Source: Bacteroidales bacterium (GTDB taxonomy: Bacteria; Bacteroidota; Bacteroidia; Bacteroidales; UBA932). Taken from it: a DNA stretch of 64,000 nt. The position numbers and the translations under genes were made by a program. The stretch covers positions 124,001 through 188,000 of the forward strand of contig JAFSBV010000019.1 of assembly GCA_017437125.1 (NCBI GenBank), in the 5' to 3' direction. This document shows, piece by piece, positions 1 through 64,000 of the stretch. The notes below the pieces were generated by a model. That model made no database searches and had not been told where the DNA came from. It saw only the letters and a program-made list of their open reading frames with translations. Position 1 is the stretch's first letter; each line of letters starts with the position of its first letter.

Positions 1-219
1 CACGAAATCATGGAATCAGTTCCGGGCATAAGTATTGATGAAATCGTTTATTGCGGAGATTCTGATGTTGACATGCTGACAGGAAGGAACGCCGGAGTCC
101 GTACCATTGGTGTGACATGGGGATTCAGGACAAGAGAAGAACTTTCAGCCTGCAATCCTTGGCTATTGGTCGAAAATCCGGAAGAAATCACGAAGGCAGT
201 CGTACAGGATTCCGAATAA
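1..219 (+). CDS. HAD-family phosphatase, phosphoglycolate phosphatase-like (C-terminal fragment)
   Basis: Only the last 72 residues are in the window; the frame is open at the left edge, so the ATG at position 10 is probably internal. HAD motif IV is visible as GDSDVDM at about residues 19-25, which supplies the acidic Mg2+ ligands, followed by NAGVRTIGVTWGFRTREEL, the usual C-terminal signature of Gph-type phosphatases. The family hydrolyses small phosphate esters in the cytoplasm; the true substrate cannot be read from this fragment. It is followed 46 bases later by a same-strand permease gene that has its own -7 box. Confidence 0.8.
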   Translation, partial: HEIMESVPGISIDEIVYCGDSDVDMLTGRNAGVRTIGVTWGFRTREELSACNPWLLVENPEEITKAVVQDSE

Positions 220-224
220 AACGA

Positions 225-232
225 TATCTTTG
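225..232 (+). promoter_or_regulatory. Candidate -7 box upstream of the AI-2E permease operon
   Basis: TATCTTTG matches the Bacteroidetes -7 consensus TAnnTTTG and lies 33 bases before the ATG at 266. No good TTTG -33 element is present at the expected distance, so this rests on the -7 box alone. Confidence 0.45.
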
Positions 233-265
233 TATCATAACGGACGATGCCATAACACATAAGAT

Positions 266-1429
266 ATGGAAAACACGGAAAGATATACGGACAAGCTTGC
301 CAAGTACATATTGCTGGCAGCCGGCACAGCCATCATTGCCGCATTATGCTGGTACTTCAGAAGCGTGATAGGATATATACTGGTGGCTGTTGTAGTCTCG
401 CTTGTAGCGAAACCGCTTGTGGGACTCATGCAGAAGATAAGGATCAAGGGAAAGAAGGCTCCTGACTGGATCCTGGCAGCTCTCGCTCTGATTCTCGTCA
501 TAGGTTTGATGCTATCGGTAATAGTCATCATCATCCCTATCATCAGCAGCATAGTGAAAGGAATATCGCTCGCGAATGTCGAGAACACCGTAAGAGGCAT
601 ATCCGTACCACTCGCAGAATTCAACGAATTCCTGCGCAGCAGCTTTCCAAGCCTCGGATCCGGATTCAGGATCGAGGTAGTGCTGTTCCAGGAGCTCCAG
701 AAGATGTTCAATCCTGAGGCATTCTCGTCAATCATAGGATCGGCTGCATCATTCCTGACCAGCTTCGGTGTAGGAATGTTCTCCGTGGTATTCATAGGTT
801 TCTTCTTCATCAAGGATGACGGGCTCTTCACCAAGATCATATGCGCCCTTGTGCCGGACAAGCATGAGAAGACTACCGAGAAGGCCATATCCGACATCGG
901 CTATCTCCTGTCAAGATATTTCATCGGAGTGCTTCTGGAAATCGCCGGAGTAGCTCTTGTCAATTTCATCGGACTCACTTTTGTAGCAAGGCTCGGATTC
1001 AACGTATCTCTCGGTATCGCCTTCATGACAGGCATATTCAATGTGATACCTTATGTAGGTCCTCTTCTCGGCGGAGCACTGGGAACGATACTGGGACTGA
1101 TACTGAAGTACAGCAGCGCGACACCTATCGGCATGGACGTCAATTTCTGGCTGTTTACAGGCATTCTCATAGCGATCTTCTGCTTCGCGCAGCTCATAGA
1201 CAATTTCCTTTACCAGCCGGTGATATATTCAACCAGCATCAAGGCCAAGCCGCTCGAGATATTCATCGTGCTCCTCATTGTCGGACATATCGGAGGCCCT
1301 CTCGCCATGATCATCGCAATACCTTGCTACACCGTAGTAAGAGTGATAGCATTCCGGTTCTTCGGACATATCAAGGCGATCAGAAGACTTATTCCGTCAG
1401 AAAAACTGATAACAAACGAAGAAGATTAA
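266..1429 (+). CDS. AI-2E transporter family (PerM/YdiK-like) membrane permease
   Basis: This 387-residue inner-membrane protein has the pattern of the AI-2E/PerM family: an N-terminal pair of hydrophobic helices (about residues 14-50), another near 65-95, a less hydrophobic soluble stretch (100-150), then a block of helices to about 345. The family motif region (GVLLEIAGVALVNFIGL, then MTGIFNVIPYVGPLLGG at about 255-275) is clear. Length is typical (350-390). Family members have been linked to autoinducer-2 export or ion antiport, but most are uncharacterised, so the cargo is unknown. The secreted esterase gene follows after 3 bases, suggesting co-transcription. Confidence 0.85.
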   Translation: MENTERYTDKLAKYILLAAGTAIIAALCWYFRSVIGYILVAVVVSLVAKPLVGLMQKIRIKGKKAPDWILAALALILVIGLMLSVIVIIIPIISSIVKGISLANVENTVRGISVPLAEFNEFLRSSFPSLGSGFRIEVVLFQELQKMFNPEAFSSIIGSAASFLTSFGVGMFSVVFIGFFFIKDDGLFTKIICALVPDKHEKTTEKAISDIGYLLSRYFIGVLLEIAGVALVNFIGLTFVARLGFNVSLGIAFMTGIFNVIPYVGPLLGGALGTILGLILKYSSATPIGMDVNFWLFTGILIAIFCFAQLIDNFLYQPVIYSTSIKAKPLEIFIVLLIVGHIGGPLAMIIAIPCYTVVRVIAFRFFGHIKAIRRLIPSEKLITNEED

Positions 1430-1432
1430 GAT

Positions 1433-2377
1433 ATGAAGAGATTCATCACATTGCTGAGTGCATCGCTTATCATCGGCATAGCGGCATCAGCGCAGAACAC
1501 AATCACACCAGACGGTACATACATGTATGTACAGAGAGACACATGCGACCTGTTCATGGATGTCTATGATCCGGCAGCAGGAAGCCGGACATCGCTGGAC
1601 GGCATTGAAAAGCCGACGATAATATTCATGTTCGGAGGCGGATTCATCCGAGGCACCAGAGATGACGAGAGCTACAACGGATGGTTCAGGACAATGACTG
1701 AAAACGGCTACAGGGTCATATCTATCGACTACCGGCTGGGCCTCAAGGGATCGAACAAGGTCGGTGTCGCCCAGGTAAATGTCCTTGACAAGGCCATACA
1801 TATGGCTGTAGAAGATCTCTTCAGCGCGACTGACTTCATTATTGAAAATGCGGAGCAGCTTGGAGTCGATCCTGAGAACATAGTCATAAGCGGATCATCA
1901 GCAGGAGCGATAACTGTAATGCAGGCGGAATATGAGATTGCCAACAGGACTTCATGGGCATCAGCACTTCCTGCCGGATTCAACTATGCCGGAGTCATGT
2001 CATTTTCAGGAGCGATACTCTCAAGAGAGGGAAAGGTTGACTTCAAGAGCACTCCATGCCCTGTCATGATGCTCCACGGCACATCAGACGAACTGGTACC
2101 TTACGATCAGATAAAGGTATTCAACCTCGGATTCTTCGGCGGCGGAAAGCTTGTCGAGCGATTCCAGAAGTACGGATTGAACTACAATATGTACCATTTC
2201 ATCGATTACGGACATGAGATTGCCGGATCTATGGGCACCACCACAGACCTCCAGTTCAAATTCCTGGAGAACAATGTCATGAAGGGTAAGAGGCGTATCG
2301 TGGAAGCATGGATCGACGACCCTGACGTATGGAAGGGATCAGGCCCTCAGTCACGTAAGGAACTTTATGGAAACTAA
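1433..2377 (+). CDS. Secreted alpha/beta-hydrolase (carboxylesterase/lipase-like)
   Basis: A 314-residue protein with an N-terminal signal peptide (MKRFITLLSASLIIGIAASA, cut before QNT). The fold markers are an oxyanion-hole GGG at residues 68-70 (FMFGGGFIRG), the nucleophile elbow GSSAG near residue 154, a candidate acid Asp near 218 (GTSDELVPYD) and a candidate His near 260 (DYGHEIAG). This is the layout of carboxylesterases of the HSL/type-B kind, acting in the periplasm or outside. Substrate unknown; ester or acyl groups on polysaccharide are possible. It sits between the permease (3-base gap) and an S1/P1 nuclease (12-base gap) in one probable operon. Confidence 0.82.
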   Translation: MKRFITLLSASLIIGIAASAQNTITPDGTYMYVQRDTCDLFMDVYDPAAGSRTSLDGIEKPTIIFMFGGGFIRGTRDDESYNGWFRTMTENGYRVISIDYRLGLKGSNKVGVAQVNVLDKAIHMAVEDLFSATDFIIENAEQLGVDPENIVISGSSAGAITVMQAEYEIANRTSWASALPAGFNYAGVMSFSGAILSREGKVDFKSTPCPVMMLHGTSDELVPYDQIKVFNLGFFGGGKLVERFQKYGLNYNMYHFIDYGHEIAGSMGTTTDLQFKFLENNVMKGKRRIVEAWIDDPDVWKGSGPQSRKELYGN

Positions 2378-2389
2378 CAGATATCACAT

Positions 2390-3199
2390 ATGAAAAGATC
2401 ATTCATCATTATCATCAGTCTCATCATGTTCTTTGATGCGACAGCTGCTTTCGGTTGGGGTTCAAAGGGACATGACATTGTAGCTGCCATTGCGGAACAG
2501 CACCTCACGCCAAAAGCCAAGAGGAAGATAGACAAGTTCCTTGACGGAAAATCCATCATATATTTCTCTTCATGGATGGACAACATACAGAATTCCCCAT
2601 ACTGGGAAAACGGCTACAACCTTACCAAGACATGGCACTACGCCAATGTTGACAAGGGCCTCACATACGATACCATGCAGAAGAATCCTGCCGGGGATGT
2701 CGTAACCGGTCTTGAGAAGCTGACTGACGAGATGATGAACAATTACGACAATCTTACTGACAGTATGAGAGTCGATTATCTCAAGATGATAGTACATATG
2801 GTCGGTGACCTTCACTGTCCTATGCACGCAGGCCGTCTGTCAGACCGCGGAGGCAACGGAACCAAGGTGATGTGGTTCAGGAACGAGACCAATCTCCATT
2901 CGGTTTGGGACAGCAGAATGATAGAGTCTGCACGTACATGGAGCTACAGCGAATGGTGCGAGCAGCTCGACAGAAAGGACAGGAAATACAGAAAGAGCAT
3001 TTCTGACGGTTCATACGAAGAGTGGTTCAGCGACACCGTAGAGGAGGCCGCACGCATATATGAATATGTGGAAGCTTCCGAAGAGATTGTCCCGGTACTG
3101 TCATACCAGTTCGTATATGACTTCTCACCTCTGCTTGAAGAACAGCTGCTTAATGCAGGATACAGGCTTGCACATGTGCTGAACACAATATTCAGATAA
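2390..3199 (+). CDS. S1/P1-family zinc nuclease, secreted
   Basis: The 269-residue product starts with a signal peptide ending near residue 21, leaving a mature N-terminus with W23 and H28 in GWGSKGHDIVA. In S1/P1 nucleases the N-terminal Trp is itself a zinc ligand. Other ligands are visible in GDLHCPMHAG (about 138-147) and NLHSVWDS (about 167-174). The family cleaves single-stranded DNA and RNA and removes 3'-phosphates, using three Zn2+ ions. In Bacteroidales it is exported and probably scavenges nucleic acid or phosphate. It is last in a three-gene rightward set and ends 2 bases from the stop of the opposing RluA gene. Confidence 0.92.
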   Translation: MKRSFIIIISLIMFFDATAAFGWGSKGHDIVAAIAEQHLTPKAKRKIDKFLDGKSIIYFSSWMDNIQNSPYWENGYNLTKTWHYANVDKGLTYDTMQKNPAGDVVTGLEKLTDEMMNNYDNLTDSMRVDYLKMIVHMVGDLHCPMHAGRLSDRGGNGTKVMWFRNETNLHSVWDSRMIESARTWSYSEWCEQLDRKDRKYRKSISDGSYEEWFSDTVEEAARIYEYVEASEEIVPVLSYQFVYDFSPLLEEQLLNAGYRLAHVLNTIFR

Positions 3200-3201
3200 C
3201 A

Positions 3202-3909
3202 TCATACACCTTTCCAGGTGCCAGGTACAGGAGCTTCTATTACAAGAGGCTCCTTTTTTACGGGATGCATGAAAGTGATTCTGCGGGCATGAAGGGATAT
3301 TCCTCCGTCAGGATTTGATCTGGGAGCTCCGTACTTGAGATCTCCTTTTATCGGACAGCCGAGATTTGACAGCTGGCAGCGGATCTGATGGTGGCGTCCG
3401 GTGAGAAGCTCCACCTCCACCAGCCAGTAACGGTCTGTCTTTCCGATCTGCTTATAATTCAGCTTTGCCAGCTTGGCATCCTTTCTCATCGCTCCCTGAC
3501 GGCATACATATGACTTGTTCTGCTTTTCATTTCGCCAGAGCATATCCTCGAGATGGCCTTCTTCAGGCCTCGGAGCGTTGCATACCAGAGCCCAGTAAAA
3601 CTTATGGACATCGGATTCGCGGAACATGGCATTCAGACGTTCAAGTGCCTTGGAGGTCTTTGCAAGAACCGTGATTCCGCTTACAGGACGGTCAAGACGA
3701 TGTGGCAGTCCCATGAACACCTGACCTGGCTTTGAGTCACGCTGGGCGATGAAAGCCTTGTACTTCTCGCTCAGAGGTTCGTCTCCGGTCTTGTCTCCCT
3801 GAACGATCTCCCCTACCTTCTTGTTGACTACAAGAAGATGATTGTCCTCATATAATATTCTTGATGCGAGGTCTTCGAATTCCTCGCGAAACAGTTCTCT
3901 GTATATCAT
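3202..3909 (-). CDS. RluA-family RNA pseudouridine synthase
   Basis: At 235 residues this is a compact RluA-type synthase without an S4 domain. The catalytic motif HRLDRPVSG is at about residues 70-78, with the Asp acting as the nucleophile on uracil. RITFMHPVKKEPL near the C-terminus is the usual final family motif. It isomerises uridine in 23S rRNA or tRNA; the target cannot be assigned from sequence. The start is the ATG followed by IYRELFREEF. Its 3' end carries the hairpin and T-run that appears to terminate the opposing operon. Confidence 0.9.
   Translation of the reverse strand: MIYRELFREEFEDLASRILYEDNHLLVVNKKVGEIVQGDKTGDEPLSEKYKAFIAQRDSKPGQVFMGLPHRLDRPVSGITVLAKTSKALERLNAMFRESDVHKFYWALVCNAPRPEEGHLEDMLWRNEKQNKSYVCRQGAMRKDAKLAKLNYKQIGKTDRYWLVEVELLTGRHHQIRCQLSNLGCPIKGDLKYGAPRSNPDGGISLHARRITFMHPVKKEPLVIEAPVPGTWKGV
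3229..3259 (+). terminator. Rho-independent terminator inside the opposing rluA-like gene
   Basis: AGGAGC-T-TCT pairs with AGA-G-GCTCCT around the loop ATTACA (10 pairs, one wobble), followed at once by a run of six T. It lies 30 bases past the S1/P1 nuclease stop and within the last codons of the leftward pseudouridine synthase. Confidence 0.75.
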
Positions 3910-3911
3910 GG

Positions 3912-3944
3912 CAAATATGTCAATACGGCTGCAAAAATAGCAAA
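3912..3944 (-). promoter_or_regulatory. Possible promoter of the RluA-type gene, formed by a direct repeat
   Basis: GCAAATATGTCA occurs at 3911-3922 and again at 3940-3951. Read leftward, the upstream copy provides TTTG and the downstream copy CATATTTG, 21 bases apart. This is close to the TTTG-N19-21-TAnnTTTG arrangement but with C in place of T at the first -7 position. It would give a near-leaderless message. Confidence 0.3.
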
Positions 3945-4015
3945 TATGTCATTATCGGGCTAACATTGTCATGAAAATTCTGACATTTTGACATATATTT
4001 CCTGCATCCGGAAAT

Positions 4016-4030
4016 TGGCACAAGTTTCGT
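4016..4030 (+). promoter_or_regulatory. Weak sigma-54-like element upstream of dnaK
   Basis: TGGCAC followed at the right spacing by TCGT resembles TGGCACR-N4-TTGC, but the nearly invariant GC at -12 is GT. The intergenic region also holds several TGACA hexamers and a direct repeat of GGATCTTA (4074 and 4098). No CIRCE element is visible. Confidence 0.2.
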
Positions 4031-4139
4031 TATTATCCAGGCGTCATCAAAAATGACAGATTCACAGCCGGACGGATCTTATTCCGAGCGAAGCGAAGGA
4101 TCTTAATACAGGAAATAATTTTAAAAGGAGATAAATATT

Positions 4140-6035
4140 ATGGGAAAAATCATTGGAATTGACCTTGGAACCACCAACTCATGCGTGGCAGTGATGGAAG
4201 GTAATGAGCCTGCAGTCATCATCAACAACGAGGGACAGAGAACCACACCTTCAGTAGTAGCATTCACTGACGGTGGTGAAAGAAAGATCGGTAACCCTGC
4301 AAAGCGTCAGGCTATTACAAACCCTCACAAGACAATCTTCTCTATCAAGAGATTCATGGGTGAGAAGTACAGCCAGGTTACCGGCGACATCAACCGCGTA
4401 CCTTACAAGGTAGTGAAAGGTGACAACGATACTCCACGTGTCGATATCGACGGACGTCTTTACTCACCACAGGAGATTTCTGCAATGATTCTCCAGAAGA
4501 TGAAGAAGACTGCCGAGGAATATCTCGGACAGGAAGTCACAGAGGCTGTAATCACCGTTCCTGCTTACTTCTCAGACTCACAGCGTCAGGCTACAAAGGA
4601 AGCGGGTCAGATCGCAGGTCTTGATGTGAAGCGTATCATCAACGAGCCTACGGCAGCTGCTCTCGCATATGGTCTTGACAAGCAGAACAAGGATATGAAG
4701 ATCGCAGTGTATGACCTTGGTGGCGGTACATTCGATATCTCTATCATGGATCTCGGAGACGGTGTTTTCGAAGTTCTTTCTACAAACGGTGACACACACC
4801 TCGGTGGTGACGACTTCGACCAGGTGATCATCGACTGGCTCGCTGCTGAGTTCGCATCCGAGAACGGCGGAATCGACCTCAAGAAGGATCCTATGGCACT
4901 CCAGAGACTTAAGGAAGCTGCCGAGAAGGCTAAGATCGAGCTTTCAAGCCAGACTTCCACAGAGATCAACCTCCCTTACATCATGCCTGTTGACGGTATG
5001 CCTAAGCACCTTGTAAAGACTCTTACAAGAGCCAAGTTCGAGCAGCTCGCCGACAGCCTTATCCAGAAGACTGTAGAGCCATGCCGCAAGGCACTTCAGG
5101 ATGCAGGTCTCAACGCATCAGACATCAATGAGGTTCTCCTCGTAGGTGGTTCGACACGTATCCCTGCAATTCAGGCGGTTGTCGAGAAGTTCTTCGGAAA
5201 GGCTCCTAACAAGAGCGTGAACCCTGACGAGGTCGTAGCTATGGGTGCTGCCATCCAGGGTGGTGTGCTTGCAGGTGATGTGAAGGACGTGCTTCTTCTC
5301 GACGTCACTCCGCTTTCTCTCGGTATCGAGACTCTCGGAGGCGTCATGACAAAGCTCATCGAGGCCAACACGACTATCCCTACAAGAAAGTCACAGGTGT
5401 TCTCTACAGCCGCTGACAACCAGCCTGCAGTTGACGTACATGTACTTCAGGGAGAGCGTCCTATGGCTAAGGACAACAAGCTCATCGGAAACTTCATCCT
5501 TGACGGTATCGCACCGGCTCCAAGAGGTGTTCCACAGATCGAGGTTACATTCGATATCGACGCCAACGGTATCCTCAATGTTTCTGCAAAGGACAAGGCT
5601 ACAGGCAAGGAGCAGAACATCCGTATCGAAGCTTCATCAGGTCTTTCTGATGCTGAGATCCAGAGGATGAGGGACGAGGCCAAGGCTAACGAGGCTGCTG
5701 ACAAGGCTGAGAAGGAACGCATCGACAAGATCAACAACGCTGACGGAATGTGCTTCCAGACTGACAAGAACCTCAAGGAGTATGGTGACAAGATTCCAGC
5801 TGAGAAGAAGGCAGCAATCGAGGAGGCGAAGAACAAGCTTCAGGAGGCTGTAAAGGCTCAGAACATCGCTGACATCGACAAGTACAATGCAGAACTCGAA
5901 GCAGCATGGCATGCAGCTTCAGAGGATATGGCAAAGGCTGCTCAGGCAGGTCCTCAGCCAGGAGCCCAGCAGGGTCCTTTCAACGGCCAGGCAGGTCCTC
6001 AGGGTGCTGATGATCAGGGAGTTGACGAGCAGTAA
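4140..6035 (+). CDS. dnaK: Hsp70 chaperone DnaK
   Basis: A full-length 631-residue Hsp70. It opens [21 protein letters not shown] (ATPase phosphate-1 loop), has the phosphate-2 motif [17 protein letters not shown] near residue 195 and [10 protein letters not shown] near 335, then the peptide-binding domain (about 390-505) and the helical lid. The C-terminal tail is Gly/Gln/Pro-rich. It refolds and disaggregates cytoplasmic proteins with DnaJ and GrpE, neither of which is nearby, so the gene appears monocistronic. The start is set by a good Shine-Dalgarno (AAAAGGAG, 7 bases upstream), unusual here because most neighbours lack one. Codon use (CGT, CTC, TAC) is that of a highly expressed gene. 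Confidence 0.98.
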
Positions 6036-6078
6036 GAGCTGACATACCGCGAACGGATATCATTTCGCACTATATGAT

Positions 6079-6118
6079 AATCTGGAGGCAAAACTTTCAA
6101 GGTTTTTGCCTCCAGATT
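6079..6118. terminator. Perfect 15-bp hairpin between dnaK and the TonB receptor gene
   Basis: AATCTGGAGGCAAAA and its exact complement TTTTGCCTCCAGATT flank a 10-base spacer. The genes on both sides converge on it, so it probably stops both transcripts. No long T-run follows on either strand, though T and A stretches are part of the stem. Confidence 0.7.
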
Positions 6119-6153
6119 ACGTTTTCACCCGATTCTTTGCTCGAGAATAAGAA

Positions 6154-8439
6154 TTAATAGCTGAGCTTCACGCCGAAATAGAAGCTGCGGGGAGCGGCCG
6201 GGCCGTAGATGTAGCCGGAATCACGGTCCGGGCCTTGGTCGAAGTCGTTCTGGAAGGCGTTGAAGATATTCTGGATACCGGCATTGAGCTGAAGCTTTAT
6301 GTTGTTGTAAAGCTTGAAGTCGTAAGCAGCCTTGAAGTTCATGTCGAAGAAGCCCTGGGTGGTTTCAGTCCTGTTAGCTTCAATCCAGCCTGCATGATGC
6401 TCCACAAGCATACTGCCGGTATATGTTCCGCTCAATGAGAGCATGAACTGCTTCAACGGATTGTATGATGTCACGAAATAGCCGTAGAAATCAGGGGTTC
6501 TGAACATCTGGGTAACAGCCTCCACATCATCTGCCCATGCATGTGCCTCCTTATAGTTCGATCTCTGAAGGGTAACTCCGGCCTGGAACTGCCAGAGACT
6601 CTTGTAGGCCAGCTTGCCCTCAAGGTTTCCTCCATATACCCTGGCACCGGACTCATTACGTCTCTCCTTGATAAGCACACCGTTCTCAACTCCTATTTCG
6701 GTCAGGGCAAACACATCCGAGAGGTCTGTATAGAAACCTTCCAGAAGGAGATTTCCCTGCCAGTCACCCCATGAATGATACATATCTGCAGACAAACTGA
6801 GGCTCTGTGACTTCTCGACACGCAGGTCGTCAGCCAGACGGATCATAGAAACGATACCGCCCACATTATCGATATGGAGATCCTCGTCAAAGGCCTGAGG
6901 GGCACGGAAGCCATATGAATAGCTTGCACGCAGGTTCACGTTCTTTACCGGATTATATCTCAGGTTGGCACGTGGGCTGAAAATGATGCCGTCAATCAGA
7001 TTATGCTTGTCAAGACGACCACCGAGCAGGAAGCTCCAGCGGGCGTTCTTCCATTCATTCTGAAGATATGCACTTCCGATACGGATGAGCTGGTCAGTCA
7101 CACGGTTATAGCCCCACATATTGTCCTCAAGATGATCCTGATTGTACTCGATTCCTGCCGTAAGATCCGCAGGCATGAACAGACAGTTGTCAAATTTATA
7201 GACATACTGGCTGCCGAGAACCCATGTAAGGTCATAAGTCTCACCATATGCGTTGGGATCCTTTCCTGCTCCATAGTAACTTTCACGGTTTATATGCTGT
7301 ACCGATCCGAACACATTGAGACGATGACGCTCGTCACGGGAAAACCAGTCATATTTGAGCGAACCGGTATTGATGCTGTGACGCACCTGCTCGGCGATCA
7401 TGACCTCATGAGGCGGAAGATGGAGATTGTCTCCTCCGCGACGGTACTCCTGAAGGTGGTGATATTCCGCTGTGACCTTGCTGTAAAGACCGGTCTTGAG
7501 ATATCCGCGCATTCCGAGGGTCTGACCGCTCATTTCCGTAAGCTCAGTAAAGCCGTCTCCATCATGATCATATCCGTCCTTCTGACGATTCTGACCGAAA
7601 ACGGCAATTCCCATCTTGTTGTCTTCCGTTACAAGAGATGCATTGAGAGAAGTATTGTTATCAAACGCCCCTGTTCCGTTGATGCTGCTGACCGTATGTG
7701 CAAGTGATGCCGAGTTACGTACCGGCTCCTTTGTGATGATGTTGATGGTTCCGGCAATGGCAGATGAGCCGAAAAGTGCGGATCCGCCACCTCTCATCAC
7801 CTCTACCCTATCCACCATATTGGCAGGAAGCTGCTCGATTCCATATACTCCTGCAAGTGCGCTGAAAATCGGACGGGAGTCTATAAGTATCTGGGTATAA
7901 GGGCCGTCAAGACCATTGATTCGTACCTGCTGATAACTGCAGTTCTGGCAGTTGTTCTCGACACGCACTCCCGGCTGGAACACAAGTCCCTGCGATAGAG
8001 AAGTCGCATTGACCTTGTCATACGTATCCATATTGACCACATTCACCAGAGTCGGAGCCATCATTCTTGCAGTTTCGCTCCTGTTGGCAGACACCACGAC
8101 TCCATCAAGAAGGACATTGTCTTCCTCTATCATGAAATTCACCTCAAGTGCCACTCCATCCTTCAGAACGATTTCCTTGGAAACGGTCTTATATCCGACT
8201 CCGGAAACCTGAAGAATGAAGGTACCCTCAGGAAGATGTTCAAGAAAGTAATGTCCGGAATCACCGGTAGTGGTTCCTACTGTCGTTCCCTTAAGAGACA
8301 CGACCAGAAACGGTACGTGTTCACCACTGTTTCTGTCGATGACATGTCCATGTACACTTGCCTCTGACGGTCTTTTATCCGCTGCAAATGAAACAAGAGA
8401 CACCAGGATCAATATTGTGGAAACAATCATTTTCTTCAT
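6154..8439 (-). CDS. TonB-dependent outer-membrane receptor with carboxypeptidase-regulatory-like N-domain
   Basis: A 761-residue receptor. The ATG at 8439 is chosen because it begins a signal peptide (KKMIVSTILILVSLVSFAA); the frame stays open further upstream only through a TTG. After the signal comes a CarboxypepD_reg-like beta-sandwich (about 27-110), a plug (about 130-240, with RINGLDG and VEVMRGGGSALFGS) and a 22-strand-type barrel ending in an aromatic-rich strand. The plug holds NNCQNCSYQQ, a CxxC pair seen in a Bacteroidetes receptor subgroup. The barrel contains YGFRAPQAFDEDL, resembling the FRAP box of haem and cofactor receptors. It is not SusC-type and has no SusD partner. Cargo is likely a metal chelate, haem or corrinoid (inference). 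Confidence 0.9.
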   Translation of the reverse strand: MKKMIVSTILILVSLVSFAADKRPSEASVHGHVIDRNSGEHVPFLVVSLKGTTVGTTTGDSGHYFLEHLPEGTFILQVSGVGYKTVSKEIVLKDGVALEVNFMIEEDNVLLDGVVVSANRSETARMMAPTLVNVVNMDTYDKVNATSLSQGLVFQPGVRVENNCQNCSYQQVRINGLDGPYTQILIDSRPIFSALAGVYGIEQLPANMVDRVEVMRGGGSALFGSSAIAGTINIITKEPVRNSASLAHTVSSINGTGAFDNNTSLNASLVTEDNKMGIAVFGQNRQKDGYDHDGDGFTELTEMSGQTLGMRGYLKTGLYSKVTAEYHHLQEYRRGGDNLHLPPHEVMIAEQVRHSINTGSLKYDWFSRDERHRLNVFGSVQHINRESYYGAGKDPNAYGETYDLTWVLGSQYVYKFDNCLFMPADLTAGIEYNQDHLEDNMWGYNRVTDQLIRIGSAYLQNEWKNARWSFLLGGRLDKHNLIDGIIFSPRANLRYNPVKNVNLRASYSYGFRAPQAFDEDLHIDNVGGIVSMIRLADDLRVEKSQSLSLSADMYHSWGDWQGNLLLEGFYTDLSDVFALTEIGVENGVLIKERRNESGARVYGGNLEGKLAYKSLWQFQAGVTLQRSNYKEAHAWADDVEAVTQMFRTPDFYGYFVTSYNPLKQFMLSLSGTYTGSMLVEHHAGWIEANRTETTQGFFDMNFKAAYDFKLYNNIKLQLNAGIQNIFNAFQNDFDQGPDRDSGYIYGPAAPRSFYFGVKLSY

Positions 8440-8471
8440 AGTCTGTATAGTGTTTTTTGATTTTCGGGGTG

Positions 8472-8502
8472 CAAATTTATAGGGATTGGAACAAAATGGC
8501 AA
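8472..8502 (-). promoter_or_regulatory. Promoter of the TonB-dependent receptor
   Basis: Read leftward, TTGC at 8502-8499, 19 bases, then TAAATTTG at 8479-8472. The -7 box is a full match to TAnnTTTG and the -33 a partial match to TTTG. It is 32 bases upstream of the chosen ATG, which supports that start. Confidence 0.6.
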
Positions 8503-8540
8503 TAACCATTTATTGGGAAAATGGCATTTAAACATATCCT

Positions 8541-8582
8541 GAAAAGGGAAAAGTCGCGCATCAGCAAGACAGATACGCGACT
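8541..8582 (-). terminator. Terminator at the end of the nine-gene SusCD operon
   Basis: Read leftward, AGTCGCG pairs with CGCGACT (7 perfect pairs, extended by three more beyond one mismatch), followed by TTTTCCCTTTT. It lies 31 bases past the stop of the small lipoprotein gene and separates the operon from the receptor gene downstream. Confidence 0.7.
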
Positions 8583-8613
8583 TCATGATATTCTGCAATT
8601 CAATATCCTGACG

Positions 8614-9096
8614 TTATTCTACCGGAATGGACTCGACTCTGACAAACTTCTGAACGAATTCAGGATTGTCCTTTGCCACCCATATCATGGATTCCCTTGT
8701 GAGATCACGGATGATATAGCGATGGGCCCAGTCACCGGAATCATGATCATAACTTCCACGGATGATTGCCCCCAGCTCGGGATCCGTCTCAATGAAATAT
8801 GATCCTGTCACGACATGGGGGACATCATTGAAACTGTCAAGATTCTGATAAAGCGTGAATGTCCTGTCATTACGGACAATCTCCATGAACACATACGTGC
8901 CGGCTGTCAAGGCAGAACCGTTCCACTCGGCAAGTTCCCATTTGCCGGATATGTTGTTCGCATTCACATCCAGATATTCCTCAACCTCCACATCCGTTTT
9001 GTCAATGCATGAAGTCGCAACCATGCTGATGACTGATATAGAAACCAGAAGATGTATCATTAACCTTTTCATATATCTCATTTTTTCATTATTCAT
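8614..9096 (-). CDS. Small lipoprotein, lipocalin-like, last gene of the SusCD operon
   Basis: A 160-residue protein with a lipoprotein signal ending in the lipobox VATSC. The mature part contains NISGKWELAEWNG followed by alternating strands ending FVQKFVRVESIPVE. The GKWxL start is typical of lipocalin-like Bacteroidetes lipoproteins of calycin fold; the match is by pattern only. ATGs at 9096, 9081 and 9072 are all possible. The first overlaps the DUF1573 gene stop by 8 bases, which favours translational coupling. It may sit on the cell surface with the SusCD machinery or act as a periplasmic carrier; function unknown. Confidence 0.65.
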   Translation of the reverse strand: MNNEKMRYMKRLMIHLLVSISVISMVATSCIDKTDVEVEEYLDVNANNISGKWELAEWNGSALTAGTYVFMEIVRNDRTFTLYQNLDSFNDVPHVVTGSYFIETDPELGAIIRGSYDHDSGDWAHRYIIRDLTRESMIWVAKDNPEFVQKFVRVESIPVE

Positions 9097-9889
9097 TTTT
9101 TGTCTGCCTTATCGAAACCTTCAATGAGGATCTGCTCGGAGGCAGGCCCAATCCTTTAAGGATTATCTTATTATCTTCCCGCACAGATCCGACCGAAGGA
9201 TCATATGATATGACAATCTCCCCTTCCTCGCCGTCTGCAACAGTTTCCGGAACTGTCCTGAATGAAAGGCATCCCGGAAGAAACGCGGTCTCGCATTCAA
9301 GCTTCATATCCCTGCCGCTCAGATTGATGAAGCGCAGCTTTTCTACAGCCTTCCTGCCTTCATCGAATGTCACTTCAGAACGTCTCAGACGTATTTTTCC
9401 CATCTGCACCGGCCATATTCCGGAAATGTCAGCTCCGTTTTCAACATCGACTGCGAGCTTCAGCACAGCTGCTGGTTCATTTCCATCACCGGAATATACG
9501 AATATCCTTCTTTCAAACTTTCCCGGATGTCCCTTAGGATCATACCTGACAGCTATCTCGGCTTCAGCATCGGGAGCGACCTCCCTGACATTAACCGATG
9601 CAGCTGCACACGAACACGATGACACAAGTCGGTTTATATATATGGTCCTTCCGCTTACATTCGTGAAACGAAAACGAAAAACCGCAGGAGCATCATCCTC
9701 ATTCATCGCTGCAACAATGCGCGTGGTCTCAAATTTCAATGACGCAGAATCAGGTGACAGACGCGGAGCCACAACACTGTCAATCCTTTCTCTCGGTATG
9801 ATCTTTATCTGCGCAAGGGCAGAAGCATGTAGCAAGAGAGAGAGGAGAAGACACGATATGAGGCTGAACCTGCTCATTATCAGAGCCAT
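9089..9889 (-). CDS. DUF1573 domain exported protein
   Basis: A 266-residue protein with a signal peptide (SRFSLISCLLLSLLLHASALAQ). The region from about residue 50 to 150 is DUF1573-like: FRFRFTNVSGRTIYINRLVSSCSCAAASV followed by AEIAVRYDPKGHPGKFERRIFVYSG. This is the Ig-like ASPM/SPD-2/Hydin type fold, with the characteristic SCSC pair. A second, degenerate Ig-like unit follows (175-260, again ending in ISYDPS). Such proteins are common and uncharacterised in Bacteroidetes and probably act in the periplasm. ATG 9889 overlaps the protease gene by 10 bases; ATG 9877 is an alternative. Confidence 0.8.
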   Translation of the reverse strand: MALIMSRFSLISCLLLSLLLHASALAQIKIIPRERIDSVVAPRLSPDSASLKFETTRIVAAMNEDDAPAVFRFRFTNVSGRTIYINRLVSSCSCAAASVNVREVAPDAEAEIAVRYDPKGHPGKFERRIFVYSGDGNEPAAVLKLAVDVENGADISGIWPVQMGKIRLRRSEVTFDEGRKAVEKLRFINLSGRDMKLECETAFLPGCLSFRTVPETVADGEEGEIVISYDPSVGSVREDNKIILKGLGLPPSRSSLKVSIRQTKNE

Positions 9890-11907
9890 CCGTTACCACC
9901 GGCTGATTCGCGGACAGTGATCACGAACTCATCCTTACGGTTTCCGGTCACTGCAGCCTTTGTCTGTCCGGCCTTCAGTCCCTTTAAAATCATCTTTCCG
10001 TCAACGATTTCCGCTGTAGCGATCGAGGTATCCTCAACCGTCACAGAGAAACTGTTTCCATCCATATACATGGAAGGAGAAGCAACAGTCTGACCTCCGA
10101 CAGATACATAAAGATTTGGGAATGTCATATCTGTTCCCGAACCTTCGACAGCCTTGAGCAGGGCATATGCATTGATCTGTCCGGCTCCCATTCCACCCTT
10201 GAAATCCTTGAGGTCATATGACATCATAGGTGCAGAACCTTCGAGGTCAAGTACATATTTCCTGTACTGCTTGATTCCGGTCATATAATCTTCAATCGGA
10301 GTAGCTGTATCGTATATGAGCGCCTTGAATTCGTCAGCCTTGAAATGCTTCCTCAGCTTGGCCGCATATGAAAGACCGAGAGCCACAACTCCCGACACAT
10401 GAGGACAGGCCATCGATGTTCCCTCCATATATCCGTATCCACTTTCGCTCAGATGGAGCGGAAGTGTTGACAAGATACAGCCGATATCTCCCACAGCATG
10501 TTCTTCATCAACATAATCCCAATAGTAATCCTGATCTCCTCCCGGTGCAGAAATCGTCGTACCGGGACCGTAGTTGGTATAGACCGCAGGAGTGAAATCT
10601 CCGGCAGTCGCAGCTACGGCCACGAAATCAGGATAAGCTCCAGGATAGCTGGCAGCCGGTGCTGATTCATTGCCGCCGGCAAATACTACGATACCTCCGT
10701 CAATGACTCCGTCAGGAGAGCCTGCATTATGAACAAAATAGTCAAGGGCCTTCTTCTCAAGGACATTGTATGTCCCCCACTCTTCATCTGTAGAATACTG
10801 AGGTGTCCAATCGAAAGGATTCGCGGCTCCGGAAATATATCCCCAGCTGCACTGAAGAACCACAGCTCCGTTATCAGCGGCATATTTGATTGCTCTGACC
10901 TCTTCCAGAACTGTGCCGGCATATGCACCGGAGAATATCTGGCATGACATGATCTTCACACCTGGAGCCGAAGATGTTCCACCTGCTATCGAGCTGATTC
11001 CCAGACCGTTATCATTCACAGCCGCTATAACGCCTGCGACATGAGTACCATGTCCCGAATCATATCTCGTATCAACAGATATGACGCCATTGCCTTTGAC
11101 AAAGTTGTAACCGTGGATATCACCGGCATAACCGTTACCGTCATTGTCTTCGTGAGATTTCCATATCTCATCTTCATTCACCCACATGCTTGCCTTGAGA
11201 TCAGGATGCGATATATCCACACCTTCATCAAGGACTGCAACTATGATGGAAGGGTCTCCTGTTGTAAGTTCCCACGCCTTCTCAACATTTACATCAGCAC
11301 CTTTGATGAACTTGGTCGGACGCAGATTACCTTCATTCACCAGATGCCACTGCTCCACAAGAAGCGGGTCATTGAAAGCACCTCCGGCAGCCATTGCAGC
11401 ATATTCCTGAAGTCTTTCAAGGGTAAGAGGATTAGGCTTGTCATCAGAAGCTCTCTTGAGTATGCGGTTATATTCCACACGGCTCACTTCACCGAGTCTC
11501 GAGAGGTCTGCAGCGACCTTTTCTACCGAATGCTCATCACTGAAACGAACAATATACCATAGATGAAGTCCCTCCTTGCGGGCTTTTTCTTCAGAACGAA
11601 GATCAACAGGAAAAACTCTCTCTATATGATATCCGTCAACAAGGTCGAGAATCTCATCGACACTTAGGACACCGGAACGGGACATCGGACAGTCAGCACT
11701 GCTTCTTGTCACTCCAGCCTTGTCAAGAACATCGCTTACATGCTCGTCAAAGCGGACAAGAAGCTGTCCCTGGAGGACATCTTCTGACAGATGCGGCAGC
11801 CTGACCTCATCTGAAGGGACATCAGTTCCCGGACCAATTACCGAACATGATGTCAACCCGGCAATCAGGACTGACGCAAGACAATATATCGTTTTTCTAA
11901 TATTCAT
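9880..11907 (-). CDS. Lipid-anchored subtilisin-like (S8) serine protease
   Basis: A 675-residue S8 peptidase with a lipoprotein signal (LIAGLTSC), so membrane-anchored and probably surface-facing. The prodomain region (about 45-180) precedes the catalytic domain, whose triad is complete: Asp near 226 (AVLDEGVDISHPD), His near 286 (SGHGTHVAGV), oxyanion Asn near 412 (FAGGNES) and Ser near 495 (EGTSMACPHVSG). A C-terminal Big-2-like module (about 600-665, with ITVRESAGG) follows. The start codon overlaps the preceding stop by one base (TAATG), indicating coupled translation with the BACON-LRR gene. In this operon it is the only hydrolase and the likely producer of peptides for SusCD import (inference). 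Confidence 0.93.
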   Translation of the reverse strand: MNIRKTIYCLASVLIAGLTSCSVIGPGTDVPSDEVRLPHLSEDVLQGQLLVRFDEHVSDVLDKAGVTRSSADCPMSRSGVLSVDEILDLVDGYHIERVFPVDLRSEEKARKEGLHLWYIVRFSDEHSVEKVAADLSRLGEVSRVEYNRILKRASDDKPNPLTLERLQEYAAMAAGGAFNDPLLVEQWHLVNEGNLRPTKFIKGADVNVEKAWELTTGDPSIIVAVLDEGVDISHPDLKASMWVNEDEIWKSHEDNDGNGYAGDIHGYNFVKGNGVISVDTRYDSGHGTHVAGVIAAVNDNGLGISSIAGGTSSAPGVKIMSCQIFSGAYAGTVLEEVRAIKYAADNGAVVLQCSWGYISGAANPFDWTPQYSTDEEWGTYNVLEKKALDYFVHNAGSPDGVIDGGIVVFAGGNESAPAASYPGAYPDFVAVAATAGDFTPAVYTNYGPGTTISAPGGDQDYYWDYVDEEHAVGDIGCILSTLPLHLSESGYGYMEGTSMACPHVSGVVALGLSYAAKLRKHFKADEFKALIYDTATPIEDYMTGIKQYRKYVLDLEGSAPMMSYDLKDFKGGMGAGQINAYALLKAVEGSGTDMTFPNLYVSVGGQTVASPSMYMDGNSFSVTVEDTSIATAEIVDGKMILKGLKAGQTKAAVTGNRKDEFVITVRESAGGNGWL

Positions 11908-13517
11908 TACTCCTTGATATTATTCGGATTGTACTTCTTGTTCGTATAATGCTGGTAATAGTAGTCGAGGCTTACAGGTTCGTTTGTAAAGCCGGCGTTC
12001 ATTCCATCCTGAGTCTTGCCTTCCTGATTGAATACCAGAGAATAAGGATACCATATATCGAGCTTAGGATGGTAAAGAAGCCAGTCTGGAAGCTCACCTG
12101 TCAGCCTGTTGTAGTTGATTGCAAAGAACTTCGTGTCAGGAAGGACTTTAGGAAGACCGATGAGAATCTCCGGAAGAGTATCACATGCATTGACCTCTTC
12201 TGCTGTCCATTTTTCATGCTGAGCCATTGTCGGCAGCTCTCCATGCAGATAGTTCACAGACAATCTTATCGTATCAAGAGCATTCCATTTGAGGATCCTC
12301 TCCGGAAATTTATGCTCTTCAATAAGACCACCTATGTTCTCCCTGTCATCATTGCTGAGATCATATATGGTATAACGCTGGTTGGCATTCATGACAAGGG
12401 CATGGAGGTTCGGGAAATTCTCCGGCGTGAGAATGTCAGGAATACTCTGGAAATTGTTGGCACTGATATCGAGATACTCCAGATTCTTCAGGTTCTTGAA
12501 ATCAGGGTGAAGAGTGGTAAGTCCGTATGCACCTATCGTCAGTCTCTTGAGGTTCACAAGCTTGGTGATATGTTCACCTGTATCAAGGCTGCGAAGGAAT
12601 GTATTTGTATTTGCATAGAACACGATTTCCTCGGCAGCTGTAAGATACTGGACCTCGAACGGGATCTCTTCATGGGTATTGAACATGAAGAATTCGACAT
12701 ATCTCACTCGTCCCTTATCCGGACCGCTTTTCCACACATGCACATTGTTCCAATGCTCAAGTCGTTCCGAAGGATCGATCTCAACATATGAATTCAATGC
12801 ACGACTGACGGCAAGGATTGCCAAAGAGTCTCCGGCAGGAGTTCCGGCAGGAATCGGCAAGGCTGCCTTCTGAACTACCTTCAGGACATCGTGCTTTCCC
12901 ATATCCACATCAGACAATGGCTTGAACACGACATCTGCAATCCTCTCATTATCACGAGAATTCACTTTCCAGTCAAAACGTATATTCACATCACGAGGTC
13001 TTGCACCTCTATCCAATTCAAGTTCACCCTTTTCAAATGTAAGCCACTTTTCAGCGCCATCCGGAAGAATGACTTCAAAATCGACATTGGTCTTCACCTT
13101 CACATTGAAGTATCTTGAGCCATAAGCAGCAAAATCCTCTACTTCGACCTGGGTCTTTGGAAGCACTATCTGATATTCGAATCCATCCTGGACAACAGTG
13201 AAATCCCTATTCTCGTCTGTATCAAGATTATGAATCCTGACAGCTCCTGTCCTCTGGCCTACGACAAGGGATGAATCGACACTTACCTGGCAATCCACCG
13301 AGCCTCTTCCGTTGGCAGGAGAAACAGTAATCCATGGTTCCTCTGTAATCGCCACCCAGTTGCCTGAAGAGCTGATCTTTATATCGGAAATACCTCCCGC
13401 CGGACCGATATTGATGTTGTCGGTATCAACTTCAAAAGGTATGTCAGGATTCGGATTGATACATGCTGCCGTCAGAACAGCAGTCACGAATGCTGATATG
13501 ATATATCTCAATTTCAT
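11907..13517 (-). CDS. BACON-domain and leucine-rich-repeat lipoprotein
   Basis: A 536-residue lipoprotein (lipobox LTAAC). The ATG at 13517 is preferred over 13538 because a purine-rich GGGAGGGAAAG precedes it. Residues about 20-100 form a BACON-like domain (NWVAITEEPWITVSPANGRGS, then RTGAVRIHN), followed by a second related unit to about 210. From about 290 come leucine-rich repeats (LTTLHPDFKNLKNLEYLDISANNF and similar, ending near NYNRLTGELPDWLL). BACON modules are thought to mediate binding at the surface. It sits in the operon between another LRR lipoprotein and the protease, which suggests a substrate-gripping role. Shares no long identity with its LRR neighbour. Confidence 0.85.
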   Translation of the reverse strand: MKLRYIISAFVTAVLTAACINPNPDIPFEVDTDNINIGPAGGISDIKISSSGNWVAITEEPWITVSPANGRGSVDCQVSVDSSLVVGQRTGAVRIHNLDTDENRDFTVVQDGFEYQIVLPKTQVEVEDFAAYGSRYFNVKVKTNVDFEVILPDGAEKWLTFEKGELELDRGARPRDVNIRFDWKVNSRDNERIADVVFKPLSDVDMGKHDVLKVVQKAALPIPAGTPAGDSLAILAVSRALNSYVEIDPSERLEHWNNVHVWKSGPDKGRVRYVEFFMFNTHEEIPFEVQYLTAAEEIVFYANTNTFLRSLDTGEHITKLVNLKRLTIGAYGLTTLHPDFKNLKNLEYLDISANNFQSIPDILTPENFPNLHALVMNANQRYTIYDLSNDDRENIGGLIEEHKFPERILKWNALDTIRLSVNYLHGELPTMAQHEKWTAEEVNACDTLPEILIGLPKVLPDTKFFAINYNRLTGELPDWLLYHPKLDIWYPYSLVFNQEGKTQDGMNAGFTNEPVSLDYYYQHYTNKKYNPNNIKE

Positions 13518-13534
13518 AATCTTTCCCTCCCTCA

Positions 13535-16147
13535 TCATTTAAGCAGATAATCACAGTTCCTTATATCCTGAGTCTTGTCATATATAAGGTAATATACACC
13601 GGCCTGATATGCATAGCAGATGTCCGACGCATCGAAGATGATCTCAGGATTATCGCTGATATCAAGATAATAACATATTGTAGATATGGTATCCTCGATC
13701 TTTCCAAGATTGTTGGAACCGAGATACAAGCCTCTCAAACCCCTGTGCTGATATATTCCAGTCGGCCATTCAGACATACATCTTGCTCCTTCCTCGTCAC
13801 GTTGTCCTCTGAGTGCAAAGACTGTCAGATACTGGCTGTCAAGAGGCTCCCACGGGAATGAAGAGAACTGGTTGTATGACAGTTCGACACCATATAGATA
13901 TGGCAGGTTTCCCGCATGCATTTCATACGGAAGATCCTTCAGATCATTATATGAGAAATCGAAAGAGCTGAAGTTAACGGCATTTTCATAATCAAACGAT
14001 CCCTTTGGAATCTCCCTTATGTTACATCCTCTGAAATTGATGTTCAGGATTTTTGAATTCGACTTGGCCAGTTCTATAGGATAGACCGTGAATTCCGGAT
14101 TATTCGTTATCGTCAGAGTCTGTACATATACTCCCCTGAAATCATCAGGGAAACCGCCGATATGATTGTATGAGAAATCAATCGAGACAATCGCATACAT
14201 CGAGTTTGCATCGAAGATATTCGGGAACTCGGTGAATTCATTATGGGTCACAGAGAATGTCTCAGCATCTTCCATATAGCAGAATACTCCGTTCTCATCA
14301 ACAGGGAACGATGACAATCTGTTGTGGTCGAAGAATATCTGGACAGGCTTGATGTCACTCCCCCATGCCTCCTCGATGGTATGTATCTTATTATAGGAGA
14401 AGTCTATCATTCCAAGCTTCTTCATATTCTTGATCTCTGCCGGTATTACCTCGAGATTGTTCTCATTGAAATACAGGAGCTGGATCTTCTCTCTTGACGG
14501 ACCGGTAGCCAGAGCCTTGAATCCCTTAAGTACCTCTTCAGAACTCCACTGTCTGTTGTTTGCAAGGTTCAGGGAAACAAGAGAAGGCATTTCGGCAATA
14601 GCCATCGGGAATGATGTCATCTTCGAGCAGTTATAAATCTCGAGATCAGTACAAGATACAAGATTCGAAATCTCATCAGGAATGGATGTAAGTTCACCGT
14701 TAGCAATGAAGAGCTGCTCGAGTTTCGTAAGTTTTCCGATTTCCTTAGGCAGGCTCTTCAAGCCGTTATTTATCTTTCCATGAATCATGTCCTTGAGCTG
14801 TATCTTCATTCTGCCTGTACCATATTCGATTATCTCATCCTCCTTCATTGTATCATACAATGCTGTTTCAGGAATGGATATGCCATGTTCAGCCATGGCA
14901 CGGGCAATGGGCTCCGACATCTGGGTTACCGGATGAGTCATCCTTACGTACTCCATATGCCTTTCCATTCTTCTGGAAGTGCCTTTACCGTCAGATATGG
15001 TAGGATCATAACTAATCAGATTGCCATCATTATGGTTGCCGAGGTAAAGTTCAACAAGTTCGGTAAGCTGGCCTATGGCTGGTGACAGATGGCCGGAAAA
15101 GCCGAAATCACTAATATTGATATGAGCTACTCGACCGTTAGAATGTAATGTAACGCAAGGTTGCTCTCCCCAGAGATCCGGATCCTTGTTGAAGTTCCAG
15201 TTGCATCCTTCAGGAAAATTTTCTCCTATATAATACCAGTTTTCTCCGTCAAGTGACTTCCATATCTCATACAAGGCATAATAGTCCTTGATATGCTCAT
15301 CGCTTTCATGAAGGGAAACAGGTACGTCGGCATCAGTGACCTTGTTGTCCTCGATCACGAATGAGGCGTCCACGTCAGATGAAGTCTCCAGAAGCTTCCT
15401 GCCGGAATCAAATACAGAATAAGATTCAATGCTGTATTCTCCTGCCCTCAGCGTTATGAGAGAGTCGCACGACAATGAAGATGTCTGATAACCGTCTTCC
15501 ACATCGTCGTCATCTTCGAAATGTACCGAATATTCAGTAGGAAGCATCTCAAGCACAGTAGTGGTATTGGATGTCCTGACAGAAAGAGTAACATATCTGA
15601 TCTCATCAAAAGAATATTCCTTGATTGCCGCCTTTGTGGCTGGATTGTCATCAAAATCAGAGAAGTCCTTTACAAAAGAGAAGCGCACCTTGCCCCTGCC
15701 GACAACAGGAGTTACAAGGTCATGCACACAAAGGCCTCCCGCCACCACACTGAACGATGCAGCGGACGCATCAGGAGTCCCCTCTGAAACTACTTCGTCC
15801 ATCTTATCATAAAGCACATACGTAACAATCTGATAGTCACCGGAAAGCACTTTCAGCTTCTCGCTTCTGAGACCGAATTCCGCAGCCTCATCATTTGAGG
15901 CGTTCATAACCATTGTCTGAGACATCAGATTGCCTTCATACCTCAAGGTAACCTTGAGCTTTGCAACATCCTTGAGATACTCCAGCTGTCCGGCCTTTGT
16001 TCCGGGATAAGAAGCCTCCTTATACAATTTGAACTGGATATATCCATATTCGTTTTCCCTGTAATCGGGAACCGTCTCCCTTACACATCCGCACAAGACG
16101 GATATGAAAGCGATCAGCAGCAATATATTGAATCTTGATGATTTCAT
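13535..16147 (-). CDS. Large leucine-rich-repeat lipoprotein, DUF4458-like N-terminus
   Basis: An 870-residue lipoprotein (lipobox VLCGC). The N-terminal 270 residues carry two related beta-rich units (YIQFKLYKEASYPGTKAG with LRYEGNLMSQ; and YVTLSVRTSNTTTVLEML) of the kind annotated as DUF4458 in Bacteroidetes LRR proteins (recognised from memory). Residues about 300-345 (WKSLDGENWYYIGENFPEGCNW) form the usual LRR cap. LRRs then run from about 345 to the end, with consensus LxxLDFSYNxLxxLP. It is probably exposed on the surface as part of the SusCD assembly. Gap to the upstream gene is 24 bases, to the downstream gene 17. Confidence 0.85.
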   Translation of the reverse strand: MKSSRFNILLLIAFISVLCGCVRETVPDYRENEYGYIQFKLYKEASYPGTKAGQLEYLKDVAKLKVTLRYEGNLMSQTMVMNASNDEAAEFGLRSEKLKVLSGDYQIVTYVLYDKMDEVVSEGTPDASAASFSVVAGGLCVHDLVTPVVGRGKVRFSFVKDFSDFDDNPATKAAIKEYSFDEIRYVTLSVRTSNTTTVLEMLPTEYSVHFEDDDDVEDGYQTSSLSCDSLITLRAGEYSIESYSVFDSGRKLLETSSDVDASFVIEDNKVTDADVPVSLHESDEHIKDYYALYEIWKSLDGENWYYIGENFPEGCNWNFNKDPDLWGEQPCVTLHSNGRVAHINISDFGFSGHLSPAIGQLTELVELYLGNHNDGNLISYDPTISDGKGTSRRMERHMEYVRMTHPVTQMSEPIARAMAEHGISIPETALYDTMKEDEIIEYGTGRMKIQLKDMIHGKINNGLKSLPKEIGKLTKLEQLFIANGELTSIPDEISNLVSCTDLEIYNCSKMTSFPMAIAEMPSLVSLNLANNRQWSSEEVLKGFKALATGPSREKIQLLYFNENNLEVIPAEIKNMKKLGMIDFSYNKIHTIEEAWGSDIKPVQIFFDHNRLSSFPVDENGVFCYMEDAETFSVTHNEFTEFPNIFDANSMYAIVSIDFSYNHIGGFPDDFRGVYVQTLTITNNPEFTVYPIELAKSNSKILNINFRGCNIREIPKGSFDYENAVNFSSFDFSYNDLKDLPYEMHAGNLPYLYGVELSYNQFSSFPWEPLDSQYLTVFALRGQRDEEGARCMSEWPTGIYQHRGLRGLYLGSNNLGKIEDTISTICYYLDISDNPEIIFDASDICYAYQAGVYYLIYDKTQDIRNCDYLLK

Positions 16148-16171
16148 ATATGTTTATTACAATACTTTCAG

Positions 16172-18526
16172 TTAAAATGAACCTGTAAGGTCAAGAGTAC
16201 ATACGAGTACCAGAACCACATTGTTTTCAGCATCATGGAAAAGGATCTGTCCCCTTTCATAAACTGAATCCGAGCCCTCATCAAGGATCATATAGATATC
16301 CACACCTCCATCAATCAGTTCGAAATCACCGACATACTCGTCGTAATCCAGACCGTTCACAACGAAAATGTGACGTTTCGCATAAGGATTAGGATTATAC
16401 ATCACGGCATTCGAAGGAATAGAAATCCTCATAGGGAATCCCTGTGTCCTGTATGTGAGATGATATATCGGAGCACAATATTCCTTGAACGTATCAAAGA
16501 GTTCCTTGTCAGTATCTGCCGTAACCTCTTCCAGGGTAGCTCCTACCATTTCTGCATACGAGGCAGACTCACCGATGAATTCCACATTGACTTCCACATC
16601 GGCTACCTTTGCAGGGTCATAAACTGCAACAATGATGGCAAGGACAGAGCCGTCGGCATCATAGAAGACGACATATCCGAGATTCTCGGTCTCAGGAGGG
16701 GTCATTCCATTATACATATCGATGACTCCAGCTGTATTGCCGCCATCGTTAGAAGTAAAACGCAGCCAGAAAGACTCGTTGGCAGTGACATCCTCCCTTG
16801 AATTATTGAATACCTTGTATGAAGAATACGGAGTTGCAAACGTCATGAAGGCCTTGTCCCTTGCATATGGATTAGAGTATGTAAGTTCATACACGAAATC
16901 CGTCTTTCCGAACCAGCCCTGAAGTCTCGGATTATCAGAATATGTCATTGTCGCACCTGCAGAAGCCATTTCCTCTTCAGAATATGTCATGATGACATAT
17001 TCCATATCGCTTCCATACTGAACGACACTGATAGCGAATTCCTCCATATCCGGCTTCAACGCACCGTCAGACTCAAAGAAGGAGTCAGCTCCGGCTCCGA
17101 CCTTGCTGAAGAGGATATATGCCGATCTTTTCTCCCCGTCATTATCTGCCGGTCTGATGACAAGAGCCCTCTTCTGGAGTACTTCCTCGCCCTGTACATA
17201 TGCATCGATATCGACTGTGATCCAGTCCGCATTCCTGCCGGCATACTTTCCATCTATGGTTTCAACGGCATATACGGCAGCCTGAGATGTTCCTGTAAGC
17301 CATGCTGTTGCAGGCAGATCCTGAAATCCCATCGATGTCATCACCTTTCCTACCGGGTCGAACTCCAATGAAGTCAATGACATATCCAGACCATAGCCGA
17401 ACCTGTCACTGCATCCCGGAATAGTCACCTCCACTTCGTGCACTGTCCGGCCATCATAATTGAATCTGATTTCAGCTGTCACGTCTTCAAGAGGATAGTG
17501 CATAGGGTCACCCATCAGAATGAATCTGGTGATTCCGGCATTTCTTTCAGGTACATCTCCAACATACTTCACATCAAGCCACTCCGGCATCTCCAGAGCC
17601 CAGTCGCATCTTGAATCAACCAGGACAGGCATACGGTAATCGCTGCCCGGCCATACAAGTGTAAGCTTGTCAGCAGGGGATTCCGAATACAGGTACTCAC
17701 CGGAATCATCAAAAAGGAAATCACCGTTTTCCGACTGTGTCGTATAAAGCTCCACGATTCCGCAAGCCGGAATGTTGACATCAAGTTCACCGAGAGCAGT
17801 ATCTCCGGCAATGAACTTCAACGTGCCGGTTGCAGCTTCAAGCGACGCACCTGTCAGGATCACTTCTATTGTTCCGGTCGTGCTTTCCGGCAGCTGGATG
17901 TCAAGCCACTCAGGAGTCACGACCGTCCATTCGCAGTTAGATTCAACCCGAAGGGGCAATATGTATTCAGCATCAGCAGCAGACCAAAGGAAATCAGCCG
18001 GACCATCAGCGTATCCATATTCAAATCCTCCGGTTCCGTTCATCACAAAGTCCCCGTCAGCGGCTTTCGCCACATAGACATTCAATGTCCTGTTCTTTGC
18101 CGGACGCATATATCTTGCAATGACCTGCGACTTTCCACCCATTGTAAGAGTGACATCACATGAGCGGTTCATATCAAATTCCTCAGTTGCGGAAACTCCT
18201 ACAGACAGAGTCACCCTTTCAGATTCTCCATCTATAACCTTTCCGGACAACTTATCGACCTTGAACGAACCGTCATTCAGCCAGAACCACTGGAAAGTCT
18301 CGGAAGGAACTGTGACAGTCCAATCCATATTAGCATCAAAAGTAAGTGTAAGGACACTTCCAGGTTCAACATCACTCTTTTCTACCAATGTCGGGAACGA
18401 CGGCTCCACCTGTGGTACCGGTGGAACAGGCTCTTCACAAGATACCGCCATAACCGCACACACAGCAAAAGCAGCAGTCATCGAACGAAAGAAAAACTTC
18501 ATATCCATATTTTTCATAGTTTTCAT
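16172..18526 (-). CDS. Large lipoprotein with repeated BACON-like units (DUF5003-like)
   Basis: A 784-residue lipoprotein (lipobox VMAVSC, followed by EE, which resembles a Bacteroides surface-export signal). The first half contains three related units with the core pattern D-W-T-V or E-W-T-V then W-L-D: about 60-85 (ANMDWTVTVPSETFQWFWL), 190-215 (SNCEWTVVTPEWLDIQLPE) and 300-325 (SRCDWALEMPEWLDVKYV). The second half is beta-rich and less repetitive. Such proteins are labelled DUF5003 in Bacteroidetes (from memory). Several in-frame ATGs (18526, 18517, 18508, 18502) leave the start uncertain; the first follows a GGAGGG run. Likely a substrate-binding satellite of SusCD. Confidence 0.75.
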   Translation of the reverse strand: MKTMKNMDMKFFFRSMTAAFAVCAVMAVSCEEPVPPVPQVEPSFPTLVEKSDVEPGSVLTLTFDANMDWTVTVPSETFQWFWLNDGSFKVDKLSGKVIDGESERVTLSVGVSATEEFDMNRSCDVTLTMGGKSQVIARYMRPAKNRTLNVYVAKAADGDFVMNGTGGFEYGYADGPADFLWSAADAEYILPLRVESNCEWTVVTPEWLDIQLPESTTGTIEVILTGASLEAATGTLKFIAGDTALGELDVNIPACGIVELYTTQSENGDFLFDDSGEYLYSESPADKLTLVWPGSDYRMPVLVDSRCDWALEMPEWLDVKYVGDVPERNAGITRFILMGDPMHYPLEDVTAEIRFNYDGRTVHEVEVTIPGCSDRFGYGLDMSLTSLEFDPVGKVMTSMGFQDLPATAWLTGTSQAAVYAVETIDGKYAGRNADWITVDIDAYVQGEEVLQKRALVIRPADNDGEKRSAYILFSKVGAGADSFFESDGALKPDMEEFAISVVQYGSDMEYVIMTYSEEEMASAGATMTYSDNPRLQGWFGKTDFVYELTYSNPYARDKAFMTFATPYSSYKVFNNSREDVTANESFWLRFTSNDGGNTAGVIDMYNGMTPPETENLGYVVFYDADGSVLAIIVAVYDPAKVADVEVNVEFIGESASYAEMVGATLEEVTADTDKELFDTFKEYCAPIYHLTYRTQGFPMRISIPSNAVMYNPNPYAKRHIFVVNGLDYDEYVGDFELIDGGVDIYMILDEGSDSVYERGQILFHDAENNVVLVLVCTLDLTGSF

Positions 18527-18528
18527 TT

Positions 18529-19446
18529 TTACATTCCCTCCTCTTTCTTCAGGCGCTCGGCCTCTTCATCGCTTACCCACTCCATAATATTGTAGAAGTG
18601 TCCTACAGTTCCAACAGGCTCGCCAAGATCCTCCACATAGACTTCAGCCCACAGATAAAGGTAGCTGCCACATGGATAGAACACAGAATCATACAGAGAA
18701 CTGCTTGTCACGAGGATCTTGTCATCTCCATGATTGGTACCGAAGAACGATCCCTCGTCACTGGCTACCTGATCACGATCCATTGTTACAAAAGGCTTCA
18801 TAGGATCTTCCGGATGGAAAGTGATAGTCACATCATATCCGTCATTGATCCAATTGCGGCATATGATCATGTTCTCTTCAGTAGGATGCTTTTCGGTATA
18901 GATAAGACGCTGATAGTCTCCCGTAATACTGTAATTATAGAGAAACATAGATGTCAGGACGCAATAGCCGGTAAAACTGTTTATATCGAACGGACAGCTC
19001 TTCATAAGCACCGCCTTGGTCTGCTTTCCGTACAGAGGCATCTCCAATCTATCGTCCATCACTAACTGAAGCTGAAATCCAAGGGAATCCGTAGCTTCAA
19101 TATTGTCATAATATCCATGTACAAGAACATCCGCCCTGTTCTCACCTGCCTTGATCGTCACAGTATTGGACTGAAGTCTGTAATGGAGGTTCTCTATCGC
19201 ATTGCTTCCCTTATCTATGATCTCGACTCCGATGGTTCTGTCATAGTCCCTTACGACAGTCGAGACCACAGGAATGGAGAAATACTCGACATCGTTCTGA
19301 ACGGGATATATCGACATCGTATCAGCAAACATGATATATTCCGCATCGGAATAGGTCACATACCTTTCCTTGCAGGAAGTGAAGGAAAACATCAACAGGA
19401 GAACAGCTGTCGCATATTTATATAAATGATTCATGTTCATTCTCAT
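18529..19446 (-). CDS. DUF4843-type surface lipoprotein of the SusCD operon
   Basis: A 305-residue lipoprotein (lipobox FSFTSC). After the anchor comes YSDAEYIMFAD and then VEYFSIPVVSTVVRDYDRTIGVEIIDKGSNAIENLHYRL, the pattern of DUF4843: a Calx-beta-like sandwich found almost only next to SusD genes. The C-terminal half (145-290) has another beta-rich domain. The ATG at 19446 overlaps the SusD stop codon region, so the pair is translationally coupled. In related loci the gene directly after susD encodes a lipoprotein that joins the SusCD complex; the same is inferred here. Confidence 0.85.
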   Translation of the reverse strand: MRMNMNHLYKYATAVLLLMFSFTSCKERYVTYSDAEYIMFADTMSIYPVQNDVEYFSIPVVSTVVRDYDRTIGVEIIDKGSNAIENLHYRLQSNTVTIKAGENRADVLVHGYYDNIEATDSLGFQLQLVMDDRLEMPLYGKQTKAVLMKSCPFDINSFTGYCVLTSMFLYNYSITGDYQRLIYTEKHPTEENMIICRNWINDGYDVTITFHPEDPMKPFVTMDRDQVASDEGSFFGTNHGDDKILVTSSSLYDSVFYPCGSYLYLWAEVYVEDLGEPVGTVGHFYNIMEWVSDEEAERLKKEEGM

Positions 19447-20963
19447 TATCTGTTACTTTCATTCGGCTGGATCTGAGAGCCAGGAGATACTATTTCATGG
19501 TTAGGAACAGGCCATACGAAAAGCGGATTGCCAGCCTCGATCTTCAGAGAGCTTCCTTCCGACTGGGTCTGGGACTGAGGAGTACGCTCAAAGCCTTTTC
19601 CCCATCTCTTCAGGTCATGAAGACGGAATCCTTCCATATAAAGTTCTCTTACCCTTTCATCGGAGATTGTCTCAAGCCAGTTGCCGGCATTCACTGAAAC
19701 CGTACCACCGGTACTGTATCGGGTCTCACGCAGAGCCGTAAGATCAGCAGATGCCGCAGAATAATTTCCCAGTTCGCAATATGCCTCAGCACGAATGAGA
19801 TATTGCTCGGCCAGACGAAGCGGCTTAGGCATGTTCACATGGAATATCATGTTCTGTATAAGTGCTTCATTTCCATAATATTTCACGAGCAGAGGCCATG
19901 TCAGCTGATGGGCATAGCCGGTCTGAAGTTCGGCAAAATATGCATTGTATCTCATATCCGCTGCAGCATACAGAGACAGAACCCACTGAGCCGGAACATA
20001 ATCAGGATAATAATAGGTATAATCTGTCGTGAAATTGAGGAAGACCGCTCCCTGGGCTCCTCCGTATGAAGTGGCCGTATAGCCTATTCTCCAGATATTC
20101 TCGAATGACGTGTCATTTGTCCAAAGATAATCGAGATATGTCTGTGTGCTTGTCACATTGCCTCTGGCTGTTGCAAGAGCGAAGGCATCGGATTCGATAA
20201 GAACAGTCGAATGATCTATCGCAGACTTCCAGTCCTGCATATAAAGGGCTACGCGGGCATGGATGGCATGAGCTGCCGCATTCGTGAAATATGCAGCATC
20301 ATAATAGTCGTTCTCATCGTCCAGCATTTCCTCTGCCTTTACAAGGTCATTGATCACGAACTCATAAGATTCTCTGAGGGTAGCACGCTTTGCTGGCTTT
20401 TCACCGAAATATGTATCGGCAAGCACAACACCAAGCTCGGAATCAGCAGTAGCAGGATCATATGCCTTGCAAAAACATTTTATCAGTTCTGAATATGCCA
20501 ATGCCCTCGCACAATACACCTCTCCAGTAAAATAATCCAGCATCTGGATCTCAGAGTCATCAGTCATACTGTCACGGAGCCGGCCTACCTGATCGAGGTA
20601 GAAGTTACAGCGACCGATTATCCTGTACAGTGCGGCATATACAGCCTCGATTTCCGAATTGGTGGATCTGATGTCCCATAGCCAAAGCGTACCGAACTGG
20701 TTGGAATTTCCCTGAACCGCATACGCAAGATCTGCCTGAATATCAGGACATAAGGTCAGATATCCGCTATACAGGGCACTGCTCATATAAGCGGAATAGA
20801 TTCCTGTCACAGTCTGCTCCGCATCAGAAAGAGAATGCATGCCTTCCTCTTCCAGAATGAAATCACCTGGAAGCTTTTCAAGGCAGGATGTCAGACTGAA
20901 GGTAAATGATACCATCAGGAGCAGCTTTATCATTATCTTGTATATATTATTCATCTCACCCAT
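19446..20963 (-). CDS. SusD/RagB-family substrate-binding lipoprotein
   Basis: A 505-residue lipoprotein (lipobox SLTSC, then LEKLPGDFILEEEG). SusD/RagB markers are the N-terminal AEQTVTGIYSAYMS, TPR-like helices (AAAHAIHARVALYMQDWKSAIDHSTVLI at about 230-258), LAEQYLIRAEAYCELGNYSAASADL near 390 and the closing ERVRELYMEGFRLHDLKRW and FVWPVPNHEI. SusD forms the lid over SusC and captures substrate at the surface. It starts 3 bases after the susC stop. Whether it binds glycan or peptide cannot be read from sequence; the operon's protease and lack of glycosidases favour peptide. Confidence 0.95.
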   Translation of the reverse strand: MGEMNNIYKIMIKLLLMVSFTFSLTSCLEKLPGDFILEEEGMHSLSDAEQTVTGIYSAYMSSALYSGYLTLCPDIQADLAYAVQGNSNQFGTLWLWDIRSTNSEIEAVYAALYRIIGRCNFYLDQVGRLRDSMTDDSEIQMLDYFTGEVYCARALAYSELIKCFCKAYDPATADSELGVVLADTYFGEKPAKRATLRESYEFVINDLVKAEEMLDDENDYYDAAYFTNAAAHAIHARVALYMQDWKSAIDHSTVLIESDAFALATARGNVTSTQTYLDYLWTNDTSFENIWRIGYTATSYGGAQGAVFLNFTTDYTYYYPDYVPAQWVLSLYAAADMRYNAYFAELQTGYAHQLTWPLLVKYYGNEALIQNMIFHVNMPKPLRLAEQYLIRAEAYCELGNYSAASADLTALRETRYSTGGTVSVNAGNWLETISDERVRELYMEGFRLHDLKRWGKGFERTPQSQTQSEGSSLKIEAGNPLFVWPVPNHEIVSPGSQIQPNESNR

Positions 20964-20966
20964 TCT

Positions 20967-23909
20967 TTAAAACATGATATCAAGTCCGAACGTATATTGA
21001 CGCGACATAGGATACTGCGCTGCATAAATATTGCGGGTTCCTTCTGGATCCAGACCTGAGAAATTAGTGAATGTCAGGAGATTCTGACCCTGTGCATATA
21101 TCCTGAGTCCTCTTATGAAACCTGTCTTCCTGAGAAGATCCGAAGGAAGACTGTAGGAAATCATAAGATTCTTGAGGCGAAGGAATGAAGCATCTTCGAG
21201 AAGCCTGCTGTCGAACTCGGTATATTCGCCATGACGCGGAATATCCGTGACATCACCAGGTTGCTTCCAGCGGTTCAGAAGCCTGCGTGACTGGTTGTAT
21301 GTCATGAAGCGTCCGTTTGACTCGTCGAAATACCTGTCATTGTTTATCATCCATCTGTCACCTACCCAGCTGAACTGCGCGCTGAGACTGAGGCCCCTCC
21401 ATGCCAGTGCTGTTCCAAATCCTCCCTGCCAAGGAGCATGGTAGGACTTTCCGACCATTACCTTGTCCTCATCCCTGAGTTCATTAGTGATGTTTCCGTC
21501 CTTGTCATACCACAATGCGTCACCGTTGGCAGGATTGACACCTGCAAATCGGTTGATATAGAACTCTCCGACCGGATGTCCTACAACAAGTTTGGTACTT
21601 GTGTTCGATGTCTCATATTCATCAACTCCATTATACAGCTCTGTCAACCTGTTATGATTGTAACCGACATTCGCATTCACGTTCCATGAGAAATCCCTGA
21701 TCTGGAGAAGTACTGTATTGAAGTTAAGCTCCACTCCCCTGTTCACCATGGCGCCGACATTAGACCACTTGTAACCATATCCGTTGGACTGGGAGTATGC
21801 AAGCGGAACCGACATGAGCATGTCGGTAGTCTTCTTGTTGTAGAACTCCAAGTCAAGATTCAGTCTGTTCCAGAACCCGAGGTGGAAAGCAAGGTTCGTA
21901 GTCCATGTATTCTCCCATGTAAGATCCTCATTACCAGGCTGAACAGGAGCCACACCGGCATCTCCGACATAATCGGATCCTCCGCCTATGAGAGCAAGAT
22001 GCTCATAGTTAGGGATCTCGGAATTACCGGATGTTCCGCTGCTGAAAGAAACCTGGCCGAGAGTAAGCCAATCGCGCGAATCAGCCATGAAGTCCTCGTT
22101 GCGGAGGTTCCACATGAATCCCACTGCTCCGAACACTCCCCATCTGTTGTTCTTTCCGAAGCGTGACGAACCGTCTGTTCTGACCGAAACTTCCGCATAG
22201 TATCTGTCAGAGAAATTATATTCGCCTCTTCCGAAGAACGAGACTCTTGAATAATCCGAATCCGCAGTACTTGTCCACATGGTGGCTCTTGTTCCGGTGG
22301 AAATGTCGGTAAGCTTGGAATTCGTCTGTCCCTCTGTCGTTATGCTGAATGCTTCGGCATGGAAATCCTGCCATTCATGTCCGAGAAGAAGGTTGAAATC
22401 ATGAATGTCATCTATGTCGAAGCGGTAGGTAAGTGTATTCGTAAGATGAAGTCCCAATCCGTCTGAAGAGCTCCTTGCGGCAGAACCTTCTCCAAGGTTA
22501 GGTTCATAGTCTGGGAAAGACTTGCTGAAACCAGTAGTATGCGAGAAGTCAACAGCAAACTGGCTGCGGAAGACGAGATTGCGATAAAGAGTCAGGTCAG
22601 CAAAGACCGTAGATATCATCTTGTACTTCTTGTAGGCGAGAGGATTGTTCTCAAGCCATTCCAAAGGGTTCTGTCCCTGTCCTTTCCATGAGCCGTCACC
22701 TATCGAAGCCAGACTTCCGTCCTTGTTGAACGGATTCCAGTAAGGGAGCATGAAACGGGCTGCCGAAATCGGGGTCACCAGAGTATAGGCTCCTTCATCA
22801 GCCTGCATGATGTTCTGATAGTTGAACATCGTGTTCGTACCCATCTTCAGCCATTTGGCCATCTGCTGCTCGAAATTGAAGCGCATAGAATAACGCTGGA
22901 ATTCCGAACCCGGAGCAATACCCTCCTGACCGTAATATCCTCCGGAGAAATAATAGTTCGTGGTCTCAGTAGCACCGGAAACGGAAAGTTCGTGGCTCTG
23001 GAGCATGGCAGAGTCATTGAACACCGCATCCATCCAGTTCACGTCGGTCTTTGCCAGATAACCATAATCCTGACCCGAAGTAAGGCCGAGTTCCTTCTCA
23101 TATTGAATTCTCTCAGCAGTATTCATCAGATCCCAGTTTCCATGCGCCATTGCTGACCAACCCATCTGCGAACGGTAATTCACATTAGGACGATCCATGT
23201 TCCGGCCCCTCTTGGTAGTGATCACGATCACACCATTTGCAGCTCTGGCTCCATATATCGAGGTTGATGAGGCATCCTTCAGAATGGACATGCTTTCGAT
23301 ATCTGCAGGATTGATCGTGTTGAAGTCTGCAGCTGAAATCGCCACTCCGTCAAGGATGTACAGCGGAGCCGTTCCGGAATTGATGGAATTCGTACCACGG
23401 ATGGTCATTGTTGCAGACGCACTCGGCTCACCTGTGCTTGACAACACCGTGAGACCGGCGACCTGACCCTGGAGAGCCTGGTCAAATGCTGCTGTCGGGG
23501 TATTCTCAAGCTTATCGGACTTGACAGTCGATACAGAACCGGCCACTGTTCCTTTCTTCCTGACACCGTATGCGATAACCACCGCATCATCGAGATTCAA
23601 CGATTCTGTTTTCATCTCGACATTGCATGTAAAGCTCTCGACAGAAGGCACTGTCACGGTCTCATCCAGGAATCCGATACTTGAAAACACGAGTTTGGTA
23701 CCTGGGGCAACTTCAATTGTATAATCTCCGTCGATAGAAGTGATGACTCCATTGCCGGAACCATCCATGACAGCCACTCCGATCATCGGCATCTTATCAT
23801 CGGCAGATGTCACTATTCCACTGACTTTCACCAAGTTCTGCGCACGCATGAGGACACAGCCGGAAGCCATGAGGATCAGAATGAGAAACAGCCTGTTAAT
23901 ATTTTTCAT
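20967..23909 (-). CDS. SusC/RagA-family TonB-linked outer-membrane transporter
   Basis: A 980-residue SusC-type transporter: signal peptide, CarboxypepD_reg-like domain (about 30-105, VSGIVTSADDKMPMIGVAV), the SusC box VVIAYGVRKKGTVAGSVS near 110-128, a plug (to about 240, with IRGTNSINSG and PLYILDGVAI, then SIYGARAANGVIVITTKRG) and a long barrel ending YPMSRQYTFGLDIMF. It imports large nutrients across the outer membrane using TonB energy, with SusD as the lid. First gene of a nine-gene leftward operon with its own promoter. There is no adjacent anti-sigma or hybrid two-component regulator, so the control is not the usual PUL type. Confidence 0.97.
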   Translation of the reverse strand: MKNINRLFLILILMASGCVLMRAQNLVKVSGIVTSADDKMPMIGVAVMDGSGNGVITSIDGDYTIEVAPGTKLVFSSIGFLDETVTVPSVESFTCNVEMKTESLNLDDAVVIAYGVRKKGTVAGSVSTVKSDKLENTPTAAFDQALQGQVAGLTVLSSTGEPSASATMTIRGTNSINSGTAPLYILDGVAISAADFNTINPADIESMSILKDASSTSIYGARAANGVIVITTKRGRNMDRPNVNYRSQMGWSAMAHGNWDLMNTAERIQYEKELGLTSGQDYGYLAKTDVNWMDAVFNDSAMLQSHELSVSGATETTNYYFSGGYYGQEGIAPGSEFQRYSMRFNFEQQMAKWLKMGTNTMFNYQNIMQADEGAYTLVTPISAARFMLPYWNPFNKDGSLASIGDGSWKGQGQNPLEWLENNPLAYKKYKMISTVFADLTLYRNLVFRSQFAVDFSHTTGFSKSFPDYEPNLGEGSAARSSSDGLGLHLTNTLTYRFDIDDIHDFNLLLGHEWQDFHAEAFSITTEGQTNSKLTDISTGTRATMWTSTADSDYSRVSFFGRGEYNFSDRYYAEVSVRTDGSSRFGKNNRWGVFGAVGFMWNLRNEDFMADSRDWLTLGQVSFSSGTSGNSEIPNYEHLALIGGGSDYVGDAGVAPVQPGNEDLTWENTWTTNLAFHLGFWNRLNLDLEFYNKKTTDMLMSVPLAYSQSNGYGYKWSNVGAMVNRGVELNFNTVLLQIRDFSWNVNANVGYNHNRLTELYNGVDEYETSNTSTKLVVGHPVGEFYINRFAGVNPANGDALWYDKDGNITNELRDEDKVMVGKSYHAPWQGGFGTALAWRGLSLSAQFSWVGDRWMINNDRYFDESNGRFMTYNQSRRLLNRWKQPGDVTDIPRHGEYTEFDSRLLEDASFLRLKNLMISYSLPSDLLRKTGFIRGLRIYAQGQNLLTFTNFSGLDPEGTRNIYAAQYPMSRQYTFGLDIMF

Positions 23910-23941
23910 CAGTATAATTTACATAGTTAAGTATAATCAAG

Positions 23942-23971
23942 CAAATATACTGATAATTTTGCACACTGCAA
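23942..23971 (-). promoter_or_regulatory. Promoter of the SusCD operon
   Basis: Read leftward: TTG at 23971-23969, 19 bases, then TATATTTG at 23949-23942, a full -7 match. It sits 32 bases before the susC ATG. ACTGAT motifs overlap and flank it (see the repeat entry). Confidence 0.7.
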
Positions 23972-24010
23972 TCTATTTACTACAGGAAAATACTGATTTT
24001 ACTGATAATT
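23949..24010. repeat. ACTGAT repeats around the SusCD promoter
   Basis: ACTGATAATT occurs at 23949-23958 and 24001-24010, exactly 52 bases apart, and ACTGATTTT at 23992-24000. The leftward strand of the start region carries a further ACTGATG over the susC start codon (about 23902-23908). One copy overlaps the -7 box. They could be regulator sites, but the region is AT-rich and chance cannot be excluded. Confidence 0.4.
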
Positions 24011-24026
24011 ATATATAACAACTCCT

Positions 24027-25127
24027 CTACATCAGTTCGTATTCAGTGATATTCTTAATACCCGGAATCCCGTAATACGATTCGACGATATCGCCCTTGA
24101 TACACACCTTCCGACCGAGAAGCTCCGGATTATCCACAAGATTAAGTGCATTGCGGATCTCTCCTGACGACAGCTGGACCGACAGGCAAGCCTCTTTGTC
24201 GTCAGTGGAAGAACGGGGACCGAGAAGCAGATTTGTCCTTGATTCAAAAGGCTTATCAAACGAAGCAGAGGAAGAGGAAAGATCCCCTCCGACTATATGG
24301 CCGCACACCCAGACATCTTCTTCCCCGACACATTTCAACGCTTCGGAAACAGTCAGGGCATCATATGTGACATTACCCTTTCCGGGTTCGCCTCCTATCA
24401 CATATTCATCTGATTTCCAAACCCTTGCAGTGTCAAGCTGCAATATGATCGATTTACCGCCATCTGCATTTCCTGAACCGTTGCCGCTGGCCACCCCGAT
24501 CTTCAGTTCAAGGATCTCGCGTGCCTTGAGTTCTCTTGTCATAAGCAGCTGGTCAGTCTTGCCCTCATTGAGTATCAGCGACACGTCTCCCGGCTTGAAA
24601 TATGCGATGCGCCTTTCGGAATAGCCGTACACCAGACGTCCGAACGAGGATTTGAGTAAAAGCACACCTTCCGGATATGCATCAAGAAAACGAGGATCGA
24701 TCGAAAGTCTGATTCCTGAATTGATCTGACTACATACCAGTTTGAGATCCAGAGTCTTGCCGGAAGGAATCATCACACACTGCTCATCCCCAAACTGAGG
24801 TGCCGAAAAGGCGGGTTTGCTGAATTCCTCCGAGATGACTGTAACCGTGTAGCTTCCAGGATTCAATGAAAACGATTCAGGCGAATCGCCATAAGTTCCA
24901 TTATAAACGATCTTTCCTTTGGAATCCCTGACCGTCAAAAGGAAATCACTCGTGTCAGGGATCTCCAGTCCGGATCGTGTAAGAGATTCCTGTTCACTGG
25001 CAAATGACACCCTGAGTTCCCCATCAGGAACCAGGGAAGCAAGTCCCAGCATTTCACATGACTGCATTGTAATCAAGGCAATAGAAACGGCCGTCAAAAG
25101 AACGAGCCTGAAATCTGACTTCTTCAT
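24027..25127 (-). CDS. DUF4493/DUF6359-like lipoprotein upstream of the SusCD operon
   Basis: A 366-residue lipoprotein (lipobox ITMQSC). The ATG at 25127 is chosen because GAGGAG lies 7 bases upstream; 25133 and 25142 are alternatives. Residues about 20-230 look like DUF4493 (DTSDFLLTVRDSKGKIVYNGTY, then SFSLNPGSYTVTV). The C-terminal part (about 255-366) is an OB-fold of DUF6359 kind (YDALTVSEALKCVG, VWVCGHIVGGDLS, then VCIKGDIVESYYGIPGIKNI). Function unknown; probably surface-exposed. It is 117 bases upstream of susC on the same strand, so it may be co-transcribed with the operon from its own leader. Confidence 0.75.
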   Translation of the reverse strand: MKKSDFRLVLLTAVSIALITMQSCEMLGLASLVPDGELRVSFASEQESLTRSGLEIPDTSDFLLTVRDSKGKIVYNGTYGDSPESFSLNPGSYTVTVISEEFSKPAFSAPQFGDEQCVMIPSGKTLDLKLVCSQINSGIRLSIDPRFLDAYPEGVLLLKSSFGRLVYGYSERRIAYFKPGDVSLILNEGKTDQLLMTRELKAREILELKIGVASGNGSGNADGGKSIILQLDTARVWKSDEYVIGGEPGKGNVTYDALTVSEALKCVGEEDVWVCGHIVGGDLSSSSASFDKPFESRTNLLLGPRSSTDDKEACLSVQLSSGEIRNALNLVDNPELLGRKVCIKGDIVESYYGIPGIKNITEYELM

Positions 25128-25172
25128 AATCATTCTCCTCATTGTTTCATGTCCGCACCATTACGGACGTAG

Positions 25173-25180
25173 CAAATGTA
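25173..25180 (-). promoter_or_regulatory. Candidate -7 box directly upstream of the DUF4493-like gene
   Basis: TACATTTG read leftward matches TAnnTTTG, 45 bases before the chosen ATG; no TTTG at -33. A small GTCCG/CGGAC hairpin (25151-25168) lies in the resulting leader. Confidence 0.4.
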
Positions 25181-25331
25181 TGAAGGCAGAACGAATTGAT
25201 GTTAAAGAAAAAGAAATATTTTTTATTTCTGTTTTTTAATGAAAATTTTTCTATTTTTTAAACAGATTGTCAAATTTTTACAATCGCGATTTCTATCAGA
25301 ACTGATACATTATTTATTGAAACAGTAACAT

Positions 25332-25405
25332 AAAAAATTCACGAGGCACTCGCATCTCCTGCGAACGCCCCGCTACTTAACCTAAACTTAAACTATGAAA
25401 AACTT
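25332..25405 (-). ncRNA. Candidate short leader RNA or attenuator with terminator-like hairpin
   Basis: A consensus promoter (25411-25441) would start a leftward transcript near 25405. About 30 bases later the RNA can fold into a 14-pair stem (arms 25373-25360 and 25354-25341, loop GGAGA, four G-U pairs) followed by GAA and six U (25337-25332). That is a textbook intrinsic terminator after roughly 73 bases. The 5' part holds GUUUAAG, GUUUAGG and GUUAAG in tandem and no obvious peptide frame. It could be a free small RNA, or an attenuator for the DUF4493-like gene 205 bases downstream. I could not match it to a known family. Confidence 0.5.
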
Positions 25406-25410
25406 CGATG

Positions 25411-25441
25411 CAAAGGTACGGATAATTAATTATTTTCCAAA
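25411..25441 (-). promoter_or_regulatory. Consensus promoter within the 3' end of the helicase gene
   Basis: Read leftward: TTTG at 25441-25438, exactly 19 bases, then TACCTTTG at 25418-25411. Both boxes are perfect matches to the Bacteroidetes consensus, identical in layout to the tRNA promoter at 42996. The -33 box lies in the last codons of the upstream helicase gene. Confidence 0.8.
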
Positions 25442-27891
25442 TCTACTACACGGATTTTTGCATATTTTAAGATCAATATCTTCTCTCCGTGATCATCAAA
25501 AGCTATTTTAGCCTTGAGATCAGTAACATTTCCCGAGATTTCCATAATCCTTCCATATCCGAAACGGTTGTGTTCGATCCTCTGTCCTGCCTTGAGCTGA
25601 AGGATAGGAGTCGGCTCGAAGTCGGCATCCGGAACCCTTTTCGGAACCGCCTGAGGCCTTCTCACAGGAACGGGCTCCGAACGTCTGACCGGTTCAGGTC
25701 TTACGGATGCCTGCTGTTGCGGGATCCTCCTTTCGGTCTGCGGCTTGGAAGACCTTCCATACGAATAACCGGAAGAGAACGATCTGTTCCATCCACCAAA
25801 ACCGCGTGAAGGTCTGTCATCATCATCCTCATCGTCAAACGAAGATGTCAGAGGATTGGCAATATATTGAGAATCAACCTCCTTGACAAAACGAGAAGGT
25901 GAATTCGATTCATGCTTTCCGTTCCTGGTCCTGGTCTGTGCGAACGAGAAAGACACCGCCTTCTTTGCGCGGGTCATCGCAACATAGAACAGTCGTCGTT
26001 CTTCCTCGATCTCTGTCTCCGAGGCAAGAAAACCGCCGGACGGAAATATGTTTTCCTCCATACCCGCCACATAGACATAAGGGAATTCAAGACCTTTAGA
26101 GGAATGGACAGTCATCAGAGTTATCTTGTTCGAGCTGTCCTCGTCATCCTCCAGATCAACGGCGCTGAGAAGGGAAACATTCTCGAGATAATCCCCCAAA
26201 GTCACGACCGGAAGATCAGAGGCAACAAGTTCGACCCCTTCACCAACAGTTCCCTCGGCCTGCATTTCCTCGAACATTTCGTTCTGTCTTTCCTCTATGT
26301 AATTCTTCACGCTGTTCAGGAGTTCCTCCACATTGGCCGTTCGCGACTGTCCTTCAATGCTTGTATCGCTCTTATAGAACATGAGAAGCCCGGACTCCAT
26401 GGCGAGAGCCGTCGCGACCGTGTAGGCATCCTCCTTGGCGGATCTGAGACACATCCTGCTCATCATCTCACAGAAAGCCCTGATCTTCTGCACCGCCGCA
26501 GCCTTAAGCCCGAAGCGGTCGAGATCATCCAGAAAGGCAGCCTTGAAAAGCGAGGTCTTGTTCTCCACGGCAGCAGCAGCCAAAGCATTCATGGAAGTAT
26601 CTCCGATTCCTCTTGCCGGCTTGTTCACTATCCTCTTGAAAGACTCGTCATCATTCAGATTGACAGCCAGTTTCAGATATGCCATCATATCCTTGACTTC
26701 GGCTCTTTCAAAGAAGGAATTTCCCGAATATATCACATACGGAAGGTTCCTCTTCCTCAGAGCCTCCTCCAAAGCTCGGGACTGGGCATTGGTTCTGTAC
26801 AGAATGGCAAAATCCTGATACTGAGCCGATTCCGCATGGATACGGGTAATGATGGAAGAAGCAATCAGCAAAGCCTCTTCCTGCTCGGTATATGCCTGGA
26901 TCAGCCTGATCTTCTCCCCTTCATCACCCATCGAATAACACTCCTTTGGGATCCGGGCTGAATTCCTGGCGATCAGAGAATTGGCAGCATCGACTATGAT
27001 CTTTGTCGAACGGTAGTTCTGTTCGAGACGGAAAATATGATGCTCAGGATAGTCCTTCTTGAAGTTTAGGATATTCTCTATCTTGGCGCCTCTGAATGCA
27101 TATATCGACTGGGAATCATCACCGACCACACAAATATTCTTATGGAACTGGCTGAGTTTCTTGAGAATAAGATACTGTGACAGGTTCGTATCCTGATACT
27201 CATCGACCATGATATAGTCGAATCTTCCGGCAATGGACTCCAGTGCCGCAGGATCATCACGAAGCAACACATTCATATTCAGCAGGATGTCATCGAAGTC
27301 CATGACTCCCGCCATCTTGCATTTGTATGAATACAGGTCATAGATATCGACTATGCGCGGTTTCTTAGCTGCTGCATCATTCTGCATTGCCACCGCATTC
27401 CTCCTGTAGGCGGCAGCTGTCACAAGATTGTTCTTCGCCATGGATATCCTGGACAGCACGTCCTTAGGCTTATACACCTTATCATCCAGCTGAAGCTCCT
27501 TCAGGCATGCCTTGATTGCGCTTATGGAATCGCTTGTATCATAGATCGTGAACGTTGATGGATATCCCAGAGATTCGGAAAACTCCCTGAGGAAACGGAT
27601 AAACACAGAGTGGAACGTACCCATATAAAGCCTTCTGGCACGTCTCTCACCCACCATAAGGGCAATCCTCTCCTTCATTTCTGAGGCCGCCTTCTTCGTA
27701 AAGGTAAGCGCAAGTATCCTCGAAGGATCGATATTCTTTTCTGCCAGAATATATGCGATCCTGCTGGTCAGGACCCTGGTCTTGCCTGAACCTGCACCAG
27801 CCACGATAAGCACCGGCCCGTCCACACAACTGACAGCTTTCTTCTGTTCGCTGTTCAGCCCCTCCAATATTGTACTGCTCCTGTTTTCCAT
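25426..27891 (-). CDS. uvrD: UvrD/PcrA-type superfamily 1A DNA helicase
   Basis: An 821-residue ATP-dependent 3'-5' DNA helicase. The ATG at 27891 (ENRSSTILEGLNSEQKKAV) is preferred over an upstream TTG. Motifs are in order: Walker A GAGSGKTRVL near 37, LTFTKKAASEM, Walker B VDEYQDTN near 235, DDSQSIYAFRGA, QNYRS, LMTVHSSKGLEFPYVYVAGM near 600 and VAMTRAKKAV. The linker after about 680 is Arg/Ser/Pro-rich, and the end (about 765-815, GQRIEHNRFGYGRIMEISGN) is the Tudor-like domain of PcrA that contacts RNA polymerase. Roles are excision repair, replication and transcription-coupled repair. uvrD and pcrA cannot be told apart here. Confidence 0.95.
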   Translation of the reverse strand: MENRSSTILEGLNSEQKKAVSCVDGPVLIVAGAGSGKTRVLTSRIAYILAEKNIDPSRILALTFTKKAASEMKERIALMVGERRARRLYMGTFHSVFIRFLREFSESLGYPSTFTIYDTSDSISAIKACLKELQLDDKVYKPKDVLSRISMAKNNLVTAAAYRRNAVAMQNDAAAKKPRIVDIYDLYSYKCKMAGVMDFDDILLNMNVLLRDDPAALESIAGRFDYIMVDEYQDTNLSQYLILKKLSQFHKNICVVGDDSQSIYAFRGAKIENILNFKKDYPEHHIFRLEQNYRSTKIIVDAANSLIARNSARIPKECYSMGDEGEKIRLIQAYTEQEEALLIASSIITRIHAESAQYQDFAILYRTNAQSRALEEALRKRNLPYVIYSGNSFFERAEVKDMMAYLKLAVNLNDDESFKRIVNKPARGIGDTSMNALAAAAVENKTSLFKAAFLDDLDRFGLKAAAVQKIRAFCEMMSRMCLRSAKEDAYTVATALAMESGLLMFYKSDTSIEGQSRTANVEELLNSVKNYIEERQNEMFEEMQAEGTVGEGVELVASDLPVVTLGDYLENVSLLSAVDLEDDEDSSNKITLMTVHSSKGLEFPYVYVAGMEENIFPSGGFLASETEIEEERRLFYVAMTRAKKAVSFSFAQTRTRNGKHESNSPSRFVKEVDSQYIANPLTSSFDDEDDDDRPSRGFGGWNRSFSSGYSYGRSSKPQTERRIPQQQASVRPEPVRRSEPVPVRRPQAVPKRVPDADFEPTPILQLKAGQRIEHNRFGYGRIMEISGNVTDLKAKIAFDDHGEKILILKYAKIRVVDLENN

Positions 27892-27899
27892 AACGGATG

Positions 27900-27907
27900 C
27901 AAAAATA
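27900..27907 (-). promoter_or_regulatory. -7 box of the helicase gene, very close to the start codon
   Basis: TATTTTTG read leftward matches TAnnTTTG, with only 8 bases between it and the ATG at 27891. If used, the mRNA has almost no 5' leader. -33 element unclear. Confidence 0.5.
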
Positions 27908-27977
27908 GGCAAAACATTGCAATTGTTCAGAACCTTTTTGCAAAATCATTCATGTTGACAAAAAAGCGCCTTTTTAC

Positions 27978-28008
27978 TTTATAAATAGGGAAATTTTGAC
28001 TAACTTCG
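27978..28008 (+). promoter_or_regulatory. Likely promoter of the nqr operon
   Basis: TTTA at 27978-27981, 19 bases, then TAACTTCG at 28001-28008 (one mismatch to TAnnTTTG), followed by CGGGCGC. The leader to nqrA would be about 35 bases. The ppdK upstream region has a similar TTCGCG variant. Confidence 0.5.
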
Positions 28009-28048
28009 CGGGCGCATTTTGAAATTTATACTCAAAACGGTTTATATA

Positions 28049-29404
28049 ATGTCAAACAACATCTATTTGAAAAAGGGCCTCGACCTTCCAATCAATGGAA
28101 AGGCAGCCCAGAACACCAGGAAGGTGATTATTCCTGACGTTATGGCCGTGAAGCCAACCGATTTCAGAGGTCTCGTTCCGAAGCTTCTGGTAAGGGAAGG
28201 CGACAAGGTCCTTGCAGGAACCCCGGTCTTGGCAGACAAGATGTCTCAGAACATCCTCTTCGCATCTCCGGTAAGCGGAACAGTGGCAGAGGTTGTAAGA
28301 GGCGAAAAGAGAAAGTTGCTTGAGGTCCGCATCAAGGCGGATGAAAAACAGGAGTATGTTGATTTCGGAGCAAAGAAGGTTTCTTCATTATCTGCAGAGC
28401 AGATCAAGGAATCCCTTCTTGCTGCAGGTCTCTGGCCTGCCCTCACTCAGAGGCCATACGGAATCATCGCAAACCCTGAGACCAAGCCAAAAGCGATTTT
28501 CGTATCAGCATTCTCTACAGCTCCTCTCGCTGCCGACACAGAGTATGCACTCAACGAGCAGATTGCACATGTGCAGACAGCCGTTGACGCTCTCGGCAAG
28601 CTTGCAGGATGCAAGGTTCATGTATGCGTGAATGCAGTCAATGCTTCCGCTACTCCATTCGGCAAACTTCAGAATGTCGTTCTCCACTCTGTTTCAGGCA
28701 AGCATCCTGCCGGCAACGTAGGCGTTCAGATCCACCACATCTCACCTGTTCAGAAGGGAGAGATCGTATGGACTGTATCACCTGTCATGCTCGCTGCGAT
28801 CGGCAAGCTCTTCAACACAGGAAAGTACGACGTAAGAAGAAAGATCGCCGTTACAGGACCTAAGGCAATCAACCCGGCTTATGTAGAAGGCTACCCTGGC
28901 ATCTCGATGAAGGATGTGAAGGAGTTCTACAATGCTTCCGAGAATCTCCGTTACATCAGCGGTGACGTTCTCACAGGAACAAATGTCGGTGCCGAGGGAT
29001 TCACAGGATTCTTCGACAACCAGATCACCATCCTCGAGGAAGGCGACAAGTACGAGCTTCTCGGCTGGGCCAAGCCTTGCAGAAGCAAGCTCTTCAGTGC
29101 ATCCCGCACATACTTCTCATGGCTTACCCCTAACAAGAAGTATGACATGGATACAAACCTCCATGGCGGTCCGCGTGCATTCGTAGTGAACGACGTTTAC
29201 GGAAAGGTTCTCCCGATGGATCTCTATCCTGTATATCTCCTTAAGGCATGTCTTGCAAATGACATCGACAAGATGGAGAAGTTCGGTATCTACGAAGTCC
29301 TCGAAGAGGATCTCGCACTTTGCGAATATGTATGTCCGTCAAAGATCTACATCCAGCAGATCATAACTGACGGTATCGCTCTCATGTTGAAAGAAATGTG
29401 CTAA
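28049..29404 (+). CDS. nqrA: Na+-translocating NADH:quinone reductase subunit A
   Basis: A 451-residue subunit, typical in length. The ATG at 28049 (SNNIYLKKGLDLPINGKA) gives the canonical NqrA N-terminus; an upstream TTG only adds an unlikely extension. RnfC-like barrel-sandwich and SLBB-like regions are recognisable (FASPVSGTVAEVVRGEKRKLLEVRI at about 65-90). NqrA is the peripheral cytoplasmic subunit implicated in ubiquinone interaction. First gene of nqrABCDEF; the next starts 12 bases on. Codon use is that of a strongly expressed operon. Confidence 0.97.
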   Translation: MSNNIYLKKGLDLPINGKAAQNTRKVIIPDVMAVKPTDFRGLVPKLLVREGDKVLAGTPVLADKMSQNILFASPVSGTVAEVVRGEKRKLLEVRIKADEKQEYVDFGAKKVSSLSAEQIKESLLAAGLWPALTQRPYGIIANPETKPKAIFVSAFSTAPLAADTEYALNEQIAHVQTAVDALGKLAGCKVHVCVNAVNASATPFGKLQNVVLHSVSGKHPAGNVGVQIHHISPVQKGEIVWTVSPVMLAAIGKLFNTGKYDVRRKIAVTGPKAINPAYVEGYPGISMKDVKEFYNASENLRYISGDVLTGTNVGAEGFTGFFDNQITILEEGDKYELLGWAKPCRSKLFSASRTYFSWLTPNKKYDMDTNLHGGPRAFVVNDVYGKVLPMDLYPVYLLKACLANDIDKMEKFGIYEVLEEDLALCEYVCPSKIYIQQIITDGIALMLKEMC

Positions 29405-29416
29405 AAAGCTTAGAAT

Positions 29417-30589
29417 ATGAACGGATTAAGAAATTTTGTAGATAAGATCAAGCCGACCTTTGAGAAAGGCGGCAAGCTCGGATTCCTTCATTCGACATTC
29501 GACGCTTTCGAGACATTCCTCTTCGTTCCTAATACAGTGACACGCCGTGGTGCTCACGTTAGGGACTGCGTCGATCTGAAGAGAGTCATGATCATGGTTG
29601 TGATCGCCCTCATTCCAGCTATGCTTTTCGGTATCTGGAACACAGGTTATCAGCACAGCCTCGCATTCGGCCTCGACTGGGGCTTCTGGAACATCGTTCT
29701 TTACGGACTCGTAAAGGTACTTCCTCTCTATATCGTTTCATACCTTGTAGGTCTCGGCATCGAATTCGTATCTGCACAGATCCAGGGTCATGAAGTAAAC
29801 GAGGGTTACCTCGTATCAGGTATGCTCATTCCACTCATCGTTCCTGTTGACGTTCCGCTCTGGATGCTTGCCATCGCAGTGGCATTCGCAGTGATCATCG
29901 GCAAGGAAGTATTCGGTGGTACAGGTATGAACATCTGGAACCCTGCACTCCTCACACGTGCATTCCTCTTCTTCTCTTATCCAAGCAAGATGTCCGGTGA
30001 CACAGTATGGACAGGTGGAGTCGAGAGATTCATGAACGAAGGTGTGGCATTCCAGGCCGGCAACGGTCTCGTGGACGGTTTCTCAGGAGCGACTCCTCTT
30101 GCAGACCCTACACTTGCAAACCTTCAGCCAAGACTCTGGGACATGATCCTCGGAACAATCCCTGGTTCTGTCGGTGAGACTTCTGTGATCGCTATCCTCC
30201 TTGGTGCAATCATCCTTATCTGGACAGGTGTGGCAAGCTGGAAGATCATGGCATCATCGGTTATCGGTGGTCTTGCAATCGGATATCTCGGATATGCAGT
30301 CGGAGCAACTGATCTCCCTGGTTACTATCAGCTCGTGATGGGCGGTTTCCTCTTCGGTACCGTATTCATGGCTACAGACCCTGTGACATCAGCTCAGACA
30401 GAGTGCGGAAAGTGGATCTACGGTTTCCTCGTAGGTGCTCTTGCTGTTACCGTGCGTCTCTGGAACCCTGGTTATCCTGAAGGAATGATGCTTGCCATCC
30501 TCCTCATGAACACATTTGCACCGCTCATCGACCACTATGTGATCGAAGGCTCTATCAAGAGAAGAGCGAAGAAAGTAAAAACCGCTTAA
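29417..30589 (+). CDS. nqrB: Na+-translocating NADH:quinone reductase subunit B
   Basis: A 390-residue integral membrane subunit with about ten hydrophobic segments. The covalent FMN site is visible as SGAT, Thr at residue 226 (DGFSGATPLADP). The N-terminal 60 residues (KPTFEKGGKLGFLHSTFDAFETFLF) are the normal cytoplasmic region. NqrB carries riboflavin and covalent FMN and forms the main Na+ path with quinone nearby. Position and length match other Bacteroidetes nqr operons. Confidence 0.97.
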   Translation: MNGLRNFVDKIKPTFEKGGKLGFLHSTFDAFETFLFVPNTVTRRGAHVRDCVDLKRVMIMVVIALIPAMLFGIWNTGYQHSLAFGLDWGFWNIVLYGLVKVLPLYIVSYLVGLGIEFVSAQIQGHEVNEGYLVSGMLIPLIVPVDVPLWMLAIAVAFAVIIGKEVFGGTGMNIWNPALLTRAFLFFSYPSKMSGDTVWTGGVERFMNEGVAFQAGNGLVDGFSGATPLADPTLANLQPRLWDMILGTIPGSVGETSVIAILLGAIILIWTGVASWKIMASSVIGGLAIGYLGYAVGATDLPGYYQLVMGGFLFGTVFMATDPVTSAQTECGKWIYGFLVGALAVTVRLWNPGYPEGMMLAILLMNTFAPLIDHYVIEGSIKRRAKKVKTA

Positions 30590-30601
30590 TATATTATAGG
30601 T

Positions 30602-31363
30602 ATGAATACAAACAGTAATACATATACAGTCATATATTCGATTGTCCTTGTTGTGATAGTCGCTGCGGTTCTTGCATTCGCTGCAATGTTCCTCAAGCCA
30701 ACTCAGGATGCCAACGTAAAGAAGGATACAATCAGCCAGATCCTTACAGCCGCTACAGTTGAAGGTGAAGACATCCTCGCTACATATCAGGATGCAATTG
30801 AGGCTGCAATCCTCGTTGACATTGATGGCAACAAGGTTGATGACCTTGACATTCAGGATTGCGAGGTTTATGGAACAGCAGACCTCAAGAGACAGATCGC
30901 TGCAGAGCAGAAGGCTCTTCCGGTATATATATTCAAGAACGGCATCACAGTGGTTCCTTGCTACGGTGCAGGACTTTGGGGACCGATCTGGGGCTATGTA
31001 GGATTTGAAGGCGACCTCAAGACAATCAAGGCAGTATGCTTCGGACACAAGGGTGAGACTCCAGGTCTCGGTGCAAAGATTGCTGACGAGCCTTCATTTG
31101 CAGAGGCATTTGTCGGCAAGCAGGTAGGCACAGGCGACATCCTTTTTGAAATTGCCAAGCCGGCTAACCGTCAGACTGAGAACAATGGTGTTGATGCCAT
31201 CTCTGGTGCGACAATCACTTCTCAGGCTCTTGGCAAAACACTTAACCAGTGGTTCGGTTTCTATCAGAACTATCTTGCAAAGAACGGAGCAGTCTGCAAG
31301 CAGGCATGCGAGCACTGCACAGAATGCTCAGAAGTTGAACCAGCTAACACAGTGGAGGAATAA
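30602..31363 (+). CDS. nqrC: Na+-translocating NADH:quinone reductase subunit C, with Cys-rich C-terminal tail
   Basis: A 253-residue subunit with one N-terminal membrane helix (about 8-32) and a periplasmic FMN-binding domain. The covalent FMN motif SGAT is at 201-204 (AISGATITSQAL), Thr204 being the attachment site. The catalytic core ends near residue 228. Unexpectedly, the tail then carries four cysteines, C232, C236, C239 and C242 (C-x3-C-x2-C-x2-C, VCKQACEHCTEC), before an acidic end. I do not recall this in characterised NqrC; it could bind a metal or form disulfides. It lies in frame and is not near a frameshift. Confidence 0.95.
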   Translation: MNTNSNTYTVIYSIVLVVIVAAVLAFAAMFLKPTQDANVKKDTISQILTAATVEGEDILATYQDAIEAAILVDIDGNKVDDLDIQDCEVYGTADLKRQIAAEQKALPVYIFKNGITVVPCYGAGLWGPIWGYVGFEGDLKTIKAVCFGHKGETPGLGAKIADEPSFAEAFVGKQVGTGDILFEIAKPANRQTENNGVDAISGATITSQALGKTLNQWFGFYQNYLAKNGAVCKQACEHCTECSEVEPANTVEE

Positions 31364-31366
31364 GAG

Positions 31367-31984
31367 ATGGGAAACATTAAAGAAACATTTTTGAATCCGA
31401 TTTTCAAGGGCAACCCGATTTCTGTCCTTGTCCTCGGTATCTGTTCTTCACTTGCTGTTACAGTACAGCTGAAGGGAGCATTCGTAATGGGTCTCTCAGT
31501 TATCATCGTGACAGGTGTTTCAAGCCTCATCTGCTCACTTCTGAGAAACACGATTCCTAACCGAATCCGTATCATCGTCCAGCTCGTTGTAGTTGCCATG
31601 ATGGTAATCCTTGTCGATCAGGTGCTCAAGGCATATGCATACAGCGTCAGCAAGACTCTGTCAGTATATATCGGCCTTATCATCACCAACTGTATAGTGA
31701 TGGGACGTATCGAGGCCTTTGCTCTCGGTAACAAGCCTTTCGCTTCATTGATGGACGGTCTCGGAAACGGTCTCGGATATGCCATGATCCTCGTGATCGT
31801 CGCTTTCTTCCGTGAACTTCTCGGAAGCGGCACGCTCTTCGGATTCCAGATTATCCCACAGGCAGTTTACGATTTCGGATATATGAACAACGGTCTCATG
31901 ATCCTTCCTCCGATGGCACTCATCATCCTCGGATGCGTCATCTGGGTACAGAGATCGATTCAGAAGGACCTTCAGGAAAAATAA
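31367..31984 (+). CDS. nqrD: Na+-translocating NADH:quinone reductase subunit D
   Basis: A 205-residue membrane protein of the NqrDE/RnfAE family with six predicted helices. The conserved half-membrane motif with Cys is IGLIITNCIVMGRIEAFA (about 103-120); the paired Cys residues of NqrD and NqrE hold an intramembrane 2Fe-2S cluster. The start ATG lies 3 bases after the nqrC stop. Confidence 0.97.
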   Translation: MGNIKETFLNPIFKGNPISVLVLGICSSLAVTVQLKGAFVMGLSVIIVTGVSSLICSLLRNTIPNRIRIIVQLVVVAMMVILVDQVLKAYAYSVSKTLSVYIGLIITNCIVMGRIEAFALGNKPFASLMDGLGNGLGYAMILVIVAFFRELLGSGTLFGFQIIPQAVYDFGYMNNGLMILPPMALIILGCVIWVQRSIQKDLQEK

Positions 31985-32003
31985 CACTTAACTCGGAAAA
32001 GAA

Positions 32004-32621
32004 ATGGCAGATTATATTAGCTTATTTGTAAAGTCGATCTTCATCGACAATATGATATTCGCCTACTTCCTTGGTATGTGTTCATACCTGGCGGTATCAA
32101 AGAATGTGAAGACAGCTAACGGTCTCGGTATTGCCGTTATCGCTGTGCTCCTGATCACCCTTCCTGTCAACTACCTCCTCAATGAGTACATCCTCAAGCC
32201 AGGAGCATTGGCATGGATGGGCGAGAAATATGCAAGCCTTGACCTCAGCTTCCTCAGCTTCATCATCTTCATCGCTGTCATTGCAGCTATCGTACAGATC
32301 GTCGAGATGGTTGTAGAGAAATTCCTTCCGAACCTCTACTCGCAGCTCGGTATCTTCCTTCCTCTTATCGCAGTGAACTGTGCCATCCTCGGTGGTTCAC
32401 TCTTCATGCAGGAAAGAGATTTCGTAAGCTTTGGCGAGCCTGTTGTCTATGCTCTCGGTTCCGGTATCGGCTGGTGGCTTGCCATCGTTGCCCTTGCCGC
32501 TATCCGCGAGAAGATGGCTTATTCACATGTTCCAGCAGGACTCAAGGGCCTCGGTATCACATTCATTACCGTAGGTCTCATGGGTATCGCGTTCATGACA
32601 TTCATGGGTATTCAGCTTTAA
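32004..32621 (+). CDS. nqrE: Na+-translocating NADH:quinone reductase subunit E
   Basis: A 205-residue paralogue of NqrD, inserted in the opposite topology. [19 protein letters not shown] near the N-terminus and [16 protein letters not shown] at about 122-137 hold the conserved Cys positions of the intramembrane iron-sulfur site. It ends MGIQL, the usual NqrE tail. Nineteen bases separate it from nqrD. Confidence 0.97.
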
Positions 32622-32636
32622 TATAGGAGGACAATT

Positions 32637-33899
32637 ATGCTACAGACAACAATACTTTTTGCTGTGATCGTCTTCGTGATCGTCACAATCATTCTGGTGG
32701 CGCTTCTCCTCTTCATCAAGACGAAGCTGACACCTTCAGGAACAGTAAAGATCAACATCAACGAGGGAAGCAAGATCGTCGAGGTAACTCCTGGCGGAAA
32801 CCTTCTCTCTACACTCGCAGAACAGAAGATCTTCCTTCCGTCTGCATGTGGTGGTAAGGGTGCCTGCGGACAGTGCAAGTGCCGCGTGACCGAGGGTGGC
32901 GGAGAGATTCTCCCTACTGAGGTCGGTTTCTTCAACCGCAAGCAGATCGCAAACAACTGGCGTCTCGGATGTCAGGTGAAGATCAAGGAAGATTTGTCAA
33001 TCGAGGTTCCTGCTTCCGCTCTCAGCGTTAAGAAGTGGGAGTGCGAGGTCGTTTCAAACCACAATGTGGCTACATTCATCAAGGAATTCGTTGTGAAGCT
33101 CCCTGAGGGTGAGCACCTCAACTTCCAGTCAGGTGGATATATCCAGATTGACGTTCCTGCCGTAACAGTTGACTACAAGGATATCGACGTTGACGAGCAG
33201 TATCGCGAGGACTGGAAGAAGATGGGCGTATTCGACCTCAAGATGGTCAACCCTACTCCTACAGTACGTGCATACTCAATGGCCTGCTATCCTGCAGAGG
33301 GTGATATCATCAAGCTCAACGTTCGTATCGCAACTCCTCCATTCGACAGGGCTGCGGGCAAGTGGGTTGATGTGAACCCAGGTATCTGTTCTTCATACAT
33401 CTACTCTCTCAAGCCAGGTGACAAGATCACTATCTCCGGCCCTTACGGTGAGTTCTTCCTTCCAAAAGATCTCTCGCCTGAGACTGAGCTGATCTTCGTC
33501 GGTGGTGGTGCAGGTATGGCTCCTATGAGAAGCCACATCATGCATCTCTTCAAGACAGAGAAGACAAACCGCAAGGTGAACTTCTTCTATGGTGCACGTG
33601 CACTTAAGGAGGCATTCTATCTTGATGACTATCATGCAATCGAGAAGGAATTCCCTAACTTCAAGTTCCATCTTGCACTTGACAGACCGGATCCGGAGGC
33701 TGATGCAGCCGGCGTTCCATACGTAGCTGGTTTCGTTCACAATGTGATGTTCGAGACTTACCTCAAGCAGCATGAGAATCCAGAGGATGCACTTTACCTC
33801 ATGTGCGGTCCTCCTATGATGGTCGGAGCGGTTGTAAACCTCCTCGACTCTCTCGGAGTTCCACCAGAGAATATCCTCTATGACAACTTCGGAGCGTAA
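32637..33899 (+). CDS. nqrF: Na+-translocating NADH:quinone reductase subunit F (FAD/2Fe-2S NADH dehydrogenase)
   Basis: A 420-residue electron-entry subunit: an N-terminal anchor helix (about 4-28), a 2Fe-2S ferredoxin domain with Cys near 70, 76, 79 and 111 (SACGGKGACGQCKC and RLGCQV), an FAD domain (RAYSMA near 215) and an NADH domain (VGGGAGMAPMRSH near 285; CGPPMM near 390). It oxidises NADH in the cytoplasm and passes electrons to the other subunits. A good Shine-Dalgarno (TAGGAGG) precedes the ATG. Last gene of the operon. Confidence 0.98.
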   Translation: MLQTTILFAVIVFVIVTIILVALLLFIKTKLTPSGTVKININEGSKIVEVTPGGNLLSTLAEQKIFLPSACGGKGACGQCKCRVTEGGGEILPTEVGFFNRKQIANNWRLGCQVKIKEDLSIEVPASALSVKKWECEVVSNHNVATFIKEFVVKLPEGEHLNFQSGGYIQIDVPAVTVDYKDIDVDEQYREDWKKMGVFDLKMVNPTPTVRAYSMACYPAEGDIIKLNVRIATPPFDRAAGKWVDVNPGICSSYIYSLKPGDKITISGPYGEFFLPKDLSPETELIFVGGGAGMAPMRSHIMHLFKTEKTNRKVNFFYGARALKEAFYLDDYHAIEKEFPNFKFHLALDRPDPEADAAGVPYVAGFVHNVMFETYLKQHENPEDALYLMCGPPMMVGAVVNLLDSLGVPPENILYDNFGA

Positions 33900-33912
33900 T
33901 CCACAATCAATA

Positions 33913-33936
33913 AAGCCCGGCCTTACGGTCGGGCTT
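33913..33936. terminator. Terminator between nqrF and the leftward Stealth gene
   Basis: AAGCCCGGCC and GGTCGGGCTT pair over 10 bases (one G-T) around TTAC. A T-rich stretch follows rightward (CATTATTTAT). It lies between two convergent genes and probably serves both. Confidence 0.8.
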
Positions 33937-33946
33937 CATTATTTAT

Positions 33947-34909
33947 CTATAATTCCAAAGAAAGACGTCTGCTGATCCATGATCTTATCTTGGCAAGATC
34001 TTCAGGAGAAGCCTGATCTACGGAATTGAAACAGCAGAACCGGTATCTACCGGCATCCAGAAGCGAAAGCTTTCCTTCAATATATCCGGGTCTGTCCTTA
34101 GGGATGAGATAAAGCAGATTACCTCTGACAGGTCTGCGCTCACAAAGTCCTTTATCCTGAAGGTACATGTACTGAAGAACCTCCGGAGTGTATTGGTCAG
34201 GATCTCTGAACCTATGCCTGATATTCCTGATCATCAGTTCGGGATGCTCTGAATAGAAGGATTCATAGAAGAGACGGTTCATTGCCCTCGGAGTGTGATC
34301 GATCTTATAGAAGAAATGACGGTGTCCGGCCAGACGGGCCGCATTATACATCAGCCCCTTGAATGTCACCTGTGACTTACCGTTCTTCTTTGGTTTCAGC
34401 TGCCTTGTAACCCAAGTCCAGAACATGCTGTATTTATCAGCGTAACAGATCGATTTCCCATCAGGAGTGAAGAAATCCGAAGGCTGTACAGGGGCGACAA
34501 GCATCATATCGTCGTTCAATTCCAGATAATGCTCACTTAATCCGGGTATCCTCCATGTCATCGTTTCGATAGAGACTGAACAGAACGTCGGCAGGAATTC
34601 CTCATGACCCTTGAATATGTCATTATGATCGATGATCTCCATCGGTATGGGATCCTGGAAATTCCCGGCAATGAATTCATCAAGTTTCGGATCCTGACCA
34701 TCTGTGACAATATATATCTTATTGATCCATGGAGCGAAACGGTTCAAAGAAGCGACACACCAGAAAATCTCCCCGACACTGGCATAACGGGTACTTCCAG
34801 CGATATCATCCATCTTGAACAATGAAGATGGCCCATAGCTGTGACGCTTTGCCATATGTACTGGATCATTTCCATCGACCCATGTTATTACAGCATCGAT
34901 CTTCATCAT
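33947..34909 (-). CDS. Stealth-family hexose-1-phosphotransferase-like protein (second copy)
   Basis: A 320-residue protein with the Stealth conserved regions: CR1 at the N-terminus (IDAVITWVDGNDPVHMAKR), CR2 from about 38 (TRYASVGEIFWCVASLNRFAPWI to LELNDDMMLVAPV near 130) and CR3 (FYKIDHTPRAMNRLFYESFY near 205-225). Bacterial Stealth proteins transfer hexose-1-phosphate in capsule synthesis; the animal homologue is GlcNAc-1-phosphotransferase. The NDDM acidic pair is a predicted metal site. It overlaps the preceding Stealth gene by 4 bases (ATGA). No capsule genes surround it. Confidence 0.88.
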   Translation of the reverse strand: MMKIDAVITWVDGNDPVHMAKRHSYGPSSLFKMDDIAGSTRYASVGEIFWCVASLNRFAPWINKIYIVTDGQDPKLDEFIAGNFQDPIPMEIIDHNDIFKGHEEFLPTFCSVSIETMTWRIPGLSEHYLELNDDMMLVAPVQPSDFFTPDGKSICYADKYSMFWTWVTRQLKPKKNGKSQVTFKGLMYNAARLAGHRHFFYKIDHTPRAMNRLFYESFYSEHPELMIRNIRHRFRDPDQYTPEVLQYMYLQDKGLCERRPVRGNLLYLIPKDRPGYIEGKLSLLDAGRYRFCCFNSVDQASPEDLAKIRSWISRRLSLEL

Positions 34910-35784
34910 TTCTCAAATCTCGACTTCTGAGGGAACTTGGCTTCAAAGGCCTCGATGACTGTCTTTCTGAGCCTTTCATAACGGGCATCCGAGAGACGCA
35001 CATCATTGATACATATCAGATTACGCGACGGAGAAAGAATAGCCTTACGTATCCTTGATGAAGATGATACAGCCACAGAAAGATGCTTGCTGGAAATCTT
35101 CTCTGACAGAGCCTTTCCCTGATAATAAAGATAATCGGTGAACATATACTGGTTGTAGTTCCCGGCCTCTCTTGTCCTGGTATAGGCCTTGGCTATATCC
35201 TCAGACACTGTATTGCACAATCTTTCACATTCACTTCTGAACATAGGTGCACATATATGCTGAGGCCTCATGAATGACCTTGAAGCAGGCATTCCAAGAG
35301 CTTTTCTTGCGATGGAATCCGAGTTTCTGCATATCTGCTTGAACATTCCGGAGCCGAAATAATGACGCGTGAACCCGATCAATGCCTTGCCATCTCTGAA
35401 GAAATCCTCGGGACGGCAATCCCTTACAGGGAAAAGGTCATCATTGAAATAAAGATATTCTTCGTCGAGACCCTCGATCCTGTGCAGATTCATCTCAAGG
35501 GTGTTGCAGTTGAATGTCGGAAGATACTCAGCTGGTATGAAGTCCTCATGAAGCACGATCTTGAGATTCTCCGTATCTGCCCACTGGGGAACCTGACTTC
35601 TGTGTGACACGACAAGAAAGACGTTGCGTATAAAAGGCATATGGATCTCGATTCCGCGAAGAAGATACTGAAGAGTTCCCCAGTCACGGAAACGCTTTTC
35701 CAGAACCGGTACATCAGTATATTTCTCGTAATCCTTCTGCCAGACAGGATCCTTTCCGTTTACATATGTTATGACTATATCCAT
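34906..35784 (-). CDS. Stealth-family hexose-1-phosphotransferase-like protein (first copy)
   Basis: A 292-residue paralogue of the next gene, with CR1 (MDIVITYVNGKDPVWQKDYEK), CR2 (RFRDWGTLQYLLRGIEIHMPFI near 31-52; LYFNDDLFPVRDCRPEDFF near 112-130) and a CR3-like MRPQHICAPMFRSECERL. Sequence identity between the two is modest, so the duplication is old. The two are translationally coupled. It begins 8 bases after the DUF47 gene stop on the same strand. It probably decorates a surface polymer with phospho-sugar (inference from family). Confidence 0.87.
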   Translation of the reverse strand: MDIVITYVNGKDPVWQKDYEKYTDVPVLEKRFRDWGTLQYLLRGIEIHMPFIRNVFLVVSHRSQVPQWADTENLKIVLHEDFIPAEYLPTFNCNTLEMNLHRIEGLDEEYLYFNDDLFPVRDCRPEDFFRDGKALIGFTRHYFGSGMFKQICRNSDSIARKALGMPASRSFMRPQHICAPMFRSECERLCNTVSEDIAKAYTRTREAGNYNQYMFTDYLYYQGKALSEKISSKHLSVAVSSSSRIRKAILSPSRNLICINDVRLSDARYERLRKTVIEAFEAKFPQKSRFEK

Positions 35785-35792
35785 ATAAAACC

Positions 35793-36446
35793 TTAGTCTA
35801 TATATCTTAATATCACCTTCCTGACGATATCCGATACTGATTTCGCAGCATCGGTAGCAGCTTCAAAAGACTCTGCGATATTCTTATACTTCATCACTTC
35901 TATCGCGTTCTCCTCATTTGTGAATATATGACCTATATATTCAGCAAACACATCGTCCGAGGCATGCTCAAGCTCTGTTATACGTTCACACTGCAATACT
36001 ATCTGAGCATAATTCCTCCTTGGATCCGTAAGCATCTCCATCACTTTCCTTAATGCATCCGCCTCAGCAGCTATATACTGGGCAAGGTCCTTGATCTGCG
36101 GATCGATCCTGCATGGCCTGTAAAGACGTATTGACTTTGCCGAATCATTTATATGATCAAGGAAATCATCCATGCTCATCGCAATTGTCTGCATATCGCC
36201 TCTACGTATGCTGGCCATTATGCTTTCATATAACTGTTCATGAAATTCCGTAAGCAATGCGTCTCCCTGGATCTCACACGCCTTGACTTCCTTCTCATGA
36301 AGCATCCATTGAGCTTCATCTGTAGTCTCGGTCATCCTGCATAATGCCTCGGATGCCTGCTGCAGATATGTTGACTGCTGGATGAACACCGGAATATAAT
36401 GCTGCTTAGGGCCGAACAGTCTTCTTATCACCTTTACAAGTTTCAT
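35793..36446 (-). CDS. DUF47/PhoU-like protein
   Basis: A 217-residue all-helical cytoplasmic protein of the DUF47 (TIGR00153, PhoU-related) family. The two PhoU-like repeats show the acidic metal-binding patterns EVKACEIQGDALLTE (about 54-68) and ERITELEHASDDVFAE (about 150-165). DUF47 proteins normally sit beside a PiT phosphate transporter and are thought to regulate it. Here no transporter is adjacent; instead two Stealth genes follow after 8 bases. Confidence 0.88.
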   Translation of the reverse strand: MKLVKVIRRLFGPKQHYIPVFIQQSTYLQQASEALCRMTETTDEAQWMLHEKEVKACEIQGDALLTEFHEQLYESIMASIRRGDMQTIAMSMDDFLDHINDSAKSIRLYRPCRIDPQIKDLAQYIAAEADALRKVMEMLTDPRRNYAQIVLQCERITELEHASDDVFAEYIGHIFTNEENAIEVMKYKNIAESFEAATDAAKSVSDIVRKVILRYID

Positions 36447-36468
36447 GTTAATGTCGATTAAGGAACTT

Positions 36469-36476
36469 CAAATATA
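36469..36476 (-). promoter_or_regulatory. Candidate -7 box for the DUF47-Stealth operon
   Basis: TATATTTG read leftward, 22 bases before the DUF47 ATG. A TTTG lies 24 bases further upstream, a little too far for a good -33. The rest of the 217-base gap to the divergent gene is very AT-rich with poly-A/T tracts and nothing else recognised. Confidence 0.45.
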
Positions 36477-36646
36477 TGATTTTTCCGCCTAACATCATAG
36501 CAAAAAACATCAGAGTTCTGCACTTGCATGGTCAGTTTTTGAATAAAAAAAATTTTACTGTCTATAAAAAAAAGCAAAAATCATAAAAAAGAGAAAAATC
36601 TCGTTTTTCTTTTTTTAAATCGGCCGTCACTGAAAAAAGCATTCCA

Positions 36647-36654
36647 TAGCTTTG
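36647..36654 (+). promoter_or_regulatory. -7 box of the fimbrial-accessory operon, close to the start codon
   Basis: TAGCTTTG matches TAnnTTTG, with 9 bases between it and the ATG at 36664. It also overlaps an in-frame TTG at 36652, which argues against that codon as the start. Confidence 0.5.
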
Positions 36655-36663
36655 CCAGCAAAA

Positions 36664-37194
36664 ATGAAAGGATTGACAATGATGTTATTATGCCTGCACA
36701 TATGCTGCCATCCGTTATCAGGCAGGAAGGATGAAAGAAAGGAGGTATCTGCATCCTTGGATCTTCTGCATCTGCTTGACGAAGGAAGACTATCTATGAG
36801 CATCAGATATTCATTTCACGAGAGTTGGTCCATGGAAGGAAGGACTTCCCTGCCCGTCCTGCAGAAACACGAGGCGGATCCGGATGAGAAGGAGCATGAT
36901 TCCGGACTGTCATGGAAGCAGAGTCCGACAACGGATCCCGTCATGGAATACCCTGAATACGGCATCGGTATGACATATTGGCCCAAAGAGCATATGAATG
37001 GTCCTTACCTGACCTTAAGATGTACATGCGGCATCGGTATGGGAGCCGATATGGTTTCTGGAGCCGGTTATGCCATAACCATCCGGAATGGCTTAGGTAT
37101 AGAAACAGGATTTGAAATACATGTCCTGAGCATAGCCGGGAATGGGACACGAAGGAAAAGACACATGAATTTTGGAATATTTTACAGATTCTGA
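36664..37194 (+). CDS. Exported protein of unknown function, beta-barrel-like ending (DUF3575-like?)
   Basis: A 176-residue protein. The ATG at 36664 starts a short signal-like sequence (MKGLTMMLLCLHICCHPLSG). Residues 25-60 and 105-176 alternate hydrophobic and polar residues in strand fashion, ending MNFGIFYRF, an outer-membrane barrel-type C-terminus. Between them is a charged linker (HEADPDEKEHDSG). Small barrel proteins of DUF3575 type often precede fimbrial accessory genes in Bacteroides, and two such genes follow here; the family match itself is only suggestive. The next gene's ATG is one base past the stop. Confidence 0.55.
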   Translation: MKGLTMMLLCLHICCHPLSGRKDERKEVSASLDLLHLLDEGRLSMSIRYSFHESWSMEGRTSLPVLQKHEADPDEKEHDSGLSWKQSPTTDPVMEYPEYGIGMTYWPKEHMNGPYLTLRCTCGIGMGADMVSGAGYAITIRNGLGIETGFEIHVLSIAGNGTRRKRHMNFGIFYRF

Positions 37195-37195
37195 C

Positions 37196-38278
37196 ATGAA
37201 AGAAATTTGGAACATACGCCGGGAGAATTCTAAATCTGCCACAATCAGTTTGAACTTCACAATCAAAAACGTTATCACGTCCGTTCTGGGCACCTTGAGT
37301 CTATTCGGCATTCTCCCGGCAGTCCTCTACTGTTGTTCAGACTCGCCTGAGTCCCCCATGCCTTCCCCAGCATGGTGCGAGACAAAGGTGAGCCTGAGCC
37401 ACAGTTCTTCTGAACTTGAAACCATGGATGTCTTCGTGTTCAACGATGACCTGTTCCAGAAACTGGACAGCTATCAGAGGTTCGAGAATATGAAGATGTG
37501 GAATGGAGCAGTGGCATCCGGAAGCGGAGGAAGGATAATGACCGTCATAGCGAACAGCCCTCATAAAAAGGAGCACTGGTATTCCCTGAGTTCACGAAGT
37601 CATCTCAAAAGCTTCAGTATCAGGCTTGAGGATGAAGATATACATAAACCTGTAATGTTCGGGGAATGTACATTCTCTCCAGAAGATGCAGGAAGTGCTG
37701 ATCACGAGGTTGTTCTCAAGCCTCTGTCTGCTGAAGTCATGCTTCAGTCCATAAGCTGCGATTTCACCGGAAGGCCATATGTCGGCGAACAGCTTCACGA
37801 CGTCAAGGTCTATCTGACAAACGTCAGTGCAGAAAGCTACTTGCTGGAAGACGAGGACAGCGGGCCGAGCAGGATAATCAATGCCGGAAAGCTATATGAA
37901 GAAGACCTGGAGGAATTCAGATGCAAGGAACTGATCTTCAAGGAAATCAAGGGAAGCATAGGAACCCGGACGCAGTTTCTTGACGTCAGATTCCGATGCT
38001 ACAGGAACAACAGGCCGGAGGAAGGCCCGGGAACCCCATATACCCGCCTTGTAATCGAGGGAACAATCGATGGCAGAACATATTATTGGCCCATTGACAT
38101 AAATCGTGACACGGACATCGGCGAAGGCATCCAGGCCGGACACAGATACATATATGACATCCGGATCACGAGAAAAGGATCGCTTGATCCGGACATTCCG
38201 GTCAGGTCAGAGGATTTTGTAATAAGCAAACTGGTTTCAGAATGGAAAGAGAAGGAAGAATACGAAGTGCTGTTCTGA
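37196..38278 (+). CDS. FimB/Mfa2-like fimbrial anchor lipoprotein
   Basis: A 360-residue lipoprotein. The ATG at 37196 (MKEIWNIRRENSK) is used because the only alternative upstream is a TTG. The export signal is long, with its hydrophobic core at about 25-45 and lipobox LYCC. The mature part has METMDVFVF-like strand patterns (SELETMDVFVFNDDLFQKL), VMFGECTF, LKPLSAEVMLQS and a C-terminal GIQAGHRYIYDIRITRKG, the arrangement of Mfa2/FimB anchor subunits (two transthyretin-like domains). Such proteins cap and anchor short fimbriae at the outer membrane. It overlaps the next gene by 37 bases. Confidence 0.75.
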   Translation: MKEIWNIRRENSKSATISLNFTIKNVITSVLGTLSLFGILPAVLYCCSDSPESPMPSPAWCETKVSLSHSSSELETMDVFVFNDDLFQKLDSYQRFENMKMWNGAVASGSGGRIMTVIANSPHKKEHWYSLSSRSHLKSFSIRLEDEDIHKPVMFGECTFSPEDAGSADHEVVLKPLSAEVMLQSISCDFTGRPYVGEQLHDVKVYLTNVSAESYLLEDEDSGPSRIINAGKLYEEDLEEFRCKELIFKEIKGSIGTRTQFLDVRFRCYRNNRPEEGPGTPYTRLVIEGTIDGRTYYWPIDINRDTDIGEGIQAGHRYIYDIRITRKGSLDPDIPVRSEDFVISKLVSEWKEKEEYEVLF

Positions 38279-39519
38279 CAATACTGACACTCTATGCGCT
38301 GATCAGCTGCAGCAACCCGGTTCATGAGACAATCAGGAAGAAGGATGTCAGAATCCGGTTCACAAGTACAGATATTGAGGTCAAGGCATATGATCCTGAC
38401 GAGGATCTGATAAGCGATCTCTCTGTATTCATATTTGATGAATCCGGAGAATTGGAAGGATATTTCCGGTCTGAGGGAGGAGAGGACTCATTTGACACTT
38501 CTCTGCTGATCGGAAAGGAATATACGATCTGTGCTTGCGCGAATTTCGGATACCGCATCTATACCGACGATCTTGAACAGCTGGAAGAAGTTAGATATCA
38601 CATGGCATATCCGGATGATTACAGAAACGGTATGCCGATGTTTGCAAGAGAGGAAATTGTTCTTGGAGAAGATGATGATGAGATCTCGTTGTCTCTCCGA
38701 AGACTGATGGCAAAGATCAGCATACAGATAGACAGAGGACATCTTTCGGAAGATGTAAGCATGTATGTCAGAAGTGTCAGGATCGGTAACTGTCCGAGGT
38801 CCGCAGCTGTATTTACCGAGAACAAGACAAGAGACGAGGACGACTGCTTCCCGGTAGGATTCATACGCAAGGATGAAGAGGTCTATGGGCTGAACTCCAG
38901 TCTGGATGGCGGATTGAGCCGGGAAATATCGCTATATATGCTTGAAAACATGCAGGGCGAGCTTGACAGCCCTATATCAAGTGACAACGAAAAGGTATTC
39001 GATGAAGACGATCACAGGCGCGAGACCTGCTCCTACATCGAGATGGACATCGAATATATCTCAGACAGGTACTACAGTACAAGAAAAGGGCTTCTCTATA
39101 GGTTTTATCTTGGCGAAGACCGGAACAATCTTGACGTGGAGCGCAACTGCCACTATCATATTACGGTAACCCCGGAAGATGACGGTCTTTCAGACGACGG
39201 ATGGAGAGTTGACAAAAGCGGCCTTAACGAATATGGCCCGATAAGCTTCAAGGCATATCCTTCCGAATACATAGTCGGGGATATCGGTGACAAGATCCAC
39301 ATATGGTGCGATGTATCCCCAAGGAGCACTCCTTTCGACGTCGGCATCAGCTATATGGAAGACGACAAGGCTGAAGGAATATATGATTACGAAATCGATG
39401 AGGATGGTTTCGGTGCCACTCTGAGCCTTACTGGCCCGGGAAGAGGCCTGATATATATGGAGGCCGGAGAGCCGGTGAATGAAGCGGCATTGTTCGTGAT
39501 CGAGGTCAACCTACCTTAG
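38242..39519 (+). CDS. DUF4906/Mfa-type fimbrial lipoprotein
   Basis: A 425-residue lipoprotein (lipobox ALISC). The order DLSVFIFDESGELEGYF (about 58-75), KEYTICACANFGYRI (about 92-106), SLRRLMAKISIQID (about 150-163) and a late RNCHYHITVTPEDDG (about 302-316) is that of fimbrial tip/accessory proteins of the FimB/Mfa and DUF4906 groups. The mature region is highly acidic. Its start lies inside the end of the preceding gene (37 bases), a strong sign of coupling. The stop overlaps the uvrA stop on the other strand by 9 bases. Confidence 0.75.
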   Translation: MEREGRIRSAVLTILTLYALISCSNPVHETIRKKDVRIRFTSTDIEVKAYDPDEDLISDLSVFIFDESGELEGYFRSEGGEDSFDTSLLIGKEYTICACANFGYRIYTDDLEQLEEVRYHMAYPDDYRNGMPMFAREEIVLGEDDDEISLSLRRLMAKISIQIDRGHLSEDVSMYVRSVRIGNCPRSAAVFTENKTRDEDDCFPVGFIRKDEEVYGLNSSLDGGLSREISLYMLENMQGELDSPISSDNEKVFDEDDHRRETCSYIEMDIEYISDRYYSTRKGLLYRFYLGEDRNNLDVERNCHYHITVTPEDDGLSDDGWRVDKSGLNEYGPISFKAYPSEYIVGDIGDKIHIWCDVSPRSTPFDVGISYMEDDKAEGIYDYEIDEDGFGATLSLTGPGRGLIYMEAGEPVNEAALFVIEVNLP

Positions 39520-42366
39520 ATATTCTGCCGTATATGATTCCTTGCAGTCACGAAGCTGCTCCGGAGTTCCGGCAAAGACCAGGTTTCCTCCGGCATCTCC
39601 CGCCTCAGGTCCAAGATCGATCACCCAATCCGCAGACTTGATCACATCAAGATTGTGTTCAACGACTACGATGGAATGCCCTTTCGAAAGAAGGACATCA
39701 AACGACTTGAGAAGCTTCTCAACGTCATAGAAGTGCAATCCTGTAGTAGGTTCGTCGAAAATGAAGAGTATCTTCTGATTTCTGGTCTTGGCTCCCGTAT
39801 CATTCATGGACAGGAAATAAGCCAGCTTTATTCTCTGGCTTTCTCCACCGGAAAGCGTGCTGCTGCTCTGTCCGAGCTTTATATATGACAGACCCACATC
39901 CACAAGAGGCTGGAGTCTTTCGGCTATTCTGGATGCCGCCGGATCATTCTGAGATCCGAAGAATGATATAGCCTCTTCCACACTCATGTTAAGTATATCA
40001 TCTATGTTCATTCCCTTATACCTGACCTCAAGTATATCCGGCTTGAAGCGCTTTCCGCCGCAGGACTCGCATACCATCGAGACATCGGCCATGAACTGCA
40101 TGCCGATCTTGACGAAACCCTCACCCTGACATTCAGGACATCGTCCTCCATCCATATTGAAAGAGAAATGGGATGGAGTATATCCGTTCATCTTAGCATA
40201 CTGCTGGTCAGACAGCAGCTTGCGGATCTCATCATAGACTTTAAGATATGTGACAGCGTTTGATCGGGAACTCTTTCCGATAGGGTTCTGATCGACATAT
40301 TCCACCTGTGTGATACGGTCAACATTACCGGAAAGTCCTCTGAAAGTTCCTGGCGCAGAACCGGTATGATTCAGCTCCCTGTAAACAGCAGGATAAAGGA
40401 TATCACCGACGAGCGATGACTTTCCGCTTCCGCTCACGCCTGTGACGACAGTAAGCACTCCGAGAGGGAATCTCACATCAATATCCTTCAGGTTATGTTC
40501 CATTGCACCTTCGACCTTTATCGAATATATCCATTTACGTTTCTGACGCTCATATCTCGGACGCTGCCCGTTGAGGTACTGCAGGGTCAGAGAACGGCCG
40601 TCATGCATATCGGCATTATCTTCGATCTTGCCCTGGAATACGATTTCGCCTCCGTTGATACCGGCTTTAGGGCCTATGTCGATAAGCATATCGGCTGCAC
40701 GCATGATTTCCTCATCATGCTCAACTACCACTACGGTATTTCCTATGTCCCTGAGACGACGCAATACTGAAATCAGCCTCTCGGTATCACGAGGATGCAG
40801 ACCTATGCTTGGCTCGTCAAGGATATACATGGAACCGACAAGCGAACTTCCAAGAGCAGTAACCAGATTTATCCTCTGGCTTTCACCTCCCGACAAAGTA
40901 TTGGATGTTCTGTTGAGAGTGAGATATCCTAATCCCACATCCTGAATGTATCGCAGACGCGACACTATTTCCTCTATGGCCTTTGAAGCTATCTTATGCT
41001 CATATTCAGACAGCCGGATATTCTCAAAGAATTCCAGAAGCCTGTCAACATTCATGCAGAGCAGCTCATGGATATTCTTTCCGCCGACCTTCACATAAAG
41101 AGCCTCCTTACGGAGACGACTTCCTCCGCATTCATGGCAGACGGTCCTTCCCGAATAACGGCTCAGCATATATTTATACTGGATCTTATAGCGGTTGGAT
41201 TCCACCCATCTGAAGAACTCGTTCAGTCCGATGATGGAGTCCTCTTCCGTTTCTGCAGCATGTCCTTTCCATATAAGATCCTTCACCTCCTGGCTGAGGT
41301 TGCAGTAAGGTTCGAATATCGGAATCCCGTATCTCGTGGAATTACGGACAAGACAGTCCTTGAACCATCCCATCTTCTCTCCTCTCCAACAGGCGATTGC
41401 ACCATCATAAATGGTCTTGCTCTTATCTGGAACAACCAGATCTTCACTGATGCCGATGATCTGACCGAGACCTCCGCATACCGGGCAGGCTCCAAGAGGG
41501 CTGTTGAAGCTGAAAAGATATTCATCCGGTTTGGCAAACTCTATTCCATCCGCCTCGAAACGATTTATGAACTGTCTGACTTCCAGAGCATTATCAGGAA
41601 CCTCCTTCCTCACCCATATTGTTCCCTCGCCCTTATCAAAAGCCGTATCGACTGAAGAATGAAGCCTGGTCTGAAGATCTTCCCAGTCAGTCTGATCCAT
41701 ATTTACAGGAACATAATCCGAAATTTCAGGTAGCTTCACGCGATCGATGAGAAGCCATGCATCTGAAGGATAGTCTCCCGAATCAGCAAGTCTCATCACA
41801 TCCTCGATCCTGACAACCTTGTCCGTAAACATACGGGAATAACCTTCTTCCTTAAGCTGGAGCATGAGCTCTACCTTGTCTGTCCTGTCCTTCCAACGCA
41901 GATCCGCCAATATGTATGCTGCAGATCCGTTTCCATCAAAAAGGAAAGACATGACATCGTTCACGGTATGGCATTTCACCTCTTCGCCGGTCACCGGAGA
42001 ATAGGTTCTGCCTATGCGTGCGAATATCATGCGCAGATAATCATATATCTCCGTACTGGTAGCTATAGTTGAACGTGGATTTCTGGTATTGACCCTCTGC
42101 TCTATGGCGATTGCAGGAGGAATGCCTTCGATAAGTTCCACATCGGGCTTAGACATTCGTCCCAGGAACTGCCTTGCATAAGAAGACAGGCTTTCGGCAA
42201 ATCTCCTCTGTCCTTCCGCAAACAAGGTATCAAAAGCCAGGGATGATTTTCCCGATCCGGATATACCGGTTATCACGACGAATTTGCCACGTGGTATCTC
42301 CACTGTGATATCTTTCAGGTTATTCACCTTGGCCCTTCTTACGATTATGTTTCCTTTCTCTTTCAT
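39511..42366 (-). CDS. uvrA: Excinuclease ABC subunit A
   Basis: A full-length 951-residue UvrA. Two ABC ATPase modules are present: Walker [14 protein letters not shown] near 33 and [13 protein letters not shown] near 640; signatures [11 protein letters not shown] near 493 and [11 protein letters not shown] near 835. Zinc-binding Cys sets are CPVCGGLG (about 290) with CHECGGSR (about 415), and CPECQGEGF with CESCGGKRF (about 750-785). UvrA is the damage-recognition dimer of nucleotide excision repair and works with UvrB, not in the window. Monocistronic and convergent with the fimbrial-type genes. Confidence 0.98.
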
Positions 42367-42397
42367 CCCTTATGCATACACCGGTTCTAACAGCCTA

Positions 42398-42405
42398 CAA
42401 ATATA
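42398..42405 (-). promoter_or_regulatory. -7 box of uvrA
   Basis: TATATTTG read leftward, 31 bases before the uvrA ATG; -33 not convincing. No SOS-type palindrome was recognised. Confidence 0.5.
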
Positions 42406-42459
42406 CGAATTTTACACCACAAAGCGTCAAGAATTGGTCTGGATATTGATATTCAGCAT

Positions 42460-42480
42460 ATGTCTCGGAAATGGAGACAT
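42460..42480. promoter_or_regulatory. Inverted repeat in the hsp20 upstream region
   Basis: ATGTCTC and GAGACAT are perfect complements separated by 7 bases, ending 38 bases before the hsp20 ATG. It could be a repressor operator or an mRNA hairpin. No TAnnTTTG box for hsp20 was found. Confidence 0.4.
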
Positions 42481-42518
42481 GTACATATAAACAAATTTAA
42501 CAAATAGGAGAACAAGAT

Positions 42519-42965
42519 ATGTTACCATCAAGAAGATTCAACAATCAGTATGGCCTCACAGACTTCTTCAATGATTTCTTTGAGAACAAGGCCCTGGAAA
42601 AGGTGACAGGAACAGCACCAGCAATGAATGTATTGGAAAACGACAAGGAGTATAAGCTCGAAGTCGCTGCTCCCGGAATGTGCAAGGATGATTTCAAGGT
42701 TCATCTCAACAAAGACGGCAACCTTGTGATCGAGATGGAGAAGAAGGAATGCGATTGCAAGGGCAAGGAAGAAGACAAAAAAGAGTGCAGATTTCTCAGA
42801 AAAGAGTTTTCTTACTCAAAATTCAGCCAGACTCTACTTCTTCCCGACAATGCGGACAAAGAAGGCATTGAAGCCCAGGTAAATAACGGCATTCTCAAGG
42901 TTATAATCCCTAAACTTGAAAAGGCCAAAGTCGAGGACACAAAACGAGAAATCGAGGTTAAATAG
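42519..42965 (+). CDS. Small heat-shock protein Hsp20 (alpha-crystallin domain)
   Basis: A 148-residue small heat-shock protein. The alpha-crystallin domain spans about 33-135 (APAMNVLENDKEYKLEVAAPG to VNNGILKVIIPKLEKA), with the VNNGIL C-terminal signature and a IEVK-type tail. It holds unfolding proteins in the cytoplasm without ATP. The middle loop is unusual: ECDCKGKEEDKKEC places three Cys in a normally Glu/Lys-rich segment, and a fourth lies in PGMCKDDF. Start set by TAGGAG 8 bases upstream. Confidence 0.95.
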   Translation: MLPSRRFNNQYGLTDFFNDFFENKALEKVTGTAPAMNVLENDKEYKLEVAAPGMCKDDFKVHLNKDGNLVIEMEKKECDCKGKEEDKKECRFLRKEFSYSKFSQTLLLPDNADKEGIEAQVNNGILKVIIPKLEKAKVEDTKREIEVK

Positions 42966-42995
42966 CAAAATTTTCGTAAAAAAGTGCGCAAAAAA

Positions 42996-43026
42996 TTTGG
43001 AGGTTCCGATTTTTTGCGTACCTTTG
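42996..43026 (+). promoter_or_regulatory. Consensus promoter of the tRNA-Asp/tRNA-Val operon
   Basis: TTTG at 42996-42999, 19 bases, TACCTTTG at 43019-43026: a perfect match to the Bacteroidetes vegetative promoter, 38 bases before the first tRNA. Confidence 0.85.
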
Positions 43027-43064
43027 CATCCGCGTTCGAGAAAAACGCATAAGTCTGAACAAAT

Positions 43065-43138
43065 GGTGCGGTAGTTCAGCTGGTTAGAATACCGGCCTGT
43101 CACGCCGGGGGTCGCGGGTTCGAGTCCCGTCCGCACCG
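43065..43138 (+). tRNA. tRNA-Asp (GTC)
   Basis: A 74-base cloverleaf: acceptor GGTGCGG/CCGCACC with discriminator G, D-arm GTTCAGCTGGTTAGAAT, anticodon loop CTGTCAC reading GTC, T-arm GCGGGTTCGAGTCCCGT. CCA is not encoded. Followed by tRNA-Val after 5 bases. Confidence 0.97.
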
Positions 43139-43143
43139 CAAAA

Positions 43144-43218
43144 GGGAGCATAGCTCAGTTGGTTTAGAGCATCTGCCTTACAAGCAGAGGGTCGGGGGTT
43201 CGACTCCCTCTGCTCCCA
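43144..43218 (+). tRNA. tRNA-Val (TAC)
   Basis: A 75-base cloverleaf: acceptor GGGAGCA/TGCTCCC with discriminator A, D-arm TAGCTCAGTTGGTTTAGA, anticodon loop CTTACAA reading TAC, T-arm GGGGGTTCGACTCCC. CCA not encoded. Confidence 0.97.
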
Positions 43219-43220
43219 CT

Positions 43221-43256
43221 AAAAAGCCTTTCAGAAATTCTGAAAGGCTTTTTTCA
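43221..43256. terminator. Terminator after the tRNA operon
   Basis: AAAAAGCCTTTCAG and CTGAAAGGCTTTTT pair over 14 bases around AAATT, with the T-run continuing rightward. The A-run on the other side makes it usable also for the leftward macroglobulin-like gene ending at 43277. Confidence 0.85.
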
Positions 43257-43276
43257 TTTTATGGCTCTCACAGCGG

Positions 43277-46200
43277 TCATTTCCCTGACACAAAGTGCCC
43301 GAAGGGAGAGCCGTTCGCTCTGTAGTGAGGAGCATAGAGTGATTCTATTTCCGTAGCAGGAGAGCTGAAGCATCCCTCCTGAGTCACGAAAAGAACCTCC
43401 TCGATTACAGATTCCTCTTCAGGAAAGACATCTATCCAGTATAGTGTCTTGTCTGCCTTTACCTCCCTGTAGGCATATGGCGATACATTGTAAGTACCAT
43501 ATGAAAGAGGACGGAAGAAGCCTCCTGCCCATCCCGAGAGCTGGTTCTCAGGGCGAAGACATGCCGGACGTGGCACATAAAGGCGTACAAAACTGCGATT
43601 TTCTTCGCTCCAGACAGAATATCTGGCAATGATCCTGTCTCCTGCATGAAGTACATCACCGTCAGAAAGCGGTCTCAATCCCACCTCTTCCCCTTCTGCA
43701 GACTCATCGACATGATATGTTACCGAAACCCTGAAGCCGTTTCCGGCAGCCTTAATTTCAGAAAAAGGTTTTGAATAGCGTTTTGACAAGACGATAACCT
43801 TTGTCTCCTTCACCGCTTTCGAAGCATCATATACTGAAGCCATAGCCTCAACAAAACCAGGATCAGAACCCCATTGCTGGGTTTCCTTCTGAAGCATCAG
43901 CCACAAACGGACACCGTCCGCAAGAGCCTCAAGGTCCGTCCCGTACCCTTCAGATGCAAGGTCCTTGAACAGATCGCATATCATCGCATGTGCATAAGCC
44001 TCGCTCTCCAGCAATCCTCTCCACGGAAGCACTGCATTAGGGTAATAAACGCCCCCTGAAGGATGACTGACTGCATATTCCTTCAATGATTCGAGCTCGA
44101 CAGCCAATGATCTGCGCAGCTTTTTCTCCGATGGAAGGCCCCATGAGTTTGCCAGAGCCAGTCCTTGTTCCGAGCCCGCAAGAGCATCAATGACCCTGAT
44201 CATACGGACCTTGGACAGGATTGCACCGTCAGTCCAGCGTTCTCCCTTTCCCGGGACAAGATATTTCCTGACTGACTTTCTGAATTCATCATACACCTTG
44301 CCCCTTGCTGCCTTTCGTGCAGCAGCCTCATCAAAAGGCACTCCGACGTACATGGAGCGTACATTCAGATACTGCCAGAGCGAAATACGTCCATACCACA
44401 ACGGTCTGTCCGGATCACTGAAACAAACGGAATCCAGATACCTGACAGCAGACACGACAGCCTCATCAAATTCATCCATAGCATCCTCTCCGAACTCCTC
44501 TGAAACGATATTCAGCAGCCTCCTGTCCCTCAGTCCGGCAAATCTTTCCAGAACCACCGCCGTGACTATCGGAGAAGACTTCATACCCTCGAACCAGGCG
44601 AAACCTCCATCAGCATTGGAACAAGCAAGGATCCTGGACACAGCGGACATGGCCGCCTCCGCATATTCCCGTACCGGATAACCTTCCGAAGCACGAAGTC
44701 CTGCTGCAAGAAGATTGACATACATTGCTTCTGACTGCGAAACGACATCCTTGCCTTCAGCTTCAACAGTAAGAGGAAGAGCCTCACGAAGCATATCCAT
44801 CACCGATACCGCCGAATATTCCGCACCTTCTGATGAAACATTGACAAATCTTCCCCTCAACAAGCCGAGCACATGCTCTTCCGACATTCCATGAAGCAGG
44901 ACGGCAGAATGCGCCTCCTCAAGCTCCTGCGAAGCCGGACAGACAGGAACGCGCACATGAACGCCATCCTTGCAGTCCTCGCCGGAGAAAACGACATTGA
45001 ACTCCATTTCATCAATTCCCGAAGGAACAGATAATTCAAAGGAAACAGGTACTGAACCGCCTGCAGGCACTGAAACCTCACATGATCCATATGCCGAACC
45101 ATGAAGAGCCACCTTTCCGGAAATATCAGAATCCGAATTATTGGAAACCGAAGCCTTCAGCACATATCGGTCACCTTCATAAAGATATTGAGGCTGTACG
45201 ACCGATACCTTGACCGGCATGGTCACAAGCACATCGCGACGTATGACATTATTATTCATCGACTTGTCATGCGCAAAGACTGACACAACGAATCTTGACA
45301 TCTTATCCGATGTCTTGAAATCCAGTTTCACCGTACCATCATCCGAAGAGTAAAGGAATGGCTCGAACGCCAGCGATGTCGAAAATTCAGAACGCAGTTC
45401 ATCAGCAGAAGCATCATCTTCCTCGGCAAGAGTGACAGGAGCGGACTCGGCATTCACAGAGCGAGCGGCGAGCATACTGCCTGCAAGAAGAGACTTGCGC
45501 CTTTTCGTACCATAACCGACAACGACATTCTCATCTAACGCAACGCCATCAAACATGAAACCGGAATCATATAGATCCATCGGATTTCCCATCATGGCAG
45601 GATATCCGCTTCCATCCATGCCTGCAACACCCCTCATCCTTACCTTGGCAACAGACGGTCTCCTGCCATATATCCTTCTCCATTCATTCCGCCTCAGCTC
45701 TTCCGTAGAAACATCAAAGACCGAAGCAAGCAATTCGACTCGCGGCCTTGTCTTCAAAAGCACAGAGCATGAATCCCCGGGAGCAGCGACATCCTCAAAA
45801 CTCATGAACTCCAGAGGCAGTTTTTCCTCCTTCCCCGGACGTTCCCACATATGGGAGTAGGTATAACATCTTGAATTACGGAAATATAGGACATCAAGCA
45901 CCAAAGCATCAGGATAATCAGGGCGGTAATCATATCTGACCGTCTTCATTTCACCTTGACCGAGGTGGATAATATCGGATTTCAGCCTTTGTCCCTTATC
46001 GCCATAAAGCTCGATTACAGCCCAGACAGGACCGCATCCTGCCCCTATCTGCAGTTCCGGAACATCCTCATCCGTCACATGGAACATATTTTCGAAATCC
46101 CCGTCAAGATTCCCGTCATTGCTACCGATCTTCACGATAATCTCTTCATCCCGTCCCACAAGCTTTCGTCCCAGCGCATCCGTAACCTCAGTTTCCGCGA

Positions 46201-48550
46201 CAATTTCATATAATCCCGAAGGCAGACCGGTGAAATCAACCTCAACGACAGAGCCTGATACAGTCTCACCTTCAATTACCGCTTCGGCATTCTTCAAGAC
46301 AGAATATTTCATAGGAACCGAAGGCAGATCGTCTGGAGCCCCCGGATATAAGACATCAAGAGATATACGGGCTACTTCATCGCTCACAATTACGCCAGTT
46401 CTGTAATCCCCGTCCTTAAGACTGAATGATCCTTCCGCAGGATTCTTTACTTCCACCCTGACGATCGGATGTCTCAGGACATGCTGACGGTAATAGAAAG
46501 ACCTGGTCTCTCCGGTAAGATCAGTCACCCTGACCTCAATCTCATATGGAGAACCGGAATCTTCATATGCAGAATCCTCGAAATTCAGGAAGAACGCGCC
46601 ATCATGTCCGATTTCCAATGGTTCTTCCATCACAAGTTTGCCGTCCAGCGTGACCCTTGCAAGCATTCTGGCAGAAGCGACGGAATGCCCCGAAAAGCTT
46701 GCTACTTTTCCTCTGACTTCAACGACATCCCCTGGCAGGAAGGCTTTTTCAGCCCTGTCAAACGACACGTCGAAAGCAGGCAGTACAAATTCATCAACAG
46801 TCAGCGCCGCCGATCCCAGCTGCCTGTTTCCCGACCTCACAGAAATTGAATGGACGCCGTTACGTCTGATTCCGTCAAGCACGAATTCCCCAGCCACAGA
46901 ACCATAATCATTGGTTGACAATTCTTTTTCTGCAAGGACATTCCCCTGACTGTCGCGAAGCCATACAATTACTTCATGTCCTTCGGGAACCACATGCAGG
47001 GCTCCATCTTTAGAGTTTCCATATACCACAGCCTTGAACTTGACCACATCACCCGGATTGAATGCAGCCCTGTCAAGCATTATAGCAGCAAATGATTCCG
47101 ATGGGACCTCCGCTTGAAAATCAGTATCGGCTGAGACATATATATTCTGACTCCTGCGCACCTTCCCGTCATCGCCCATGTATCTGCATGAAAGATAATG
47201 GCCGGAAGAGCTTCTGGCAAGTATCGATACCATCTCCTCCGGAAGAGCTGTAAAGCCGTCCATTTCCACACCGGTGACTTCCGCCACCTTCCTGTCTCCT
47301 TTATAAAGTTCCATATCGACACAAGGCACAGGCTCTCCTGTCAGATAATCAGCCACATACACACCGACACCCTTGTCATTCTCCCTTGATGCGAGAGAAA
47401 GTGTGAACTTAGGATAGTGACATTCCCCGATCTCCTCATTCCCGTCATGACAGATGATCCTGTAATCTCCGTCATCGAGTGCAGGAAGTTCAAACGCCAG
47501 CGTATCAAGTTTATAGAAGCTTCTTTCCTGGTTTTCAACTTCAATCTCGAAAACCTTCTTATCCTCCCTGACGATACTCACCTTCACCTTGTCAAGGTTC
47601 CTCAGGGCAAGTTCCGCTTTTCCGTTCCTGACCGTAGCAAGGACAGACCTGGATTTCAGATGTTCCAACAGCTGACTGAATCCATGGCAGTCTTCCGCAA
47701 TCAGCTTGTCGCTTCCGCTACGATATGACCTTCTTTCATGCTCATAGCTTTCAAGCCTCTTCCTGAGACCGATGAAATAATCCGAGGATGCAGTATCACG
47801 ATTCTTCCTGAATTCGATTTCCGTCAAAGCCTGATTCGGCAAGAGAGACATAGCCCTGCCTTCATACCTTGCAGCAAGAGCCTCATATCCTGCAACCTTC
47901 TCCGATTCAGGAGACATATGCATCAGATGATAGTAATCAGCAATACCTTCTTTAGGATATGAATCAGCGATCTCATCCTTCAGCAGACCATAGATTCTCG
48001 CACTGACATCAGGTTTGCCATGTCCATAGATGCATAGTCTGAAAAGATCCCATAGAGCATATTCATAGTCATTCTCTATCAACGGCCTGACTGCCTCATT
48101 CAGCATGTCACCCCTTCCCTTATAGACTCCGACATTCCTTTCCGACCTGAGACGGCTTCGCATTTCCTCCACCGACTCCAGAAGTTCCTCACGCGAAAGG
48201 AAATCCCTGTCAGTCAGATATATGAGCAAGGGATCGTCATATGCCATGATCTCATTCCTCATCTGCTTCTGAAGGCTGTCCCTCAGCTTCCAGTTGCTGC
48301 GTGACATAACATCCACATGATCACGACAAGCACGATAATAATCCCAGGATGCTCTTTCCACCAGAGCTTCCGCCTTAATTTCCTCCAATATTCCGGCCAT
48401 CTTCCGGACTCTGTCCTGGTCTGCGGCCTTGGCGTATTCTGCCCATAAAGATTCGAGAGACTTGTCTTCCTTTTTACTTTCCATGGTAATGAATGATGTC
48501 AGCACTGCTGAAGAAAGCAGCGCCATCAGAATAATCAGAATCCGTTTCAT
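43277..48550 (-). CDS. Alpha-2-macroglobulin-like giant exported protein with embedded SusC-type box
   Basis: A 1757-residue exported protein (signal MKRILIILMALLSSAVLTSF, no lipobox). The N-terminal 300 residues are helical. MG2-type domains follow at about 480-640 (FAAIMLDRAAFNPGDVVKFKAVVYG; DEFVLPAFDVSFD). The A2M domain begins near 1080 (SSDDGTVKLDFKTSDKMSRFVVSVFAHD) and is followed by a helical thiol-ester-like toroid domain (about 1230-1560). The C-terminus is a receptor-binding-like module. The GCxEQ thioester motif is absent. Near 1007-1025 the segment VVVGYGTKRRKSLLAGSM is a SusC-type pre-plug motif. Relatives guard the periplasm against proteases or assist peptidoglycan enzymes. It lies 25 bases after folC. 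Confidence 0.85.
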   Translation of the reverse strand: MKRILIILMALLSSAVLTSFITMESKKEDKSLESLWAEYAKAADQDRVRKMAGILEEIKAEALVERASWDYYRACRDHVDVMSRSNWKLRDSLQKQMRNEIMAYDDPLLIYLTDRDFLSREELLESVEEMRSRLRSERNVGVYKGRGDMLNEAVRPLIENDYEYALWDLFRLCIYGHGKPDVSARIYGLLKDEIADSYPKEGIADYYHLMHMSPESEKVAGYEALAARYEGRAMSLLPNQALTEIEFRKNRDTASSDYFIGLRKRLESYEHERRSYRSGSDKLIAEDCHGFSQLLEHLKSRSVLATVRNGKAELALRNLDKVKVSIVREDKKVFEIEVENQERSFYKLDTLAFELPALDDGDYRIICHDGNEEIGECHYPKFTLSLASRENDKGVGVYVADYLTGEPVPCVDMELYKGDRKVAEVTGVEMDGFTALPEEMVSILARSSSGHYLSCRYMGDDGKVRRSQNIYVSADTDFQAEVPSESFAAIMLDRAAFNPGDVVKFKAVVYGNSKDGALHVVPEGHEVIVWLRDSQGNVLAEKELSTNDYGSVAGEFVLDGIRRNGVHSISVRSGNRQLGSAALTVDEFVLPAFDVSFDRAEKAFLPGDVVEVRGKVASFSGHSVASARMLARVTLDGKLVMEEPLEIGHDGAFFLNFEDSAYEDSGSPYEIEVRVTDLTGETRSFYYRQHVLRHPIVRVEVKNPAEGSFSLKDGDYRTGVIVSDEVARISLDVLYPGAPDDLPSVPMKYSVLKNAEAVIEGETVSGSVVEVDFTGLPSGLYEIVAETEVTDALGRKLVGRDEEIIVKIGSNDGNLDGDFENMFHVTDEDVPELQIGAGCGPVWAVIELYGDKGQRLKSDIIHLGQGEMKTVRYDYRPDYPDALVLDVLYFRNSRCYTYSHMWERPGKEEKLPLEFMSFEDVAAPGDSCSVLLKTRPRVELLASVFDVSTEELRRNEWRRIYGRRPSVAKVRMRGVAGMDGSGYPAMMGNPMDLYDSGFMFDGVALDENVVVGYGTKRRKSLLAGSMLAARSVNAESAPVTLAEEDDASADELRSEFSTSLAFEPFLYSSDDGTVKLDFKTSDKMSRFVVSVFAHDKSMNNNVIRRDVLVTMPVKVSVVQPQYLYEGDRYVLKASVSNNSDSDISGKVALHGSAYGSCEVSVPAGGSVPVSFELSVPSGIDEMEFNVVFSGEDCKDGVHVRVPVCPASQELEEAHSAVLLHGMSEEHVLGLLRGRFVNVSSEGAEYSAVSVMDMLREALPLTVEAEGKDVVSQSEAMYVNLLAAGLRASEGYPVREYAEAAMSAVSRILACSNADGGFAWFEGMKSSPIVTAVVLERFAGLRDRRLLNIVSEEFGEDAMDEFDEAVVSAVRYLDSVCFSDPDRPLWYGRISLWQYLNVRSMYVGVPFDEAAARKAARGKVYDEFRKSVRKYLVPGKGERWTDGAILSKVRMIRVIDALAGSEQGLALANSWGLPSEKKLRRSLAVELESLKEYAVSHPSGGVYYPNAVLPWRGLLESEAYAHAMICDLFKDLASEGYGTDLEALADGVRLWLMLQKETQQWGSDPGFVEAMASVYDASKAVKETKVIVLSKRYSKPFSEIKAAGNGFRVSVTYHVDESAEGEEVGLRPLSDGDVLHAGDRIIARYSVWSEENRSFVRLYVPRPACLRPENQLSGWAGGFFRPLSYGTYNVSPYAYREVKADKTLYWIDVFPEEESVIEEVLFVTQEGCFSSPATEIESLYAPHYRANGSPFGHFVSGK

Positions 48551-48575
48551 ATCAAGTTGTCTGTCGGGGTACGTT

Positions 48576-49979
48576 TCAGTGTTTCAGCATGGCAACCGCT
48601 TCAGACACGACATAAGTGCTTCCTCCGATATAAATCAGAGGTCGTGCACCAGGATCGGCCTCCTTCAGCGAAGCGGCAAGGCCATATGCAAGGTTTACTG
48701 CATCAATGACCGTGCCTGAACAATGTATATCTTCAGAAGAACGTCCGGATTCATTGCAGAAGGACACATACCTTCCAAGTACATCCTCCGCAGCCAGGGC
48801 TCTTTTGCCATGAGCCTGAGTGAATACATATATGGCATCAGAAGGCATCAGGTGCAGAACTGCATCAACGTCCTTGTCTGCAACAGATCCATACACCATT
48901 ATCAGATGGCTGCATTTCCCTTCAGCTTTCATCTTTGAAAGTTGGGCGAAATTGTATTTGAGTCCATGCTCGTTGTGACCGATGTCGCATATCACATAAG
49001 GGTCATCCGAGAGTTTTTCCCAACGCCCATGAAAGTCTGTCCTTGAAGCGGTGTCAATGATCGCCCTCATCTTGCCAGTCTCATCGAGCCTGCAGACATT
49101 CATGGAAGAAAGGACATCAAGAGCTGCCAGGACGGTACGAAGATTCTTCTTCTGATATTCCCCTTGAAGATCCATATTACTGAGAATATCTTCATGACTG
49201 CCCCATAGCGTCGGTTCCACCTTGTCCGCAAAAGTCAGAAGCGACATGATCATCGTCCGGTTTCCCATGAAATCAGGCTCAGGAAGATTTGAATATAGCA
49301 CCTTACGCTCAAACACAGGATCAGTTTCCGGATGGCTCTCTCCTATCACGACAGGAACCTTAGGTTTGATTATGCCTGCCTTTTCAAAGGCTATCTCCGG
49401 CAGGGTGTCGCCGAGCATATCGCAATGGTCCAGTCCTATGTTCGTAATGATGCTGAGAACCGGAGACACTATGTTCGTGCTGTCCAGACGGCCTCCCAGG
49501 CCTGTTTCCAGCACGACGACATCGGCTTCCATATCGGCGAACCAGCTGAGTGCAAGCGAAGTCGTTATTTCGAAGAAGGACATGTCAAGATGGTCGAATG
49601 TCTCCTGCCACTTATTGACGAATGACCATACATATTCCTCCGATATCAGCGAACTGCGGCATGAATCCGTCACATCTTCAATCATCCGGATACGCTCCCT
49701 GAAGTCAAGGATATGAGGAGAAGTATATAGGCCGACCTTCAGACCGGAAGCCGAGAGACATGAGGCCAGCATATTGGATACGGATCCCTTTCCATTTGTT
49801 CCTGCGACATGGACTATCCTGTAATTTCTGTGCGGATGTCCGGCAAGCTGGTCAAAGAATTCCATATTTCCGATTCCGGGCTTGTATGCGCCTGCGCCGA
49901 CCTTCTGGAAAGACGGAAATCTCACAAAGAGCTTTCCGATCATTTCGTTGTATGCTTCTTCAGAAAAAATCTTCTCCAT
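48576..49979 (-). CDS. folC: Bifunctional folylpolyglutamate/dihydrofolate synthase
   Basis: A 467-residue Mur-ligase-family enzyme. The ATG at 49979 is used; the only upstream alternative is a TTG. The ATP-binding loop is AGTNGKGSVSNM at 59-70, followed by GLYTSPHILDFRERI near 83-98, ETGLGGRLDSTN near 155 (FolC signature) and SPVLSIITNIGLDH. It adds glutamates to dihydropteroate and folates in the cytoplasm using ATP. It heads a leftward pair with the macroglobulin-like gene, whose function shows no link to folate. It diverges from the orphan AIR-synthase-like gene. Confidence 0.95.
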   Translation of the reverse strand: MEKIFSEEAYNEMIGKLFVRFPSFQKVGAGAYKPGIGNMEFFDQLAGHPHRNYRIVHVAGTNGKGSVSNMLASCLSASGLKVGLYTSPHILDFRERIRMIEDVTDSCRSSLISEEYVWSFVNKWQETFDHLDMSFFEITTSLALSWFADMEADVVVLETGLGGRLDSTNIVSPVLSIITNIGLDHCDMLGDTLPEIAFEKAGIIKPKVPVVIGESHPETDPVFERKVLYSNLPEPDFMGNRTMIMSLLTFADKVEPTLWGSHEDILSNMDLQGEYQKKNLRTVLAALDVLSSMNVCRLDETGKMRAIIDTASRTDFHGRWEKLSDDPYVICDIGHNEHGLKYNFAQLSKMKAEGKCSHLIMVYGSVADKDVDAVLHLMPSDAIYVFTQAHGKRALAAEDVLGRYVSFCNESGRSSEDIHCSGTVIDAVNLAYGLAASLKEADPGARPLIYIGGSTYVVSEAVAMLKH

Positions 49980-50050
49980 CTTCAAAAAAAACTTGTTATG
50001 ATGACAAAATTAATTAATTTTACAAAGTTTATCCCCAACATGTATCGAAT

Positions 50051-51205
50051 ATGACTGAAAAAGAATCAGCTTTACATTCACAATACATAATTGACGGCAT
50101 CAGATATGACATCACTCCGGCTGGACTTCTGGACGAGTGTCTGAGAGATTCTCATATCATTCATCCCGATGCGGAAGGATGCAAGGACATCATAGACGAG
50201 TCAATCGACCCTCCTGTATCGACATTCACATATGACAATTACCTCAACAGCAGATATCTTGAACTTTGTCTCGGCGCCTCATCTGAAGAGAGGACCTTCA
50301 GAATGCTTTATCCTGATGTGTTCACAAGGCAGAGAATAGCCTATGCACTTCTGGACCGCCTCTGGAACGAAGGCCATTACCGGCTCGGCAATCTCAACAT
50401 ATGGGCGAAATGGACATGGAACACCCGTCCGTTGGGAAATATGGCAGCCTTCTATGCTTCTGCAGAGGCCGTGAATTCTTATCTGTTCGACCTCGGGGTC
50501 AAGATGGAGGACTACTATTTCGAGGAAAGCGATGAAGAGAGTTATGCAAGGTTCTATGCATGGCTTCCGGAAAAGACAGAAGCAGAAGATGAGGAAATGC
50601 AGGAAATAGCATTCAAGTCATCCCCTTATGAAAGCCGCCATCCGTGGATCAGTGATGAAAGAGGATGTCCGGACAAGACACTTCCTGACTCAGACAGCTG
50701 GATAGTATATATACCTTTCGACACATGTTCGTTCAAGATCGGAGGTTCGCTCCTTGCCCAGGCACAGGGACGCAACGGAGGTACCGGGCCGATGATTCAG
50801 GATCCGGATTATTTCATCGACTGCTATGAAGTCGTAAGGGAACTTGTAGAGGACGGTATCGTCATGGCGGGAGTGACTGTATCTGACGGAGGACTTGCCA
50901 CCGCAGCGGCCAGGATGTGCGGAGACTTCGGAATCGATCTTGACATAAGCGGACTGCTTGCGTCTTATCAGGAAAAAGACACCACAAAGATGCTTTTCAG
51001 CGAAGTGCCTGGAGTCCTGCTGCAGATCAGAGACAGTGATTATGATTATCTGGATTCACAGCTCATTCTTCAGGATATAGCATACTATCCTGTCGGCCAT
51101 CCGTCCCGCGAATTCTCGGGATTAAAGTTCAGAAATGAAAGAAAGACAGGAGTAGCCGGCATACTTGCCTCACTTCTGGAGCAGGCGACAGAAGGAGAAG
51201 ACTGA
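50051..51205 (+). CDS. Orphan protein with PurL-like AIR-synthase C-terminal domain
   Basis: A 384-residue cytoplasmic protein. The second half resembles the last AIRS C-domain of FGAM synthase (PurL): FKIGGSLLAQAQGRNGG near 230-246, YEVVRELVEDGIVMAGVTVSDGGLATAAARM near 260-290, then GIDLDISGLL and MLFSEVPGVLLQI near 315-327, in the same order and spacing as PurL's LGGSxLAQ, SDGGL and LFxE motifs. The first 200 residues (YLNSRYLELCLGASSEERTF and a Trp-rich RLGNLNIWAKWTWNTRP) match nothing I know. The ATP-binding AIRS N-domain and the glutaminase are missing, so it cannot be a whole FGAM synthase. It precedes ppdK by 140 bases. Confidence 0.6.
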   Translation: MTEKESALHSQYIIDGIRYDITPAGLLDECLRDSHIIHPDAEGCKDIIDESIDPPVSTFTYDNYLNSRYLELCLGASSEERTFRMLYPDVFTRQRIAYALLDRLWNEGHYRLGNLNIWAKWTWNTRPLGNMAAFYASAEAVNSYLFDLGVKMEDYYFEESDEESYARFYAWLPEKTEAEDEEMQEIAFKSSPYESRHPWISDERGCPDKTLPDSDSWIVYIPFDTCSFKIGGSLLAQAQGRNGGTGPMIQDPDYFIDCYEVVRELVEDGIVMAGVTVSDGGLATAAARMCGDFGIDLDISGLLASYQEKDTTKMLFSEVPGVLLQIRDSDYDYLDSQLILQDIAYYPVGHPSREFSGLKFRNERKTGVAGILASLLEQATEGED

Positions 51206-51220
51206 TTTTCACTGAAAATC

Positions 51221-51254
51221 TTTGCGCTTATATGAATAAAAATTGTTAAATTCG
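51221..51254 (+). promoter_or_regulatory. Possible promoter of ppdK
   Basis: TTTG at 51221, 22 bases, TAAATTCG at 51247-51254 (one mismatch to TAnnTTTG). Spacing is a little long. The leader would be about 85 bases and AT-rich. Confidence 0.4.
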
Positions 51255-51345
51255 CGCCGGAATTTTTCTGTTTTGATTCATATTGCGGATAAATCTCCTG
51301 AAAAACGACAATTTGTTCATTAATAATCAAATATTTACAAAGTTT

Positions 51346-54072
51346 ATGGAATCTAACAAGAAAAGAGTGTATTGCTTCGGCGGCAAGACCGCCGAGGGTA
51401 ATGGCACTATGCGTGAGCTTCTCGGCGGCAAGGGTGCAAACCTCGCTGAGATGTGTACTCTCAACATCCCTGTTCCTGCAGGTTTCACAATCACAACAGA
51501 GTGCTGTACCGAGTACTATGAGCTCGGTGGCGGCTATAACGACGCTCTCAAGGGTGAGGTAGCTGAGGCTCTCAAGAAGACTGAGGAGATCATGGGCATG
51601 AAGTTCGGTGACAAGGAGAATCCTCTCCTCGTAAGCTGCCGTTCAGGTGCACGTAGCTCTATGCCAGGTATGATGGATACAATCCTCAACATCGGTCTCT
51701 GCTCTGAGACTATCCCTGGTATGATCGCAAAGACCAACAATCCACGTTTCGTATATGACGCATATCGTCGTCTCATCATGATGTATTCTGACGTTGTGAT
51801 GGAGAAGGCTGAGGGCATCGAGCCAGCTGACGGTCAGGGTATCCGCCAGCAGCTTGACAGAATGATGGAAGAACTCAAGGTAGCCAAGGGTTACGCTTCT
51901 GATACAGACATCACAGCTGACGAGCTCAAGGATCTTTGCGACAAGTTCAAGATTCGCGTAAAGGAAGTTCTCGGAACAGAGTTCCCTGATTCAGCTGAGG
52001 CTCAGCTCTGGGGATCTATCGGTGGCGTATTCAAGTCATGGAACGGAAAGCGCGCCATTGCTTACCGCCGCATCGAGGGTATTCCTGACGAGTGGGGTAC
52101 AGCCGTTAACGTACAGTCAATGGTATTCGGTAACATGGGTTCTACTTCAGCTACCGGTGTTGCATTCTCACGTAACCCAGCAAACGGTGACAACAAGTTC
52201 TACGGTGAGTGGCTCATCAACGCACAGGGTGAGGACGTAGTGGCAGGTATCCGTACTCCTAACCCGCTCAACGAGGCTACAAAGAACCCTCACAACCAGA
52301 ATCTCGAGTCTCTCGAGACTGCAATGCCTGAGGTTTATGCTGAGCTCGACGGCATCCGTCTCCACCTCGAGAACCACTTCCACGACATGCAGGACATCGA
52401 GTTCACTATCCAGGACGGAAAGCTCTGGATGCTCCAGTGCCGTATCGGTAAGAGAACCGGTCTTGCTGCTCTCAACATGGCAATGGACATGCTCGAGGAG
52501 GGTATGATCGACGAGAAGACAGCTGTGACACGTATCGCTCCAGCTCAGCTCGACGAGATCCTTCACCCGATCCTCGACCCTGCTTCTGAGAAGAAGGCTT
52601 CAGTGATCGCTAACGGTCTTCCTGCATCTCCAGGTGGAGCAGTAGGTGTGATCGCATTCACTTCTGAGGCTGCAATGGAATATAACGAGAAGGGTATCGC
52701 TTCAATCCTCGTTCGTGAGGAGACTTCACCAGAGGACGTTGAGGGAATGCGTGCTTGCGCAGGTATCCTCACTCAGCGCGGTGGTATGACTTCACACGCT
52801 GCTCTCGTGGCACGTGGATGGGGCAAGTGCTGTATCGTAGGTTGCGAAGCTATGCACATCGACCTCGAGAACAAGGTAATCAAGTTCAAGGGTTCTGACA
52901 AGGAGTACCATGAGGGTGACGTTCTTTCACTCAACGGTGCAAAGGGTAACGTTTATGATGTTGCCATCGACACAATGGACGCTTCTGACAACCCACGTTT
53001 CGTGAAGTTCATGGAGATCGTTGACAAGTTCCGCACAATGGGCGTAAGAACAAATGCAGATACTCCAGAGGATGCAGCTCGCGCTATCAGCTTCGGTGCA
53101 GAGGGTATCGGTCTCTTCCGTATCGAGCACATGTTCTACGGACAGAACGCTGAGACTCCGCTTTCAAAGCTCCGCAAGATGATTCTTGCAAAGTCTGATG
53201 AAGAGCGTAAGGCTGCTCTTGCAGAGCTCGAGCCATTCATCAAGGCTGCTGTCAAGGGTACAATGAAGGTAATGGATGCAAAGCCTGTTACATTCCGTCT
53301 CCTCGACCCACCTCTCCACGAGTTCGTTCCTCAGACTGAAATCAAGAAGAACGAGCTTGCAGAGGAGCTTAACATCACTGTAGGCGAGATCGAGAAGCGT
53401 GGCGAGTCACTCCACGAGGTCAACCCTATGATGGGTCACCGCGGTGTACGTCTCCATGTCACTTATCCTATGATTTCAGAGACTCAGTTCCGCGCTATCT
53501 TCACTGCAGCTGCCGAGCTCAAGAAGGAAGGATTCACTCCAATGCCGGAAATCATGGTTCCTGTAACCATCTCTGACCGCGAGCTCCGTTTCCAGAAGGC
53601 TATCTGCGAGAAGATCAGAGCAGAGGTTGAGGCACAGTTCGGATTCGCTGTAGAGTACAAGTTCGGTACTATGATCGAGATCCCACGTGCAGCTCTTACA
53701 GCTGACCGTATGGCTCGTACTGCAGAGTTCTTCTCATTCGGTACAAACGACCTTACTCAGATGACATTCGGCTTCTCACGTGACGACGTAGGTACTTTCA
53801 TGGGTGACTACCTCGGCAACAAGATCCTCGACGCTGACCCATTCAAGACTCTCGACCAGAAGTCAGTAGGTAAGCTCGTGAACTATGCTGTCAAGGAAGG
53901 ACGCGAGACTCGCGAAGGTCTCAAGTGCGGTATCTGCGGTGAGCACGGTGGTGATCCTGCATCAGTTGAGTTCTGCTTCAAGATCGGTCTCAACTATGTA
54001 TCTTGCTCTCCATTCCGTGTACCTATCGCACGCCTCGCTGCTGCACAGGCTGCAATCAAGGCTGGAAAGTAA
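51346..54072 (+). CDS. ppdK: Pyruvate, phosphate dikinase
   Basis: A 908-residue PPDK, typical length. The ATG at 51346 (ESNKKRVYCFGGKTAEGNG) gives the canonical N-terminus; the earlier TTG is rejected. Domains in order are the nucleotide-binding domain (GGKGANLAEM near 30, SCRSGARSSMPGMMDTILN near 95), the phosphohistidine domain (GGMTSHAALVARGWG, His484) and the C-terminal TIM barrel (FGTNDLTQMTFGFSRDD near 800; catalytic Cys in CGICGEHGGDP near 863). It interconverts PEP, AMP and PPi with pyruvate, ATP and Pi, and in anaerobic Bacteroidetes serves PPi-linked glycolysis or gluconeogenesis. Highly expressed codon pattern. Confidence 0.98.
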   Translation: MESNKKRVYCFGGKTAEGNGTMRELLGGKGANLAEMCTLNIPVPAGFTITTECCTEYYELGGGYNDALKGEVAEALKKTEEIMGMKFGDKENPLLVSCRSGARSSMPGMMDTILNIGLCSETIPGMIAKTNNPRFVYDAYRRLIMMYSDVVMEKAEGIEPADGQGIRQQLDRMMEELKVAKGYASDTDITADELKDLCDKFKIRVKEVLGTEFPDSAEAQLWGSIGGVFKSWNGKRAIAYRRIEGIPDEWGTAVNVQSMVFGNMGSTSATGVAFSRNPANGDNKFYGEWLINAQGEDVVAGIRTPNPLNEATKNPHNQNLESLETAMPEVYAELDGIRLHLENHFHDMQDIEFTIQDGKLWMLQCRIGKRTGLAALNMAMDMLEEGMIDEKTAVTRIAPAQLDEILHPILDPASEKKASVIANGLPASPGGAVGVIAFTSEAAMEYNEKGIASILVREETSPEDVEGMRACAGILTQRGGMTSHAALVARGWGKCCIVGCEAMHIDLENKVIKFKGSDKEYHEGDVLSLNGAKGNVYDVAIDTMDASDNPRFVKFMEIVDKFRTMGVRTNADTPEDAARAISFGAEGIGLFRIEHMFYGQNAETPLSKLRKMILAKSDEERKAALAELEPFIKAAVKGTMKVMDAKPVTFRLLDPPLHEFVPQTEIKKNELAEELNITVGEIEKRGESLHEVNPMMGHRGVRLHVTYPMISETQFRAIFTAAAELKKEGFTPMPEIMVPVTISDRELRFQKAICEKIRAEVEAQFGFAVEYKFGTMIEIPRAALTADRMARTAEFFSFGTNDLTQMTFGFSRDDVGTFMGDYLGNKILDADPFKTLDQKSVGKLVNYAVKEGRETREGLKCGICGEHGGDPASVEFCFKIGLNYVSCSPFRVPIARLAAAQAAIKAGK

Positions 54073-54091
54073 TCATCCGACCACATACAAG

Positions 54092-54127
54092 AAACGCTCT
54101 GCTTCATCGGCAGAGCGTTTTTATTTT
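54092..54127. terminator. Terminator after ppdK
   Basis: AAACGCTCTGC and GCAGAGCGTTT pair over 11 bases around TTCATCG, followed by TTATTTTT. It lies between two convergent genes (ppdK and the DUF4954 gene). Confidence 0.88.
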
Positions 54128-54140
54128 TATATGAGAAGCA

Positions 54141-56132
54141 TCATTTGAGAGATGCCAGTCGGGCCAATGCGGCCTCTCCGAGAGCAGACTTGACCTCTAT
54201 ATGCTCCTTGACAGTCTGCACAAACGGATCTGATTCGAATGAAGATCCTCTTACCTGCATGAAGTCCTGGTCTCTGTCATACGCATTTCCGTCTGCACCG
54301 AAACTTGTCATAGAGCTCAACGAGAACTCCTTTCGGGCATCATCATATATCATTCGGTCAAGGCTTACCACGGATTCCTTCCATCTTCTGACAAGATCAG
54401 AGAGCTGATCTATGGTAGCCTCCTGAAGGCATATTCCATAATAATTCTCAAGAACCTTATATACCCAGTGCCATTCATACCTGTAATACTCCTTATGGAA
54501 CTCGCAGAAACGGGAATGCAGTTCATCAACGCTGTCAATCTCCTTGTTTTCAATCGCATCCATCAGGTCAGAAACAGCCTGCTTGGGAACGATCAGACCG
54601 GCCATGTCTATCCAGTCACCCTCACCATATGCCGATTGCGGGATAAAAGCTTCCCTAAGCTCGGCAAGAGAAGACACATCAGATGACATCAGCCTTGTTA
54701 TCAAAGAGTTGCCCAGGAACTTATCTATTGCTATACCATAATACTTCAGACCTTTCTTAAGTGAGGAGTTCTTAATCTTTCCGCTCTGATATGTATATGC
54801 ATCTGAAGTCACTCCGGAAACCTTCTGAAGCTGCTTAAGAATATTCACGGCATTCAGCATCTTCTGGATGGTATATGGACTGAGAAGATTGTAATTGATC
54901 TGATCAAGACGGTCCGGATCCTTTCTGGCGTCTCTCTGCGGCCACTTCTTCGCATCTCTGATGGTTCCCACACTCTTGAGGTTAGCTCCAGGCATTATGA
55001 ATGATGTGTTCTGCTGCTCTATAAGGTATGAGAAAGGCAGGTCTGAAGTATCCTGATGACTGACATGGCGTCCCATGACAAGGGAAAAGGCACCGACCTT
55101 GGCCGGCCATAATATATATGAATCCGAAGCTGTCTTGGCTCCCCTTTCCATTATTCCCTGGTGAATCGGTCCAAGCTTGTACATATGATTGCTCTGGTTC
55201 GATCCGGATCCCGCATTCATGAACGAGAACATACCCGCAATCAGCAGGGTTGACTTATGATGAGTCACGGTATAAGGGCCGGCAAATATCGAGCAGGCCT
55301 CTCCGTTTTCCCCCTGACAGTTTCCGAAGAAAAGTGAATCTGTTGCCGAATAATTATGTCCTAGCTTGCATGCCTGGCCGATGAAACAGCGCGAGAATGT
55401 CACTCCATCCTCTACGTTTGAACCGCTTGAAATGATGAAGTCATCTCCGATAACGCCGACTCCGATATGTACAGGAGCATATACGTTGCTGTTTATGCTT
55501 CCGTTCTTGAGTCTCGATGCTCCTTCGATCTTGCAATAGTCACCTACCTTCACATTCTTTATATAGCCGGTATCGGTGATAATGACATTCGAACCGATAT
55601 AACCAATGTCTGAAGTCACTGAGGCCACATGTCCGGCAATCATCTCACGAAGAGAAGATATGAGTTCAGGACGATGTCTGTAGAGAGCCATCATATATGC
55701 CGTCTGCGCTGAAAGCCTGTCATATATCACCACTTCTCTACCACCGGTCTCATTGAGGACAGTAACTTCCACACCATTTCCAAAACTTGTCGGGCCATCG
55801 GTCAGCAATATATCAACATTTTCAATGAATGTATTGTCGCCTATATGGTAATTTGCGACATAATTCTTGATGTTCTCTATGCAGCAGTCATTACCGACCG
55901 TGACATTATGCATCGTGGCATAATATATTCCGGAATGCTTTTGCATGCCGCCTGGAAGAGAGAACACCTTCTCAAACTTTCCAAGCCTGATGGAACCGGA
56001 GAAGCGGCAATGACGCACATATTTAGCCTGAAAGCCATCTACCACTTCTATTGCATCCCAATCGGTCGCCGTACATAGCTGCGACTTCAGTGAATCGATC
56101 TCATCAGATGTCAGTTTTCTGTAGTTTTTCAT
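54141..56132 (-). CDS. DUF4954 protein with left-handed beta-helix (hexapeptide-repeat) domain
   Basis: A 663-residue cytoplasmic protein matching the Bacteroidetes DUF4954 family (600-670 residues). Residues about 45-300 carry imperfect hexapeptide-type repeats (IGSNVIITDTGYIKNVKVGDYCKIEGASRL; VHIGVGVIGDDFIISSGSNVEDGV), the left-handed helix of LpxA-like acyl- and nucleotidyl-transferases. The C-terminal 250 residues are helical. Proteins of this kind resemble sugar-nucleotide pyrophosphorylases without a nucleotidyl domain; the reaction is unknown. Last gene of the rlmN-patatin-recX-DUF4954 set; recX ends 10 bases before its start. Confidence 0.85.
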   Translation of the reverse strand: MKNYRKLTSDEIDSLKSQLCTATDWDAIEVVDGFQAKYVRHCRFSGSIRLGKFEKVFSLPGGMQKHSGIYYATMHNVTVGNDCCIENIKNYVANYHIGDNTFIENVDILLTDGPTSFGNGVEVTVLNETGGREVVIYDRLSAQTAYMMALYRHRPELISSLREMIAGHVASVTSDIGYIGSNVIITDTGYIKNVKVGDYCKIEGASRLKNGSINSNVYAPVHIGVGVIGDDFIISSGSNVEDGVTFSRCFIGQACKLGHNYSATDSLFFGNCQGENGEACSIFAGPYTVTHHKSTLLIAGMFSFMNAGSGSNQSNHMYKLGPIHQGIMERGAKTASDSYILWPAKVGAFSLVMGRHVSHQDTSDLPFSYLIEQQNTSFIMPGANLKSVGTIRDAKKWPQRDARKDPDRLDQINYNLLSPYTIQKMLNAVNILKQLQKVSGVTSDAYTYQSGKIKNSSLKKGLKYYGIAIDKFLGNSLITRLMSSDVSSLAELREAFIPQSAYGEGDWIDMAGLIVPKQAVSDLMDAIENKEIDSVDELHSRFCEFHKEYYRYEWHWVYKVLENYYGICLQEATIDQLSDLVRRWKESVVSLDRMIYDDARKEFSLSSMTSFGADGNAYDRDQDFMQVRGSSFESDPFVQTVKEHIEVKSALGEAALARLASLK

Positions 56133-56142
56133 ATATTACTGT

Positions 56143-56619
56143 TTATTTTTCATTCAACAAATCGTCAAGTACATTCCTGACTTCATCATAGCCATATCCC
56201 CTTCCCAAGGCAAAGCGCAGGAGCTTAAGCTTCTTCTGCGGATCATCGGAAAGAGACCTGGCCTTGTTCTCAAGCAGCTTCTGCAGGCGAAGCGAAGCCT
56301 TTCCTCCATCAATCTCACCCAATGCTTCATCTATCGTTTCGGAAGGGATTCCTTTCGACAGAAGCATATATCTTATCTTCGCTTCCCCCCATCCTGAAAT
56401 CGATGCCTTGTCACGTGCAAATGCCGTCGCATATCTGAGGTCATCAATAAATTTCTCTTCGATCAGGATATCCACGACTCCTGAGGCCTCATCAACATTG
56501 CCCTCCAATGAGGCCAGAGCCTTTTTCATTATATCGGAACGACAATATTCACGTCTGGAACACAATCCTCTCAACCTGTCCGCCACTTTAGCCGGATCGC
56601 CTTTCAAATCAGCTGCCAT
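56143..56619 (-). CDS. recX: RecX-like regulator of RecA
   Basis: A 158-residue helical protein of RecX type: LRGLCSRREYCRSDIMKKAL near 17-36, DILIEEKFIDDLRYATAFARDKASISGWGEAKIRYMLLSKGI near 49-90 and a third repeat LLRFALGRGYGYDEVRNVL near 135-155. RecX binds inside the RecA filament and modulates strand exchange. recA is only 3.6 kb away but in another operon and on the other strand, so the usual recA-recX coupling is broken. Confidence 0.9.
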   Translation of the reverse strand: MAADLKGDPAKVADRLRGLCSRREYCRSDIMKKALASLEGNVDEASGVVDILIEEKFIDDLRYATAFARDKASISGWGEAKIRYMLLSKGIPSETIDEALGEIDGGKASLRLQKLLENKARSLSDDPQKKLKLLRFALGRGYGYDEVRNVLDDLLNEK

Positions 56620-56622
56620 AAC

Positions 56623-59010
56623 TTAGAAATTGTATCCTGCACTGATATAAACACCTACTTTCTTTGTAATGTCAGACCAATGCACATTTGCACTCAAAGG
56701 GCCGAAAATGGTATCATAGGAATATTCGATAGCCGCACCGAACTGACCAGGCCAATATCCGTATGAATAGAAATAGTCGCAATCCCTTGAATAGTTGACT
56801 ATACCAGTGATATAATGGTTCCTTGCGATCTTCACACGCAGATCAGCACGATATATCGTAAGAATGTTTCTCATGGCAGTCATGTTGGTGATGCCGAGGA
56901 AAGGAAGCTGCTGGTCAACATATCTGCCGGCAAGGGATCCACCCATTACATTGAAGTAAGCGACAGGGATATCGATACCCACCAGGAAACGGCAGTTCAC
57001 GGAAGGGATGAGTGCCACTCTCTGCCCGATAGGAATAACAGCCTTTGCATCAGCCTTGATCGTACGGAAGTCATTGAACTTCTCCGGGAAACCGAAAAAT
57101 GTCCAGCTATATGACAGACCGGCAGTGAAGCCACGTGTAGGGAAATATCCGTCGTCGAAAGTATCGGCACGGGAATCAAGGAACAAAGACACGAAATCGT
57201 TGGAGAGCTGGCTGAAGTCATAGTCACCGATCACCTGTGATGACTTGATGTTCCGGATGTCGAATATTTCGTTCCTCACTCCAGCCTTAATGTCGAAGTT
57301 CTTCCATTTCATATTGGACAGATACACCTCCTGCTTGGCGCTCAGATAATTGAGGCTCAATCGGTTCGTACCGAAATTAAGCATATTCATATCTGTCCAT
57401 CTTATGGAAGCTGTCGCATTTATAGTAGGCATCTTCGGCAGGTCATACGACCAATGGAACTGCATATGAGGGTTCGCACCGATCCTTGCAGTGAAATCAT
57501 ATACATGACCATGAAGATTATGGGCATTCAGTCCTACATTCAGAAGAACGGACACGATTTCCTCCGTATCCGCACGAACACCAAGTCCAAGCTGATGAAT
57601 AGGCCCCTTGCGGCAGTTCAGGACGAGTTTGAAAGGTTCCTCATGTCCGTGAAGTTCATATGTGACATAATCATATGCCTGCGTTCCATAAATCTTTGCG
57701 ACCACATCCTCAAGATCCGCATATGCTATCTTCTGTCCGAACTTTATATCAAGCTTGCTCTTTATCAGTTCCTTTTCCTTCGGCAGAACGCCTACGACAT
57801 CAATATCGGCAATCACAAGCGAATCGGACATGAAATCAAATGCTGCCTTTTTCCTTGGTGCAGAATACCCTCCGGAAGTCCGTTCCGCAACTTTCCTCAG
57901 CAACGAATCCTGCGCCACGGCAGCCTCATGGCCACGAACAAGTATGGTATCAATGCTACGTGCGTTGAAGCTCATCATATTGAACTCCTTGAGATCCGGT
58001 TTAATCTTCACATCTGGTATCATGACATTCCTTTCGAATGCATCACGGCCCAGCATATCGATTCCCTGGCCGATGATATCACCGATATTGTTCACATCAG
58101 CATATGTCCTCCTTGCATCCGAAAGATCCACACCGATGATTATGTCTGCACCCATCTCACGGGCAAGAGCTGTAGGATAATTGTCCCTGAGTCCTCCATC
58201 GACAAGCACCATTCCATCGACTCTTACCGGAGCGAACATGCCCGGGATCGACATTGTGGAACGCATGGCGTCATTTATCTTGCCTTCATGCCATACCTTC
58301 GCCTTGCCGGAAACCATATCTGCCGCCACACAGACATAAGGAACCGGAAGATCATGGAAACTCATGGAATCCTGATACCCGATGGTAAGGGAACTGATCA
58401 GATTGCTCACATTCTGTCCATAAATATAGCCTGAAGGAAGACTTCCGAGGAGATTCTCCTTGAAGAAGTCCGGGCCTCTCTCCTGATCGGCTCCGATATG
58501 AAGGATGTCCTGCCTGTGGACAGGGTCAAGACGCGTCTCGTTCTCCCTCATCATCTTGAAATAGTCCCTCTCATAAAAGAACGGGATCGAAAGGAGATAC
58601 TTTTCCTTGTACTTCGTATCAGTATATGAGATATATTTTCTGGACAGCTTGTCACTGAGAGCCCACTCCCAATCCATGTTCCTCACAAGCGAGTCCATCT
58701 GGTCCGTAGTATATCCTAAGGCATAAAGTCCTCCAATCAGACCACCCATGCTCGTGCCGAGAACCATATCGACAGGAATGCCCAGCTCCTCGATATATTT
58801 TATGACACCGACATGAGCTGCACCTTTTGCACCACCGCCGCTGAGCACAAGAGCCACCGTAGGACGATACTTGCGTATCTCATCCATACGTGCCCTCATG
58901 GAGGCAACAGCGGCAGAATCCGCCTGGGGATCTATTCCACGGGCAGACAGGCATACCGCTCCAGCAAACAGCAGGAGAACCATCAGCACATATTCGGCAA
59001 ATCTTTTCAT
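56623..59010 (-). CDS. Patatin-like phospholipase fused to a BamA-type outer-membrane barrel
   Basis: A 795-residue exported protein (signal ending near LSARG). The patatin domain is at about 48-330: GGGAKGAAHVG (oxyanion hole, about 59-69), GTSMGG with nucleophile Ser near 87, and VLVDGGLRDN with the catalytic Asp near 270. A POTRA-like domain (about 390-465, IADIDVVGVLPKEKELIKSKL) and a 16-strand-type barrel (to the terminal VGVYISAGYNF) follow. This is the architecture of PlpD, a type Vd secreted lipase. Catalytic dyad intact. It overlaps rlmN by 4 bases (ATGA) and precedes recX by 3. Confidence 0.93.
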   Translation of the reverse strand: MKRFAEYVLMVLLLFAGAVCLSARGIDPQADSAAVASMRARMDEIRKYRPTVALVLSGGGAKGAAHVGVIKYIEELGIPVDMVLGTSMGGLIGGLYALGYTTDQMDSLVRNMDWEWALSDKLSRKYISYTDTKYKEKYLLSIPFFYERDYFKMMRENETRLDPVHRQDILHIGADQERGPDFFKENLLGSLPSGYIYGQNVSNLISSLTIGYQDSMSFHDLPVPYVCVAADMVSGKAKVWHEGKINDAMRSTMSIPGMFAPVRVDGMVLVDGGLRDNYPTALAREMGADIIIGVDLSDARRTYADVNNIGDIIGQGIDMLGRDAFERNVMIPDVKIKPDLKEFNMMSFNARSIDTILVRGHEAAVAQDSLLRKVAERTSGGYSAPRKKAAFDFMSDSLVIADIDVVGVLPKEKELIKSKLDIKFGQKIAYADLEDVVAKIYGTQAYDYVTYELHGHEEPFKLVLNCRKGPIHQLGLGVRADTEEIVSVLLNVGLNAHNLHGHVYDFTARIGANPHMQFHWSYDLPKMPTINATASIRWTDMNMLNFGTNRLSLNYLSAKQEVYLSNMKWKNFDIKAGVRNEIFDIRNIKSSQVIGDYDFSQLSNDFVSLFLDSRADTFDDGYFPTRGFTAGLSYSWTFFGFPEKFNDFRTIKADAKAVIPIGQRVALIPSVNCRFLVGIDIPVAYFNVMGGSLAGRYVDQQLPFLGITNMTAMRNILTIYRADLRVKIARNHYITGIVNYSRDCDYFYSYGYWPGQFGAAIEYSYDTIFGPLSANVHWSDITKKVGVYISAGYNF

Positions 59011-60077
59011 TCCTTTTCATTATGCTGGCCTGCAAGCATACCGCAAGCAGCCAGGATATCCTCACCTCTGGACGCCCTTATGGTCGTCATTATACCGGCA
59101 TTATTCAATCTTGTCTTGAAGTTTTCCATTATCACATCCGGAGAGGTCTCATAAGGGAAATCCGGAATCTTATGGAAACGTATCAGATTCATACGGCACT
59201 CCAGGCCCTTCAGCATCCTTATCAGGGCATCGGCATGGGCCTTGGTATCGTTGAATCCGGCAAACATGGTATATTCGAAGCTTACCCTGCGCTGTCCGGT
59301 AAAGTCATATTGCTTTATCAAATCTATGACCTCCTGAACAGGCCATGCACCCTGTGCAGGCATTACGCTGAGTCGCTCGGGAGCGAACGGATTATGCAGA
59401 CTGACGGCAAGATGGCATCTGCAGTCATCCAGATAACGCTTGAGATTCGGCAACACGCCGATTGTTGACAAGGTTATCCTTTTAGGACTCCATCCGAATC
59501 CCCAGTCCGCAGTCAGGATCTCGATGGCCCTCAGGACATTTTCATAATTGTCCAACGGCTCACCCATTCCCATGAAAACGGTATTCGTAAGGCTGTCGGA
59601 CTCATCTACGGCGATGAACTGAGATATGATGTCAGCCGCAGACATATGCCCGTGGAATCCCTGCCTTCCGGTCATGCAGAACTTGCATCCCATCCTGCAG
59701 CCCGACTGTGAAGACACGCACAAGGTGGCACGGTCACCGTCAGGTATCATTACAGCCTCTACGGCACCGGCTTCAAGTTCCCCTTCGGATACACGCAGGT
59801 TCAGTCCCCTCTTATGAGTGCATTTCACCGGAAACAGATACTTCTTCGTACCGTCCGATGAAATCTGAAGACCGGCATATGGTGTGACACCAACCTCGTA
59901 TTTCTCTGAAAGTCTTGCCCTTGCGGCCTTTGAAAGGTTGGTCATTTCATCTATTGTCCTGACCTTCTTCACATACAGCCACTGGGCGATCTGCTTGGCT
60001 GTAAAGCCAGGCAGTCCTTCTTCCGATACAAGCCTTTTAAGCTCATCAAGGTTCTTTCCTAAAAGCTTTCCCTTCAT
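59007..60077 (-). CDS. rlmN: 23S rRNA (A2503-C2)/tRNA (A37-C2) methyltransferase RlmN
   Basis: A 356-residue radical-SAM enzyme. The cluster motif is C-x3-C-x2-C (SGCRMGCKFCMTG, about 126-133), and the second essential Cys is near 345 (LAACGMLAG); together they carry out the two-SAM, methyl-Cys mechanism. MGMGEPLDNYENV near 170 is the usual SAM loop. Full length with the N-terminal FTAKQIAQWLYVKKVRTIDEMTNL accessory domain. First gene of the four-gene leftward operon; promoter is shared back-to-back with recA. Confidence 0.96.
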   Translation of the reverse strand: MKGKLLGKNLDELKRLVSEEGLPGFTAKQIAQWLYVKKVRTIDEMTNLSKAARARLSEKYEVGVTPYAGLQISSDGTKKYLFPVKCTHKRGLNLRVSEGELEAGAVEAVMIPDGDRATLCVSSQSGCRMGCKFCMTGRQGFHGHMSAADIISQFIAVDESDSLTNTVFMGMGEPLDNYENVLRAIEILTADWGFGWSPKRITLSTIGVLPNLKRYLDDCRCHLAVSLHNPFAPERLSVMPAQGAWPVQEVIDLIKQYDFTGQRRVSFEYTMFAGFNDTKAHADALIRMLKGLECRMNLIRFHKIPDFPYETSPDVIMENFKTRLNNAGIMTTIRASRGEDILAACGMLAGQHNEKE

Positions 60078-60102
60078 CCTGCGTATTTGTTTTTATAAGA
60101 CA

Positions 60103-60110
60103 CAAAAATA
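60103..60110 (-). promoter_or_regulatory. -7 box of the rlmN operon
   Basis: TATTTTTG read leftward matches TAnnTTTG, 25 bases before the rlmN ATG. -33 not clear. Divergent from the recA promoter 37 bases away. Confidence 0.5.
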
Positions 60111-60146
60111 AGCAAAAAATATGCTTAGTGTATCAGGTTTTTTCAT

Positions 60147-60154
60147 TACTTTTG
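60147..60154 (+). promoter_or_regulatory. -7 box of recA
   Basis: TACTTTTG matches TAnnTTTG. -33 weak. Leader to the recA ATG is about 50 bases and contains the inverted repeat 60164-60178. Confidence 0.55.
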
Positions 60155-60163
60155 CTTCTGTTC

Positions 60164-60178
60164 GCGGAAAAGTTCCGC
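60164..60178. promoter_or_regulatory. Palindrome in the recA leader
   Basis: GCGGAA-AAG-TTCCGC is a perfect 6-bp inverted repeat just downstream of the -7 box, straddling the expected transcription start. It is a candidate operator or a short RNA hairpin. It does not look like a LexA box of a known group. Confidence 0.4.
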
Positions 60179-60209
60179 AAACACCAAACTTTTAAACTAA
60201 AATACATTT

Positions 60210-61238
60210 ATGGCTAAAGAAGAAGTACAGGACAGTACCGGCATCAATGCTGCGAAACTCAAGGCATTGCAGGCGACGATTGACAAGATTGAGAAAGATT
60301 ATGGCAAAGGTACGATCATGAAGTTGGGAGATCAGCCAAAATGGGAGGTTTCGGTCATTCCAAGCGGCTCCATCGCACTGGATGCGGCACTCGGCATCGG
60401 CGGATATCCACGCGGAAGGGTCATAGAGATCTACGGACCGGAATCAAGCGGTAAGACGACCCTCGCGATCCATGCCATAGCTCAGGCACAGAAGCAGGGT
60501 GGAATTGCTGCGATCATCGATGCGGAACATGCATTCGACAGGACATATGCCAAGAATCTTGGCGTTGATCTTGAGACACTGCTCATTTCCCAGCCGGACA
60601 ACGGAGAGCAGGCACTTGAAATCGCTGACAACCTCATCCGCTCCGGAGCGATTGACATCATCGTCATCGACTCTGTGGCAGCCCTTACTCCTAAGGCTGA
60701 GATCGAAGGAGAAATGGGAGACTCCAAGATGGGACTTCAGGCAAGACTCATGAGCCAGGCACTCAGAAAGCTGACAGCAAACATCAGCAAGACCAACACA
60801 TGCTGCATCTTCATCAACCAGCTCCGCGACAAGATCGGAGTCATGTTCGGCAATCCTGAAACAACTACCGGAGGTAACGCTCTGAAGTTCTATGCTTCCG
60901 TACGTGTTGACGTGCGCAGGACAACCCAGATCAAGGACGGAGACGAGGCTCTCGGAAACCGCACCAAGGTCAAGATCGTGAAGAACAAGATGGCTCCTCC
61001 TTTCAAGAAGGCAGAATTCGATATCGTGTTCGGAGAGGGAATTTCAAGAGTCGGAGAGATCATCGATCTCGGCGTCGAATATGAAATCATCAGAAAGAGC
61101 GGTTCATGGTTCAGCTACGGCGACAGCAAGCTGGCACAGGGACGCGAGGCGGTCAAGCAGCTTCTCACTGACAATGTTGAGCTTTGCGAGGAAATCGAGG
61201 CCAAGATCAGGGAGGTGCTCCAGAACGTACAGGACTAG
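60210..61238 (+). CDS. recA: Recombinase A
   Basis: A full 342-residue RecA. Walker [11 protein letters not shown] at about 75-84, Walker B region [21 protein letters not shown] (about 150-170), loop L2 near [20 protein letters not shown] (about 215-235) and an intact C-terminal domain. It catalyses homologous pairing and strand exchange. Codon usage tends to the highly expressed type. A small lipoprotein gene begins 20 bases after the stop. Confidence 0.98.
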
Positions 61239-61258
61239 ATTTTGCGTAAAGAACGGAT

Positions 61259-61636
61259 ATGAATAGACTTCTGACCATACTGACAGCAGGCATCATAGCT
61301 CTGCTGTCTTTGAATTCCTGCGATGTGATCCACAGTGAATTCGACAACACAAGCTGCACAGCATATCTCACATGCTTCTATGCCGGAGGTATGCCTTCAT
61401 CAGGTGCACAAAAGTCATATGACCTGGACGGACCGCTCAGGGACAGCGACATCGAAGGCATCTTCTATGAACTAAGCAGCATGGTGCAGCCGGGATTCAT
61501 CTCCGCATCACTTGAAATAGATTTCTTCGACTGGATGGACAACTACGATTACACCAAGGCATATGACTTCTGGTGGGAATCTTCAGACATCCTGTCAGGA
61601 GACGGCTATTATGCCTGGGACGAAAGGTTGGAATAA
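61259..61636 (+). CDS. Small lipoprotein of unknown function
   Basis: A 125-residue protein with a lipoprotein signal (lipobox SLNSC at about 17-21). The mature part is acidic and aromatic-rich (FFDWMDNYDYTKAYDFWWESSD), with two further Cys near the N-terminus (TSCTAYLTC). I recognise no family. It lies 20 bases behind recA on the same strand, in a sensible frame and with a terminator 21 bases after its stop, so it is a real gene probably read through from recA. Confidence 0.65.
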   Translation: MNRLLTILTAGIIALLSLNSCDVIHSEFDNTSCTAYLTCFYAGGMPSSGAQKSYDLDGPLRDSDIEGIFYELSSMVQPGFISASLEIDFFDWMDNYDYTKAYDFWWESSDILSGDGYYAWDERLE

Positions 61637-61651
61637 TACATTCATAAAGGA

Positions 61652-62539
61652 TCATTCATCCGGCTGCGCCAATACGCAGCCGGATATTTTTTCAGCCGTT
61701 TCTGCAGAAATCACACCGGCTTCCCTAAGATTATCCACAGTCCATCGGTCTCTTCCATTGTTCTCTCTGAACAGGACTATGGCTTTGGCAGTTTCATAAT
61801 CATGAATATAAGGATGCTTCCTGAGCGAGTCTGCAGGAAGCATCCATAAGGGATATGGACTGACATTCTCCGGAGAAACAGTGACAAGATCACTCAGACC
61901 GTCGTACTTTTCCTTATCAAAACGGTATATGTCCATAAGCTGTTCCTTATGGGAGAAGCCTCCCAAAGCGTTTCTGTGCTCAATTATCTTCGATGCGAAC
62001 CATCCTCCTATTCCGGGCAAGGCATCCAATGCTGCGGAATCAGCAAGATTCAGATCCACCAAAGGGATATCAATATATTGCTCCAGGCGTCTGTATATGC
62101 TGTCCGACACAACGAAGGATCTGGCAAAATCCTTTTTCCTTCTGAACCTGCCCCCCTTCCTTCTGTAATTATCGATACTCTCTGCCTGCTTTCTTGAGAA
62201 TCCGAGACGGCAAAGATCCTCCACACTCACTGTGTTAGGATCAAAGACAAAACTCTCGACTCTCGCTGGCGGAACGGTTCTACGCACATTCTCGGCACGC
62301 TTTGTATGAGACGAGATCTTTCTGACAGTCCCGGCATTCCCAGTTGAACCGGCAGAAGTCTCCGGATCACTCCTGTCATATACATATACGGTGTCCGGCT
62401 CATCCCTGTTCGCCACAATATGCAGCACAGCGGCATTATGGATGAACAAGGCTGTCTGATATCCCACTACCAGAAACACCAATGCGATCACCCCTGTCAT
62501 GAATGACTTTGACATTTTCCATTCAACCCGTCTTTTCAT
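61652..62539 (-). CDS. Membrane-anchored helix-hairpin-helix protein (ComEA-like)
   Basis: A 295-residue protein. The ATG at 62539 (KRRVEWKMSKSFMTG) is used; an upstream TTG is rejected. One N-terminal membrane helix (about 13-35) is followed by a Ser/Arg-rich linker and then three HhH-like units: SVEDLCRLGFSRKQAESIDNY near 108, DLNLADSAALDALPGIGGWFASKIIEHR near 168-195 and IHDYETAKAIVLFRENN near 250. Such proteins bind DNA in the periplasm during uptake (ComEA) or have unknown roles in Bacteroidetes. Its last codons contain the terminator of the opposing recA-side operon. Confidence 0.85.
   Translation of the reverse strand: MKRRVEWKMSKSFMTGVIALVFLVVGYQTALFIHNAAVLHIVANRDEPDTVYVYDRSDPETSAGSTGNAGTVRKISSHTKRAENVRRTVPPARVESFVFDPNTVSVEDLCRLGFSRKQAESIDNYRRKGGRFRRKKDFARSFVVSDSIYRRLEQYIDIPLVDLNLADSAALDALPGIGGWFASKIIEHRNALGGFSHKEQLMDIYRFDKEKYDGLSDLVTVSPENVSPYPLWMLPADSLRKHPYIHDYETAKAIVLFRENNGRDRWTVDNLREAGVISAETAEKISGCVLAQPDE
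61658..61692 (+). terminator. Terminator of the recA-lipoprotein unit, inside the opposing HhH gene
   Basis: ATCCGGCTGCG and CGCAGCCGGAT pair over 11 bases around CCAATA, followed by ATTTTTT. It overlaps the last codons of the leftward HhH gene. Confidence 0.85.
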
Positions 62540-62574
62540 TTCATCTGCAGTTTTCCCACAAATGTCAAGAACAG

Positions 62575-62617
62575 AAAAGAGCAAAACAATGCCTCAGACA
62601 AAGTTTTGCTCTTTTTT
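62575..62617. terminator. Terminator-like hairpin between rsmI and the HhH gene
   Basis: AAAAGAGCAAAAC and GTTTTGCTCTTTT pair over 13 bases around a 15-base loop. It lies 42 bases past the rsmI stop, so rsmI and the HhH gene are probably separate transcripts. Confidence 0.75.
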
Positions 62618-62656
62618 TAAGAAAGTATTTCTCTTTTTTATGATTATTTCTTTTTC

Positions 62657-63379
62657 TTAATCGTTTTCATCATACTTCCTGTAAGATTTCTTCTCCTTCT
62701 TCTTTTCAGGAGCCCCGGCAACGATTATCACGATCTCCCCTTTCGGCTCGTGCTCCTTGTACCAGGAAGCGACTTCCGACAAGGTTCCGCGCTTATGTTC
62801 TTCGAACTTCTTTGATATCTCTCTTGCCACAGAGCATTCCCTCTCAGGTCCGAAAAACTCCGCGAACTGTTCCAAAGTCTTGACAAGACGGTATGGAGAC
62901 TCATAGAATATAAGCGTACGCGTTTCTTCCGCAAGTTCGGTCAAACGTGTCTGACGTCCCTTCTTCTGAGGAAGAAAGCCTTCGAAACAGAAGCGGTCAC
63001 ATGGATATCCGGATGAAACCAAGGCCGGAACAAAAGCCGTAGCACCAGGCAGTGTCTGAACTTCGATTCCCTCCTGTGCACATGTACGGACAAGGAGAAA
63101 ACCCGGATCTGAAATTCCCGGAGTACCGGCATCACTTATCAAGGCCACATTCAGTCCGGAAAGGATGCGTTCCTTGATCATGGAAGCGGTCTTATGCTCA
63201 TTGAACTTATGATGAGATTCCAGCCTTCCCTTGATCTCATAATGTTTCAGGAGCACTGAGCTTGTCCTTGTGTCTTCCGCAAGGATCAGATCGGCTTCCT
63301 TCAGGACCCTTATGGCTCTGAAGGTCATGTCCTCCAGATTTCCGACAGGTGTCGGTACTATGTATAAGATTCCTGCCAT
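62657..63379 (-). CDS. rsmI: 16S rRNA (cytidine1402-2'-O)-methyltransferase
   Basis: A 240-residue tetrapyrrole-methylase-fold enzyme. Typical RsmI motifs are YIVPTPVGNLEDMTFRAI at 6-23, AEDTRTSSVLLKHY near 34-47, ALISDAGTPGISDPG near 78-92 (SAM site) and FYESPYRL near 152. The C-terminus is lysine-rich (KKKEKKSYRK). It 2'-O-methylates C1402 of 16S rRNA with RsmH. The preceding coiled-coil gene ends 3 bases before its start. Confidence 0.96.
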   Translation of the reverse strand: MAGILYIVPTPVGNLEDMTFRAIRVLKEADLILAEDTRTSSVLLKHYEIKGRLESHHKFNEHKTASMIKERILSGLNVALISDAGTPGISDPGFLLVRTCAQEGIEVQTLPGATAFVPALVSSGYPCDRFCFEGFLPQKKGRQTRLTELAEETRTLIFYESPYRLVKTLEQFAEFFGPERECSVAREISKKFEEHKRGTLSEVASWYKEHEPKGEIVIIVAGAPEKKKEKKSYRKYDEND

Positions 63380-63382
63380 AGT

Positions 63383-64000
63383 CTATCTGACCTTACGACG
63401 GACAGCCATCATGAAACGATACACAAGTTCTGAGTTCATATCCCATGACGGGAATTCCGTGCCCACATATTCAAGAACCTGGTCGAGGGTCTCCATCGTG
63501 TTTATACGTGAGAGAGTATCGACAAAAGTCTGTGCATCTTCATTGAAGAGCAGATTGATGAAGATGATCCTGTCATTGAGCGAAATCGCACTTCTGATAT
63601 CCCTGACCGGAGTTCCTGGCATATCCTTCCTCCATGCATGATCCTGTGCCATCACATCATTGATTGTCGGCATGGCCATACCCTCGGCCTTAGCGGCGAC
63701 AGTCACCGGTTCTTCTTCAGGCTCTGGCTCTACAGCAGGCTCTTCTACCGGCTCCACTTCAGGGGCGGCTTCAGGAATATCGCCAAACGGCAGGTCATCA
63801 TCCTGAATCTCAACTGTTTCCACTTCCGGAACAACCGGTTCATCCATATCGATTTCGATATCGATGGACTCAGTGGCAAAATCTTCAGGATCAACTATCT
63901 GCTGCAATTCCGCCATCTTGGCATCAAGTCTTTCAAGCTGAGTTCTGATTGAAGACATCATGGATTTGATTTCAGATAAAATCTGCTGCTCTCTATTTTC
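63383..64000 (-). CDS. Coiled-coil and Glu/Pro-rich protein of unknown function (cut by the window edge)
   Basis: The last 205 residues are visible. The frame stays open across the ATG at 63961 to the window edge (ENREQQILSEIKS before MMSSIRTQLERL), and the heptad pattern continues, so the real start lies outside. Order: coiled coil, a very acidic Pro/Val/Glu linker (PEVETVEIQDDD; PVEEPAVEPEPEEEP), then a conserved-looking globular end (RDIRSAISLNDRIIFINLLFNED, LDQVLEYVGTEFPSWD, FMMAVRRKVR) of a type common in Bacteroidetes hypothetical proteins. No function known. It is 3 bases upstream of rsmI. Confidence 0.75.
   Translation of the reverse strand, partial: ENREQQILSEIKSMMSSIRTQLERLDAKMAELQQIVDPEDFATESIDIEIDMDEPVVPEVETVEIQDDDLPFGDIPEAAPEVEPVEEPAVEPEPEEEPVTVAAKAEGMAMPTINDVMAQDHAWRKDMPGTPVRDIRSAISLNDRIIFINLLFNEDAQTFVDTLSRINTMETLDQVLEYVGTEFPSWDMNSELVYRFMMAVRRKVR

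Follow-up and report, generated by a model that had tools for sequence, protein, structure and literature searches.

RagAB of Porphyromonas gingivalis is an oligopeptide importer and a two-gene unit. Peptide is likewise present in structures of the BT2261-2264 complex, and protein feeding by gut Bacteroidales is little worked out compared with their use of glycans. Excerpts of published work supply further points of reference. RagAB is implicated in protein uptake (excerpt of PMC11817032). A transcriptome table for Bacteroides thetaiotaomicron gives BT0207-08 as SusD and DUF4984, and BT0211-13 as BACON, S8 peptidase and DUF1573 (PMC10434189, in part); iron regulation of this locus was set aside, the second values there (0.084-0.57 and 0.152-0.241) being taken as non-significant. 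A BT_0212 mutant kept cleavage of one tested E. coli secretion protein (excerpt of PMC6282197). For the KLIKK proteases of Tannerella forsythia, the excerpted text of PMC4404884 has potempin genes directly preceding the protease genes, and describes the KLIKK-linked lipoproteins themselves as having no significant mutual similarity. Potempin E is listed with forsilysin, a metalloprotease and not an S8 enzyme (excerpt of PMC7296668).

Here we describe a nine-gene cassette that joins a SusCD pair to two leucine-rich-repeat (LRR) lipoproteins, a subtilase and a small lipoprotein. Among the papers listed by searches of open-licence literature, we found no description of this operon; its parts are of known kinds, and their combination, together with the rule by which protease and small lipoprotein pair, is new.

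Layout and distribution of the cassette

The window, that is, the whole stretch of 64,000 nucleotides analysed, holds nine leftward open reading frames separated by at most 24 bases, with overlaps at five of the eight junctions (Table 1); the tight leftward run reported in an earlier note on this DNA is borne out. Its labels SusC, SusD, DUF4458-LRR, S8 and DUF1573 agree with Pfam or NCBIfam profile matches. The LRR part of its BACON-LRR label holds, with BACON just below cut-off; its DUF4843 reaches only sub-threshold scores in the third gene, which matches DUF4984 instead at 146 bits; and its DUF5003-like label was dropped, there being no Pfam match for it in the 784-aa protein up to E 0.01. 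Family profiles of the 784-aa and DUF4984 proteins gave no useful match to solved sequences. LRR1 has a solved homologue, 4ecn, which we take to be BT_0210, aligned over 31-868.

Table 1. Positions in the window of the cassette genes and flanking signals
Feature	Positions	Strand	Basis
susC/ragA-like TonB-dependent transporter, 980 aa	20967..23909	-	TIGR04056 777 bits; best solved relative RagA
susD/ragB-like lipoprotein lid, 505 aa	19446..20963	-	PF07980, PF14322; 3kez, 3mcx, RagB nearest by profile
DUF4984 lipoprotein, 305 aa, Calx-beta/DUF1735-like N-domain	18529..19446	-	DUF4984 146 bits
Variable BACON-like lipoprotein, 784 aa	16172..18526	-	BACON below cut-off only
DUF4458 leucine-rich-repeat lipoprotein (LRR1), 870 aa	13535..16147	-	PF14660, PF18805
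BACON-LRR lipoprotein (LRR2), 543 aa	11907..13538	-	PF12799 above cut-off; BACON just below
S8 subtilase lipoprotein, N-terminal S8_N domain, 675 aa; D227, H286, N413, S498	9880..11907	-	PF00082, PF16361
DUF1573 protein, 266 aa, with an ordinary signal peptide by our reading	9089..9889	-	PF07610
Small lipocalin-fold lipoprotein, 160 aa, predicted S8 inhibitor	8614..9096	-	no Pfam/NCBIfam family; model and Foldseek
Bacteroidetes-type promoter pattern TTG-N19-TATATTTG before susC	23942..23971	-	read from sequence
Terminator-like stem and T tract, 3' of last gene	8553..8581	-	by eye; absent from scan list

The promoter pattern, which follows the Bacteroidetes consensus as generally known, lies 62 to 33 bases ahead of the susC start. 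TTG-N17-22-TANNTTTG occurs in the 250 bases upstream of susC in 52 of 69 loci, where simple base shuffling predicts 1.3, and in none or one ahead of each other cassette gene, in keeping with the one clear promoter claimed before. From spacing and promoter, the nine genes likely form one operon. The terminator assigned to its end can be seen by eye as a stem and T tract but is missing from the scan.

A lipobox is present at the N-terminus of seven of the nine proteins by our own reading, as the earlier note also had it, the exceptions being SusC and DUF1573. Among relatives, a loose lipobox pattern matches SusD (72/72), DUF4984 (73/74), the fourth gene (75/75), LRR1 (79/80), LRR2 (81/81), S8 (73/75) and the small protein (67/67); the same pattern also matches DUF1573 in 35/69 and SusC in 14/68. 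Pfam and NCBIfam profiles detect no glycosidase, lyase, sulfatase or regulator among the nine genes, as had been claimed, and the cassette therefore lacks the glycan-active enzyme, at least one of which accompanies SusCD in a PUL. As in SusCD (RagAB-type) import operons, a SusC/RagA-type TonB transporter adjoins a SusD/RagB-type lipoprotein. Against solved structures SusC scores best with RagA (577 bits), followed by SusC (370) and, further down, BT_2264 (124). The kinship to RagAB drawn earlier is upheld for the transporter; for SusD, RagB is among the nearest solved relatives, but the nearest one is not RagB, and the top structures carry no stated peptide ligand.

How widely is this arrangement kept? 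A search for LRR1 relatives gave 204 loci, of which the best 80 were kept, so that the distant end is under-sampled; the records kept are titled Bacteroidales bacterium, Alistipes, Rikenellaceae and Tidjanibacter and stem mostly from herbivore guts. Genes were counted in all stop-to-stop frames, because longest-ORF calls hid some of them beneath antisense ORFs, and loci too short for a gene were omitted from its count. In these best 80 of 204 loci and the window, every cassette gene was present wherever the contig was long enough, among them SusC (66/66), S8 (68/68), DUF1573 (67/67) and the small gene (66/66). All nine genes stand in order on one strand in 59 of 60 complete loci (the window and the best 80 of 204); in the odd one, L194, the small gene comes immediately after S8 and DUF1573 is last. 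Mean identity over 59 loci is 72% for SusC, 62% for SusD, 59% each for DUF4984 and S8, 58% for LRR1, 54% for LRR2, 45% for the small protein, 33% for DUF1573 and 29% for the 784-aa protein, the fastest evolving. Beyond shared history, mirror-tree partial correlations were 0.55 for LRR1-LRR2, the highest of any pair, 0.39 for SusC-SusD and 0.13 for S8-small.

In the genus of the window, LRR1 was found in 35 of 151 genomes, S8 orthologues in 32 and both in 31; for 28 of the 32 orthologues LRR1 lies within 8 kb on the same contig. Of the four genomes in which LRR1 stands without an S8 orthologue, one (G272) is a true variant and another (G022) carries a fragment of S8 on the LRR1 contig; in G321 and G326 LRR1 is near the contig start, as is S8 in the sole S8-only genome, G250. 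Gain and loss seem to involve the cassette as a whole. Among 151 genomes of a second Bacteroidales family, 11 have LRR1; eight of these 11 loci extend from SusC to the small gene, the fourth gene being recognised by place and length only in four. Locus L237 of this family is cut, yet has S8, DUF1573 and the small gene, and in L239, whose contig starts 2.1 kb from LRR2, none of these three was detected in that interval; the eleventh locus, L244, is among the S8-less variants described below. Since LRR1 occurs in only 7 of 393 genomes drawn evenly across the order, the cassette is uncommon elsewhere in Bacteroidales.

Co-variation of protease and LRR genes with SusCD, as predicted in the earlier note, was seen as strong co-inheritance, but six SusCD-LRR core loci are without the protease. 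These loci (L076, L077, L078, L195, L196 and L244), which came from searches other than the best 80 of the 204-locus LRR1 set, have a third LRR gene, recognised by Pfam in L076 and L195 and by our own models in the others. Their fetched stretches contain neither S8 nor small gene, apart from a chance-level small match in L244 (E 0.07), and the protease is thus not obligatory for the LRR-SusCD core. DUF1573 was considered as a partner of the protease and rejected, being retained in the genus variants L195 and L196 without S8, which suggests that it belongs with the SusCD-LRR core. In the remaining S8-less loci DUF1573 was undetected in the fetched stretch (L076-L078) or lies on the opposite strand (L244).

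The S8 protease and its small lipoprotein neighbour

The window's S8 protein has the Asp-His-Ser triad and oxyanion Asn of an active subtilase. In the alignment of 75 sequences D227 is kept in 74 and H286, N413 and S498 in 72, with gaps in the others; the full triad noted earlier is thus free of substitutions. Subtilase prodomains are usually cleaved off, and if S8_N were removed in the same manner, the mature enzyme would be left without a lipid anchor.

The earlier note gave the ninth gene no role. Its product is modelled as a lipocalin-like barrel (pLDDT 93), and G51 and W53 of the GxW motif, a lipocalin mark, are invariant across 65 sequences. Foldseek ranks Tannerella potempin E, a member of a group of protease inhibitors, first, with a best E of 3.7e-3 and no match reaching E 0.001; with a second aligner 2mhd and 4qrl, Bacteroides lipocalin-like proteins of no stated function, score equal to potempin E. 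Sequence searches with the small family, taken up to E 5, matched no potempin chain. Lipobox, model and fold matches together give the small lipoprotein with lipocalin-like barrel that characterises potempins. Like a potempin gene, it is found beside a protease gene, but downstream of it and, in the cassette, with DUF1573 in between.

S8 relatives outside the cassette form two groups, one shorter and one longer. We chose the S8 paralogue regions from hit lists, not at random, and the 151-genome search serves as a wider check. The sample of 30 shorter S8 proteins (about 640-790 aa) omits the cassette loci, S8s below 380 bits and L101 (926 aa). Directly downstream of 26 of the 30 is a small-family lipoprotein gene; the four without are L087, L089, one of two in L203, and L212, where it stands one gene further on (E 1e-6). 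SusC/SusD genes lie upstream in 17 of 30. Other company is kept in L200, where the S8-small pair occurs with an M43 metallopeptidase, and in L083, where it follows GH53 and GH2 genes for galactan-type enzymes and a peptide diet is not obvious; L090 and L092 resemble L083 by gene lengths only. Among 29 lower-scoring S8s sampled, 800-960 aa long for the most part, a gene for 270-330 aa comes next in 16, all four tested being of the PorV/PorQ family, and a small gene in one, where the S8 is itself cut. In the 151 genus genomes, 83 of the 91 small-family members detected, among matches listed, have a listed S8 at most 2.2 kb upstream of them, and the other eight have no listed S8 on the contig; recall is limited, since the listed rows of this search cover 26 scored candidates for each genome. 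Counted from the protease side, a small gene was detected with 31 of the 32 orthologues, with 52 of the 80 middle-scoring paralogues (undetected in 28) and with none of the 16 long S8s that score lowest. The ninth gene is the usual partner of the shorter type of S8 protease and has a potempin-like fold. Mirror-tree analysis as proof of the pair was discarded, the partial r being 0.13.

Is this partner an inhibitor? We predict that the small lipoprotein inhibits the S8 protease. It is doubtful, yet the best placed of the alternatives, that it acts instead as a lipocalin-like ligand binder or as a folding partner of S8: GxW and fold are common to many lipocalins, and 2mhd and 4qrl match as well as potempin E, whereas its pairing with shorter S8 lipoproteins and its loss together with S8 in six variants are expected of a dedicated partner, evidence that could also fit a folding partner. 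Keeping to inhibition, and because the small gene usually lies downstream of S8 and both are absent from the six variants, the two look like a portable protease-inhibitor module of SusCD operons.

Proposed function and its alternatives

What might the nine genes do together? We put at slightly above even the chance that the cassette is a RagAB-like SusCD machine for scavenging protein, with a protease and an inhibitory small lipoprotein. The LRR lipoproteins would hold protein at the cell surface, the subtilisin-like protease, its triad intact, would cut it, SusCD would import the resulting peptides, and the small lipoprotein would inhibit the protease, sparing the cell itself from damage. Surface exposure, peptide substrate, LRR binding and inhibition are all parts that we infer. 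Peptide import is plausible from the sequence of SusCD, RagA as nearest solved SusC being a lead only as to substrate, and protein feeding, as a hypothesis, is the best single reading. Conserved SusCD genes beside a fast-changing lipoprotein would suit a fixed type of cargo under changing exposure.

An improbable alternative holds that the protease is a processing enzyme that matures surface proteins or trims them, be they the cell's own lipoproteins or targets of a host or neighbour, and does not supply the transporter, with the small lipoprotein still in control of it. The varied company of S8-small pairs (SusC/SusD in 17 of 30 sampled, GH53/GH2 in L083, M43 in L200) and the six core loci without S8 would agree with this; against it, a RagA-like transporter would suit peptide import, and S8 is present in all 68 long-enough loci of the 81 anchored on LRR1 (best 80 of 204 and the window). 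Least probable is a glycan or glycoprotein locus in which SusCD imports oligosaccharide and the protease merely opens a glycoprotein coat, for although the modelled DUF4984 protein is similar to auxiliary nutrient-binding proteins and to DUF1735 proteins, kinds typical of glycan loci, and an S8-small pair adjoins galactan-type enzymes in L083, the transporter is closest to RagA and the nine genes, none glycan-active, are together in 60/60 complete loci (best 80 of 204 and the window). The DUF4984 fold was judged not decisive as substrate evidence. Glycosidases in related loci, named in the earlier note as a point against its own reading, are lacking within those 60 cassettes, and L083 is where they do stand beside the pair.

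Returning to protein scavenging, we suggest tentatively, at a little under an even chance, that a portable module of subtilase and lipocalin-fold inhibitor swaps among SusCD operons and turns a RagAB-type importer into a self-contained digester, in B. thetaiotaomicron as well. A conserved operon for capture, cutting, import and braking, seemingly present in a genetically tractable species, would be open to direct experiment, and potempin-like inhibitors, which were described from a single oral pathogen, may generally accompany surface proteases across the order.

Comparison with known systems

The cassette shares with RagAB its SusC/SusD pair, RagA being the best solved match of SusC and RagB among the best of SusD; unlike RagAB, it adds seven co-inherited genes, those for a protease and two LRR lipoproteins among them. 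The BT2261-2264 complex also combines SusCD with further lipoproteins, but its SusC, BT_2264, is only a distant match (124 bits). By the listing in the excerpted table, BT0207-BT0213 of B. thetaiotaomicron has five of the nine kinds of gene in the same order (PMC10434189).

SusCD operons with a TIGR04549 metallopeptidase resemble the cassette as import operons with a peptidase lipoprotein of their own, though they lack the LRR pair and have other lipoproteins; one, L104, holds SusCD, this 'substrate import-associated' zinc peptidase, S8 and the small gene. Potempins and KLIKK proteases are comparable in that small lipoproteins are encoded beside a protease and potempin E has a barrel of the same kind. 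They differ in that the small gene of the cassette comes after its protease, in that the cassette proteases are lipoproteins whereas KLIKK proteases are secreted with a KLIKK C-terminal domain, and in sequence, the small family having no similarity to them among matches up to E 5.

S8 proteases and their small partner in other operons

Outside the cassette, the S8 subtilase and the small gene, which codes for a lipocalin-fold lipoprotein and predicted S8 inhibitor, recur in company of different kinds. Locus L083 is a galactan-type locus that carries both the protease and the protease's partner. Judged by gene lengths, the loci L089, L090 and L092 resemble L083, on which the Pfam assignments were made; in L089 no small gene was detected. 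The genes of L104 form an import operon with two peptidases.

Positions of the features discussed (coordinates of the window or of the fetched locus)
Feature	Sequence	Position	Strand	Basis
DUF4493/DUF6359 lipoprotein gene, directly before the cassette promoter	window	24027-25142	minus	
S8-small pair directly 3' of GH53 and GH2 genes	L083	8423-14636		Pfam
SusC-SusD-zinc metallopeptidase (TIGR04549)-DUF4302-Big_2-S8-small	L104	201-12496		

Tandem copies and protease arrays

In L197 (genome G300, contig C50), the cassette is adjoined by a partial tandem copy comprising a second S8, LRR2 and a fragment of LRR1. Genome G137 encodes eight S8_N proteases. Six of them form two tandem arrays in the fetched regions L095-L097, where no small partner was detected after any S8_N protease.

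A longer class of S8 proteases

A second class consists of longer proteins, mostly 800-960 aa, and the next gene 3' of theirs codes for about 280-325 aa (L084, L098, L100-L102, L105-L107, L110-L114); several are housed in SusCD operons. In all four loci tested (L084, L101, L102 and L110), this next gene encodes an outer-membrane protein of the PorV/PorQ family (NCBIfam NF033709). A gene set of PorV/PorQ, S8 and BACON is given as iron-responsive in Prevotella intermedia (PMC10434189).
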